Assembly (NCBI GenBank): GCA_019321725.1
Contig: CM033113.1
Span: 13,764,001-13,828,000 of the forward strand
Source of the DNA: Paulownia fortunei
Taxonomy: Eukaryota; Streptophyta; Magnoliopsida; Lamiales; Paulowniaceae
DNA length: 64,000 nucleotides
Reading direction: 5' to 3'
In this document: positions 1-64,000 of the stretch, one piece after another
Numbering within the stretch: the first letter of the stretch is position 1
How the letters are laid out: every line of letters starts with the position of its first letter
Notes under the pieces: model-generated
Database searches by the model: none
What the model was told of the DNA's origin: nothing
The model's input: the letters and a program-made list of their open reading frames with translations, nothing else
Translations under genes and position numbers: made by a program

Positions 1-255
1 GTAGGTGGCACAATGAAAAGCGCTTGGGGTATAAATGTGAGTGGTGGTGATTCGAATCCCCAAGAAGTTTTAATAAGGCTACATGGGCTTGGCAATGGGC
101 CTATGTGTGTTGTTGCTTCTGGCAGGAAACATAATGAACCACTTGTCTGACCTGGGTGTGAGTACACTGTGGATACCACGCGATTGGCTTTATCTAGAGG
201 TTGTCCTTAGGGGGTGGGCATTTCTCTCCAGAACTTAGTCAGGGCGTAAGCCTTG
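1..255 (+). repeat. tRNA-derived SINE head, partial
   Basis: The first 62 bases carry sequences resembling the two internal RNA polymerase III promoter boxes of tRNA genes: an A-box-like TGGCACAATG near position 6 and a B-box-like GATTCGAATCC near position 51. The spacing fits a tRNA-derived SINE, and the following 190 bases look like an unstructured SINE body. The left end is cut by the window edge and the right end abuts a solo LTR. No oligo-T or oligo-A tail and no target-site duplication are visible. A tRNA pseudogene is the alternative, but no cloverleaf could be drawn. Confidence 0.45.
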
Positions 256-3200
256 TGTAATACCCCAGCCTCACACTACTCAGTTGGCCAATATGATTCA
301 TGCACTACATGCTACTTATATGCTAATTTACATTGACATCTACATGGCATCTTTATAGCATTCTTAATCGTTATACCTCTAATGCTATTACTTGATATTA
401 ATGATTGAGATCTTATAACCTAATTAAGTAATTCTATATGTAGATAAGAAAAAGAATAGATTGGTCAATATATTGGATATTCATAGGTTATATGTTATAG
501 TTTTGGAAGTGTTAAAGGTGTCACTAGTAAGCTTATATGATTTGATTCAATTAGATCAAGGTGTTTTAAAGGTATACATCCATAGATTAACATACTTTGG
601 ATCTCGAACATCATATAATGTGATTTAAGTGTCATAATACAAGGTTTATATGTGCATGTGATTTTAGAAAATGAAAACTAGACAATCATTTAAGAATCGA
701 TTATCGATCGATTTGGAGATTGAATGAACGGTTAAGAAATTAGGGCATAATATATTATCCGATCAAATGGAGATTAAAGTAGGTTGTATATATATAAATA
801 AGTAATTAGAAACACTAGATTAGGGCTATATAAGGTGTGAAAAATATCAGATTTGAACCACCATTTGCCACCTCAAGCTTTCTTCATTTCTATCATTGAA
901 CACAACCATAAACCATTTTCTGAGCTATTTCACATCCCAAACCTTCATATGGAATTTTATAAATTGCTATCAAGTAATTCCAAGCAAAGAATAAAGTGAA
1001 GGAAGTAAAGGGAAGTAAGGAGGAGCAAGTTGAAGCTAAAATCTGTGCATAGGTGAGCTTTAACTCATTTTTTTTATTTAAGTTCTTGAATTTTTTGAGG
1101 GTTTATAATTTTTAAAGCTTCTATTATTGATTATAATCATGTTAGGATGTTATTTGTGGTCTTCTAATTCATAAAAGAAGGATTTTTAGTTGCAAAATCA
1201 CAATTAAAATCACTAGGACAGAAACTGTATACTTGCTGATTTTTTATATTTATGCTTTATATATGTATAATAACTTGATCAGAACCTGTGTATTTCACCA
1301 TATATTTGTTTATATATGAGTCTAGGTGATTTATGTAAGTTTAGAGAGGTTATAAATTGTAATATAGTGTGATAATTAAAGAGGGGCTCAAAAGTGTCTT
1401 CTTTGAAATTCAAATTTTGTCCTATGTGAATGGTGCTGGTTTTACATCAATAAATCCATTAGTTTTGGTAGTACTTTGACCTGGTTGTCTCCTTATATAT
1501 GTTATCTAAGTATGGTGAAAATTTTGGAGTGATTGTATATACTTAAGGGTGCCAAAACCATTAATGTCATGAAGTGTGCAAAATTATCACTGTAGGAAAA
1601 CAATCTGTTTCAGTATGTCATGAAGAAAGCTGAACTTGGGAAGCTATATCCATGATTTTTAGCTATTATATAATATGGTTACATTGATATACATTTTATC
1701 TAAGCGTGGTAAAAATTTGGGAGTGATTGGATATTCTTAGGGATGTCAAAATTATCATGCAACTAAATTAGACAGAAAGAAAATATGAATCTGTCCCATT
1801 TTATAACTTAGCATATTTCAATCTAAACGTGTTGCTATTGAGTGGTAACAATTAGGTACATGATATTAGAGTTATATTAGTTCAATTATATGATGTTTAC
1901 ATGTATCTAAGATAAGAAATTAAGGCATTTGAAGGACTAGATTGGGTTCTAGTTTGTGAAAGCATGATTGTTTCCTAGATAGCTTGGTGTTTAAGGTCTT
2001 AGTATGATATTTTATGCTTTCAACTTGCCAAATTGGGAATGGCGCCTGATGTTGGGTAATATTATAGGATATTTTACATCTAAGATTGGAGAGGAACAAT
2101 AAAAAATTCTAGACTAAGCCACCAACCAAGTGAAAGGTAAGTAAAGATCTATTTGCAACTACAATGTATGAACATAGTATGTCTTGAAGCATTTATACCT
2201 AATGTGTTGACGATATTAAATTTGACTGAGAATCTTATGATTCTTGAAACATGCTGAGAGCAAGATGACTTGCATTTCATATTGAACATACCATTCATGA
2301 GCATTTACATGTGCATGCACGATATATGAGTATAGTGGAGGTTTTTTACATACACGATATGATTTGAGACATGGTTTTCAAAAAGAAAATATTTTGGTTG
2401 GCCACTACTAGTGTACCGAGGCATGATTATATAATATTTTGGGATGCCGCGAGTGTTACCTCTTAGAGGATCATAGGGGTTGACAGGGGGTGTGCCTCTA
2501 ATGGTCATGAGAAGGTGGACCACTTGACTGTACCCTTATTGACTCCGCTAGTGGGAAGATTTCTTGAGGATCACAGGAGAAGATAGGGGGTGAACCTTTG
2601 GTGATCCCAGGAGATGGCCCTTGGACTGAGTCATTTGTTTATGGCCATGTGATTATTGATATTATTCAGATCTTTATCCGGTGCATAGTAGGTGGGCTAA
2701 GGGCCCAATAAATGAAATGATTTTTAATAAAAACCTTTTGATTTATGAGTACACAATTTGACACATTTATAGCATCATATCTTAGAGTTGAGTTGCATGA
2801 GATTTTATATCATACGCTTGTCATGCATGATTTTTACTTATTGAACGTTAACTTATGTAGTTCATGTATTATAGGTGACCAAGGTGAGACTTGAGACCTT
2901 TGGTTTACTGGCTGGCAATGGAGCTCCTACAGGCTTTCAAAAATCAATGTACTTGGATGACGACCTGTTAGGCTATTTTGTGGGCTGTGTTTTTTATTTT
3001 ACAGTTATTGTATTATATTAGTGACTTTATCCTGTATATCACTTTCAAAACTCCTTTGTGATAGAGAGTTTGTATTTATGATGTTTTTTATAGACTTGGT
3101 TAATGTTTAATAACTACCCATGTATATATAGTCATTAATTTTATAACATCTATGCTCATCATCCGGATTTTTTATCAATATTTTGTTGAACTGAGTAGAA

Positions 3201-3289
3201 AAAAAAAGTTATACACTTGCATGCGTGCACAAATTATGTTGCACAGGTTGTTTATATATAGTTATACATATTATTGGGAGGTTGTGACA
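256..3289 (+). repeat. Solo LTR SL1 (3-kb class, TGTAATACCC...TGACA)
   Basis: This begins TGTAATACCCC and ends GGTTGTGACA. It shares its first ~150 bases (CTCACACTACTC, ATATGATTCATGCA) and its last third with SL2, SL3 and the inverted SL4. Shared landmarks near 2940-2970 include 'GGAGCTCCTACAGG' and 'GGATGACGACCTGTTAGG'. No coding capacity and no second LTR or internal region lies next to it, so it is read as a solo LTR left by recombination. Long LTRs with TGTAACACCC-type inverted ends occur in Tekay/Del chromoviruses, but that assignment is inference. No clear TSD is seen (CCTTG left, TCCTA right), so one boundary may be off. Confidence 0.6.
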
Positions 3290-3784
3290 TCCTAGATACC
3301 TGGGTATTAAAACAAAAAAGAGTAATTTCTCAAAACTTTTAACTTTTAAGAGCGGACATGTAAAATTGACGACAAGGACTAACTGCATAAGCTTTATCAT
3401 CTACTGACCTAGGGGGTTAACTATCTCACTAATTAGTTTTGGAAAGTAACTACGACATGTGAAAGATTTCAATGGGCAAAAAACATATTTAACCGTTATG
3501 AGGATAAAGTTTAGTTTATTATCTTCATCCAAACACGTGATTGACCTATGAAAAAATGACAAAAGCCATGAAGCATATGACTCACCTTCATAAATCACCT
3601 TGACATAAGTTGGGACTTACCACTTTCACAAATTTTCAGTCCTAGCTCTAAATGGATAAGATACAACACAGCATTGTCGATATAAGAGGGCTCAAGCTTC
3701 ATATTTCAGAAAGTGGGACACGTCTGATCACCTTTTTTGTTTTTTTAGTGATATATGCTTAAGTTATGAATTTAATGCATACAA
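3290..3784. other. Non-coding stretch upstream of the broken epoxide hydrolase
   Basis: I see no gene or repeat signature here. It would hold the promoter and first coding bases of the epoxide hydrolase if they survived, but no start codon with a recognisable N-terminus (VNG-LHVAEIG type) can be read just upstream of 3785, where the frame looks deleted. Confidence 0.4.
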
Positions 3785-4029
3785 ATGTACAAATGTGTCA
3801 ATCTTAAGAAAAATTCGGCCAGGTCCTGTAGTGGTTTTCCTTCATGGTTTTCCAGAGATTTGGTATTCATAGAGGCATCAGATGACGGCAATTGCCAATG
3901 CTGGATTTTGAGCGATAGCGCCTCAAAGGCTAAGGCCTGTCTGAACAGCCCCCAGAACAAAAGAAAACAACTTTCAAGGATCTTATGGATGATCCTCTGG
4001 TGATGCTAGATACACTTAATATTCTAAAT
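3785..4029 (+). pseudogene. Epoxide hydrolase, 5' exon (decayed)
   Basis: From about 3815 the translation reads PGPVVVFLHGFPEIWYS, then a stop, RHQMTAIANAGF, a stop and AIAP. This is the start of the alpha/beta hydrolase core of plant soluble epoxide hydrolases, with the HGFPE oxyanion-hole motif. Both stops sit where the family has Trp and Arg (TGG to TAG, CGA to TGA), which are G-to-A and C-to-T changes. A small frame disruption follows before KTTFKDLMDD-like residues (about 3960-4000). The exon appears to end at a GT donor at 4030. The N-terminus is missing or deleted. These enzymes hydrolyse fatty-acid epoxides in the cytosol or peroxisome. This exon cannot be translated, so the locus is a pseudogene at its 5' end. 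Confidence 0.85.
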
Positions 4030-4128
4030 GTATAAGCATCGAATCCCCTTACAAATTCGTTACCTTGTTCGTATGTTTAACTAAATTATGGGTGAAATCT
4101 CATGAGAAGTGCACCATGTAATTTGCAG

Positions 4129-4291
4129 GTTTTACTGGTAGGGAAAGATTTTGGAGAACGGGTAGTCCACCATTTCGCCCTTGTCCACCCTTAAAGAGTT
4201 GTCCCAATTGTAACACTAGGTGTGCCATTCATTCTCACAGGTCCTGAGGCATTCCCAAGAGATCTCCTCCCTCAAGGCTTTTACATATTTA
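4129..4291 (+). pseudogene. Epoxide hydrolase, middle exon, left part (cut by an LTR element)
   Basis: An acceptor TTTGCAG precedes 4129. The reading frame gives LLVGKDFGERVVHHFALVHP, one stop in place of Glu, RVVPIVTLGVPFILTGPEAF, then PRDLLPQGFYIF. GKDFG holds the nucleophilic Asp of the epoxide hydrolase triad (codon 4147-4149). The exon stops abruptly at 4291, where a copia LTR begins. Its last bases (GATGGCAG, encoding R-W-Q with the preceding A) are found at 11052-11059 on the other side of the insertion. Confidence 0.88.
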
Positions 4292-4749
4292 TGTAAGAAA
4301 ATTGATCAACAATATAATATAAATCAAATATTCATATAATTCATGTTGATCGGGTATACCTATATGCAGCGGATTGTCGATCCACGTATCCTGAATCAAG
4401 CTCGTCTACCAGCCTCCTTTTGATCGAACCATAAACATATCTTTTTTATTGGTGGTGAATAACTACTAGAGTTATTCACTCAATTACACACCTCAAATAC
4501 TTGGAGTTTATGGTGATGCTCTGAGGAAGACTGAGAGAGAAAAAGATTTAGGAGAATATGGAGAGAGTTTATGGGAGAATTACATTCATTCACACATTCT
4601 GTTGGATGGGGATTAGAGATACTTATTCCTACTTAAGGTAGAATCCTAATCCAATTAGGAAACTCAATCTCACTCAAATTGTGGAGATATTCAACTAAAT
4701 ATGGATGTCAATTGGGTAAAGGGTTCTAAACCCGATCCAATTTCCAAAT
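4292..4749 (-). repeat. Copia-1 3' LTR (left copy)
   Basis: 458 bp matching 10589-11046 base for base apart from scattered, mostly transition, differences. It begins TGTAAGAAAATT on the plus strand. Its inner end reads TTTCCAAAT where the other copy has TTTCCAACA, so the terminal dinucleotide is mutated. It directly follows the interrupted exon. Confidence 0.9.
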
Positions 4750-4764
4750 CTCCCACTCATACAT
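4750..4764 (-). other. Copia-1 polypurine tract
   Basis: On the minus strand this reads GAGTGGGAGA immediately before the LTR, the usual plus-strand primer position for a copia element. Confidence 0.65.
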
Positions 4765-6559
4765 ATTTGACTCGATCTCCTCGAATCTCATCATCATAGA
4801 ATTTCTCAATCTCATGCCAATCCCTTCATACAGAAAATGAGGTGTGCGACCAAGCGAGAAAGCATAGGTGAGGAGAGTTATATTAAGTCATCACCAAACT
4901 AACATAAGCCTACAACTCAATAGCTCGTTATGTACCCCAAATCAAGTGGTCACACCCAATCAAGCATCTCTAGATCCCTCAATGAAATAAATAGAGCATA
5001 CTCGACCTACTTAAATATGTATCTATATTCATGACTAGTCAAACACATTTCGACATAGTTGCCCGGGCTATGAACAATAGAACATAAGTGCGTTACCAAC
5101 CTAGTTCTTCCTTGGCCTCTCATGCCAATCAGCTTGCTCTTGACAGCTTTCCTAGACATGCTCCGACAGACTGAATCATGCATGGCCATTGGAAATATGC
5201 TAAAGTAGCATCATCAAGCTTACACTTCATGACAAAGTCCAGAGTCCCAAAGGGTACAAAAATAATATGGGCTCACACAGTGAGGAAGCAGACACCCATT
5301 CAGTCACTTTTCCATAAGAGGTCGTCTCAAAGCACATGTAGTATGAATACATGCTATGGGAGCTCCCACTTAATTTAGGCATGTCATGCTCTTAACATCA
5401 TATGAACCTAAGTTCAGTAGCTCTCAAAGCGCCTGACCTGCATACCACCAGAAGTCACTCTCCAAAATATCTTCTTGCAATTTGCATGTTCAGCTAAGAA
5501 CAAGCTTATTATGAAGTTTGGACATACTTTTTCATAATCGATCAACTCTGATCTCATCTTAGCCTCCAAGCTAAGGTGACTCATAGTTATACATATTAAC
5601 CTTCCTCGCTGCTTCAAGCATAAAGGCGATCATTTGCAAACCTTAATTATGCGATACGATCTTTAAGTCTCATCCTGCTTGCTATCGTAGCGCCAAGGTG
5701 ATTACCCATGTGAGAAGGTCAATCAAAACCTGGTGATAACTCACAAATCCAGTACCAAATTCAAAATGAGAATACAAATATAGCTCATTAATCACAATAT
5801 GTTCTCACTGGCCACAAAAATCAAATTCTACATAATCTCGTACTACTCACATGCCTTTGAAGCATATCTCCATACAGAGGCAAGGGATAAGCGATCAAAC
5901 CGCTCGCAGAAATATGACCGAGAATAATTTAATTTTGTGCAATACTCTCTTAAATGAAGGGGTGACTGGTATTAGTATATTTAGTCCTCCAACAATACTT
6001 GGCGCTCAAAGCATACATCAAAGTGGCTTTATTATCATAAAGACAATAAAAGCCTCACAAATGTGCGTACAATGCGCATCCTTTCAAAATACCAAATCGC
6101 CTCCAACAAATCTCAGACCACTCTATTAAGATATCTAAGTATCCACACACATTATTGCATCAATGATCACTTTGATATCCACTCACCAATAATTTAATTA
6201 TCAAGCACAGTACTAGTCAGTACACACCAGTGCATATCAAACCTTCTACAATGCTTTCATAATACTAGCTAGCATTTCTTTTCTTCTTCCATCTCAAGGC
6301 ATTTCAATCTAACTAAGAACATAATCTTTGAACATGAAGTGTCAATAGGATTGGTGAGATGCATATAAAAATTCAGTATCACAATACCAAGCATACATCT
6401 ACTTTTCCTATGTTCATTCAAATATAAATGACCACCACTACTAAGCAGAGACACCTTCATGTCCCTTCTGGCCATCATATTATTGCCCAAATACAGTGAG
6501 AATTAAATTCTCTTATTTGTGTTGACATATATTTAGTGATCTTATTCAACTATCGTAAG

Positions 6560-7020
6560 CCTACCAGAGTGATTGCTTGATGAAATTGATAGCACCACTT
6601 TTTGGACAATAATTCAAGTTATAAACGGAGCTTCTCGATCAACAATCTTTGCGCTCTTGCCCCACTTCTTGAATTCATTAGGCGATTCACATAGATCTCA
6701 TCGTCCACTCCTCAATTATATATGTCAACCTCAATCATCAAGGACAAACCTAGATTAAGGTGGTAATAACTAATAGTATCTTGGCGTATTGAGGTGATCT
6801 CACCACTTAGGGAGAACATATCAAAAATTTACGCTCCCCAATTAGGCGTAAACATTTTGCCCTTGGTTGAACTATACAAATGTTAATCAACCCATCTACT
6901 TTGCACTTGACCTCTAGAAACCACATGTTTCTAATGGCCTTGCACTTAAATAGAAGATCAACCAGCTCTAGACTTTGTTCTTAGTCATTAGGCTCATCGT
7001 TTCATTCATAGCAGCTATTC
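6560..7020 (-). pseudogene. Copia-1 reverse transcriptase remnant
   Basis: Reading the minus strand with frame changes gives AAMNETMSLMTKNKV near 7016 and ELVDL, then KCKAIRNMWFLEVKCKVDG. Further on come ITSIRQDT and LEVDIYN-like residues, then DDEIYVN. These follow the order of the plant copia RT start (EAMxxEMxSLxxNxTWELVDLP, KWVFKxKxKxDG, SPVxRxTSIR, EEIYMxQPEGF). Several stops and frameshifts are present. The rest of pol on both sides (4765-6560 and 7020-9000) is too decayed for me to assign domains. Confidence 0.75.
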
Positions 7021-8904
7021 TCTTAAAGCATCAAGTGAAGTCAAAAGTCTAAGTTGACTCATCAACATCCATAAAAGTAGTCATGAGGATACCCACTTAA
7101 TCTCATATAGACGATGAGAAATAACTCATGTGCACTCCTTCTTACTTGTGGAATATGAGACTCATTTTTAAGTGAGATACTCCCACTGACTTAGGGTCGC
7201 TCCCACTATCCTAGTGATTGCTAAATGAGTTTTAAAAAAATATCATTCTCACTAGAAAATTGGGCGCCACTTCAAGAATCTTACAACTTGTATAACGCAA
7301 GATTTCATTTGACTTCTTATATGCTCGTAATTCCTCCATGAGAAAATCTATACTGTGCGACTTAATTTTTATAATTTCTCCATCAAGGTGTTCATCACTT
7401 TTGAGAACATACCTTCATGAACTTAAATAGGAATAAACCCACTAATTTAGGCTTGCTGCCACATCACAGCTCATTTAAGGTTGGAGAATTCACTTGGAGG
7501 CACAATTTTCATTATGTAGGCCGTAATCAACATTGCATTTTCCTAATTAAGAAACAAATCAATTTGCGCCATCATATTAATTGAGTTATTTTGAAGTGTT
7601 TGATTCATCACTCTTCGCAAACTCTTTTAGTTGCAAAATGTTTAGAATCATCCTTCAAATTGCAATTTCATTTTCCCCACACATATGTCTAAACTATTTA
7701 GACATGTTATTCTCACTTCCAATTAGTATGTTGAACCTCAATGTTCATACTCCCTGTGGTTCTTTACCTCTGTCAAGAATCGCTCTAAATAATTTGGTGC
7801 TTCTGACTAGTGAGAGTTGGAGTGTACTAGCTTATAGCACGAATAGCAAATAAAGGAAAATAGAATGCACTATTCAGTACCTCATACTCGTAAATCTGTA
7901 CTCATTTTAGGGGATTAGCTCTAGAGGATAAATAACCCTATTTCTTTCTTCCAGTGGGCTTTTTCCCGCTAGAAAATTTTGTGCAGAGGCAGGTTGACTT
8001 TAGCCAGTTAGCCAATAAAACCTCCTCCAGCTAATACAGTCATCATCCCAACCTCGCAAGCCACAGTATAATTAAAATAAAAATTCATGGAAGAAGTACA
8101 AGAAATACTACCTTAAGCCAATCACAACACAAATATGACTTATGCCTAAAAGGTTTCTTACATGAAAGATGGACAAATCTACTCGCTCAACCAATGTCTT
8201 ATAAGTGCATCAATTTAATAGACTATTTCGAATCTAGTATCTTTTGCATATCTCCAAGGAGTAACTCACACTAATTGTTGAGCTTGAAAAAATAGCTCAT
8301 GCCTTTTGCAGAGCTTGAGATGGCATTGCGAACTCATAATGCCTTCTCTTGTGCGTCATTTAAACAAACATGGTTGCATAACACTCGATAATAGTATGCT
8401 CAATCTCGAATTTTATGCTATGTTTCATCAACTTCTACTATCCATCGAAGGAGAGAATTGAGAATATTAGCAAATGAGAGAGTTTTAAGTAGTCAAACTT
8501 CATCTCAGTACAATTACCAGTGAAGTGACCAGTCTCATCATTGCACTTGATAATTGTTGGCGGTTAGTTACCTTTATCACTAATGTGACATGCCTTGTCA
8601 CTTCATTGGATCAAATTTATGGTTCTAGTTTTAAATTTTGCTCTTGTCAAGCTATTTTTGTCTTTTCCAACACTAACCCAAGTTGGTTTATATTCGTTAA
8701 CATGAGCAACAAGAATAATTACTTGTCCATTTTTCAACTCTCAACAATCAGCCTCAAGTTAGGTGATTATTATCAAAAATATGTTAGTAATATTTATAAA
8801 TCAACTGAAAAAAATGACTTTAGGACAACTAGAATTTTTTAATTATGAGCAAGCTCATGACAAAATAGAACTCAAACTCCTTTATTAATTCCTCGTATTT
8901 GCAG

Positions 8905-9140
8905 CTTGCACGAATTAAAGCGCAAACGTGATTCTTGATCCATTAGTATATTATCAGTACCTAAGTCATGACAATATTTGACAACTTAAAATCTTATATT
9001 TGCGACTTAAACAAATTAAAGCGTAAATTTTAATCTTAGTCTACTGCCATATTGTCAGGGTCTAAGTCGCGATAATATTGGACAACTTGTTCATTTTCAT
9101 GCTTAATTGGCTTAAAACGTAAAATTTGTGAGCTGGTCTA
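8905..9140. repeat. Degenerate direct repeats, unit about 102 bp
   Basis: Two consecutive copies carry the same landmarks in the same order: TTTGC(A/G)..CTT, AATTAAAGCG, AATCTTAG/ATTCTTGA, TATTATCAG/TATTGTCAG, CTAAGTC, ATAATATTGGACAACTT. A third partial copy (GCTTAAAACGTAAAATTT) follows. They lie in the 5' half of Copia-1. They could be a duplicated piece of gag or leader. Confidence 0.6.
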
Positions 9141-9784
9141 AGACTTCTAAATTAATTGCACAAAAAAATATAGGTATTGGTCTAATATTTTATTCTACAT
9201 CCAAGTAAATTATTTATTATTCCTTTATACTCAGCGAAATAAAAAATTTCGCAACTTAGGCTAGTAATCATCTCCCACTGAATAAAAGACATAATAAAAA
9301 TTTACTGATCATGAATGAAATATAAATTTGTCCACGCATATATTATGAATGCAAATGTGCAATATGAACAATAAAATATTAGCCCCATATGGGCGACATT
9401 GACATTTGGTGCATCATGTTGAGATAATTTTGGCCCATGGTGGTAAAGCAAAAAATATCCCCATAAAATTGATATACACGACCTCCCAAAAATGGCCTAA
9501 AAAATACATGCCTTAAAAATAATAAAAAATTAGATTGGTTCAAAGCCTACTATATCAATCTAGACAAAAATAAAAAATAAGAATATCGAATTACTACCAC
9601 CGCCACAAATTATCTCCCATCAAAATATGAGATAATATAAAACAATAAACATTCAATTTACTAGAGCATCCAAATGTCAGTGTTTATTCATTCACAATAT
9701 ATAATGATTCATATCGTGTCAAATAAATTTAAATTGCATCATAATTATATAAAAAATAATAATTAATAAAGCACGTAACTCATA

Positions 9785-9930
9785 ATGCAAAAAAATAATC
9801 TTGCATGCATCCTAATGCACAAAAAAAATATTTTTACATGCACCTTAATGCGCAAAAAGTATTTTGATATTAAAAACTTTGACTGACAAAAAATATATTT
9901 GCATGCATTGTAATGCGCAAAAATATTTTA
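9785..9930. repeat. Short imperfect tandem repeats (TGCAT..TAATGCGCAAAAA)
   Basis: Three copies of a TTGCATGCATCCTAATGC-ACAAAAAA-TATTTT type unit occur at roughly 9801, 9836 and 9900. They fall in the leader part of Copia-1. Confidence 0.55.
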
Positions 9931-10019
9931 ATCACTTTCTATTCACATCAAAAAACTTTTTAGAAAAATAGTATAAAAAACTATTATATAGATTTCGCAA
10001 TCAATTATATCGCAAAAGA

Positions 10020-10588
10020 GTGCAGTGGTTTAGTGGTAGTTCCCTATCTCACGTGGTCGTATAACACATCAGCTGGAGGCGCCATGTTAGCGCGCCACCT
10101 AAGCGTGTGCGCCACGTGACTATATGCCACATTAGCCAGTGCGCCATATCAGCGCCGGCGCCTTCTCCGGCACCGGCCGTCCAATTATGGCGACCAAATG
10201 GATTTTCCGACAAGAAAAATTAAATATCTATCAAAAACTTTAAAAATTCATATCTCACTCATTTTAAGTCCGTTTTTAACAAATTTTATATCATTTCAAA
10301 CCTATTTTTATGCTCTACAACATAGCATAAAAATTTCATAACAAAAATATCAAATCCTAGTTCGATTTTGAGTCTAAATATAAACAAATATCTAACTTTA
10401 AATTAAATTTTCTCTCAAACTGTTTATCCATTTTTCACCAAATTTTAACCACATGATCTACACATTAAGATCAACGTATGGTAAAAATTTATACTTTTAA
10501 AAGAAATAATTTTTTTTAAAGCACATACATATTCATAAATTCAATCAAATAAAATGGCGAGAACGAGCCCTATGGGCTCTGATACCAC
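10020..10588 (-). other. Copia-1 5' leader with a GC-rich island
   Basis: Between the last recognisable pol/gag area and the PBS, 10060-10190 is conspicuously GC-rich (repeated GCGCC/GGCGCC words) in otherwise AT-rich DNA. The remainder to the PBS is AT-rich and non-coding. A similar GC island occurs at the same relative position in the leader at 57585-57715. Confidence 0.55.
10576..10587 (-). other. Copia-1 primer binding site (tRNA-Met type)
   Basis: The minus strand reads TGGTATCAGAGC, complementary to the 3' end of initiator tRNA-Met and typical of plant copia elements. It starts one base inside the 5' LTR. This fixes the element's orientation. Confidence 0.9.
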
Positions 10589-11046
10589 TGTAAGAAAATT
10601 AATCAACAATATAATATGAATCAAATATTCATATAATTCATGTGGATTAGGTATACCTATACACAGTGGATTGTCAATCCACGTATCCCGAATCAAACTC
10701 GTCTACCAGCCTCCTTTTGATCGAATCACGAACATATCTTTCTTGTTGGTGGTAAATAACTATTAGAGTTATTCACTCAATTACACACCTCAAATTCTTG
10801 GAGTCTATGGTGATGCTCCAAGGAAGACTGAGAGACAAAAAGATTTGAGAAAATATGGAGAGAGTTAATGGGAGAATTACGTTCATTCACACATTCTGTT
10901 AAATGGGGATTAGAGATATTTATTACTACTTAAGGTAGAATCCTAGTCCAATTATAAAACTCAATCCCACTCAAATTGTGGAGACATCCAACTAAATATG
11001 GATGTCAATTGGGTCAAGGGTTCTAAACCCGATTCAATTTCCAACA
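10589..11046 (-). repeat. Copia-1 5' LTR (right copy)
   Basis: 458 bp with intact TG...CA ends. On the minus strand it starts TGTTGGAAATTG and ends CTTACA, then the PBS. It is followed on the right by the decayed TSD and the last bases of the broken exon. Confidence 0.92.
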
Positions 11047-11059
11047 GTTGAGATGGCAG
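11047..11059 (+). pseudogene. Epoxide hydrolase, middle exon, right remnant
   Basis: GTTGA is the right TSD copy. GATGGCAG then completes the exon: joined after 4291 it reads Y-I-F-R-W-Q, the family's F-Y-I-S-R-W-Q position. The next bases GCAATT would be the splice donor, so the site is a GC donor or a mutated GT. The intron runs to 11392. Confidence 0.85.
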
Positions 11060-11392
11060 GCAATTCATTGCTCTTGAATTTTACGACTTGCATTTGGATT
11101 GAAGAATTTGAATTTAAACGAAGAATTTGGATTTAAATTTGAAACAGGATTTTAAATCCAGCATAATGAGTAAAAAAAAGCTCAAAATGATATATTAAAG
11201 GATTTGAAATTTGTGGTTGTTGAACATTATTCAAATAAATGCAAATGATTTATTATTATGAATTTGAAATCTTTACTCTCAAATCCTTCAATTCAAATAC
11301 AAAATTTTTACAAGGAATGGTAAATAGAATTAAACCAAACTCTTTAAATGAAATTAAGCCACAGTCTTAACATTGAAACCACATTCTTGCAG

Positions 11393-11628
11393 GAACCAGG
11401 AAGAGCTGAGAGAGACTTTGGACGGTTCACTGTTAAGACTGTGGTGAAGAACATTTACATTCTGTTCTCAGGAAGTGAACTCCCAGTAGCTACGGAGGAT
11501 CAAGAAATAATGGATTTGATTGATCAATCTACCCCGTTGCCTACCTGGTTTACTGAAGAAGATCTTCAAACATACGCAGCATTGTATGAAAAATCTGGTT
11601 TCCAGACTGCACTGCAGGTCCCATACAG
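11393..11628 (+). pseudogene. Epoxide hydrolase, third recognisable exon (open)
   Basis: A clear acceptor (ATTCTTGCAG) precedes 11393. The frame is open and reads EPGRAERDFGRFTVKTVVKN at the start and LYEKSGFQTALQVPYR at the end. This is the lid region of plant epoxide hydrolases, including the conserved Tyr context (AALYEKSGF) where a lid tyrosine helps hold the epoxide oxygen. The donor is CCATACAG|GTAACA at 11628/11629. It carries no stop, unlike the two 5' exons. An ATG at 11348 upstream lies in the intron and is not a supported start. Confidence 0.9.
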
Positions 11629-11749
11629 GTAACATGGGACTTCATATTTTAACTATATTAACTCCGTGATCGCATTTAATAGCAATCAAATTAAGATGAA
11701 TATCCCTTGCGAGTTTTACATCGTCCAAGAGGGGTGAGGGTCTGTGCAG

Positions 11750-11996
11750 GGCATGGCTGGAAGACTATGGAGTTGATGACCTTAGAGTTAATGTTCCAGC
11801 TCTATTAATTATGGGAGAGAGAGATTATGCCTTGAAATTCGGAAGATTTGACCATTACATAAGAAGTGGAATGGTCAAGAACTATGTTCCTGATTTAGAA
11901 ATCACCTTCCTGCCTCAAGGAACCCATTTTGCTCAGGAGCAGTATACTGATGAGTTGAACAAGCTCCTCATCACCTTACTGAACGAGCATTCATGA
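11750..11996 (+). pseudogene. Epoxide hydrolase, last exon (open, with stop codon)
   Basis: The acceptor GTCTGTGCAG precedes 11750. The phase joins to the previous exon as VPYR|AWLEDYGVDDLRVNVP. VPALLIMGERDYALKF carries the charge-relay Asp (codon 11823-11825), and LPQGTHFAQEQ carries the catalytic His (codon 11925-11927). The frame ends ...LLNEHS with TGA at 11994-11996, a normal C-terminus for plant soluble epoxide hydrolases of about 315 residues. This exon looks functional by itself. As its 5' half is broken and 6.7 kb away, it is at best the 3' end of a dead gene. Confidence 0.9.
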
Positions 11997-12357
11997 GCAC
12001 CAGATAGTTGCAATTTCTAGATATCCTTGCAAATATAATAATGTTATGTTTTGTTTAGTTCATGCTTTCAAGTATTACCTTTGTATTCTTGTATAAATCA
12101 CTCTACTGGCAATATTTTTCTTCAGTCACTTCACGCACAGGCTGCTCACTCTTTGAGCAGAAATCACAACCTTGGGAAATATGCTACTGAAAGCCACTAG
12201 GGTCCACGTTCTTGCATCTCTGGCAATTGTATTTTAATGTTCAGACTAACATGTCAACGTTTCTTTTTCTGTCTGTCTCAGTGCATTATTAATAGATAAT
12301 TTAGCTTACAACATGGAATTAGTCGGTTCAATTAAAAATTGGAGTCTGTTCTATTAG
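11997..12357. other. Epoxide hydrolase 3' flank
   Basis: Presumed 3' untranslated and downstream DNA of the broken gene. AATATAATAATG near 12030 could serve as a near-upstream polyadenylation element. Nothing else is recognisable before a copia LTR fragment starts at 12358. Confidence 0.4.
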
Positions 12358-12895
12358 TGTAGTGCCCAATGTATCTAAATTGTGCGTTTTTTATATTTTT
12401 ATATTTATAAAAATAAATTTTTTTAAATTATATTAATAAAATTGTCAAATTTCTTTATTTTTGAATTATATATAGTAATTACATAAAGTTTCTAAACCAA
12501 ATTTAACTATGAGGTATGGTCACGCATTTGACGGTGATCATAGAATATACATCTATGGTTTTCATCGAGGGCTTTTTGAGATGGAAGATCGAATAGCCCA
12601 ATAAACTCACGCATACGATGTATGCTCGCGTAAGGAGAATGTCTCGATCCATGCACATTGGCGTAGTGATGCTAGCGAATGTGTGCAGGTGTTTGTTAGA
12701 GAACAAGTACACTGAACAAGCCTACTAGAAATTTTTAATTGAAAATGTTATTTGTCAAAATATGAATTTTTATGTTACGATAGTACACAATTAGTCCTTG
12801 GACTTGAAGCATCATATTAGCCTTGTGCGTCGTATTCTATTTTGAAGTATATTCTGATTATCTGGCAAATACAAAGGGGGTACGTTGGATGTTGT
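12358..12895 (+). repeat. CL1a: 5' part of a long copia LTR, plus orientation
   Basis: It starts TGTAGTGCCCAATG, like the 5' ends of the other CL LTRs. From 12500 it matches the first ~550 bp of the LTR at 54947: GGTATGGTCACGC, CGCATACGATG, GAACAAGTACACTGAAC, TTAGTCCTTGGACTTGAAGC, GTACGTTGGATGTTG. It stops at about 12895, where the same LTR family resumes in the opposite orientation. Confidence 0.7.
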
Positions 12896-14420
12896 AATTA
12901 TTGGGTTTGCGTGATCGTAGGGTATGCACAACAAAAAATTAAATTTTTTAAAAATATCATTTCAGAACAATTATGGCAGTATCCTGGATCCGATGCGATT
13001 TATAACGATCTCATAATTTTCAACGGTTGTAGTAAAACAATTAAAATTTTGACTTATACCTTTCTATGCACTTCGATTATCGTAAGGCTTGAAGTAATCA
13101 ATTGCTAGCCCCTTTTATGAATTTGGTTCACAGAGATCCACGTGTCTCCCCTCTAAAGTGGTCTACACTTTGAGCAAGAATACAAAATTAAAATTCCACT
13201 AGCAGTTTTGACTTTTTTTCTAACCTAGTTTATAGAGTGTGTATAGAGAATATTAATTCTTATTATCAACTTGTGATAAAAGAATTAATAAAAGATGGAA
13301 TTTTTAGTGGGAAAAATGATGAATGAAGAAAATATTTTATCTCCTTAATATTTCTTTAATGATAGAAAATTAAAGGCTAAAATTCTCCAACAATTTTCGG
13401 CCATATGGTGCTTAAATAGAGGACTCAAAATTTCAAGAGTCCCACTTTTGGTATTTTGTGTATCCTTTTGATTGGTTGGAATATATTTTTGATTTATTCA
13501 AACTTCTTCTAACTTTATCCCTTTCATATCTTTTAAAGATATTTTAGGTTTCCCAAAAATTCTGAACTCTTGACTTTCCATTCTTTTTCAACCACCTTGA
13601 TGGGCATCTCTTAATGAGCCTTTATCAATTAGGCTTGGACTTAAAATTAAATTTCACAATTAATTTAATTAATTATCTTATTCCAAATTTAATTAATTAA
13701 TTTCTTCTAGCCCACCTAATCAAATTAGGTCCAATTAAATAATTTAATTATTTAATTGAGTAAATTAATTTATGGACTACACAATTATTTTGATTCAATC
13801 AACTAATTGTTTCACTCGAATTAGGTTTCCTAATCTTATTAGGTTAAATTAAATAATTCAATTATTTAATTGAATAATTAATTCAACTTCATGAATTAGT
13901 TTAAGCCCTAATTAATTAATATCCATTAATTAATTAGATCTAACCCCTTAGATCAATTCCTAAATTAGAAATATTTTTTAAATTGTGTGTGACCCTTTAG
14001 GTTCACAACTAAACTAGCAGTGGGCTTGCAACACTTGCAACTTATGAACAATAAAAATTATTCTGATTAATTAATTAATCCTCTTGAAATTAACTCTTTA
14101 ATTTCAAGAACTTCACAAGTCATGGAAAACACCTAACAAGTATGTCATGACTACCTACACTTAGGTGAAATAGCGAGTGAACCTATTTCAGTTACGAGTA
14201 TCATACACGTAAGATCTTCCATCAACTAATCTCCCAATTGTAGTATAGGGCATGGATTAATAGTCGAACCTCTAATTGCTAAATAACTATGATTCCATTT
14301 CAAATTTCAATGACTCATGATGAATCATTAAAAAAAAAACTCCGTCTAACATTCATTCTGCCTTGGCCAAGGACTTCAGTATGCACATTAAGTTAACTAC
14401 TATAAAGACAAGTGATTAAA
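12896..14420 (-). repeat. CL1b: remainder of the long copia LTR, inverted
   Basis: It starts TTATTGGGTTTGCG, the reverse of a CL LTR 3' end, and then follows CL8 (57879-60159) in order: poly-purine/AT leader, GGATCCACGTGTCTCC, CCACTAGCAGTT, runs of TTAATTAATT, GTTCACAACTAAACTAGCAG, CACCTAACAAGTATGTCATGAC, TTTCAGTTACGAGTA and TTGGCCAAGG, fading out around 14400. It covers the part of the LTR that CL1a lacks. Confidence 0.65.
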
Positions 14421-16036
14421 AGATCAGAATAAAACAAAGTAATATTTATTAAACATTTTACAATAAATTAGTCTAAATATAATTTTTTAAAATATTATTA
14501 TATTACATTGTTCTAGCAGTGCATTGTATATGGTCACACAAGCTCAACATTGGTAAATATATTTTTTAACCACTGGTACTTAATTTTTTCAATCAATGTA
14601 ACCTTCATAGTTAATTAAGAGAAACACATTTAACCTCAAGTAAATTAAATTATTTCTTTAAAACAGGAATATAATGACAATATAATTTAAAATTACTACT
14701 TGTTAACTTAAAAACTGTAAAGTTTAATCTTATCCATTCACCTACTTATTTCTCTTGTCTATATCCATTTCTCTTCGTCAACTCTCTAACAATGATACAT
14801 AATTAAAAAATCATTGAGACAGCAAATATATATAATGTATAACCTTTGAAAGGTTTTCATTGGAACTTTCTTTCCTGATCAATAGGTTGTCAGGTCTAAC
14901 TAAAAGGACGGGTTTGCAGTGCTATCTTGAGAAAGCGAGATGGGTTTTTATTAACAATCGTAAACATTTTATCATTAGCATTAAATTTATAATGCATTAT
15001 AAACAAAAAAACTTTTAAAAGTAAAAATCATTTTGGTACCCGAATCTTTTTAATAATGTTAATTTGATAGTTGAATTTTCACATATGTTTTAAATGATAT
15101 CCAAGTTTCACCATAAAATGTTAAATTAATAGAATGTAGTCCATATAGTTTTTCTTTTAAATTTCTTTTGATGACACTTTTTAATCTATTTACTTCAAAT
15201 TCTTTTTTCAATTTTGCAGATTATATGTCATCCAGTTAAATTAAATGCTATCATATGTTTAATATATATTGAAAATTCTCTAATAATATACCTCCATATA
15301 AGTAAGACATAAAAAGATTATGAAATAGAAGAGATCGAAATTAAAATATATTTGAAGAAAAGCAATAATTTAAAATTAAAATATATGTTATGAGATTTAA
15401 ACATTAATTTTTGAAAGTCATATTAAATATTCATTAATAATGAGTTTTTTAGTCTTTTTGTTATTTTAAAACTTTTTAGGATTTTTAATCTTAATGGTTA
15501 GGCCTAATTAAAACAAAACCTAGAAAGAAAATCTAATGAAAGCAAAATAAATATTTATCTTATTCTTTCTATTATTTTTTTTAAATCTCAACCATTATAA
15601 ATAAAATTGGAAATCTCAAATCAAAAAATTTAATTTCAAAGTTATTGTTTCCGTCAAGGTGTATTTTAATTTATTAATAGCTATGCATATTTCTATTTTT
15701 AAAATATGATTATTGGTTGTTACTCAATTTAGTATTTATATTATCATAGTGATAGAATTTATTTTAATCAACTGAATGTATTGTAAAAGATTATATAGAT
15801 AATTAAAATGAAACTAGGGTTAAAAAGTGTATATTCGTGACTATAAGAAGTTTTAAATGAAGAATTTAATAGAGTCAGTCCAATATATGCCAATTTAATA
15901 TTTATCGCAAAATTCAGGTACTAATTAGAGCATCATAAAAATTTATGTATCACATTCGGATAAATGAAAAACTTGAGTACTAAAATAATTTTTATTCTAA
16001 CATTTTAATAAAATCTTAATTATTATGAGAGATTAT
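14421..16036. other. AT-rich stretch without recognisable genes
   Basis: No open frame with a recognisable domain, no LTR signature and no tandem array was found. The composition is strongly AT-rich with many homopolymer runs. It may be old, unrecognisable repeat DNA. Confidence 0.4.
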
Positions 16037-17182
16037 TGTTAGAGTAGTATCCGACATGCCAATTACTAGCTGCTTTTATACTTTTGCTATGAACAGTCTT
16101 ATTCAAAATATATTAAGAAAGTTGACACTTTTCTATCTTCAATTGCGTTTAGTTAATTAGATAAAGTCCATTGATCATACATAACTATGGGGTATGCTCA
16201 CGCATATAATGTACGATCAAAGAATATACCTCTATAGCTTTTATCTTAAATTCATTCCTAGTCTAGGTTTTAATGAGAAGGGATATTGATAAGTCTAATA
16301 AATTCGCGCATACGATGCAGGCTCGAAAGGAGGATATCTCGCTCCATAGGCATTAATAGGGTAATTCTAGTGCATGTGTGCGGGTGCTTGTTAAGGAACA
16401 AGTACATCGAACAGGCTTACTGAAAATTCTTAATTGGAAATGTTGTTTGTTGAATTAGAATTTTCTAGTTATAATAGTGTAATAATTAGTCCTTAAACTT
16501 GAAGCACTATGGTAATCTTGCACATGACATGTTGCACTTTGATGTATTTTTCAATTGTATGATAATCATAACGAGTTAAAATTGGGTGTAACATCTTAAT
16601 GTATAGAGGTTAAATGAGTGGCCAATAAAGATCAGTCACCTATCCAGTAGAATAGGTAAATCTCCTATGTTTTCATAGTATATGAACCCGAAGATTTTAG
16701 CCAAAGTAGGACAAATATTAGACGAGGGCTCATAACATAAAATAGAATCATAGTTGTTAAATCAAAATAGAATTTTGACTAATAATATATGCCTATGCTG
16801 AATCGGGAGATTACTTGATAAAATGATTATATTTGAATGGTACTCGTAATAAAAATAAGTTTGCTTGCTAAGGCTAGATTGACATGATACACTGCTACGT
16901 GCTTCTCATGGCTCGTGTGGTTATGGGAATTAAGGATTTAATTCCAAGATGATTAATTAATTAGATTAATTAAATAGAATAATGATTTATTCACCTAAGT
17001 TGTAAAAGTTGTATGCCCATTGCTAGCTTAGTTGTAAACCTAAAGGGTTACACACAAATCGGGATAGTCCATTTCTAATTTAGAAAGTACCAAAGGAGTT
17101 GGATTAAGTTAATTAATATCGAATTAATTTAAAGTTTTATATTAATCCATTCAATTAAATAATAAAAATTATTTAATTGAAT
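16037..17182 (+). repeat. CL2: long copia LTR, plus orientation, 3' truncated
   Basis: It starts TGTTAGAGTAGTATCCGACATGCC, close to the reverse of the CL4 right end. From 16150 it follows the CL order: AGATAAAGTCC, GGGGTATGCTCACGC, CGCGCATACGATGCAG, GGAACAAGTAC, AATTAGTCC, GGTGTAACATC, then TTAATTAATT-type runs. It stops near 17182, where a Tat-type LTR appears to begin, so the gypsy LTR probably inserted into or truncated it. Confidence 0.7.
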
Positions 17183-17588
17183 TGATGAGCCTTGGGCCCA
17201 AAATAGTCCCAAGAGGCTAAGTTCAAAAGGACCGTCTGCAATATAGGTTGGATCAATGACAATACCGAATAGGCCAAGTTTATGTGGTCAACAAGATAAC
17301 AGACAAATTGGACCATAATGTTTAGGCTTAGCCCACTGAGGCTATAAGGCATAATTGTATCGATTATTAAATACCCCCACCTTTTATTATTAAAAGATAC
17401 ACAATTAATTATGCACTTATATGGTCTTAATATTTTTGGCTTACATCTATCTATTATGAAATTGACTTGAGCATCGAAGGGTTTTTGTCGAGTAAACCCC
17501 CGGTACTCCTAATAACTTTTTATGATGCAGATCTACTCAACAAACCGAGGTTAGTAGGAGTATTACTTAAAGGAGTGATACCACATCA
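17183..17588 (+). repeat. Tat-type gypsy 5' LTR (probable)
   Basis: This is the segment between the CL2 break and the PBS. It starts TGATGAGCCTTGGG and ends CCACATCA, giving TG...CA ends just 3 bp before the PBS. It is short (about 406 bp). The right boundary is well supported by the PBS; the left one is an estimate. Confidence 0.55.
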
Positions 17589-17591
17589 TTC

Positions 17592-17609
17592 TGGCACCGT
17601 CTGTAGGAA
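17592..17609 (+). other. Primer binding site of the Tat-type gypsy
   Basis: TGGCACCGTCTGTAGGAA is one or two substitutions from the TGGCGCCGTCTGTGGGAA start typical of Tat/Retand-like plant gypsy elements. It lies directly between the LTR and gag. Confidence 0.75.
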
Positions 17610-17625
17610 ATTCACTATCTAATCA

Positions 17626-19206
17626 TTGAGAATGCGGTCGAGATCTAGAGCCCTAAGAGCAGCCAGCACCCAAAGCGACTCCCTTACTGGGGGTGCTCGG
17701 GGCAATGGAGGCATTTTCCCTACTAAAGGTGTCCATTGTGCTAGAGACAACCAACGTCCACCTCTAGCTAACCCAAGAGATATGTCTTTTCCTTCTCAGG
17801 GGGAGCTGGTATTACACATGACCCAAGAAGCATTGAGGATCATGATTGAACAGGTGACAGCCTACGCAGCTACGAAGTAGTTACCCAATCCTTACTAACT
17901 AGTATAGAGAGGAGCCTCTTCAGCCACCTCGCATAGACCAAGACCCCGCTCTAGCTCTTGAAGGACTTGAGCAGAGACATGAAGTGACAAGGTAAAGTGC
18001 TTCTAACCAACATAAAGAAGAACCCCCTCAATTATCTCATCGAAGCTAAGATTCAGCTCCAGCTCCCAAAAGGATTGAGGTGAGGCATGAAGCCCTACGA
18101 CTCAGAGCAATCAACACTCACGAGAATACGATCAGCCATGTATCCCCGCTCAAACACCATATAAAGCAATGAAGGGAGACCAAGACGATATATACCATGG
18201 CATCTGTTCACCCAACAGGCTCATGCGACCAAAAGGAGAATTGTCTCCCATTGGCGATAGCATCCCTTGAGCAAAGCCCATTCTCCACCCTATCTTAGCT
18301 GAGTCTCTACCGACTGGAGTCAAGATAGCTAAACTCACCAAATTTGATGGAACTAGTGATCTATAAGAGCGCCTCAACAAGTTCTACACCAAAGCAGACT
18401 TGTATAACCTGAGTGACATAGCGTATTGTAAGATTTTTCAGACTACCTTGTAAAAGAGGGAATAAGTCTTGAATAGCTTACACAATGATTCTTACACCAG
18501 TTCTCCATTAACTGTAAGTACCCAAAGATGGCGGCGTACTTTTTCACAATCACCCAAAAGGATGAGGAGCCCCTCTACGAGTTCGTACAATGCTTCGTTA
18601 AGGTGGTGCATGAGGTTCCCATATAAACCAAAAGCTTCTTGCTAGCATCATGCAACAAAACCTTCATCAAGAAATTAATTTTTGGGAGACCCCTAACTAT
18701 GATAGAGGAGCTCGTAGCCAGAGTAGAGAAGTATATCCAAGTGGAGGAGACTACTGGGATAAGTGCTCGTAGAAAGAGAAAGCACAATGAAGAAGAAAGA
18801 GTTGAGGCAAAGAGGAACGAAAAGTGAAGGCATGGACTACCATTAGGCTACAGTCATTTTGCTTTCCTCAATGTTAGATTATCGAATATATTGGTGGTTG
18901 CTGAGCAGCATGGGTTAGTTCAACCACCCCAGCCAATGAGAGAAAATCCCAAGCGGATGAAATTTGATAAGTATTATCGCTTCTACTAGGACTATGGGCA
19001 TACAACAGACGAGTGCTACCACTTGAAGAATGAGGTCGAGGGGCTCATCCAGAATAACTATCTAACAGAGTGCATTGATAAAGCTAAAGACAACCATCAT
19101 CACTCCAAGTCTAGTACCCCAAGACCTCATAACTTATCCAGGGGACATCCCAACGGAGGCAAGAAGAAGTATGATGATGATAATTTCCTAATCTTATACA
19201 TCGACA
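17626..19206 (+). pseudogene. Tat-type gypsy gag (broken)
   Basis: The reading starts MRMRSRSRALRAASTQSD at 17626 and continues across stops and frame changes. Typical Tat/Retand gag landmarks follow: the capsid start KIAKLTKFDGTSDL near 18325, ERLNKFYTKADLYNLSD near 18370, TMIEELVARVEKYIQVEE near 18700, and GISARRKRKHNEEERVEAKR near 18760. DYGHTTDECYHLKNEVEGLI near 18990-19050 is the zinc-knuckle-like linker before protease. At least eight stops or frameshifts interrupt it. Gag would coat the element's RNA in virus-like particles. No protease or pol follows: the sequence runs straight into an inverted OTA LTR at about 19207. Confidence 0.82.
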
Positions 19207-20218
19207 ATCTCATTAATGACCAAATAATTAAGATACAATACTAAGCAAGACACCACAAACAAGATGAATAACTTGAACTAATATTGTTTGGAATTCAAAA
19301 TATAGGATCAAATAAGGTTACATCATCATCTAGAAAGAAAAGTTTAATTCATCATATACAAATAAAACTTCAAGAAATATATAAGAAAGAACATGGAAAT
19401 TGTTTAGCAATTTTTGAAGTGAGATGAATGGTTGAATCTCTTCTTGTCTCAAATAATGGCTTCCTTGTCTTCAAGAATGACTCTCTTTCTCTCAACAATG
19501 GCTCTCTCTATTTAGTAGCACCTTCTTCTGTCCAGAATACCTTTTCACGTCCAAGCATATATTTGGAGGCTCTTTGGGGTCCTTAAAATCAGATGGGAGA
19601 TGCCCTAAAGAGGGTAAAAAATCCATTTTGCCCCTTTTATCCACAAGGCACCTCACAGGCGCTAACTGGATAGCTAGACGCTGAACATTTTGTCCAAAAC
19701 CAATTTCTAAAGTGTTTGCAGCCGTTTTCAATTGATTTTTTACCACTTTCTAGGTATCTTTATAAGAATTATATCCCTATCTCTAAGCCATCTATATCTT
19801 CATAAATATTCTCAATAGGACATCTTTGGAGAATGTTATGCCTACAAAACCAAGATATGTCATACTAAAAATTTTAAGTCTAGTATTGACTCTTGAACTC
19901 AATGTCTCTCATTGAAATCATAGGCATTGGATTTTTTTGTAAAGATAAACATTGTAGATCTGTCTCTGGGCTTTCTAATAGATCAAGAATTAAGTCAATA
20001 TGATATTAGAGCAAAAACTTATGATTAAAATACAAACACTGCCATCAATATCAGCATAATACGGGGTTTTTTCAAAATTTCAACCAAGTTTTTGTTTCTT
20101 TCCATTGTCTTCTCATTTTACCATTACCTATAGGATTTCAAACTGAATGCATAAAAAGTAATATAACTAAATGTTAATAAAAATATATATGAATTGTTGG
20201 TATAAAATCAACTTATTA
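19207..20218 (-). repeat. Gypsy-1 3' LTR, truncated
   Basis: On the minus strand it starts TAATAAGTTGATTTTATACC (the plus element has TGATAAGTTGG). It then matches 26798-27690 in order, including TTTCTTTCCATTTTC-type and GACATCGATGG-type landmarks, up to GTCATTAATGAG at the left end. The LTR's last ~400 bp (including the GACACTCGAGAGAGGG repeats of the other copy) are absent. Confidence 0.8.
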
Positions 20219-20232
20219 AATACCCCCAAACT
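20219..20232 (-). other. Gypsy-1 terminal polypurine tract
   Basis: The minus strand reads AAGTTTGGGGGTATTT directly before the LTR start, as expected for the second-strand primer. Confidence 0.7.
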
Positions 20233-21738
20233 TGAAGTTTTACTTGTCCTCAAGCATCAAATATGAATTCTCAATAACAACCCCTCTGTGAATTAGGTAA
20301 CGAAAGTCAAGAAAGATTTTTCTAACATCTCATCTCAAAAGATTAGAAAAATATACCAAGTTTACATGTTTACATGTTAACATGTATATTGGTTTCACTT
20401 AACTTCTTGGTCTTGTGTGTGTGAGTATGAAACTAGTAGTTTATCAACTTTCATTTACCATTTAGATAGGTTTACAAAGACAACTATTCATATTTGATCC
20501 ACTTTTGAAGTGCTTACCAAACTTCATAGGCTTGTTTTTCACATTAGTCTCTACTAATATAGGTAGATCATATCATCAAATATCAAAAGGACTTCCAAAA
20601 CTTGTATTATTTATGAATGAGAACCAACTTCTTCATCAATCCCTTTATTTTTTTTATTAAACATCATATTTTTCTTCTTTTTGATATTAGATTACCCACA
20701 AACTTATTTCTTTTGTTGTATGCAACGGGGGTCTATTTGTTTTAAGGAGTTCAAATCATACACCTTAATTCATAATCTCTTCATTTTCATCCTTTTTCAA
20801 TCTTTTCTTCTCTTTATTTTCATTTTTTTAATACATTAATTTATTCAAAAATGATTGTATAAATGAGAAGAAAAAGGGTAGAATATTGAATTTTTTTTCC
20901 ATAAAACTCGATATTGTGTATAGGGTATCAAAAGAATTACTTCAATAGGCTCAAGAGGGGATACTAGGGAATAATTTAAGTATATGTTGGTTTCAAAGGC
21001 TCAAACTGTCCAAAAATAGCCTAAACTTTGCAAACAAGTTCTATGCCACTAGGATTTCACTTTGACTATGCCACCTAGGATTTCGCCTGGACTTGTGATC
21101 GAACAAGTTCTAAAGGTTGTGGGATCATTAAGAAAATAATTAGATCTTATAAACTGTCTCTAAATAATTAAATGTAACTCAACAAACTACTTAGTGCATC
21201 AAGATTCACAAGATCTCAGAGTAAATAAAATAATTTTTTGATGTTTAGACACGTAACTAACATGCTTATTCTAATATTCACTATTTTTAAAAAACATGCA
21301 CTTAGTTCATCACTAAACTTGACAATCAATAAATTAAACAAGTCAATGAACCAAACTTAACAAGCTACCAACAAGCATTAAACGTCTCAAGTAACAAGCA
21401 ACTATCCTAACCCCCCCCCCCAAACTTAATATAAGAATTATCCTCAATGATTGAAAAAATTATAAAATAAGAGGACTTTCTTGAAAATGGGTGGTGTTCT
21501 TTCGGAATTAAAATATTTTTTTTTGTATTTTCAGCATTTAGCCTACAAAAATGAGTAAAAATCAAGCAATAATCATCATGATATAAAAAACATAAGAATA
21601 ACAAGAAATAGAACAATACACACAAAGCAAGAAAAAAGAACTTTGGTTGCCTCTTGAGAAGTACTTTGTTTAAAGTCTTTAGCTAGACTGAAACCAAATA
21701 TCTTATGTTGCTTCTTCAAGTGGAAGATTAGACATCTT
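20233..21738 (-). other. Gypsy-1 non-coding 3' region with internal polypurine tract
   Basis: Between integrase and the terminal polypurine tract lies about 1.5 kb without coding signals. At 21411-21425 the minus strand reads TTAAGTTTGGGGGGGGGGG after TTGAGGATAATTC. This is the 'ACATTGAGGACAATG...TTTAAGTTTGGGGG' motif type that follows pol in OTA elements. No captured gene is visible here, unlike in the related element at 30709-35792. Confidence 0.6.
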
Positions 21739-23040
21739 TCAAATTTTATTTTTGTAATAATGTTTCAACCTTTGTCTATTAACACAAAATAATATGCCAT
21801 CCTTACCTTTGAGCTCAACTGCCCCAAATGAAAATGTCTTGTTGATACCAGACCATCTAGATTTTAATTCCCCCCAAAAAAGTTTTAATCTAGAATTTAA
21901 AAACAACACAAGTTGTCCAGGTAAAAATTCCCTTCTCAAGATCATTTTGTCATGCTATTATTTTGTTTTTTCTTTATAGATTTTAGCATTTTCATAGGCA
22001 TCAAGCTTAAAATCCTCCATTTCATTAAGTTACAATAATCTTTTTTCTCCAATGGCCTTTGTATCAAAATTTATTATTGTACATCCCAATATACTCTATG
22101 TTCTAGCTCAACGGGGAGGTGACAAGCTTTTTCATAAACTAATCGAAAAGAAGACATACCTATAGGAGTTTTATATACTGTGCGGAATGCCTATAATGTA
22201 TCATCAAGCTTATGTGTCAATCCTTTCGTTAATGCTTATTGTTTTCTCAAAGATTTACTTCACTTCCCGATTTGAGATTTTGGCTTGTCCATTTGATTGA
22301 GGATGATATCCAAGAGCTACCTTGTGTCTTATACCGTACTTAGCCAAAAGGTTATTAAACATTTTATTATCAAAATAAGAACCTTCATCACTTACAATTA
22401 CTCTAGGTGTGCCAAAACGAGTGAAAATATATTATGTAAGAATTTAAGCACTACCTTGGCATCATTAGCAGGTGTGGCAATTGCTTTTATCCTCTTTGAA
22501 ACATAATCCACGATAAGAAAAATGTATGATCGACCATTTGATGGAGAAAATGGTCCTATGAAGTCAATTCTCCAAACATCAAAGAGTTCAAATTCCATCA
22601 TGTTTATCAAAGGAAGCTCATGGCGTATAGTAATTATTCCAGCCCTTTTACACCAGTCATATGTCTGTACTAAAGCATAACAATCCTTAAACAGAGTTGG
22701 CCAATAAAAACCAAATTGCAATACGTTAAAAGTTGTCCTTGTAGGCCCAAAATGACCACCACATAGGGATGAATGACAATGCTTTAGAATTTCATTTGTT
22801 TTCTCCATTGAAATGCATCTCCAAATCACAGAATTTAAATTTCTTTTGAAGAGCAATGGATCATCCTAGAGATATGATTTCACATCATGTAAGAATTTTT
22901 TCTTTTGATGATATTGAGGCCCAGAGCTAATAATCCACTTGCAAGATAATTCACAAAATCTGCATACTAAGGTAAATTATCTTTGATTGCCAAAATAAAC
23001 TCATTTGGGAAAAATTCTTTAATTGATCCTTCAAAGTTCT
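21739..23040 (-). pseudogene. Gypsy-1 integrase
   Basis: The longest open piece is 22398-22856 (152 codons). It contains the zinc-binding part (LKHCHSSLCGGHFGPTRTTF ... CKRAG) and the start of the catalytic core (VWRIDFIGPF, IVDYVSKRIKAI). Upstream of it IKDNLP-YADFVNYL can be read, and downstream, across frame breaks, [15 protein letters not shown] and HPQSNGQ-like residues. The C-terminal segment 21739-21945 has LFWGELKSRWSG and NRQRLKHYY. Integrase inserts the cDNA into the host genome; this copy has several breaks and is inactive. Confidence 0.85.
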
Positions 23041-23769
23041 CATTTTTCTACTCCAACCTCGAATTGTGATCGGTCACCATATTTTCACTTCTTTTCTTAT
23101 CTTTGATTTCAAGATCAAATTCTTGAAGGAGTATCCACCAAATTAGCCTTGGTTTTGCATCTTTTTTAGTAAAGAGGTACCTAATAGCAGCATGATCGGT
23201 ACACACTATCACCTTGGTACCTATAAGATAAGCACAAATGTTATCAAATGCAAAAATAATGGCTAATATTTCTTTTTTAGTGATGGTGTAATTTTGTTGG
23301 GCATCATCAAATGTTCGACTTGTATAGTAAATAACCTTAAAAATTTTATCCCTTATTTATCCTAACACCGCTCCAACTGCATAATCACTAGAATCACACA
23401 TAATCTTAAATGGTTGGGTCCAATCTAGTACCACTATAATAGGAGTTGAAATGAGAGCCTTCTTGATATGATCAAAGGTGTGTAGGTAATCATAATTAAA
23501 ATAAAATAGCTTATCTTTTTCCAAAAGATTGCACAAAGGTTTTACAATATTTTAAAAATCTTTAATGAATCTTCTATAAAACCCGGCATACCCCAAAAAA
23601 CTAAAAATACTTTCACATTGATTGGTGATGGAAGTTTTTCAATAGTAACAATTTTTGCTTGGTCTACCTTAAGTCCTTCGGAGGACACTCGATGACGTAA
23701 AATAATACCTTCTTTTGCCATAAAGTGGCATTTTTCCCAATTTAAAACAAGGTTAGTCTCCTCACATCT
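23041..23769 (-). pseudogene. Gypsy-1 RT C-terminal part and RNase H
   Basis: With several frame changes the minus strand reads CEETNLVLNWEKCHFMAKEG near 23750, VDQAKIVTIEKLPSP near 23650, then RNase H pieces including [20 protein letters not shown] near 23130. These are the thumb/connection and RNase H of OTA gypsy pol. Coding is heavily disrupted. Confidence 0.78.
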
Positions 23770-24327
23770 CTACAAAATAAGAGAAAGATTATGTAGACAT
23801 ATATCAAATGAGGAACCAAAAACTGAAAAATCATCCATAAAAACTTCAATTATATGGTCCACCATATCATGAAAAATTACCATCATGCATCTTTGAAATG
23901 TGGTTAGGGCATTGCATAATCCAAATGGACTAATACCTTTTAAATCAGAAATTGACCAACTAATAGCAGATTTATGCTCTCTTAAAATATGAAACAACTT
24001 TTCCATCTCTAAAGAAAATAGGGATGCTGAAACAATTATCAAATAAGTATTGTTAGAACCTAGAAATTCATACCACAAATGCTTGAGAAGTGCTTTCAAC
24101 TTTGGTGATATTATTTGTTCCTTGATTGTGGTATCTCCTATTGCTTTCTTGCATTTATCTTTCTTCAACTCCACCTCTCCTGATTCAAGAAAGAGCAAGT
24201 AATGCAGTAAATCCCGAATATCAATATCATGGTGATTACCTTGCATTATGGAATGAAGAATACATTGTTGTAAAGGTTCGGTAGGAATTTGTTTGAAAAA
24301 GTGATCATGCAAGCAAGTTTCTAACAT
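23770..24327 (-). pseudogene. Gypsy-1 protease-RT linker and RT, internally deleted
   Basis: An open frame of 185 codons reads MLETCLHDHFFKQIPTEPLQ, then LESGEVELKKDKCKK, LWYEFLGSNNTYLIIVSA and ISWSISDLKGISP. It then jumps straight to FGLCNALTTFQRCMM and VFMDDFSVFGSSFD. The FMDD box (RT active site) is present, but the family's fingers/palm segment between GISP and FGLCNA (roughly 150-170 residues) is deleted in frame. The frame stays open across a deletion that destroys the enzyme. Confidence 0.85.
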
Positions 24328-24904
24328 TTCAATCCTATTACAAGTATGTGTTCCTCTTGAAACTGTAATGCACGATAAATATTAAACATCACTTCATCCT
24401 TATTAACTTTTAGAGTTAATTCACCGTGTTGCACATCAATAAAAGTACGCCCAGTAGTAAGGAATGATCGACGAAGAATTAAAAGAATTTCTTGAACTTT
24501 CTCCATATTTAACACCATAAAATCTACAAGAAATATGAATTTATCTACTTTTACCATACATTTTCAACAACTCCTCTTGGATAGGTGAGAGACCTATCCG
24601 CCAATTACAGGGTGATAGTGGATGGCTTGACTTCTCTAATTCTTAATTTTCTAAAAATAGAAAGTGGCATCAAATTAATGCTTGCTCCAAGATCACATAA
24701 TGCTTTATCAAAAAAAGATCCTTATATGGTATAAGGAATAGTAAAACTCCCAAAATCCCTTAATGTTTAAGAAAGTTTTTTTTTTTCTGTAAAATGGTAC
24801 TACACTGTTATGTGAGATTCATAGTTTCAAACTCCACCAATCGTATTTTTCTTGACTTCACATCATTCATGAACTTGGCGTAGTTGGGCATTTGCTCAAG
24901 AGCA
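24321..24904 (-). pseudogene. Gypsy-1 aspartic protease and gag C-terminus
   Basis: The open part (24321-24557) reads VKVDKFIFLVDFMVLNMEK and FMVLNMEKVQEILLILRRSF, the second half of the OTA protease. Further right, across breaks, the catalytic loop ALCDLGASINLMPLS and AKFMNDVKSRKIR can be read. The sequence ends at 24904, exactly where a CL LTR starts (TGTTGTGTTCGC). Confidence 0.8.
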
Positions 24905-25135
24905 TGTTGTGTTCGCTATAATTGCAGGGGCATACTCAACGGAAAATTAAATTTTTTATCAAACATAAATATATATATCCCCTCGATTTGAAAACAGTTT
25001 TAATGATCGCGCATATATTAACAATTATTGATGTTCGTATAATCATGCTATTTGTATGCCATAATTCGATAATGCACATTGATTATATGTATATTCATGC
25101 AAGATGTTTATTATTGGCTATGAAAGAGAGAATTG
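24905..25135 (-). repeat. CL3: short fragment of a long copia LTR
   Basis: TGTTGTGTTCGCTATAATTG then GGAAAATTAAATTTTTTATC matches the beginning of CL8 at 57879 (TGTTGGGTTCACTATAATTG). About 230 bp of the LTR 3' end are present before copia protease coding resumes at about 25136. Confidence 0.65.
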
Positions 25136-25374
25136 GGCATTACATATTACAAAACCATTCTCCAAAGCTAGATTAATGGTCCCTATAACTAACTAATGTA
25201 ACAACTCTAGCTCCATTCCCCATCCTAAGGACTGTCTCTCCTCCATCCAACTTTCTACTTCTTGTCATCATATGCAAATCATTATAGATATGTGATCCAC
25301 AACTGGTATCTAATATCCAAGAAATATTGTTAATAGACAATTAACTTCAACAAAATATATACCAAAACTCTTCA
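25136..25374 (-). pseudogene. Copia-2 protease fragment
   Basis: The minus strand reads VDH(I)YNDLHMMTRSRKLDGG and ETVLRMGNGARVVTLVSY, matching the plant copia protease region (WxLDTGCxSHICNxLQxLxxSRxLxxGExxLRxGNGAxVxA). The catalytic DTG region lies just upstream as LDTSCGSHI-like sequence with frame damage. A solo LTR with perfect TSD interrupts it at 25374; the gag zinc-knuckle part continues at 26573. Confidence 0.78.
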
Positions 25375-26567
25375 TGTGATACTCGAACCTCTCACTACTT
25401 ACCTGGCCAAATATGATTCATGCATTATGTGCTAATTTTATATGCTACTTGCATTTATATTGACATTGCATATTTCATTTCTTTTATACGACATTCTTGA
25501 ATATTGAACTTAATTCTGAAGGTCTCGCACGGTATTAGTTATTGAATTTTCCAACCTAAGTGGTTGATTTTGTATTGAGATAAGAAGAAATTTAGGTATC
25601 AATATAGTAAATAGTGCATAAACATAGACATAGTAAATATTTATTTGCAACTACAATGCATATATATATATTAAATATGTGATTTATATATAATATCATA
25701 GATCATATGTGTATAGCAGAGGGCACACATTATTGTCATTCATGTCTATTGAGCATACATATATGGGCATTGGCACGTGCATGCATCATATATGAGTATT
25801 GAGATAAATCTTGCATTGTATGACATCATTTTGAGTAAGAAAAATATTTTGCTGACCACTATTAGTGCACCAAAGTATGCATGGATTTGTATTCATGTGA
25901 GTATGCATGGATTTGCATGCTTATATCATTATTGGCCATTGGATTATGATGGTGTGCAGAGCTTTTTTTCGGTGCATGGGATAGTAGCATTGGTCATAGG
26001 CACAAGAAAGAAATGATTTTGGGAGAAATATTTTGATGCATGAAATTGCATTGTGGGTATAACATTTAGAGATGCATGACTTGATATTGTGAATTATTCT
26101 TTGACATGCATAATCTTTATTTGCTGAGCATTAGCATATATAGTTTATGCATTGTAGGTGAACACAATGATGCTTGAAGCATCTTTTGCTGGTTAGGCGG
26201 CTGTTCGAGCTCCTACAGGTGTTTGAGGGAGTGTGTACATGGATGACGACCTGTTAGGCTATTTTGTTGGCTTGTTATATTTTGAGTTTGTTGTATTATA
26301 TTTTGAGAATGATGCTATATTTCAATTTTAAAATTTTGTTGTAAAAAAAAGTATGTAAATATTGTGGTCTTTGTACTTTTATATAAATATTGATCCTGCT
26401 ATATACATGACATATATGATAAAGTATTTTAAATAGGGTTGTGCATGTAAAAAGTGATTTATCCTTTCTTAAAGTATTACACACATAAAAAAAAATTCAT
26501 ACATGCACACAGGTTTTATCATGTCAAATTATACTTTATTTGTAGTTGTTGAGTAGTGGGTGTTACA
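25375..26567 (+). repeat. Solo LTR SL2 (1.2-kb class) with TSD CTTCA
   Basis: It starts TGTGATACTCGAACC and ends GTGGGTGTTACA. CTTCA occurs on both sides (25370-25374 and 26568-26572), a perfect 5-bp target-site duplication. Both ends match SL4 (inverted, 37703-40724), but about 1.8 kb in the middle is missing relative to it. The element sits inside copia gag-pol coding on the other strand. Confidence 0.92.
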
Positions 26568-26572
26568 CTTCA

Positions 26573-26797
26573 GGCTTGCAAGATACTCCTTGCAATTCCT
26601 CTTCCAGTGCCCTAGTTTGTCGCTGTAATGACATTTGTCATTGGCTTGAAAGAAACCTTCTTGATATCGCCCTTAGCCTTTAACTTGTTGGGTTTAGAGA
26701 AACCCTTTCCTTTCTTCTTTCCTTTCTTGGGCTATTTAGCCTTTGATCTAGAAGCAGATCCAACAAGCAAAACCGACTTGTACTTTTTCATGGTGGA
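26573..26797 (-). pseudogene. Copia-2 gag, zinc-knuckle end
   Basis: The minus strand reads STMKKYKSVLLVGSASRSKA, then KKGKKKGKGFSKPNKLKAKG, then CHYSDKLGHWKRNCKEYLAS. This is the C-terminus of plant copia gag with its CCHC nucleic-acid-binding knuckle; the second Cys is changed to Ser. It ends at 26797, where the LTR of the plus-strand gypsy starts. Confidence 0.82.
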
Positions 26798-28204
26798 TGA
26801 TAAGTTGGTTTTATACCAATAATTCATATATCTTTTGATTAACATTTGGTTTGTTTTCAAGTTTTTTGTTACTTTTTATGCATTTAGTTTGAAATTTTGT
26901 AGGTAATGAAAAAAGGAGAAGAAAATGGAAAGAAACCAAAAACTTGGTTGAAATATTGAAGAATATGTATTGTAGTGATACTAATGGCAGTGTTGGTATT
27001 TTAATCGCAAGGTTTTGCTCCAATATCATATTGACTCGATTCTTGATCCATTAAAAATCCAAAAAACATATCTAAAACTTTTATGTTTATCACAAAATCC
27101 AGTTCCTACGATTTTAATGAGAAACATCGAGTTCAAGAGCCAATACTGGACTGAAAATTTCTTGTATGATATATTTTTGTATTGTAGGCATAACTCTCTC
27201 CATCGATGTCCTATTGAGATGATTCATGATGATATAGAAATCTACAAGATAGAGATACAAATCTTATGAAGATAACACAAGTCGGTTTAGCCTAGAAAGT
27301 GGTCATAAAGCAGTGGCAATATAAGTTTTGGATAGAATGTTTGGTGCCTAGCTCCAAAGGTACTCTGGGACGTGAGAAGTTATTTTTGACAGGAGTGCTG
27401 CTGGACAGAAGGGAGGATTCTTGAAGATAAGGAAGCCATTCTTTGAGACAATGAAAGTTTCAATCATTCTTCTCACTTCACAAATTTATGAACAATTTCC
27501 ATATTCCTTCTTATGTATTTCTTGAAGTTATATTCCAACATGATGAATTAAACTTTTTTTTATAAAGGATGATATAATCTTATTTGATCCTATGTTTTGA
27601 ATTCCAAACAATATTAGTTCAAGTTATTCATCTTGTTTGTGTTATCTTGCTTTGTATTGCATCTTGATTTTTTGGCCATTAATTGAGAGTGTTTGTTGTA
27701 TAAGATTTGATACTCGAGAGAGGGAAGATTATACAAGATCAAGAAGATAACATAACCTAGGAATTATAGAGTTGAGATGCTTATAAATTTTATAGAGTTT
27801 TATTCTTGAATTTTTATTGAGATAAATTCATACTGGAACTCAATCAATTCGACACTCGAGAGAGGGAATTAATGAGCTTAGGAATTCTTAACTTAAATAT
27901 ATTGTTGACTTGAATTGGTATGTTTTGGAGGGAAGAATATAGGGGATAATTAGGTAAGTCATTCCTCTAGAATTTATTGCTCATAAGGTGTTTGTTGTAT
28001 TACTTATAAGAACTCACTCTTATCTTTTACAATTTTTATATTCTACTTTGTTTAATCATCACTTGATTTATAAACTTGAGACTATTTGAACTGTGGTACT
28101 TGCTGTAATTTTTTATTACAATCCTTCTTGATTCGATACTCAACTCACCGTTGTATTAAAACTTGACACCGTGTACTTGCGATTTGCAAAATATTTTATG
28201 AACA
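26798..28204 (+). repeat. Gypsy-2 5' LTR
   Basis: 1407 bp starting TGATAAGTTGGTTTTATACC and ending TTTTATGAACA, followed within 6 bp by a PBS. It carries two GACACTCGAGAGAGGG-type motifs (about 27709 and 27852), common in OTA LTR 3' parts. It is colinear with the inverted LTR at 19207-20218. It inserted into copia gag; the left flank is GTGGA, and no matching right TSD can be tested because no downstream LTR of this family is present. Confidence 0.85.
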
Positions 28205-28210
28205 AGTTTT

Positions 28211-28228
28211 TGGCGCTGTTGCAGGAGA
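28211..28228 (+). other. Gypsy-2 primer binding site
   Basis: TGGCGCTGTTGCAGGAGA resembles the TGGCGCCGTTGCCGGGGA start used by Athila-type OTA elements (tRNA-Asp type), preceded by the customary AGTTTT spacer. Confidence 0.8.
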
Positions 28229-28416
28229 TTGTTTTATCTTAATTGCATTAATATTGTTATAACATAGTCTTTATTTTAGTTTAGATTATTTTTACTTTCT
28301 TCCCATACTTTGATGTTGTCTTGTCTTGCATTAGATTATACGTATTTGTATGCATAAGACTAAGAGTCTTGACTTGGGTTATTTTGATCCAAAAATTGAG
28401 TCTTGACAATCAAGCC

Positions 28417-29616
28417 ATGGCAGATAACATCAGCAATGCTAATGTGAACGCTAATATTCCATCGCAACAAACACCACCACAACAAGCTATCTAGGAATAT
28501 TTTCAACCAACCATGAACAAAAATCACTTCGGCATAGCTAGACAATCGATCAATGCCAAAAATTTTGAGCTTAAACTAGCCCGCAAGTGGGACTTTGATG
28601 CCTAAGACTGCAAATAAAACCTATATCTTGCTTGAGGAGATGGCTACTAATAGCTATCAATGGCCTTCAAAGACGTTTTCCATTAAAAAGGTTGCAGTGT
28701 TCTTGAGGTAGATTAATTTACATAATTAATTGCACAAATTTTTGCTCTTTCTAACCAATTTATAGCTTGTATTTCTAATAGAGCTTCTAATGAAATAGAT
28801 TCCATGGCATCCACTAGCACTTCATTGATGGAAACTAAAGGTAATAAGTATGTAAATTTTGTTAATAATCATAATTTTAATTTCAGGGGAAATCAATTAC
28901 CTACTCACTACCATCTGGGGCTTAGAAATCATGAGATTTTTTCCTACGCCAACAATCAAAATGTGCTTCAACCCCTATCGGGTTACAACAATCTACCACA
29001 TTCCAACCCTCAAGTAGGTGAGAAAAATGCATCTTTGGAGGATTTGATTAGCACTTTCATTGGCGAGACAAGAGCCCAATTCAATAGGGATGAAACAAAG
29101 ATAGACAACATTGAGACTCAATTGGGGAAGCTAGCTTCTAGTTTAGGAGCTCAAATGAAATCAATGGAGACTCAAATTGGACAACTTACTATTGAATTTA
29201 ATGCTAAAAAATATAAAGAAAACTTTCCATATCCAAGGGAACATTGCAAAGCCATCCAACTTCAAAGTAGAACTAAAATCAAGAGGTTGGAAATGAAAAG
29301 TTCTAACATTGATGAGCTAATGGCAAACACTTCTGGTCAAAGTCTTATGGAGGAACAACTAAAGGAAGAAGAAAGACAATCAAATAAACAAACAGGGGCT
29401 GAGAAGCTAAAATCTACTCCTAACTTTGAAACTTCTAAATTTAAGGTTCCAATTCCTTTTCCACAAAGATTTCAAAACAAAAAGATTGATTCACAATTTG
29501 CAATTTTTTTTAAAATCTTCAAGAAAATTCATATTAATATTCCTTTTGCAGATGCACTTGAAAAAATATCTAACTACACCAAATTCATGAAAGATGTGGT
29601 GTTAAGAAAAAGGTGA
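28417..29616 (+). pseudogene. Gypsy-2 gag with the capsid core deleted
   Basis: An ATG at 28417 starts MADNISNANVNANIPSQQTP, the usual OTA gag N-terminus. After NAKNFELKLA (about 28555) the reading jumps to LLEEMATNSYQWP-like residues, so the capsid core (normally some 200 residues) is missing. From 28804 a 270-codon open frame gives NNHNFNFRGNQLPTHYHLGL, EKNASLEDLISTFIGETRAQ, MKSMETQIGQL, YPREHCKAIQLQSR and ends in KISNYTKFMKDVVLRKR, leading into protease. Without the capsid it cannot form particles. Confidence 0.85.
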
Positions 29617-30165
29617 TTGGCGGAGCTTGAAATTATGAATCTCACAGAAGAGTGTAGTACCATTCTACAGAAAAAACTTCCTCAAAAATTGAATGATCCA
29701 GGGAGTTTTACTATTCCTTGTACCAAAGGAGGATCTTTTTTTGATAAAGCATTATGTAATCTTGAAGCAAGCATTAATTTGGTGTCACTTTCTGTTGTTA
29801 GGAAATTAGGAATTGGAGAAGTCAAGCCATCCACTATCACCTTGCAATTGGCAAATAGGTCTCTTACCTATCCGAGAGGAGTTGTTGAAGATGTATTGGT
29901 AAAAGTGGATAGATTCATATTTCCTACAGATTTTATGGTGTTAGATATGGAGGAAGACCAAGAAATTCCTTTAATTCTTGGTCGATCATTTATTGCTATC
30001 GGGCGTGCTTTTATTAATGTGCAACGTGGTAAATTAACTCTAAGAGTTAATGAGGATGAAGTGATATTTAATATTTATCATGCAGTTATGTTCCAAGAGG
30101 AACCACATACTTGTAATAGGATTGAAATGTTAGAAACTTGCTTGCATTATCACTTTTTCAAATAA
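29617..30165 (+). pseudogene. Gypsy-2 aspartic protease
   Basis: The open frame reads ECSTILQKKLPQKLNDPGSF, then FFDKALCNLEASINLVSLSV, VRKLGIGEVKPSTITLQLAN, VDRFIFPTDFMVLDMEEDQ and IPLILGRSFIAIGRAFINVQ. This is the OTA protease, normally with the catalytic loop ALCDLGAS; here the loop reads ALCNLEAS, so the catalytic Asp is changed to Asn and the Gly to Glu. The frame is open but the enzyme should be inactive. It runs on to METCLHYHFFK with a stop. Confidence 0.88.
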
Positions 30166-30608
30166 ATTCCTACCGAACCTTTAGAGTAATACATTGTTAA
30201 TTCCATAGTGTAAGGTAATCACCATGATATTGATAATGAGGATTTAATGTATTACTTGCTCTTTCTTGAATCAGGAGAGGTGGAGTTGAAGAAGGATAAA
30301 TGCAAGGAAGTAATAGGGTATACCACAATCGATGAAAAAATAATATCACCGGAGTTGAAGGCACTTCTCGAGAATTTGTGGTATGAATTTCTAGGTGCTA
30401 ACAACACTTATCCGGCAATTATTTCAATGCCCCTATCTCTTTTAGTAGTTGAAAAGTTACTTCGTGTTTTAAGAGAACATAAATCTGCTATTGGTTAGTC
30501 AATTTTGATTTAAAAGGTATTAATCCTTCAATTGTCATGCATAAAATCTTAATGGAAGAATGTTGCAAACCATCTATTGAACATCAAAGTAGACTAGATC
30601 CTACTATG
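30166..30608 (+). pseudogene. Gypsy-2 protease-RT linker and start of RT
   Basis: Continues with stops: YYLLFLESGEVELKKDKCKE, ISPELKALLENLWYEFLGAN, VLREHKSAIG, a frame break, then MHKILMEECCKPSIEHQSRL and DPTM. The last is the start of the RT domain (H+I.LEE..KP..Q.QRRLNP). Sequence ends at the assembly gap. Confidence 0.85.
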
Positions 30609-30708
30609 NNNNNNNNNNNNNNNNNNNNNNNNNNNNNNNNNNNNNNNNNNNNNNNNNNNNNNNNNNNNNNNNNNNNNNNNNNNNNNNNNNNNNNNNNNNN
30701 NNNNNNNN
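30609..30708. other. Assembly gap (100 N)
   Basis: Exactly 100 N, the conventional placeholder length. The coding on either side implies that about 180 RT residues (some 540 bp) are missing, so the real distance must be larger than 100 bp or the two flanks do not belong together. Confidence 0.97.
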
Positions 30709-31442
30709 TAATTCTGAAAAGGTTTTGATCAGGTGTAAAGAAAAGAACCTTGTACTCAATTAGGAGAAATGCTATTTCATGGTAACAACTGGTATTGTTC
30801 TTAGATACATTATTTCAACAACAGGCGTGGAAGTAGATAAATCTAAAATTAAGTCAATTGCAAATTTGCCAATACCAAAGTCTATGAAGGAGGTAAGATC
30901 ATTTTTAGGACATGCTGGTTTTTATAGGATATTTATTAAAGATTTTAGTATAATATCTAAACCTCTGTGTAATCTTCTAACAAAAAATACTATTTTTGAA
31001 TGGACTGAAAATTGTGAAAATGCTTTTGTTATGCTTAAAAGTAGGTCGTCTGCTCCAATCATGCAACCTCCAGATTGGACTTTATTTTTTGAAATAATAT
31101 GTGATGCTAATGACTATGTTGTTAGGGCTATCTTGGGACAAATAAAAGATAAGAAATCATATGTTATTTACTATGGAAGTAAAGTTTTAAATAATGCTCA
31201 ATTGAATTATTCAACAATTGAAAAAAATTACTTGTTTTAGTTTTTGCATTGGACAAATTTAGATCTTATCTTGTTGGCGCACCAGTTGTTATTTTTAGCG
31301 ATCATGTAGCTTTGAAATATATTTTGTAAATAAAAGATGTCAAACCTAAACTAATTAGGTGGATTCTCTTACTCCAAAAATTCAACATTACGCTTCTAGA
31401 TAAGAAATGAGTAGAGAATATGGTGGCTGATTATTTATCAAT
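30709..31442 (+). pseudogene. OTA gypsy RT end and RNase H (Gypsy-3)
   Basis: Directly after the gap the frame reads NLEKVLIRCKEKNLVLN, a stop, EKCYFMVTTGIVLRYIIS. Then 30779-31240 is open: VDKSKIKSIANLPIPKSMKE, VRSFLGHAGFYRIFIKDFS, FEIICDANDYVV and IYYGSKVLNNAQLNYSTIEK. Across stops it continues SDHVALKYIL and NITLLDKK with ENMVADYLS. This is the RT connection and RNase H of an OTA element. It differs clearly from the corresponding part of Gypsy-1 (for example NITLLDKK against DLEIKDKK), whereas the part before the gap is very like Gypsy-1. I therefore treat this side as a separate element, Gypsy-3. Confidence 0.82.
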
Positions 31443-32775
31443 ACTTGTTTGTGATGACTAATTTCAACCCACACCTATTAAAGATACTTTATCTGATGAA
31501 AAACTATTTAATATTTCTATTTTACCTTAGTTTGCTGACATTGTCAATTTTCTTGTGACAGGAAAGGTGACATTGCATTAGAACTCCAAAGATAAGAATA
31601 AGTTTTTGACTGAGGTGAAAATTTTTAATTGGGATAATTCATACCTATTCAAATCTTGTCATGATCAAATCTTTTGAAAATGTGTGCCTAACAACAAGAT
31701 AGGTAATGTTATTAAATTTTATTATTCAGAAGCTTGTGGTTGGTCATTTTCGAAAAAAAAAAATCATTGCAAAGATCTTGTAATGTGGATTTTATTGGCC
31801 AACTCTTTTCAAAGACACTTACACTTTCTGCAAAAGTTGTAAAAATTATCAAAAGTTAGGATCGATTTCAAAGTAAAACATGATACCCCTATACCATATC
31901 CTAGTGATTGAAATCTTTTACTATTGGGGTATTGACTTCATGGGACCATTTTCATTATCATTTGGTTTTAATTACATATTGTTCGCCATAGATTATGTCT
32001 TAAAATAGATTGAGGCAATTCCCTATCGAAACAACGATCACAAAATAGTGATAAAAATTTTGAAAGAAAATATTTTAAGTCAATTTGGATCAGTGATGGG
32101 GGAAAATATTTTTGTAACAAACTTTTTGGAACTTTAATGAGGAAATATAGAATCATATATAAAGTTGCAACCCCTTATCACCTTCAGACAAATGGATAAG
32201 TTGAACTCTCAAATAATGAGATAAAATAAATTTTTGAAAAGACAGTTAACCTAAATCGTAAAGATTGGTCTTTTAGACTTACAGATACACTTTAATCATA
32301 TAGAACTACTTTCAAAAAATCATTATGCATGTCTATTTATAGGATAGTTTATGGAAAACCTTGTTATTTACCTGTTAAACTTTAATATAAAGCTTATTGG
32401 GCAATCAAAATGTTCAACTTCAACCTTGATGAAGCTTCAAAATTGCATAAATTACAAATCAATGAACTTCAAGAATTGAGAAATGATGCATATAAGAATT
32501 ATAAAATTCATAAAGCAAGATCAAAGATTTTCATGATAATAAAATTTCAAGAAATTTTATTGATGTTGGTCAAAAGGTTTTGCTTTATAATTCTCGATTG
32601 CATTTATTTGCTAGATAGTTGAGATTAATGTGGAGTGGTCCTTTTTTTGTAAAAGAGGTATATCCTTGTGGGACAATTGACATTGAGAATCCTAGAAATG
32701 ATAATGTATTCAAAGTAATGGACAAAGACTCAAACTATTTCTAGAAAATCAATTTTCACAAGAGAAGATTCTTTT
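31443..32775 (+). pseudogene. Gypsy-3 integrase
   Basis: With many stops the plus strand reads DIVNFLVTGKV near 31550, DKNKFLTEVKIFNWDNSYLF near 31600, and YSEACG plus FCKSCKN-like zinc-binding residues near 31720-31850. The catalytic core follows: [10 protein letters not shown] near 31925, ISDGGK near 32090 and VATPYHLQTNG near 32170. The C-terminus has MFNFNLDEASKLHKLQINEL (32410) and NVFKVMDKDSNYF near 32710. Domain order and spacing are normal for OTA integrase. It is dead but complete in outline. Confidence 0.85.
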
Positions 32776-32939
32776 TTCTTTCTAACCCTTGTTATGATTA
32801 ATGTATGTTCAAATACTTATTTTCTCTAACTTTATTATTTTATAGCCTTTCTTTCTTTTATTTTTTTCTTTTTCCAGTTAAGTAGGAGATAATTGTACTC
32901 CGTGGGTATTAAAGTCGGACTTATCAGTTTCCCAAATAA

Positions 32940-33600
32940 ATGAAATCTTTGTACAATTTTTTTTCCTCATTCTCTTTTCTTGTTCTTTTCAAAATGGATA
33001 ACATTCTTCTAACTCTCAAGAAGCAATTTTCTTTTCTTCCTAAAAATGTAATTTTAAAAATTTATAAAACCATAATTGAAAGATTAAGGATACTTATGCA
33101 TAAGGGTATCCCAAAGGACATACGATGGATAATTGAAGTAACAGTAAAAGTAGTAGGTGAGTTTTCATATGAGTCTTCAAACTTGCTTACTAGATACATG
33201 TCTGGTTTGGGTAAAAACACATATTCAAAAAAATAAAGGGAGAAAAAATACAAGTTTGTCACAAATGTGCTCGATGGACTTACAACACATAATGTCGTTC
33301 CTTAGGAATAATTTCTAAAAATCAAGAAGATAAAATTCAATTTATTATGGATAGACTGAGTAAGAAGTCTTTAGATGACATTATATTGATTATTGAGGTG
33401 CATTCATGTAGATTAGTACATCATCCAATTCTTAATTTATGGAATCACTTCTGAGATAAATATGAGCGTTATAGTTTTGAAAATCTGACATTAAAAGATC
33501 CTGTTGCCAGTTTATTAGAAAGTTAGATATAAAGCATATCCTCGACCCATTGAGGGCATTTAAGTCATTATTGAAGAAAAATTAGAGGAAGAAGTGAGCC
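32940..33600 (+). pseudogene. Unknown additional ORF between integrase and the LOG copy
   Basis: A 98-codon frame starts at 32940 (MKSLYNFFSSFSFLVLFKMD) and reads on through VILKIYKTIIERLRILMHKG, DIRWIIEVTVKVVGEFSYES and LLTRYMSGLGKNTYSKK. After a stop, KYKFVTNVLDGLTTHN and, in shifted frame, MDRLSKKSLDDIILIIEVHS can be read to about 33480. I do not recognise it. It lies where some OTA elements carry an extra ORF after pol, and immediately upstream of the LOG-like sequence. It could be an N-terminal extension of the captured gene, an element-specific accessory protein or chance. Its hydrophobic start is not a convincing signal peptide. Confidence 0.4.
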
Positions 33601-33789
33601 ACAGTCACAATTACATATATATTCATGTGTAAGTAGATAATTTTTAAAATTTGTGTGATTAATTTCAACCATTCTAACAAAAGAGAAAAGCGTGCGATAA
33701 ATACATTCCCTGTTCACATCTCAATAAATAACACCGTACTTACTCCATTTTGCACAACTCATTTCAAAAAAAGAAAAAAGAAAAAAAAT

Positions 33790-34443
33790 AATAGAAGTCT
33801 CTTCCACTCACAAGTTTTATTGTATTTTTACCTTTTATGGATCCAATCCAGGAAAAAATGATGAGTTTATAGGGGCAGCTCAAAACCTTGGTAGAACATT
33901 AGCAGAAAGAAAAATTTATTTAGTGTATGGGGAGGCAATCTGGGATTAATAGGGAATGTTACTACTTCTGCTCTTGTAGGATGAGTCAAAGTTTTAGGAG
34001 TTATCCCAAAACCTTTAACAATACAGAATATCACAGGTATGACCATCAAAGATGAGCTAAAAGTGTCACGTATTCATGATAGAATGCCTGATATGTTAAA
34101 CAATGCAGATGCATTCATCACCCTACCTAGTGGTTTTGGTACACTGAAAAAGTTATTTTAAGTTATCTCTTGGGCACAACTCAACTTTCACCAAAAACTT
34201 ATAGGTATGTTTAATGTTAATGGTTTTTATAATGGTTTGCTATATTTTGTAGATCATGCTGTGGAAAAAGGTTTTATTTCACCGTCTACAAGACGAATCC
34301 TTATTTCTACTTCAACACTTGACTAATTCATTGATCAACTTCTAGCATATGTGCCAGAACTTGATCCAGCCTTGGCCGATGTGGATTGGTCCAATAGGGA
34401 GAGTGGTTGAAAATGCAAAATAAATTTGACTCTCAGCCCATGA
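33790..34443 (+). pseudogene. LOG-like cytokinin riboside 5'-monophosphate phosphoribohydrolase, intronless decayed copy
   Basis: LOG enzymes release active cytokinin bases from their nucleotides in the cytosol. Here the frame reads YGSNPGKND (33836), then FIGAAQNLGRTLAERKIYLV. After a one-base deletion near 33930 comes NLGLIGNVTTSALVG. Then VLGVIPKPLTIQNITGMTIK, ELKVSRIHDRMPDMLNNADA, FITLPSGFGTLKK (34114-34152), VISWAQLNFHQKLIGMFNVN, FVDHAVEKGFISPSTRRI and LLAYVPELDPALADVDW, ending KINLTLSP with TGA at 34441-34443. Plant LOG genes have several introns; none is present, which suggests passage through RNA. The signature PGGxGTxxE is changed to P-S-G-F-G-T-L-K-K, losing the Gly and the Glu. At least four stops are present. 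It sits between gypsy integrase and the terminal polypurine tract/LTR, so it appears to be cargo of the element. Short segments of weak identity cannot tell which LOG paralogue was the donor. Confidence 0.85.
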
Positions 34444-35779
34444 AATTTATCCTTAATGGTTTCAACTAATAGTATGTTTTGCGTTATTTCAGCTTTATTT
34501 TTTCAATAAGCTATATTTCAGGTAATATTTTTTAAACTCTACTTTTCTATCTATTTTTGACATTAAGGACAATGTCTCCATTAGGTTGGGGACGGGGATA
34601 GTTGATATCATGTCTTGTGTGTTGAATGTGTGTTTTTCTAGTTTTTTTAATTTAAGCATGTTTTCTTTTGGGTCCATTTAACCATAAGTAACGGTGACTA
34701 AAGTAAAGGGTAATCTTTTGACACTCTTGAAAAGCACCCCTATTTTTTTTTACATAACATGGTATGTTTGTGAAGTTTTTAATTGAAAATTTGTGAATTG
34801 TCAAAATATAATAATAGCAATCCTCTGTTTGTTAGAGTCCAAGGGTGTTATCTTAAAAAATATATTAGTCTTGTTCACATCCTAAACTTTGTGGAATGAT
34901 TGGTTCTGATATATATATATATACATATATAACTGAAAATTTCGATCATGTTAAAGTTTTTACTTTTTAATATTCACACATCTTTTGTGAATAAATGGAG
35001 AGTTTCAGAAAACAAGTATTCTAAACTTTAATTGATCATTTGAATTGGTTTCGTTGTAATTTGAGATGCTTAATTATGTTTACCTTGCATGTGGAGAAAT
35101 GAATTAGGTAAATCTTTGTAGTTATCTATTTCTACTGACATATTTCGCTTTGTAGCTAGTGATGTGAGTATAATTATAAATCTTTCTTTTGATCTTTTAT
35201 TATCATGCGAGTGATGTTGTAAAAAAAACATTAAAAAAAACACAAAAAAAAAACAAAGAAAAAACCCCAAAAAAAAAAAATATCACCATTTCATTTTCAG
35301 GTTAACCAATGAAATTTTGAGGTATATTTTGGTAAGACAGACTAGGTATTTCAAATTTTGTGACTACCCTATCTTATACTCAATTTTTGTTGAATGCTTT
35401 GTCCTAAATCATTTAAGTAGTTTCGCTAAGTGTATTTATTATTTCCTAATTCCATGAGTGAATACCTTACCAACTTAAATGGAAAACACTTACCTGTGAC
35501 GATATGGAGTTTAGGCTTTTTCATGATTGATTTTGAAGTTATATATATCTTGGTCTATGGAATAAAATTTTGGCTTAGTGCACATACGCACAACATCTTT
35601 TGGAAATTCTAAAAATAAAAAAGTAAAATATCCCGATAACATCTGTGATCACTAACAAATGATTGTTTGTGATTTTTAGATTGTTTTATAGGTTTGTTTT
35701 AAATTGTGATCATCATGTAATGTTATTTTTTATTTGTATTGCATTTCATTACGCTATAATTACTAGGAACTAGTAATAA
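34444..35779 (+). other. Gypsy-3 non-coding 3' region with internal polypurine tract
   Basis: At 34558-34597 the plus strand reads GACATTAAGGACAATGTCTC, then CATTAGGTTGGGGACGGGGA. This is the post-pol motif of OTA elements, also seen inverted in Gypsy-1 at 21411. It places the LOG copy upstream of the element's own 3' non-coding region. The rest is AT-rich with a TA run (34908-34930) and an A-rich run (35221-35280). No coding signal was found. Confidence 0.65.
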
Positions 35780-35792
35780 GTTTGTTGGGGGG
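35780..35792 (+). other. Gypsy-3 terminal polypurine tract
   Basis: GTTTGTTGGGGGG lies directly before the TG of the LTR, the normal plus-strand priming site. Confidence 0.75.
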
Positions 35793-37411
35793 TGTAATGA
35801 ATATTTAAAAATATACAATTAATTAGGATTTATATAATTATTTTCACTTTGAATTGTCATTAGAACTCCCAATTAAAGTATTTTTTTGCTTTAGGAATAA
35901 AATGAGAAATCAACATAAAAAAAAAAAGATTAAAAGGTTTTATCCTTTTTTGTGCAGGTTTTACAGAAACTAGTGTAACTTTTGATTCCAAAATGGTTTT
36001 GGGTTAATTCTTAAGACTATGGATTAATACGTCATTCATCTAGAAATTCATGCAAACTTTGGATCTCATATTTAATGTGTAAGGATTAAAGAAGTTGGAT
36101 TACAAGTGGTTGTACAAAATAGATCACCAAAATTCGGATTAGAGTTAAGCCTAGTCCTAACCTATTTTAACAATTGGGTTGTATCTCTTTCGTACAAATT
36201 TCTTTTGGCTAAAATTTAGATATGTTATACCTAGAGGTAGATAAACATGTTTTTTCAAGATTTCATAAATATGATGCAATGCACTGATGATGTTGAAAGA
36301 TGACTCTTGAATATGATCCTGTAATTTAGCCATATCTCTCTCATTCTGCACCCAAATTTGACCAATGACATATGCAAATATATAAAGAAATAAATATCTA
36401 CAACTTTTATTCTTTACCCTTCATCAATATATGGTTGTATCTAGTCCGAAAATTTAATTCAATCAAATAGGTGAAAATTTAGAGGATTTGTTGTAACAAC
36501 TTACCAACTTTTGACAACTAGCATATCACTTGATTTTTTTACTCCTCCATTATATGTTTGGCCTCTAGCATACTAAAAACACTATAAATAGGCCATGTAT
36601 TATGCTTGTAAGAGTGGGGGGCTAAAGAGGAAAATAAGTTTTATTGTTATCTTTCTTTAGGCAAAGTTTTCTAGTAGTAATAGAAATGTGTTCTCTAGTT
36701 TCTCTTCTATTTTTAGTCTTTTCTACTTTAATTATGTCTTTTTAAATTTTATTTAGTTGAGGAAAAAGGGTGAATCTCTTGATAGAGGGAGATGAATGGT
36801 TATAAAGGTAGAAATGTTTAAGTGTGTTGTATTATTATTTTAATTTTTGATCTAAATCCTACTTGTTTTGTCGTGATTCTTGATTTATATATCACTAATG
36901 GCACAACAAATATTTAGGTTCATTTAGCTAGATATTTAATTTTACTACACTAACTGCTAATATGAAACTTTGATTTGTTGTAGACAAAGGTGTGTATAAA
37001 TACTTGATCCCATAAACAAGTGTTGGCATTAAGAAATAATTTGCAAATAGTAAGACAATATTATGATTACCTTAATGCATGAGTTATTTGATAACATCTT
37101 CCCATTGGAAGCTTCATTATGTATGGATTTCAATAGTGGCAATTAAAAAAGGTAAAAAAAATAAATAATCATTTCTCTATCCAAAACTCAAGAGCGGATC
37201 CATAATCCTCAATACTTTTATTAATTTTGTTTTTTTAGTTATATCATGCATTATTTTTTTTATATTCTAAACCACATAAAATCCATCTTTTTTTTTAGAA
37301 ATATAATCCAAGAATCTTCAAATAACTTTCTTGTGAATCGACCTCAAACTCAAGAGAAATTTATTACTTGACACAACCTGCACTTGGATTTGCAACCTTA
37401 AAGTTGTGGCA
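35793..37411 (+). repeat. OTA gypsy LTR (Gypsy-3/Gypsy-4 shared LTR)
   Basis: 1619 bp, from TGTAATGAATATT to GTTGTGGCA. It is preceded by a polypurine tract as a 3' LTR would be, and followed by AGTTTT plus a PBS as a 5' LTR would be. It is not colinear with the Gypsy-2 LTR at 26798, so it belongs to another OTA family. Confidence 0.78.
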
Positions 37412-37417
37412 AGTTTT

Positions 37418-37434
37418 TGGCGCCATTGTCAGGG
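37418..37434 (+). other. Primer binding site downstream of the shared LTR
   Basis: TGGCGCCATTGTCAGGG, the OTA tRNA-Asp-type site, 6 bp after the LTR end. It marks the start of another internal region. Confidence 0.82.
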
Positions 37435-37702
37435 TATGAAAGGTAAGTATTCAGGTTTTTAAATATTTTTCCTTTATAAAAATTTTGTTTATCTTCTTTA
37501 TTATTATATGGCCATATGGTATCATTGTTATAATTCTCAACATTTATTTAGAAATAATTCTGAAACTTTGTTTGGAAATTTATTTGAGTCATCTCCACAC
37601 ACTTCCACCATGGCTGAAATAAAAGTGTCAAAGATGAAAATGAGAGAGTGTGTAATATATATGAATTATGTATATATCGGAGAGTGATGTATTATATGTA
37701 TC
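37435..37702 (+). pseudogene. Gypsy-4 leader and first gag codons (truncated)
   Basis: After the PBS comes an AT-rich leader and an ATG at 37610 in a good context (CCACCATGG) reading MAEIKVSKMKMRECVIYMNY, with a stop after about 25 codons. A solo LTR then interrupts it. The position and basic start fit an OTA gag N-terminus, but the sequence itself is not diagnostic. Confidence 0.45.
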
Positions 37703-38344
37703 TGTAACACCCACATTACTACACAACTAGATATATAGTATAATTTGACATGATAGAACCTGTGTGCATGGATGGAATATTTTTTTTTTTGTAACACTTT
37801 AAAAAAGATAAATCACTTCTTACATGCACAACCCTGTTCAAAATACTTTCTAACACATGTCAAGTATATAGCAGGATCAGTATTTATATAAAAGCACAAC
37901 ACCCACAATGACCTAATATTTACATACTTATTTACAGTAAAGTTTTAAAAGCAAAATATAGTACCAGTCTAAAAATATAATACAACAGACTCAAAATATA
38001 ACAAGCCAACAAAGTAGCCCAGCAGGTCGTCATCCATGTACACACTCTCAGACACCTACAGGAGCTCCAACCGCCACCCACCCAGTAAAAGATACTTCAA
38101 GCGTTGTCGTACTCACCGACAATGCATAAACTATATGAGCTAACACTCAGCAAGTAATGATTATGCATGTTAAAGAATAATCCACAATATCAAGTCATGC
38201 ATTCAAAATGCTATGCCCACAATGTAATTTTATGCATAAAATATTTCTCTCAAAATCATTTCTTTCTTGGGCCCTTGACCAACATTACTATCCCATACAC
38301 CAGAAAAGAGCTCTGTACACCGCCATAGTTCAATGGCCAATAAT

Positions 38345-38450
38345 CATATAAGCATGCAAATCCATGCATGCTCATACGCATGCAAATCCATGCACGCGAA
38401 CCTGCAAATCCATGCATAAAACCATGCAAATCCATGCATGCTTTGGTGCA
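38345..38450. repeat. Short ATGCAAATCCATGCATGC repeats
   Basis: Five copies of (A)TGCAAATCCATGCA, spaced irregularly by 15-30 bp, lie in SL4. The unit is nearly palindromic (CCATGCATG). SL2 and SL3 carry only two or three corresponding GCATGGATTTGCATGC units at 25890-25925 and around 44390, so the array length varies between copies. Confidence 0.75.
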
Positions 38451-38492
38451 CTAGTAGTGGTCAGCAAAATATTTTCCTTTCTCAGAATCATG

Positions 38493-38716
38493 CCGTGCAA
38501 TGCAAGATTTATCATAATGCTCGTATATGATGCATGCACGTACCAATAACAATGCCTATGTATGTATATTCAATGGACATGAATGATAGTAATGTGTATC
38601 AATACCGTACAATGCAAGATTTATCATAATGCTCGTATATGATGCATGCACGTACCAATGACAATGCCCATGTATGTATATTCAATGGACATGAATGATA
38701 GTAATGTGTATCCTCT
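38493..38716. repeat. 112-bp tandem duplication inside SL4
   Basis: CCGTGCAATGCAAGATTTA (38493) recurs as CCGTACAATGCAAGATTTA (38605), and the match continues to AGTAATGTGTATC with only a few changes. SL2, SL3 and SL1 have one copy of this block. Confidence 0.9.
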
Positions 38717-40729
38717 GCTTTGCACATATAATCTATGGTATTACATATAAATTACACATTTACTATGTCCATGCATTGTAGTTGCAAATAAATCTTTACT
38801 TACCTTTTACTTGGTTGGTGGCTTAGTCTAGATTTGTTTATTGTTCTCCTCCAATCTTAGATGTAAAATAGCCTATAATATTACCAACATCAAGCACCAT
38901 TCCCAATTTGACAAGTTGAAAGCATAAAATATCATACTAAGATGTTAAACACCAAGCTATCTAGGTTTTACAAACTAGAACCCAATCTAGTCCCTCCAAT
39001 ACCTTAATTTCTCATCTTAGACATGTAAACATCATATAATTGAAGTAATATAACTCTAATATCATGTACCTAATTGTTAACACTCAATAGCAACATGTCT
39101 AGGTTGAAATATGCTAAGTTATCAAATGGGACAGATTCACATTTTCATATTTACTAGCTGTTCAATTTAGTTGCATGATAATTTTGACATCCCTAAACAT
39201 ATCCAATTACTCTCAAATTTTTTCCACACTTAGATAACATGTATATAAATGTAACCATGTCATATAATGCTAAAAATAATAGATATAGCTTCCCAAGTTC
39301 AGCTCTCTTCATAATATACTGAAACAAATTATTTTCCTACCGTGACAGTTTTGCACACTTCACGACATTAATGGTTTTGGCATCCTTATGTATATTCAAT
39401 CTCTCCTAACTTTTTACCACACTTATATAAAATATACATAGAGACAACTAGGTTATATTCTTTCCAAAACTAATGGATTTAGCTCCCCTAATTCAGTCAC
39501 CTTCACAGCACACCAAAACAGATTTTGCTACTTTGGCAGTTTGAGTGTTTCTCAAATATCATCTCTATTTCAATTTCTAACCGATCAAAATTCATTCCAA
39601 TACTATTAACTCATATATAAACATGTATACGATGATAATTACAGGTTTTATTCAACATACCGTACACTTTTGAAGCCTAAAACACAAAAAATACAGCAAG
39701 GTGACAGTTTCTAGCACAAGTGTTTTCTATCAAATATTTCCAACCACAAACCCTTTCTTTATGCATCAAAGCCTATCTAATAACATCCTAACACATTTAT
39801 AAATAATATTCAAATCTTAATAATCCAATAAACCTCAAAATAAATCTGAAAGTCATGCCAAACCCGTAGGTTAAGCTCACCTTGCACAGTTTTCTACTTG
39901 AACTTGGTTATTTCTCCTTCCCTTTGCTTGTTTTGCCTCCTTTTTCGGTTGGAATCACTTAGAACCTATTTAGAGATATTTTTCCATATATTTAGAAGCT
40001 GAAATGGTTTAGAATAAGGTTCAAGTCGTGGTTGTTAGCTTAAGAGTGAAGAATAGGTTGAGGTGCTAGTTTGATAAGTCTAAGCATGAAGTGGCATAAG
40101 CTTGATGAGGCATGTAATAGTATAATCTGATTTTCTCCCTTATCTTGCATCCCTAATCTTGTGTGTCTCACATATTCCTATTTGGTTGCAACCTATCTTC
40201 ATCACCATTCATTCCCATAGCTAATTCCTATATCCGTCCATTAGGTTCTTCACCCAAAAATCATCGGTTCTTGCCCAATTAATAAGTTTGTGCACCGATA
40301 GTGTTACAAACCTATGAACCTAGTTATATAACATTTAAATTATAATATTTTATGTCTATTTGTCCCAATCGTATGATTTAAATATACATATAATATTAAA
40401 ATTCATGATCGAACTGACTTACTTTTTATAAACTTTTTGGTAACTCCTTTCGAACTCCTAAGGTTACCACATGTAACCTAACAGCCCTATTCACTATATT
40501 GATACCTCAATTTCTTCTTATTTCAATACAAAATCAACCAATTAGGATAGGGGATTCGATAATCAATACCGTGCGAGAGCTTCAAAATTAAGTTTAATGA
40601 TTAAAAATGCCGTATAAAATAAAATAAATTATATGACATCATATCAATGCAAATAGCACGCAATTAACATGTAATGCATGAATCATATTTGTCCATGTGA
40701 GTAGTAAGTGGCTCGGGTATCACAGTATC

Positions 40730-41294
40730 TATCCAAAAATATAGAAAAAAGTGTGATTGATTGCCACTTGTAACAACATCATCTTTTTTGTTGAATAAAT
40801 TGGTGCAGCGGTGCCAAACTAACTGTACGACTTTAGGGTAATTTTTATAACTAGGACCACTGTGCAAAATTCCTCCTTTAACTGGTGTTGTAGAGGAAAA
40901 CACACTGCCTAATTTTTTAGGTTGGTGCTGCGGCACGAGATTCAAGGCCGCAGCACGAGTCTTGTATTTCAAATTTTCATCAATTTCCATCTTTCATCTT
41001 TTAACCCCATTTTTTTCAACTTTGCACCTACACAACATGTATCAAAAGATAAGTGCAAAATCCATCAATTATTTGATAAAATATCCTAATTTGTGCTATG
41101 GAGAGTGTCGAAAAATGTGTTTAATTATGAGCTTACTAATGTCAAAGAGTCTAGACTTCTATTTCCTAGTGATTTACACGATAAAGTTGGTCTTTTGAAA
41201 TTGGATAAGTTTGGCTTGCCTTCTTTAAATTTTAAATGAATTTACAATTCAAAATTGTTAGCTGATAGCTTTGAGTCATGGCAACAATTTTTGT
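40730..41294. other. Continuation of the Gypsy-4 internal region (probable), no clear gene
   Basis: Downstream of the TSD the interrupted sequence should resume. On the plus strand about 41100-41230 can be read ELTNVKESRLLFPSDLHDKV then LKLDKFGLPSLNF, a plausible but unrecognised coding remnant. CGCGGC-type words (GCTGCGGCACGAG) repeat at 40928 and 40950. An opposing 108-codon frame spans the solo-LTR boundary and is not credible. Confidence 0.35.
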
Positions 41295-43528
41295 TGTTGG
41301 GTTCACAAAGAGGGTTTTAAATGTACTGGAAATTTAAAATTTTAAAACCATGCATAACAATTAAGCATGCAACCCAAATTCAATGCGATTAATAAATTCA
41401 GACCTAGATATTTCATTTAATAAAAAACAAAGGTTTCATGAAATTAACTTATTCAATTGCACTCTAGTTGAGGGTAATGTTTTGAATGACTCAAATACTG
41501 GCCCTGGATTAGAAATCTTAATTCACTTGAGGAATCCTTGCATCTTTCTTCTATTGGTATCCATACCACGAGCAAGATCACAATTTAATATTTATGCTAT
41601 AAAATATTGAATTCTTGTTTTTTAATCTAGAATATTTTGAGTTTCTTAAAATAATTAGTGATAAGATAATTAAATTGAATAAAAAAGGAATAGAACTTAT
41701 TTGATAGAAGAAGAAAATATTAAAAGAGAAAAAATAGGAGAAGAGAGAAGGTGTCTTAGAGCTTTTTCAAAGCTCTCACATGGTTTTGTAGGGAAAGAAT
41801 ATTTATTTCTCTCTCTAAGACCTAATCACTTTAGGTATGTATCGCATTCTTTTCTTATCTTATCTTATTTCCATTTTTGACTAGGATTCTTTTACTTTCC
41901 AATCATGACATCCTAGCAGGCCTCCTACGAGCCCATCATCCCTTGGTCTTAGACTTTATTTAATTAATTAAGTCCATTTAATATATTCTTATCAATTAAA
42001 CAAGCCCAACTTAATTAATTAATCCAATCAACTAATTAATTAATTTCATCAAGGCCACCTAATCAAATGACGCCCAACCAAATAATCCTATTATTTAATT
42101 AGATAAATTAATTTAACCCTTTAAATTAATTTATGTCTTATCTCTGTAATTGATCATATCAATTAATTAATTAATTAGTTCCATAAGCCTTCTTAATCAA
42201 ATTAGGCTCAATTTAAATAATCATATTATTCATTTAGTCAAATAGATTTAATCCGTTAGATTAATTAGGTCTATTAATTAATTGATCCAATCAATTATTT
42301 AATTCACTCCCAAATAGCCCATAATCTTAATTAGATCCCATTAAATAATCTTATTGTTTAATTGGATGAATTAATTTAACTCTTTAAATTAATTTTGGCT
42401 CTAGTTAATTAATCTTCATTAATTAATTTGATCAAAATCCTTGAATATTATTTTAGATAAAAGTGATCCATCTCAATATTTGTGTGACCCATTAGATTCA
42501 CAACAAAGTTAGCAGTAGGCTAGTAACTATTACAACTTACTGAATATATAAAATATATTTTGATTAATTAATCTAATTAATTAATTCATCATGGAATTAA
42601 CTCAATAATCACATGAACCTCACAAGTCAATGGAAGCATATAGCAATGCATATTAACTACCCAATCTTAGGTGAATTAGCAAGCGAACCTATTTCTGTTA
42701 TGAGTACCATGGAAGTTTGGTCATTCCGTCAACTAATCTCCCAATTAATTCTAGGGAATATATTAGTTTTTGAAACCCTAATTGACTTAATAACTATGAT
42801 CCCATTCCTACTCACATTGACTCGGGACCATTAGAAAATCCTTGTCTAATATTCATCATTTTGTGGCTATAGACTTCTAAGACAAGGACCGTGGAATGTA
42901 TAGAAGATTTACCTATTCTCCCAAATAAGTAGCAAACCCTTTTTTTGGTCACTCATTCCCCTCCATACACAAAGATTATATACCCAACAAAACCCCTTAT
43001 GATTGTTGTGCAATTAGGAAACACATTAAAGCGTATGATGTCATGCACAAGGCTACCATGGTGCCTTAAGTCAAATGACTAATTTATGCATATTGTAAGT
43101 AAGACGTTCTCTTTCAACCAATAATGTTTCCAATTGAGAAATTCCTATAGGCCTTTTGGGTGTACTCGTTACCCAACAAGCACCTGAACATGTGTACTAG
43201 CATCACAACACTGATGCATATGGAACAAGAAATACTTTTTTCGAGCATACAACATGTGCGCTAGTCTTTACAAGCTTATCGATGCCCTATCTTAGTGAGC
43301 CTCAACTGAGAACTAATTTAAGACCATAACCATAGAGGTATGTTCCATGATCATCATCATATGGGTGAACATCCCCATAGGGATTAATGGTCCATAAATA
43401 TTATTTAATTGTTTAACTACAATTAAAGATAAAAAATTCCTAATTTGTTAACTTATTTTGAATAAGATTGTCTATTTGCTAGAGAATAAAAAAAAACATT
43501 AGTTAGCATGTTGGGCACTATTTTAATA
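41295..43528 (-). repeat. CL4: long copia LTR, 3' LTR of Copia-3
   Basis: On the plus strand it starts TGTTGGGTTCACAAAG and ends GGGCACTATTTTAATA. A polypurine tract and copia RNase H coding follow on the minus strand, which makes this the 3' LTR and gives a length of about 2.23 kb. Inside are long TTAATTAATTAA runs, GTTCACAACAAAGTTAGCAG and the GCATACAACATGTGCG/GGAACAAG landmarks of this family. The terminal TG is mutated to TA at the PPT side. Confidence 0.78.
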
Positions 43529-43545
43529 ATCTCCCACTTGTCCTA
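43529..43545 (-). other. Copia-3 polypurine tract
   Basis: The minus strand reads TAGGACAAGTGGGAGAT directly before the LTR, as in many plant copia elements. Confidence 0.75.
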
Positions 43546-44057
43546 GAGCCAATTACCTGGTATCTTGGGCCCATTTTCCCTAGATGTTCTTTGAATACTA
43601 TTTGTCCTAGGGGGTTTATTAAGTGGATCTGCTATGTTTTCTATCGAGGCAACTCTTTCCACTATTAAGTTCTCTCTACCAATGATTACTAGAATCAAAT
43701 GATATCATTTCATTATATGCCTAGATCTATGATGAGATCTTGGCTCTTTTGCTTGTGTAATTGCCATTTTGTTATCACAACAGATAGATACTGGATCAAC
43801 AATAGACAAAACTACTTCCAACCCTTTAGAAGAAGTTTCTCATCCAAACACCTTCTTTCATAACATCATATGCAGTGATGTATTCAACCTCGGTGGTGGA
43901 ATCCACGACCATCTCATGCATAGAACCCTTCCCAGCTGGCTACCTACTATTTAGAAAAAAACATGATTCTAAACATAGACTTGAAGTAATCTACTTTGGA
44001 CTAAACCTAACTTCAATTCTCCTCAACTATAGTCCGAGAAGATATCTTCAGTGCTTC
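43546..44057 (-). pseudogene. Copia-3 RNase H and C-terminus
   Basis: The minus strand reads DSTTEVEYITAYDVMKEGVW and MRNFF, then across frame breaks DPVSICCDNKMAITQAKEPR, SHHRSRHI and ENIADPLNKP. This is the C-terminal RNase H of Tork/Angela/SIRE-like copia pol (STTEAEYIA..., CDNxxAI, NIADPLTKPL). It ends at the SL3 insertion; RT continues beyond it. Confidence 0.88.
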
Positions 44058-44062
44058 ACTAG

Positions 44063-45135
44063 TGTAATAGCTAAGCCTCACACTACTCACTTGGTCAATA
44101 TGATTCATGCATTACATGCTAATTTTATATGCTACTTGCATTTCTATTAGCATTGCATAATTTATTTCATTTTATACGACATTCTTGAATATTAAATATA
44201 GTAAATGTGTGATTTATATGTAATATCATAGATAATATACATGGGCATTGGCATTGGCATGCATCATATACGAGCATTGTGATAAATCTTACATTGCACG
44301 GCATGATTATGAGAAACAAAAATATTTTTGCTAACCACTACTAGTGCATGAATTTGTAGGTTCGTGGGCATAGATTTGCGTTCTTATAAGTATACATGGA
44401 TTTACGTGCTTATATGATTATTGGTCATTGGATTATAGCAGTGTATAGAGCTCTTTTCTGGTGCATGGGAAGTAGCATTGGTCAGGGCCCAAGAAAGAAA
44501 TAATTTTGAGAGAAATATTTTGATGCATGGAATTGCATTGTGGGCATAACATTTTGAGATGCATGACTTGATATTTTGGATTAGTCTTTGACATGCACAA
44601 TCTTTACTTGTTGAGCATTACCTCATATAATTTATGCATTGTAGGTGAGTCTGGTGATACTTGATACCATGGACTTACTGGATAAGCTGTTGGAGTTCCT
44701 ACAGGTTCTGAGGATCAGTGTACATGGATGACGACCTACTAGTTGTGCTGTGGGCATATTCTAATTTTTACAATCATTGTTATTGTGTAAATTATTGTCT
44801 ATATGTAAAGGGTTACAAGATGAAAATGTCCTTACTTCTTTCGAAAGTATAAGCTATTATTTGGATTTGTGAGTCTATCGTGTTATAACTTTGGGATGCC
44901 ATGTCCTTTATGACTCTTGAAATTTTATAGTAAGTAAGTCTGAGAATAGCATGACTGTGATGAGTGTTGTGTTTTTATATAAACAGTGATTTTCTTATAT
45001 ACAGGGTTTTATGTGAGAAAATATTTTATTATTTCTCAAAGTGCTATATTTGACAATATATATATATACACATGCACACACATGTGCTACCTTGTCAAAA
45101 TTATTGTTATCTATATTTAGTGGTGGGGTGTTACA
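44063..45135 (+). repeat. Solo LTR SL3 (1.1-kb class) with TSD ACTAG
   Basis: It starts TGTAATAGCTAAGCC and ends GTGGGGTGTTACA. ACTAG flanks it on both sides (44058-44062 and 45136-45140). It lacks the middle ~1.9 kb of SL1/SL4. It landed between the RNase H and RT parts of copia pol. Confidence 0.93.
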
Positions 45136-45140
45136 ACTAG

Positions 45141-46347
45141 AACATAAAAGATCTTCTCTACATATTTCAATGCTTGTTTTATTAAATTCACTTATATTTG
45201 CTTGGTGACACTCAGAGCATTTATTATATCATATCTCATACATAGGTTTGCATACATTATGTTTCCTTAAGGATACATAAAGTACGTAAGTCAATTTTTT
45301 TCTCTCTCCTCCAAAAGTCTTTGGGGACATATATTTCGAAAAAAAAAACCCATGACTCATAGGCAGCAATCTCTTCGAGGATTCCCCCTGCTAAACCCTT
45401 TTAATATCTATGTACGTGAATTTGGCATAGTCCAAGCATTCTCTTAGATCTATATTGATATAAATCCGCAATCTAGAAGATTCCCCATGATAAACTCTTT
45501 TAGCATTTATGTATGTGGATTTGAGATGGTTCAATCATTCTCTTAGATCCATATAGATCTTTATCTCCAATCTCTAAAGTGTTTTTACCAAATCCCTCAT
45601 AGAGGGCTTAGTAGATAATGGGTCTTAGTTGACTCTAACATTCTACATGATCACTTTGAGTAGAATTTTATCAACACAATAAACTCAACTATGCTCCCAC
45701 TAACCTTCTTGAACATACTTGGTCTATTCGTATTCCTGAGGAAAGCAAACAATTTGATTAACTCAGTGAATGTTCCAACTTTAGGAAATTTGTTTTAAGC
45801 CTGTAAGTGGACCTATGATGCTTTCAAACCTTTTGCTTGCATTCTTTATATATGAAGGCCTCAGGCTGCTACACTTATATCTTCTTTCTCAATACCCTTA
45901 TTGAGGAATGCGATCCTTATATCACCCACATTTTAGTAGTCACAAAATATAAATATGGCTTGCAAAATACTAACGGACTTCGGCATTGCATCTAGTTAAA
46001 AGGTTTCCTTAATAGTCAACACCTAAACATTGAGTGCAACCTTAGCCACCAGTTATGCCTTATAGGTTATCACCTCCCCACGTACTCCAAGCTTTTGCTT
46101 GCTTACCCATTTACAACTAATGGATACAATACCTTATGGTAGATCCATCAAGCTCCATACCTTGTTAGAGTATATGGAGTCCATCTCATTTGTTATATCA
46201 CCATTTTTCCAAACTGATGTCATACATCATTTCTCCTTTGATCAATATCCTAAAGGAGATCTTGCTTGTTGTTTTCTAGTAAGAAATGTTAGAGTAATGC
46301 ACAACGAGCTAATTGATCTAGGCATCCTTATACTCTTGTGAATCAAT
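45141..46347 (-). pseudogene. Copia-3 reverse transcriptase
   Basis: From right to left on the minus strand: NEMDSIYSNKVWSLMDLP, GIVSISCKWVSKQKLGVRGE, VITYKA, LVAK, later AFLNKGIEKEDI (the copia AFLNGxLxEEIYM) and further degenerate pieces. It is the RT of the same element as 43546-44057, with numerous stops. It ends at 46347, where an LTR of the same family starts in the opposite orientation; the integrase and gag are absent. Confidence 0.83.
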
Positions 46348-48355
46348 CTTATTCATATTAATATCATTCAAATAGCAATCTTCATCTTAAATTTATCATA
46401 AGAATTAGATGAAGTCCATAGATCACATATAGCTATGGCGCATGGCCGTAGTTATGATGGCAATTGTGTAATATGCCTCCAAGGCTATAGTTTTAATATG
46501 TTCCAAGTCAAGGATCATTAATATAGTACATTAATAATCCCATTGAGACTCATGCATATGATGTAGGCTTAAAAGGAGAATACTTCATTCCATAAGAATT
46601 GGTGTGGAGACACTAGTACATATCTATGGGTGCTTGTTTGGGAACAAGTACACTGAACTACCCTGCCTTGAAATTCTAAATTAGAAATATTCTATTATCG
46701 AGAAGGAATTTCCTCATTATAATAGTGTAAGAATTAGTCCTTAGAATTGTGGCACCATGCTAACCTTGTGCATGACATGTTGCACCTTGATGTATTTTCT
46801 GATTGTATAACAATCACAAGGGATTTATGTTGGGTGTAACATCTTCATGTATGGAGGTTAATGAGTGGCCAATAAAGGATCCATGGCCAAGGTTGGATGG
46901 AAATTAGACATGGGATTTTCTAATTATTCATCATCGAGTCAAGCTACTAGGAATGAATATATAGTTATTGAGCTATTGGGGTTTGAACTAATAATCCATG
47001 TCCTAGGCTCAAATGGGAGGTTAGATGATGGAAGAACCATACTTGTATGATATTCATAATTGGAATAGGTTTGTACCTCTACCAAAGACTAAGAGTTATG
47101 ATATACTGCTAGGTGTTTCCCATGACTTATGGCTTCTTGGAATTAATGGGTTAATTCCAAGAGGATTAATTAATCCAAATAATTAATTATTCAACTAACT
47201 CATAAGAGTTGTGAGCCCAGGGTTAGCTTAGAGTGAACCTAAGGCGTCAAACACTAAGTTGGAAAGAGTACATTTCTAGCTAGAATATATCCAAGGGGAT
47301 TAAATTGATTAATAGAGATAAAATAATTTGGGGCCCGAATTATTTAAGGAGTTAAATCAATTTATTCAATTAAATAATATAATTATCTAATTACACCTAA
47401 TAAGATTAGGGAGTCCACATGCATCTAATTATGTAATTGATATGATCAATTAATTATGTAGGGTATAAATTAATTTAAAGAGTTCAATTAATTTATCTAA
47501 TTAAATAATATGGTTATTTAAACCTTATATGATTAGGAACTCTACATATGATCAAGTTAATTAATTGATAGGATCAATTAATTAAGTTGGAGCATATTAA
47601 ATAAGATTATTTAGTAGGTTCTAATATGATTAGAAGGCCCAAGTGAAATCAATTAATTAATTAACTTGATCAATTAATGAGTTGGGCATATTTAATTAAT
47701 CGGGATCAATTAAATGGACTCAATCAAAATAATTGAAGTCCAAGCCCAAACAAATGGGCTCGTAGGAGGTTAATTAAGAGCTTCATAGAAGTTAAAAAAT
47801 AGCCAACACAAGAAAAAGAAAACACCCTCCCTTCTTCCTCCTTCTTGATTCCTTTCTTCTATTAAAAAGGTTTGACCTTTTGATCATGATTCAAATTTTC
47901 TATTCACTAGTTGAATTAAGAATTGAACTCCACATAATCTAGAGTATAATCAGGCTTTTTGAATCTACTTGCATGGATTCATTTAGTATAGAAATTTTCA
48001 ATGTGTGGATACGTTAAGAAAGGTAACACTTTGGACTCAAAGCGAATTGTTTCCAACACGAGGGATTCTGCATCAAGATTTGTGAAAGTAGTTAATGGAT
48101 GGATTCAAGATTCATGAAGGAGTTCATAGAAATAAAACAATTTGAATCGTCTATTGCAACTTCATTAATCTAAGAGCAAATCAAAGTAAGGTTTTTTGAA
48201 ACCTTCTTGGTATAAGTATCAGAAAACGCACAAGTGAGTAATTGCAAATGGGTTTCAGTATTAGTTTTATTACATGGTATTTCATGTTTATTTTCATCAT
48301 TGAAGATTTTATATTCCACTGCATATTCACTTTCTAGGACCACGCAAACCCAATA
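46348..48355 (+). repeat. CL5: long copia LTR, plus orientation
   Basis: From 46390 it follows CL7/CL2 (AGATGAAGTCC, GCGCATGGCCG, GGGAACAAGTACACTGAAC, TTAGTCCTTAG, GGGTGTAACATC, TTAATTAATT runs). It ends CACGCAAACCCAATA followed by GTGGTATT, a decayed PBS. The 5' ~60 bp are missing, and this end abuts the RT of the opposing Copia-3. Confidence 0.75.
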
Positions 48356-49300
48356 GTGGTATTCACTTTCTGATATTTTTCGATTATGTTTATTTAATAT
48401 ATATGATAAATTAAATATTTATATGTGTGATTGATTTTGAATCAATAAATTTCTATATTTGGGATCTTGTGTTTATTATTTTTAATTATTAAATTAAAAA
48501 AACGAAATAGAAATAAAAAAATTACTGAAAATCTGCACACAAAGTTTCCAGCAAGCACTAGTGTCGCAGCGCCACTAGTTGGAAATATTGGTGAGGTAGA
48601 GGAGCTAGCGCCGTGACACTAGTTGGAACTATTGCATGCTATTTTTCTTATGCCAACACATGCGAATGCCTCTTTTATTTTGTCTAAATTGTGTAATTGT
48701 TATGCATGTTACTTGTTTTAATTGTTAAAACATGAAAGAACGTCAAAATGAAATAAATTACTCTAAGAGTTGATTTCGTGATCAAGAATATGATTCTTGA
48801 GTTCAATATTTCAAGTCTTGCATTCAAGAATTTGATTCTTGAGTTCAATATTTCAAGTCTTGCATTCAAGAATTTGATTCTTGAATTCAAGACTTCAAGT
48901 TTGTCAAATCTTGAAACTCTTGATACAAGAACTTCAAGATTTATAAATTCTTGTAATTATTGAATTATTGGTAATAATAAATCAAGTAAGATGATTTCTT
49001 GATCAAGAAGATCATTTTCTTGATTAAGTTTTTTCAAGATTTTTTGATGAGATCAAGAATTCACGAATTCCTAATCTTGATCAAGAAAGAGGCAAAAGTT
49101 GAGACTTATGCCTATTTCGTTTTGACAAGCAAGTGTTGCATAAATTGTTTTTTTAAAAAATAAATAAATAAATTAATAGTTAATTTTATGAAAAATTATT
49201 TTTCTTGAAAAACAAGAATATTGATCCCAAATTTGAAAGCAATTGCACATAACGTAATTGGTAAATTTATATGCTTTCATTATCATGTGATGATTTATGT
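48356..49300 (+). other. Copia leader after CL5, with tandem repeats
   Basis: A PBS-like TGGTATTC at 48357 is followed by AT-rich non-coding DNA, a CTAGTGTCGCAGCGCC-type GC patch (48560-48630), and then a region full of TTCTTGA/TCAAGAA words (48775-49095). No gag can be read before a LINE segment starts near 49450. Confidence 0.5.
48784..48900. repeat. 42-bp tandem repeat (2.7 copies)
   Basis: The unit GATTCTTGAGTTCAATATTT plus CAAGTCTTGCATTCAAGAATTT occurs twice almost perfectly and a third time in part (48878 onward). Each unit has self-complementary ends (ATTCTTGA...TCAAGAAT). Confidence 0.9.
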
Positions 49301-49449
49301 TAAGCATGCTAGTTGGATGATCATGGAGCCTGGGCCAATGTGATTGGTTTAATTTTTTGCAGTTAATGGTTAGTTTTAGGTTTTAATTAAAATGAGCCTT
49401 GAGAGTCTCACTTTCTATGGTTTTTTATTTCTCGAATTCTATGATTTAA

Positions 49450-49990
49450 AAGGATATTAACACAAATATGTTTGTTGAAATGACTACAATTCTGAAAAGT
49501 TTGGAAATTGGGAAGCAACTTGGTTTGACTAAGATAAGGGTGGAATGGGATGCTTTGGTTGTTATTAAAATGATAAAGGGTTCTTTCACATGCAACTGGA
49601 TGCTTTTCAGCTATTAGAGAAGATTCAAAAGCTGTAAAAAGATATGAATATTCACTTTTCACATATATATAGAGAAGCAAACCAAGTAGCAGACTAATTG
49701 GCAAACCAGGCATGTGATCTTCAAGCATGGTTTAATCCTCTCTAAGGGATTTTAAGGCCAGACAAATTAGGATATGCTTCTATTAGATCTCACAAAATGT
49801 ATGGGAGTAGCACTCATTTTTTTAGATGCACTCATGTTAGGGATTAAGTACACCATGTTTATTGCTTTTCACTTATACTGAATCTCTCTTGTTTTGATGC
49901 GTAATAAAAGGGTAGGGGTCCCTGGCAAACCCCTGCCAATGCACAGGGGTTTTAATAGCAAAAAATTCACTCTATTGACAATAAGTGTAA
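49450..49990 (+). mobile_element. LINE 3' end with RNase H-like domain, plus strand
   Basis: The plus strand reads FVEMTTILKSLEIGKQLGLT, KIRVEWDALVVIKMI, CNWMLFSY, then NIHFSHIYREANQVAD and LANQACDLQAWF, with one or two stops. This is the RNase H-like domain found at the C-terminus of plant L1-type LINE polyproteins (xxVESDSxxVVxxL ... FxHVxREANxxADxLA). It is followed by a 3' UTR with TTTGATGCGTAATAAAAGGG and CCAATGCACAGGGGTTTTAA. The upstream part of the LINE is missing, typical of 5' truncation. Confidence 0.82.
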
Positions 49991-50026
49991 GGATGGTAAT
50001 CTGATCCTAAAGCTAGACACAAACAA

Positions 50027-51236
50027 TGTTTGGTTCACTTAACCGCAGGGTGTGCGCAGTGAAAATTTAAAATTTTAAATAAAAACATACCATATCAAAT
50101 ATGGCCACACCCTCAGTTTGATGTGATTATCGATTTTGCATTTCCAATTGTCTAAACAAAATAGTAAAGAGGGTTTTTTTTCATACCTTGAGCACTCTAG
50201 TCGTAGAAGAGGTAGAAGCAATTGATTACTAGCCATTCATACTTAAACTAGTTCACAAGGATCCAGGTGTCTCCACTCTATCAAAGTCCACACTTTGGAT
50301 AAGAGCACAAAATTGGAATCCCACTAGCAATTCTAATTCATTTACTAATCTAGTTTTTAAAGTGATTTGAGTGAGTATTAATTCTTAAACCAACCTGTGG
50401 TAATAAGAATTGAATATTTTCAATCAAAAGAGGAACTTCTGATTAAAGGAAAAATAGCTAAGATGTGTTTTTTTTTTTAGAGAAAACTATTTTTCTCTTC
50501 CCTTTTTAAAGTTGCTGAAAAATTTGGTTGGAAGATTTTTCAATGAGTACAAGATCGCCCAAATATCTCCAACTCTATCTCTTGTATCTTCCCAAGATAC
50601 TTTGACATGTTCTATCTAATTTTATTAGATAATTCCACGAATATCTAAATCTTAGAATTTTATCTTCTTCCAACAACTCTAGCTGGTCTCTCCTAATGGG
50701 GCACTTTGAATTGGGTTTGAACACTTAATTAAATCCAATAAATAATCTAATTAATTAATTGGGTTCAAATTCAATTAATTGATCCTAATCAATTAATTTA
50801 ATTCCACCAAGCTCACCTAATCATATTAGGCCCAATTAAATAATCCAACTACTCAATTGAGTAAATTAATTTAATAATTAATTATTAATTTATGGCTAAT
50901 ATAATTAATTGATTTAATTAATTATGTCATTCCAATTGGGCTCCCTAATCTTATTAGGTTCAATTAAATAATTTAATTATTTAATTGAATAATTAATTCA
51001 ATAGTTTTAATTAAATTAAGCCCCATTTGTTTAATATCTATTAATTAATTGATCCAACTACTTGGATCAATTTCAAAATTAGAAATGCTCCATTCCAAAT
51101 TATGTGTGATCATTTAAGTTCACAACTAAACTAGCAGTGGGCTTGCAATATTTTCAACTTATAAATAACAATAATTTTAATTAATTAATTTAATTAATTA
51201 ATCTATTTAGAATTAACTCTTTAATTCTAAGAACCT
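50027..51236 (-). repeat. CL6: long copia LTR fragment, minus orientation
   Basis: It starts TGTTTGGTTCACTTAACC and follows CL8 through GGATCCAGGTGTCTCCAC, ATCCCACTAGCAATTC, TTAATTAATT runs and GTTCACAACTAAACTAGCAG. It breaks off after AACTCTTTAATTCTAAGAAC at about 51236, where copia RT-RNase H coding starts on the other strand. Confidence 0.72.
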
Positions 51237-51727
51237 CCAATAAGTTTGAAAAAAATAAAACTGGTAAATCTGTGGATTTACCATGTACTGAGGTGTGATA
51301 GGCTCTTTACTTTACTTAAGTGCTAGTAGACCTGATATAATTTTTACTATTGGTTATGTGCTTCTTTTCAATATGATCCCAACGAATCTTATTTAACACT
51401 GCAAATAGAATTTTAAAGTGCCTAAAAGGAACATTTAATGTGGGAATTTGGTATCATAAGGATTCTACAGTTAATCTTGTTGGATATTAAGATGCTGATA
51501 CTTCAGGTTACAAAATTGATTGAAAAAGCACTTATTTAACATGTCAAATGCTAGGCAGTTAACTCATGTCATGATTTAGCAAGAAATAGGCTTCCATAGC
51601 CACATCTACAATTAAGACTAAGTATATTATAGTAGGAAGTTGTTGTGCTCAACTACTTTGGATGCATCAATAGATAAGAGACTATGGAATCATCACAAAG
51701 ATGGCGCCAATATACTATCAAAATACT
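51237..51727 (+). pseudogene. Copia-4 RT end and RNase H
   Basis: The plus strand reads RILKCLKGTFNVGIWYHKDS, TVNLVGY, DADTSGYKID, KSTYLTCQMLGS, and then TKYIIVGSCCAQLLWMHQ with RDYG. It matches the KRILKYLKGTxxxGLWYPK...DADxAGxxxDRKSTSGxCQxLG...AEAEYIAAxSCCAQLLWMxQ segment of plant copia pol. Stops interrupt it in several places. Confidence 0.85.
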
Positions 51728-51995
51728 GTTGGGTTTATATATCCCGGATTGGTGATGCAGTGGAAGTTTAAACAATTTAAATCAAGCATATTTAGAAATA
51801 ATAAACATACAATCTTGGGAATATATATGATTTATTGATTTGCTTTCTAATTTACTTCTTTAAATAAATAAAGAACCCAATTTCGCAAACTAGTACCTAA
51901 AAGTACTCTAACTGATGTAGGGTATGAACGAATTCAAATTCCTAAGCCCGAATTCAAAACTAGTTCGTGAGGACTCCAAATGTCTTCTCTCTAAG
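51728..51995. repeat. LTR-like fragment next to Copia-4
   Basis: It starts TGTTGGGTTTATATATCCCG directly after the copia coding and has CL-like landmarks (GATGCAGTGGAAG, CGTGAGGACTCCAAATGTCT). It may be the start of the 3' LTR of Copia-4 or another CL fragment; it is cut at about 51995. Confidence 0.5.
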
Positions 51996-53420
51996 TGTAT
52001 TGTTGCAAATTTTATGAATATAAGTGCACATTATCATAGACAAGTAATAAAGTTGATAAATGAAGTATCATTCCTATGAGGACTGTTGGACTATCAAGTA
52101 CTGAAATGAGTTAACTCTACATCTATTTAAATAATCGAAATAAAGTATTGATTAATGCAAACTAAGCTAAACTAATACTAAACTAATATGCAAAAGCATA
52201 TTGAAATTAAATTTTATAACTTGAAAACCTATGATTTACGATTTCACCATAATTAATTAGATTTGAACAATCAATTTCATCAATCTCAATCTATTTTCCT
52301 AGTTGATAGTCAAGAATCCCTAAATTATTCAATAGCCTTTCCCAATGTCTAATGAAAATTTTACTAATTGCTAGCCTACTATATTCTTATGTGAATTAAA
52401 TAATCAATATATCATTAGGCTTTATAGATCTCAATTAAGATTACACAAATTGATAGGCTCTAAAAGTGTGACATCTTCGATATCTATGAGCATAATTGCA
52501 CATGTGTTGCATTATAATTGATATAATTGTGCCTTGTTTTGTGATAATTGTGTGTAGGGACTAAGAGTGAGGAATAGAGTTGATAAGTGCCAATTTTTAC
52601 ATATTTTGTATCAATTCCTTTATGTCTTCTTTGCTTTGTTCTTGTTAATATTAGGTTTTTAATGTTTTGTGTGTGATAGGAGTTTGGGAATCAAGAGATT
52701 GAAAATAAGCCAAAATAAAGTTGAAACAAGCATTTTTGGGCCAAATTTCATTGACATAGTACCACTGCAACAGTTTTTGTATTTTGGACATAAACTTAAG
52801 ATCTAAAGATATATTAACCTAATTCTTGGCTAATTAGAAATATAAGTGATAGATCTACAACTTTTATGTCAACAACTTATCTCAATTCAATTGATTTCAG
52901 AAAGAAAATTTTGATTAAAGAGTTAAAAGTACACTGAAACTTTCAGATATGGCAGTTTTCATATTTTTTGCATAACTTTCTCCAAAAATATAATATGGAT
53001 CTAATTCAAGCAGCTAAAGAAAGCTAATAGATAGAGATACAAAATTATTATGAATACACAAAAAGCCAATTAATCCTTGAAAGATGTCAAAACCAGTTAA
53101 ATGGGCTAAATAGTGTCAAAGGAGAAAAATTGTAGCAATCGCGCCTAGACGCCAAAACAAGGCATCTAGGAGCCAACGAAAATTGATGTCATTGCACCTT
53201 GGAATCAAAACAAGCCACCGAGGTGCCAAAGTTGAACAAAAATAGAGCAGTTGGTGCCTAAGTGTCAAAACAGGGCGCCTAGGCGCCATCCGTGTAATAG
53301 AATTGATTCATTTTTCTTGGAGTTGCTACAAGTGGAGATCAAAGGTAAATTTTGCCATCTTTTTGATAGATACATGTAAGAAATAAAAAAATAAATAAAA
53401 TAGGTTAACGGGGTCGCCCA
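51996..53420. repeat. Athila-type OTA LTR fragments
   Basis: 51996-52480 in reverse resembles the 3' part of an OTA LTR (GATAATGTGCACTTATATTC, CTTGATAGTCCAACAGTCC). 52582 starts TGATAAGTGCCAATTTTTAC, an OTA LTR start on the plus strand. The repeated words GCGCCTAGACGCCAAAACA/GGGCGCCTAGGCGCC at 53130-53290 are also common in such LTRs. No internal region is attached. Boundaries are uncertain. Confidence 0.5.
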
Positions 53421-53439
53421 TGAGAGCTGATCCAACCCG

Positions 53440-54045
53440 CACCAGCTTGTCCTATTTCATGGTGGATTTAGCCGTCTTTAACATATTCACAAGCTCAGTA
53501 AGACTAGTCTCCATGTTGTGCATGTTAAACTTGACAACAAAGGTATTAAATGAGGGAGGCAGAGGCTGCAGCAGAAGGTTTATATAGAGTTCATTCTCCA
53601 TAACAACTCCAAGGGATGCTAGCTTTTCAATGAAGACTATCATCTCCAATCCGTGGCCACAGACTGAAGAGCCCTACGTCATACAATATCTGAAAAGCTA
53701 TTTTGAGATCATATATCTCGTCTGTTGAGTTTGATTACCATACAACTCTTATAAGTGAAGGAGGATCCCTTAAACAGTATCTTGATCCTCATTTTGCCTC
53801 TATAGTTCATTTGACATTGATACTAGCATGTAGTATCGAGCTTATAGATTGTCATCAACATGACATAGGTAACCTGCATAAGTCTCTGAAGCAATATCCT
53901 TTGGTGGAACCGAAGGACGTGTGGCATCGAGGACATATGCCCTCTTCTTAGATTGAAGAACTATTTTAAGGTTTCTTAGTCAATCAACAAAGTTAGATCC
54001 AGTTAATTTGTTTTGTTCAATGATTATTGAAAGTGGATTCTTTAC
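53440..54045 (-). pseudogene. Copia-5 gag
   Basis: From right to left: NPLSIIIEQNKLTGSNFVD, a stop in place of Trp, LRNLKIVLQSKKRAYVLDAT, RPSVPPKDIASETYAGY, ARYYMLVSMSNEL. After a break comes an open 65-codon frame, MEMIVFIEKLASLGVVMENE and YINLLLQPLPPSFNTFVVKF and NMLKTAKSTMK. This is plant copia gag (nucleocapsid precursor), typical of Tork/SIRE-like elements (NKLTGxNYxDWxRNLxIVL, LxSLPxSFxxFVxNFNM). It ends in KLVRVGSALMG before the zinc knuckle and is then truncated. Confidence 0.88.
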
Positions 54046-54946
54046 CATTTTAGTAGAAAAATATACAAAACATGCACTAAGCAGAAAAGTGAGTAAACTA
54101 TGGGAAAACATATTCATTTATTATAAGGTTTTTAATACTATATGTCTCCTACTAGTTTCTTCGAATTCCATCACCCATAGTGGAATTTCAGAAAATCAAA
54201 TTTCCTAGTGGGCTTGAGGTCCAACGAAAACATTTCACACCCTAATATTATGAGCCCTTGAAATATTTCTATCGATAGTTAACTCTTTGACGATTTTATC
54301 CCTATACAACCCTCAAGTTTGTTTTGCCTCACATTTTTCTATATACCCCAATTTTATGAGCCCATATGGCACGAAGTGTCAAACAATATCCATCAAATAT
54401 TCATGTAGATAGAGCATCAAGATATTCCACTACTCATGGCCAACATAATGACGATTCCATCCCACAAGCATCAATGCTTGGTAGAGATCACATCTTTCCA
54501 ACACAAGATCACCCTATGACTCATGACTAGTGATCAAGTGCGGTAGCGGTCGTCATGTCTCTACCTTTGTTGGTAGGCATGAAACGATGGGTTTTCCCTA
54601 ACTTGTCTAATTTTGTTTAAAATTGAATTTTCTAAAAAATTCTTTTACTTAATTTTTGTAAATTAAGTATGGTTTAATTTTATTGAAGACCTCATCATAA
54701 TTTAAATTAGGTTGATTATTTAATGCATGATATCATAACATTATTGCGCAAACATAAAAGCATTAAATAAAATCCTAAGCATGCATCTAATGCATCCTTT
54801 AAACAAATGGATGATCATGAACCAGTCCTATGTGATCCATTTGAGCCAAAAATGGACCTAAGGTTAGTCTAAGGATAATAAAATGAAATAGAACCTATTC
54901 TATTACATAATTGTATCGTATATAACATGGGCCTAATAAAGAAGAA
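54046..54946. other. Region upstream of Copia-5 gag, unclassified
   Basis: It would be the leader of Copia-5, but no PBS or LTR boundary was found before CL7 starts at 54947 in the opposite orientation. The CCATAGTGG/CCCATATGGC-type and GCGGTAGCGGTCGTCATG words are the only distinctive content. No coding signal. Confidence 0.4.
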
Positions 54947-57203
54947 TGCCCAGCGCCCCAACTGGATTGGGTGTATTATGCTCTTTTTCTTTTGTAAAGA
55001 CAATCTTATTGAGAATCATATTAATAAAAAGGTATTTTCTCTATCGTATATCTTTCATCTTTTATTTCTACACATTAGATAAAGTCCTTAGATCAAATTT
55101 TGCTACGGGGCATGGTCACACATATGATGGCGATCATGGAACATGCCTCTAAGGCTTTGGTCTTAGATAAGTTCCGAGTTAAAAGTTTTTTGAGATGGGA
55201 CATCAAATAGTTCAGTAAGACTCACACGTATGATGCATGCTCGTGAGATGAGCATGTTACATTCCATTGACATTAGCAAAGAGACGCAAGTGCATGTATG
55301 TGGGTACTTGTTAGGGAACAAGTATACCGAATGTAGCCCGCAAGAAATTCTTAGTTGGAGGCTTTGCCTGTCGAAATAAAAATTTCTATGTTGCGATAAT
55401 ACACAGCTAGTCCTCAAACTTGAGGTACGATGGTAGTCTTGTGTACATCCTACAACACTATGATATATCTTCTGATTGTTTGACAATCTCAAATGGGGTA
55501 TGTTGGTTGTTGCACTGATGTGTATGGAGGTTTGTTAGTGGCCAACATAAAATTCGACACTTGTCTTTTTAAATAAGGGATTCTCCCGTGTTTTCATAGT
55601 TCGTGATTCCAAGACCTTGGCCAAGGTAAAATGAATCGTGATTCACCAAGAATTATTGAAACTTGAAGTGGGATTATAGTTATTAAATCATTTAGGATTT
55701 CGACTTATAATTTATGCCCTAAATTCAATCAAGAAATTAGTTGTCGAAAGGGTCGTATTGAAATAGGTTTACTCGCTATTTCACCTAAGACTAGTTTACC
55801 ATGATTACTTGCTAGGTGTGTCCATGGATAGTGAGGTTATTAGAATTAAGGACTTATTTCCAAGTAGATTAATTAATTGGAATAATTATTATTCATAAGT
55901 TGCAAATGTTGCAAGCTCGCTACTAGCTTAGTAGTGAACCTAAGAAGGTCACACATCTTTATTGAAAGTAACATTTCCAATTTTAGAATTTATCCAATGG
56001 TTGAAAATTAATTAATTAATATTGATTAATTAATTAATTAAGGATTCTATTTAATTTAATAATTAAATTAAATTATTTAATTAAGTAATTAGATTATTTA
56101 ATTATACCTAATTTGATTAGAAAACCCAATCAGAGTAAATTAAATTAATCAATTGGATTGATTAAATTGGGATTGAATCAATTGGATTGATTTGTAGATT
56201 TTTTAGTCCAGACCCAAAAATTAATGTGAAGCCCACTAAAATATGATGAAAATAAATTAAATACATGTGATTTATTTAATTGACATATTTATAGATAAAT
56301 AAATATAGTGACTAATTTTATGATATAAAATCGGCCACTAAGATTTAATTTATATATAAATATAATTATAGTATATATATGATATGTATCTATCTTGATA
56401 TTATTTGAAAAGTTCAAATTAATATCAACAATGTATGTAGACAATTTTGATGATTAATGTAGTCTCAAATTAGTCCACATACAATAAGAGAGAGAAAAGA
56501 GAAGAGTTTTTGAAAGATTTGGAATCCTTTCAAGATAAGATTTTGGAATAATTCAAAATTGTCAAACTCTCCAAGAGTTGGAGAACTTAAACAAAACAAT
56601 TTTTGCTTAAATTTTCTGAATTATTATGCGTAATATTCGGCCCTATAAATAGTTATGGCTGAAAATTACACATAATAATTCAGAAAATTTGAGCAAAAAT
56701 TATTTTGTTTAAGTCTTCTATTTTTCTCTCCAAGAAAAGAAAAAGAAAAAAAAAAGAAAAATATTTTCTTGTAATCTTGATTTTCTTGTTCCTTAAAAGA
56801 AAAATCATTTTCTTGATATTCTCTTCATATTATTGTTTCAAAAACCTAAAAAATCAATCTTTATTGTTCTTGAAAATTTACTTCGATTCTAAATTAGTAA
56901 ACAATTAAAAGAATACTAGTGAATCCTTTTAATTGGTGTTGCTCTTTTGTATTGTGAACCTAATAGAGGAGAGACACTTAGATCCCAGTGAATTCCAAAA
57001 GTCCAGGATAAGCAATTGATTGATTCATTTTCTACAACAACCGGAGTGCACGGAAGGTATAATCCGAATTTTATATTTGTTTATATATTAACTTGAATAA
57101 ATATGATCGTTAAAATCGCTTTTGAATCGAGAGTTTATTTTTATGTTTAATAAAAAAAAATTATTTTTCCGCTGCATATACCCTTACGATTATATCGAAC
57201 CCA
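54947..57203 (+). repeat. CL7: long copia LTR, plus orientation
   Basis: It starts TGCCCAGCGCCCCAACTGGA and is colinear, in reverse, with CL8 over its whole length: GGGTGTATTATGCTC, AGATAAAGTCCTTAG, GGGGCATGGTCACAC, GGGAACAAGTATACCGAA, AGCTAGTCCTCAAACTTGAG, the TTAATTAATT blocks, TAAAACAAAATAATTTTTGC and TATATCGAACCCA at the end. About 2.26 kb. Confidence 0.85.
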
Positions 57204-57865
57204 CCAGGGCCTTCATTGGAATCTCCTTCTTGATTCTTCTTCATCGTCCAAAGAAAAGAAAAATCTCATCACCTATTCTACTCTCTTTGCAGAAAAATAA
57301 ATAACTTATATAGATGGAATAAAAGGCTCACAGGCCCCATTTTAAAATCTAAAAACATTATATAAAACCAATCACATTGGTCCAATGGCTCATGATCATC
57401 TCATACATGCTTATAATTAACATCACATGAAACTATAAAAACATGTAAATTTACTAAGTTATTTAATACAATTTCTGACTTGGGATAATTTTTAATTGCC
57501 TGAAAAAAAAAATTTCAAAAATTATTATAATTAACATTTAATTTTAACATTCCAGAAAATTAAAATAAAACAGACCCAAAAAATAGCGCGAAGAGCAGCA
57601 CGAAGGCTGCCGCGCGCGCACAGCGCACTGCCACCCAACGCACACTGCTGTGCACAGGTGTCGAGTGTCCCACATCCGATGGGTGCGCAGCCCGTTTCTT
57701 CACGTCCATTTTCTAATTTTAATATTTAAATAAGCAATTAAAATTATTCTCAATCATCAATTGCTTAAAACATGCAAAATCAAATTTTACAAACTAAACA
57801 CGAATTTAAACAATTTAAAAACATGCATATATAAAATCGAAATTCACTGAATAAGCGAAACCATA
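57204..57865 (-). other. Copia leader between inverted LTRs CL7 and CL8
   Basis: On the minus strand this follows the CL8 PBS. 57585-57715 is GC-rich with repeated GCGCGC and GCACACTGC words, like the leader of Copia-1. The far end reads AAGAAGGAGATTCCAATGAA on the minus strand. No gag frame is present. Confidence 0.6.
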
Positions 57866-57877
57866 GCTCTAATACCA
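57866..57877 (-). other. Primer binding site next to CL8
   Basis: The minus strand reads TGGTATTAGAGC, one change from the copia tRNA-Met site TGGTATCAGAGC, one base from the LTR end. It shows CL8 is a 5' LTR of a minus-strand element. Confidence 0.85.
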
Positions 57878-57878
57878 C

Positions 57879-60159
57879 TGTTGGGTTCACTATAATTGTA
57901 GGGACATGCATAGTGAAAAATTAAATTTTTTATCAAATATAAATTTATCAGATAAATTTATCCCCTTGATTCGAAAGCGATTCTAACGATCGCACTTATT
58001 CAAGTTAATATATTTTAAAACAAATATATTAATTCAAATTATACCTTTCGTGCACTGCGATTGTTGTAGGAAATAAAACAATCAATTGCTTATTAGAACT
58101 CTCAAAACTCACAAGGATCTAAGTATCTCCCATATATCAGATTCATAATAAAAAAATGTAACACTAATTAAAAGAATTCACTAATATCCTTTTAATCATT
58201 TACTAATCTAGATTCAGAGTAAACTTTGCCTTTTGATCTAATTAATATATCAAGAACAGACTTTCAAGAACAATGAACATTAATTTTTTAAGTTTTTGAA
58301 ATTTGGATATAAGGAGAATATTAAGAAACCAATTTTCTTTAAAGAACAAGAAAATTAAGATTTTAAGAAAATACTTTTCTTTTCTTTTCTTTTCTTTTCC
58401 TGGAGAGAAAATTAGAAGACTAAACAAAATATTTTTTTGCCAAAAAATTACATATAATTTTTTGCCCTTTCCCTTTAAATAGAGGCTGAAAATTTGCTCA
58501 TACTCCAACTCTTGGAGAACTTATCAATTTTGAACTATTTCAAAGTTTGATCTTAGAAAAATTCTAAATCTCCCAACAAATATTCTTTTTCTCTCTCTCC
58601 AATGCATATAGACTTGTTCGATACTACATTAGTCATCAAAATTATCTACTTACATTCTTGATATTAATTTGAACTCTTCAAATAATATCAAGATGGATAT
58701 CAAATATAAACCTAAAATATATTTATATAAAATAAATCCTAGTGGTCGATTTTTATCCTATAAAAATCGGTCCCTTTATTTTTTTATTAATAAATATGTT
58801 AATTAAATAAATTATATTTATTTAATTTATTCTCTTTATATTCTAGTGGGCGTGTTAATTTTTGGGCATAGACTTAAAAATTCACAAATCAATCCAACTG
58901 TTTTAATCCCTAATTAATTAATCCAATTGATTAATTATAATTAATCTGATTGGACTTTCTAATCAAATTAGGTCCAATTAAATAATCCAATTACTTAATT
59001 GAATAATTTAATTTAACTACTAAATTAAATAGAACCCTTAATTAATTAATCAATCAATATTAATTAATTAATTTCTAATCATTAGATAAACCATTAGATA
59101 AATCCCAAAATTGAAAATGTTATTTTCCATAAAGATATGTGGCCCTCTTAGATTCACTACTAAACTAGTAGTAGGCATGCAATATTTGCAACTTATGAAT
59201 AATAATTATTTTAATTAATTAATTTGATTTGAATTAACTTTTTAATTCCAAGAACCTTACTATCTATTAAAACACCTAGCAAGTAATCATGACAAACTAG
59301 TTTTAAGTGAAATAGTGAATAAACCTATTTCAGTTGCGAGTACCATAAACGTACGATCTTTTCGACAACTGATCTCCTGATGGAATTTAAGGCATGGATT
59401 ATAAGTTAAAACCCTAAATTATTCAATAATTGTGATCCCACTTCAAGTTCCAATGATTTCTGATAAATCACGATTTATCATGCCTTCGTCAAAGTCATTG
59501 AATCACGAACTATGAAAACATAGAAAATTCTCTTGTTTAAAAAGACAAGTGTCAAATTCTGTGTTGGCTATTGATATACCTTTATCCACACCAGTGCAAC
59601 ACCTAACATAACCCCTTTATGATTGTCAAGCAATCAGAAGATATATCAAAGTACTGCAGAATGCACACAAGGCTACCATCATGCCCTAAGTCCGAGTACT
59701 AACCGTGTATTATCGCAACACATAAATTTTATTTCGACAGATAAAGCCTCGAGCTAAGAATTTTTTGCAGGCCATGTTCGGTATACTTGTTCTTTAAAAG
59801 CTTCCACATATATGCACTTGTGTCTCTATGCTAATGATAATGGAATGTGACATCCTCGTCTCATAAGCATACATCGTATGTGCGAGTTTTACTAAGCTAT
59901 TTGATGTTCCATCTCGAAAAACTCTCAACTCGGACTTATTTAAGATTAAAGCATTAGAGACATGTTCTATGATTGCCATTATATGTGTGGCCCTGTCCCG
60001 TATTTAAATTTCATCTAAGTACTTTATCTAATGTGCAGAAATAAAATATGCAAGACATAAGATAAAGAAAATACCTTTTATAAATAGAATTCCTAATAAG
60101 ATTGTTTTTACAAAAAAAAAAAGAGTATAATACACCCAATATAATTTGGGCACTGAACA
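57879..60159 (-). repeat. CL8: long copia 5' LTR, complete
   Basis: 2281 bp from TGTTGGGTTCACTATAATTG to TTTGGGCACTGAACA (plus-strand reading), so the LTR itself is TGTTCAGTGCCC...GAACCCAACA with TG/CA ends. It is the best reference copy for this LTR family. Its right flank is a possible exon of unknown type (60160-60360). Confidence 0.87.
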
Positions 60160-60360
60160 TCCTTCTCTAACACAACAGTGTGTGAACTTTCTAATCAGTG
60201 AAAACTTATGCGATTCTAGTAGAGTGTCCCAAACCTTTTTATTGAATACTAGTGCAAGAGTTCCATTTGGAATATCAAACATTTTTCTCATCAAATATCT
60301 TTTTCAAAGCCTTAGTAGAACAAAGTGTGCCATCAGCTATTTCTTCAATCAGACCAGTAG
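60160..60360 (-). pseudogene. Unrecognised coding fragment next to CL8
   Basis: On the minus strand, with one frame change, LIEEIADGTL, ALKKIFDEK, then DIPNGTLALVFNKKVWDTLL and ESHKFSLIRKFTHCCVREG can be read up to the CL8 boundary. The amino-acid composition and continuity look protein-like rather than random, but I do not recognise the family. It could be an exon of a host gene disrupted by the LTR or part of another repeat. Confidence 0.4.
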
Positions 60361-60395
60361 CAAATAACTGGCAATAAAGTCATTTAGCAGTTTGG

Positions 60396-60462
60396 GAGGT
60401 GGAGGTTAAGGGTTAGGGATGGGTGGTTTGTTGGGGGGGGGGGGAGAGAGAGAGGGGAAAGT
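60396..60462 (+). repeat. G-rich low-complexity tract
   Basis: GGGAGGTGGAGG, GGGTTAGGGATGGGTGG and a run of 12 G followed by GAGAGAGAGAGGGG. Several GGG runs separated by short loops fit the G-quadruplex pattern. The remainder up to 60600 is non-coding. Confidence 0.8.
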
Positions 60463-60599
60463 TGTCATTCAAAAAATTTCTAATTGTCTATTTTTAAAGG
60501 GTAAATTAATCAAGCAACTAGTATTTTTTTCTTTTTGTTAAAGATGCCCGTGCCTAGGGGGTTTGACATTGACCCTTAACAGTTTACTAAAATCAAATC

Positions 60600-62306
60600 A
60601 AAGTTATTACAAAGTAATTTTGTAGAAAAATAAATTAGGAGTATAACTCCTTTACAAAGTCAATGAAATCGAAAGCAAAAAAAATAAAAATGCATCCTAT
60701 CTAGAAATAAAATTCCATAAAGCTCCTTAGGCACGTTATGTTCGAACCACATTTCCGAAGAGCTACAATTGCAAGCATAATTGGTTACAAAATCAGTTGC
60801 TTGATTCCTTCACGAAAGAATAAGAGTAAGTCTAATCTCCATTTGCCCTTTCAACCAAAAAAATTCCCGGCCAGCGGTGATTGAATCCGCCAATGTCCTC
60901 TATCTCGTCAACAAATGAGATGAAAAACCCCCTGAGCATCCACTTCAACCCATACCTTAGTAAAACCAGCCTCATAGGGAAGTGAAAGCCCGTCTGCAAT
61001 GGCTTTGATCTCAGCATAATTGTTGGTGGAGGTTTCCAGGAAAGAAAAATATGCAAACTCTAATTTTCCAGCATGATTTCGCACCAGCCCACCTGCACCT
61101 GAAACTCCAGGGCTTCCTTTACACGCTTTGTCTGTTTTGGGTTTCATCTAGTTTTGAGTTGGAGCCAGCCACCGAACCTAGTTGACCCTGGTGCTATTTG
61201 AACAGAAAGTGAAAATCCCCATACATTGGCAACGTGAGAGTCCCCTTCCCAAAATTGTGATCCCAATAAGTTAGCCCTCTGTGCTGTGTGGATGTGTTCC
61301 AAGACTTAAAAAACAATGCGGTGATGATTAACTGGAATTTCACAATATTTCGCAACATTTCTCGAGAGCCAAATGAACCATAATACAAGCATAAGTAAGA
61401 TAGACATGATGTGAAGGTGGCTGCCTGCCGGAGATGAGAATCTCCAATGTAGCAAAAAAAATGCAAATATTAAACGTGATTGGAGATATATTATTAAACA
61501 TGTACTAAAGTATTTCCAAACAGCTTGAGATCAATCACAATGGATGACTGTCTCTGGACCAGAATAACAAGCATGACAAATAGATGGAGTTTCAAATCCT
61601 CGGTTAATCATCACTTCATCTACCAATATCCAATTCTTTAGCAATCTCCAAAAAACACACTTTATAGGATTAAGGCATTTATTCCAGATTGCTGCCAACA
61701 ATTTCTCTTTCATACGAGATGATCAATATAATACCCAAGCAGATTTAATCGGAAAATTCCCATGTGTAGTAAGCTTCCATATAGGTGTGTCCTGCTCATC
61801 AAATAGGATTGTTTGCCTCTTGATTAGGTTCACCAGGTTAGCAGGTAGTATGACACGGAGTCGATGAATGTCAGAGCTCCTATTCACCCAAAATGTATGA
61901 ATTGGATCCAACTTAAGTTCAGAATTCATATGTAGGTACAAAGGATCAATCTCTAACCATTGATTAAACTAGAATAAATAATTTCCTTTCCCCAAATGCC
62001 AATAAATCTGTTCTTCTACTTCATCTCGGACACGACATAATCTCTTCAAAACCAAAGAGTAGTTTAGTTTGCAAGGAGCAATGCATGGCGCTTGTTGGGA
62101 GCAATATTTCCATCGCATACAATTTGCCCACAAGGAGTCAAACGTTCGAAATGACCACCATAATTTAATCTAGAAAGCCTTCAAGACATCCGCCGAGTTC
62201 CTAATTGTTAGCCAAGGACAGAATTGTTCAATCATAAAAATTAATTTTCTATGATTCAAACATCCCGCCAAAAGATCTTTGATCACTATGCGTATTTAAC
62301 CGAAAC
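60600..62306 (-). mobile_element. LINE, minus strand: RT end, zinc-binding region and RNase H
   Basis: From right to left: NHRKLIFMIEQFCPWLTIRN and DVLKAF..KLWWSFRTFDSL (62270-62110), RDEVEEQIYWHLGKG (62020), then PIWKLTTHGNFPIKSAWVLY (61723-61800). The zinc-binding region follows: CVFWRLLKNWILVDE...ICHACYSGPETVIHCD (61531-61713). The RNase H is TDKACKGSPGVSGAGGLVRN, NNYAEIKAIADGL and KVWVEVDAQG (60908-61147), ending with REGIKQ..DFVTNYACN and VPKELYGILFLD. Domain order is that of plant L1-type LINE ORF2. The RNase H carboxylates (D, E, D) appear retained, but several frameshifts and stops are present. Confidence 0.88.
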
Positions 62307-63581
62307 TGATTAATTGGTTAAGAAAAAGCTTAGAAAGATTACCTCAGTAATGATTTCTACAATAATCTTTCGTCTGATATTGAATGGTGCCACCCTTCAA
62401 ACCTTCAAGCCTTCTCTAGTGTTCTCTCAAAAACTTTTAAAATTGCACTCTTATTTCTGTGTGTGTGGGCACAATGATGAAACTTGAATATAAACCAATT
62501 GGGAATCCTGGATAAAATAGAATTCTTATCTGATAAGAATTCAGAAATCTTATCTGATAAGATCTTTTCCTATCCCAAATTTATGCAGTTTTAATAAATT
62601 ACAACTCTTGTCATTTAACCAGTCCTTATACCGGAGCCACCAAAGGGACCTGATCGGACCCAATTAGACTAAGCTCCAACAAATTAATTTTGACCCAGTC
62701 AACTCATGATCGGTCAAAATAATTTATTAATCTTGTTTCATTCCACTAAAAAAACGAGACTGCACTCTTAATCCAATTAGAATTACTGAAGCTAATAATC
62801 AATTATATATATCCTCTGATTTATCGATCTTACATGTTACCCCGTCGACCAACTGAAATATTGGAATAGGGTAAATTGACCAAAATACCCCTTTTCCAAT
62901 ATTCATAAATACTCAACTATCAACTTCTATCTGACAGTCCCATGTGATCACATCACACAATTAATTCAACAATCAATGTTGAATTACTGAGCTCAGATTT
63001 TACTGTCTATAAGAAGAACTTGTGAGATCATGATCATACGTATAAAATAGGTGACGGATTCCATATTACGAATATATGTTCTCCGTTATTTCACTTTAAT
63101 TCCCAAAATACCGAGATATTGACCATCAATCTGATCTCACTCATTGGTACTTCAAGGAACTTCAAGTTAGTAATCGAAGTTCATTACTCGCTCAGGATTA
63201 AGGTGTCACGTACGACAATCAAGTGAAATTAAATCTGTATGGTCAAATTACAATTTCAATTTCACGTGGTCCAATCCAATACATAGAAATGTATTTTTAA
63301 TTTTATTACCAAGTCAAAGATAGACTTCTATAAAATTAAAACGATCTTGTCAAAATAAATTGCCCGCATTTATTTACCGATCGTGGACAATAATACTTTG
63401 GATTAAATTATAAATTGAATCTTTTTGTGTTTAACAATTTAAACACTCAATTTATAATATCAAGACAATCCATGGACAAATGCAAGTTCAAAATGATTTA
63501 TAAATAAATCAAAACAAATATTTTATTTCAAAATGCCATATTACATAATAATTTACTCAATGGGCATAATACTATCCAACA
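62307..63581 (-). repeat. Solo LTR-like insertion in the LINE
   Basis: On the plus strand it runs from about TGATTAATTGG to GGGCATAATACTATCCAACA, so the LTR reads TGTTGGATAGTATTATGCCC at its 5' end, a form common among plant copia LTRs. About 1.28 kb, no coding. LINE coding of the same strand lies on both sides. No TSD was found, so the left boundary (62280-62310) is uncertain, and part of the LINE may have been lost. Confidence 0.6.
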
Positions 63582-64000
63582 CCACGTCCTCAGAAGGATA
63601 TGAACACTTGCTCCAAGCACACTGATGAATCTTTGATTTACCATCTGTATAACCCTAAAAAAATCGAGATAGAAGCCCCTCAAAGCACTGAATGGTATAT
63701 TTTGGTGCGAATAGGACTTGAAAAATATAAATAGGCATAGAGCTCAATACACTTCGTTTAAATTGCAACCTTCCACCATGTATAAATTAAAGTAAGCTTT
63801 TTCCCATCCAGTGATTTTATTTCTAATCTTAGCAATAATGTCATCAAATAAAATGCCTTTTTTATGACCTAGATAAAGAGAAGCCCTAAATATATGATAG
63901 ACAGCCTTTTCAAAGAGAAACCTGTGATGCTCTTGATAGTGCTAATTCATAATGAAGAAACCTTCTTCCTAACGACAAACAAACTTTTATTCACGCTAAT
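63582..64000 (-). pseudogene. LINE reverse transcriptase C-terminal part, continuing past the window
   Basis: The minus strand reads GILFDDIIAKIRNKITGWEK, AYFNLYMVEGCNLNEVY, APCLFIFFKSY and later DGKSKIHQCAWSKC. This matches the LINE segment after the RT palm (YLGxPxFKGRxKxxxFxxLxxKVxxRxxGWxxKxLSxGGRxxLxxSVLxSxPxY). It is the same LINE as 60600-62306, interrupted by the LTR. The rest of RT and the endonuclease lie beyond the window. Confidence 0.83.

Follow-up and report, generated by a model that had tools for sequence, protein, structure and literature searches.

The window, by which we mean the whole 64,000-nucleotide stretch of Paulownia fortunei DNA analyzed here, contains a decayed retrotransposon. 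To the right of an assembly gap of 100 N (30609-30708), its features follow the order RNase H, integrase, remnant of a second ORF, LOG, internal polypurine-like motif, G run and LTR-like start (Table 1). As the initial annotation had described, the integrase lies upstream of the LOG in the same orientation, with matches up to position 32714, and the LOG is followed by polypurine-tract-like motifs and an LTR-like start. Its proposed order of integrase, LOG, polypurine tract and LTR holds, but it had missed a second accessory ORF placed at 32994-33546 between the integrase and the LOG. Both accessory ORFs have matches only at 32994-34437 and nowhere else in the window.

Table 1. Features of the LOG-bearing element, in window positions.
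Feature	Coordinates	Strand	Evidence
RNase H / connection region of pol, decayed	30986..31734	+	tblastn of Primulina P0095 and Populus P0118 gene models; right of assembly gap
Integrase of LOG-bearing element, decayed	31709..32714	+	tblastn of Citrus P0099 and Primulina P0105, ~60-63% in longer matches
Second accessory ORF remnant, basic zinc-finger type, broken over frames	32994..33546	+	tblastn of P0127, P0143, P0133 and P0148
Linker after zinc-finger ORF	33547..33613	+	16% mismatch to L001, 61 of 62 bases aligned
902-bp segment holding LOG; L001 has 123 bp	33614..34515	+	limits of L001 blastn matches
LOG remnant with frameshift, four stops and altered PGGxGTxxE	33797..34443	+	protein alignment, Pfam, solved-structure match
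Internal polypurine-tract-like motif	34560..34600	+	sequence; 34516-34591 matches L001 2533-2606, 74%, E 9e-7
G run (polypurine tract) adjoining LTR start	35787..35792	+	sequence
LTR, start TGTAATG, end approximate (set by PBS-like motif at 37418)	35793..37415	+	motif only

The LOG homology is far above chance and belongs to a dead copy. A tblastn alignment with a Paulownia relative of 217 residues (P0003) covered residues 3-216 in two pieces: 33797-33931 matched residues 3-47 with 78% identity, and 33931-34437 matched residues 48-216 with 73% identity in another frame. The change of frame between the pieces implies one frameshift, to which four in-frame stops are added; the PGGxGTxxE motif was changed to PSGFGTLKK, and the catalytic Glu is absent. 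The second piece matched Pfam PF03641 (E 2e-28), the first piece (44 residues) gave no Pfam match by itself, and the best solved structure was Arabidopsis At2g37210 (E 1.7e-38). Congruently, the initial claim of a LOG-like sequence at this place was confirmed by the P0003, PF03641 and At2g37210 matches, and the claim that the copy is dead was borne out by the frameshift, the stops and the altered motif. When ten LOG proteins were run against the window by tblastn, this was the only LOG that they matched.

We judged the element to be an Athila-like (OTA) member of Ty3/gypsy from its layout, in which the integrase is followed by a long 3' region containing a polypurine tract and an LTR recognized by motif only, and from a PBS type that we assume to be that of Athila. 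No second LTR copy was found within the window. The assembly gap parts the LOG-side pol from the upstream gag, protease and RT. Because the pol to the left of the gap is 85% identical to a minus-strand element (23.9-24.9 kb) and the right-hand pol 65%, with different pol domains being compared, the gag-pol across the gap may be chimeric, with pieces from different element subfamilies. The element of the initial annotation thus stands for its integrase-LOG-LTR part, while the gag that it connected with LOG may come from a different element. The integrases of the LOG-bearing gene models were ~60-63% identical to the right-hand integrase in the longer matches and 34-44% identical to the minus-strand integrase in long matches, with higher values in short ones. 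That minus-strand copy is part of a second gypsy remnant at 21787-24905. In the region 35793-37440 the PBS-like motif at 37418 follows the LTR-like stretch, which suggests that a further internal region starts at this point, and positions 37703-38597 match 25725-26567 in inverted orientation (80%), as elements sharing or abutting an LTR would.

In a fusion search with the LOG padded to polyprotein length, 27 proteins were recovered at E<=0.001 among 2763 candidates. Five of them carry the integrase core PF00665 and LOG PF03641 in one gene model (P0095, P0101 and P0105 from Primulina, P0099 from Citrus and P0118 from Populus), in all five with LOG on the C-terminal side of the integrase; the remaining proteins include bacterial, fungal and unrelated fusions. 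A gag-like start is joined to LOG in the Acer models P0096, P0112 and P0115, where Pfam gave a gag match in P0112 alone, with a score below the cut-off. The start of the zinc-finger ORF runs straight into LOG in Citrus P0098, and a linker matching window positions 33547-33613 stands just before LOG in Citrus P0099. Our LOG protein search returned 94 proteins among 132 candidates, some of them bacterial in appearance. The plants named among the matches were Paulownia, Rehmannia, Orobanche, Reevesia, Pterospermum and Populus, one Orobanche cluster representing 328 sequences, and open LOG ORFs were present in Lamiales, Malvales and Populus. No relatives turned up in viral contigs scanned with P0003, P0027 and the zinc-finger alignment. 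In P0109 from Cuscuta campestris a divergent LOG-like N-terminus is joined to a retrotransposon-like PF22936 sequence, perhaps through a separate uptake of LOG.

We built a LOG tree of 36 rows, leaving out 4 further short or odd gene models. Its 27 element-type rows, many of them assigned to elements only by their grouping in the tree, formed one clade (99/96) apart from the 4 host rows (100/98). The window LOG grouped with Paulownia and P0008 (99/96), within a set of 8 that includes Rehmannia and Orobanche (100/98). This placement points to Lamiales, the order of Paulownia, as the probable source of the window. Placing the Acer-type rows with the hosts by constraint was rejected weakly (p-AU 0.035) and, with four host LOG rows in the tree, a nearer donor paralogue may exist. 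The host C-terminus was present in only two gene models, P0100 and P0103. Because integrase-LOG gene models occur in three genera and the element LOGs form a single clade, the LOG is, judging from these sequences, a part of the element. The initial proposal that a gypsy element captured and spread a LOG was sustained by these gene models, the open ORFs and the clade, with the correction that the element carries a further accessory ORF besides LOG.

Two other origins of the arrangement have to be weighed against this. It is highly improbable that the LOG arrived as a processed pseudogene in the window copy only: the remnant is intronless when compared with the 217-residue relatives, and decayed, as such an insertion might be, but integrase-LOG gene models are found in Primulina, Citrus and Populus, a matching linker precedes LOG in Citrus, and the sole direct repeat in 33500-34620 does not flank the LOG. 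The lone pseudogene, which had been named beforehand as the case that would speak against capture, was rejected, as the integrase-LOG arrangement recurs in other genera. We give just as little credence to the zinc-finger/LOG pair being an assembly artefact around the 100-N gap. The gap at 30609-30708 and the difference between the pol pieces on its two sides would allow it; however, the integrase, the zinc-finger ORF, the LOG and the LTR start all lie to the right of the gap, the region is collinear with L001 (see below) up to the LOG, and the order recurs in gene models of other species.

A single locus was confirmed among the bacterial genomes of the collection searched, a contig of 3,330 bp (L001; DAIEQH010000041.1, 1-3330), which is apparently plant retrotransposon DNA filed in a Candidatus Nomurabacteria bin; P0163, filed under Clostridioides difficile, is likewise apparently misplaced. 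L001 holds an integrase ORF, an open zinc-finger ORF of 186 amino acids and a polypurine motif. A search with six LOG proteins found no LOG in this contig, which ends 983 bp after the zinc-finger ORF. By blastn, L001 is collinear with window positions 31227-33613 (70% DNA identity) and matches 34516-34591 (74%, E 9e-7). Between these two matches lie 902 bp in the window and 123 bp in L001; therefore, LOG was inserted relative to L001 or lost in L001, and a loss could account for the LOG-less state.

The comparison of L001 with the window also allowed us to estimate the selection on both coding regions. The zinc-finger ORF had a dN/dS of 0.28 over 170 codons, with 10 codons skipped for indels and 2 window stops, against 0.96 and 1.09 in the wrong frames (Fisher p 5e-9). 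For the RNase H-integrase region the value was 0.13 over 412 codons, with 42 codons skipped and 12 stops, against 1.01 and 1.34 in the wrong frames (Fisher p 8e-47). The dN/dS of 0.28 indicates that the zinc-finger ORF was under protein-level constraint, that is, purifying selection. The linkers flanking this ORF, gapped bases left out, showed mismatches of 18% (over 153 aligned bases out of 192) and 16% (over 61 out of 62), both below the synonymous difference of the ORF (50%). Since the linkers are less diverged than the synonymous sites, the comparison hints at cis-acting signals in them; the linker after the ORF lies at window 33547-33613 and L001 2348-2409. A pyrimidine-rich tract ending in CAG stands before the zinc-finger ORF in the window (32850-32877) and in L001 (1643-1661), and is a possible splice acceptor.

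The character of the second accessory ORF was outlined by Primulina P0105, in which PF01623 (carlavirus nucleic-acid-binding protein) matched between the integrase and the LOG with 21.1 bits (cut-off 20.9). Used as a query, this stretch recovered 55 proteins of 55 candidates, 51 of them with precomputed PF01623; the named sources were Populus, Rhamnella, Parasponia and one entry filed under Clostridioides. Among 49 aligned relatives, 48 matched PF05515 (best 1.1e-8) and 46 matched PF01623 (best 4.5e-8) at E<=0.01, a level reached by just two other families, with one member each. The curated cut-off of each of the two families was passed by 8 of 10 scanned relatives, and the L001 ORF scored 34.1 bits for PF05515 (cut-off 23) and 20.4 for PF01623 (cut-off 20.9). 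None of ten reversed or shuffled controls matched either family; five matched other families weakly, with 0.0016 as the best value. The window's own pieces of this ORF gave no Pfam match, and its membership follows from tblastn with the open relatives. The AlphaFold model of the protein was poor (pLDDT 55.2), so the fold search was not used as proof: none of its 22 structure matches was significant (best E 0.35), although the top four were viral silencing suppressors or nucleic-acid-binding proteins, which we take to be of flexiviruses. A search of solved structures with the zinc-finger profile gave nothing significant either (best E 0.08). When a basic/four-cysteine motif of 23 residues was masked, the viral match was kept in none of five proteins; the match thus does not establish shared descent beyond that motif. 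At the level of sequence, then, the second ORF appears to encode a basic zinc-finger protein that resembles the nucleic-acid-binding proteins of flexiviruses. According to the consulted parts of two papers, viral cysteine-rich proteins of this kind act as silencing suppressors or as a transcription factor (PMC3689765, PMC12172455).

Next, we compared the substrate pocket of the element LOGs, which carry PF03641 and the LOG fold, with that of CgLOG, in which Arg99 and Glu122 are catalytic and Met96, His97, Lys100, Glu125 and Trp129 lie at the prenyl site, as given in the consulted part of PMC4979012. Arg99 is kept in 26 and Glu122 in 24 of 30 element rows, and both together in 21; Trp129 is kept in 29 and His97 in 8. 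Lys100 and Glu125 are each kept in 3 of 30, namely the three Acer-type rows, which keep all residues checked, and both are lost in 26, the Glu125 position of the window copy not being readable. Glu122 is lost in the three Citrus rows. In host and bacterial rows, the labels of four bacterial ones having been assigned by us, Lys100, Glu122 and Glu125 are each present in 10 of 10, Arg99 in 9 (P0103 is garbled around this position), and His97 and Trp129 in 8 each.

The C-terminal end is also distinctive. An LxLxL motif lies within the last 12 residues of 38 of the 46 full-length LOG matches (205-230 aa), against 1.5% of shuffles, and a basic cluster stands near the end in 42 of 46. The eight that lack LxLxL are two Acer-type tails ending in RRRLD, Orobanche P0024, P0034, P0060, P0061, P0065 and P0071. 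We presume these tail features to be EAR-like and NLS-like. The AlphaFold model of Populus P0027 (pLDDT 85.9) had PDB 2a33 as its best match and a disordered tail, with residues 201-217 below 50. In NCBIfam, P0027 and P0018 score above the cut-off of TIGR00730 and below that of the LOG equivalog; the two Arabidopsis LOG stretches likewise fall short of the latter, so this test does not discriminate.

The functional readings of both proteins can be weighed on these results. Because 26 of 30 rows have lost Lys100 and Glu125, cytokinin activation by the element LOG seems doubtful. It is accordingly unlikely, in our estimation, that this protein is a working cytokinin-activating enzyme that would raise host cytokinin and cell division to the benefit of the element: the fold is kept, 21 of 30 rows retain Arg99 and Glu122, and the three Acer-type rows retain every residue checked, but two adenine/prenyl-site residues are replaced nearly throughout (their role is taken from part of PMC4979012), and Glu122 is missing in the Citrus rows. 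The suggestion of the initial annotation that the element could influence host cytokinin is weakened to the same extent, and an active enzyme is possible chiefly in Acer-type elements. For the zinc-finger ORF, the alternative is an old element protein whose flexivirus likeness arose by convergence or through a shared short nucleic-acid-binding motif, and we grant it a substantial chance, although short of an even one. The loss of the match in all five masked proteins, the different cysteine spacing and the non-significant structure matches speak for it. On the other hand, PF05515 matches span 50-90 residues and reach E values as low as 1.1e-8, only two other families reach E<=0.01, with one member each, and the four top structure matches, though not significant, are viral suppressors or nucleic-acid-binding proteins.

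Taken jointly, the observations are best explained, with a probability of about 0.6, by a dead Athila-like element with two sense accessory ORFs after its integrase, a zinc-finger ORF and then LOG. The zinc-finger ORF would have been present first. LOG would have been added once, between this ORF and the internal polypurine tract, and would then have been retargeted by a basic LxLxL tail and a changed substrate pocket. The retargeted LOG may act for the element, probably in the nucleus, as an accessory protein that binds or hydrolyses nucleotides, and the zinc-finger protein may counter silencing or control transcription like its viral look-alikes; an increase in host cytokinin is a less likely possibility. 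A more far-reaching version, which we advance tentatively, is that an Athila-like lineage took up a flexivirus silencing-suppressor-type gene, which stayed under selection in it, and later gained a host LOG that it retargeted with a repressor-type (LxLxL, EAR-like) nuclear tail, to form a two-protein host-manipulating cassette. Transfer in the opposite direction, with flexiviruses acquiring their cysteine-rich proteins from elements of this sort, is just as conceivable.

Those accessory genes of LTR retrotransposons that could act on host defence or signalling are mostly without known function. Should the zinc-finger ORF and the flexivirus suppressors have a common origin, genes would have flowed between RNA viruses and retrotransposons, and the ORF would be a concrete candidate for silencing evasion by such an element. 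The element LOGs kept the fold of a hormone enzyme with an altered substrate pocket, so that direct tests for a new substrate or for a role other than catalysis are feasible.

Steinbauerova 2011 reportedly contains a finding on Athila. PMC9289625 has already described LOG (YgdH) ORFs in gypsy elements from Citrus and Populus and, in the part consulted, cites that work. We found no description of a zinc-finger ORF in a LOG-bearing gypsy element in searches of one open-access library, nor a mention in the main text of PMC9289625. The open-access literature on LOG retrotransposons, in the portions that came up without a dedicated search, likewise held no account of the pocket and tail changes or of a LOG-less relative. 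The second accessory ORF, its purifying selection, the LOG-less relative and the pocket and tail changes are thus apparently new.

Compared with known systems, our elements share with those of PMC9289625 a LOG-family ORF in a gypsy element and the occurrence in Citrus and Populus; beyond what the consulted part of that paper gives, they extend to Lamiales and Malvales, carry the zinc-finger ORF, show changes in pocket and tail, and have a LOG-less relative. The Phalaenopsis gypsy elements in the same source also carry an enzyme as an extra ORF, but a different one, an AlkB RNA demethylase with activity shown in vitro (PMC9289625, consulted in part). With the flexivirus nucleic-acid-binding proteins (PF05515, PF01623) the zinc-finger protein shares a small size and a basic stretch followed by a four-cysteine finger; unlike them, it sits in a retrotransposon, its match disappears once the motif is masked, and its cysteines are spaced C-x2-C-x4-C-x3-C, against C-x2-C-x9-C-x4-C in potato virus H. 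Finally, the element LOG has the fold and often the catalytic Arg/Glu of the plant LONELY GUY proteins (Arabidopsis At2g37210, At5g11950), but differs from them in being element-borne, in the replacement of Lys100 and Glu125 outside the Acer type, and in its added basic LxLxL tail.
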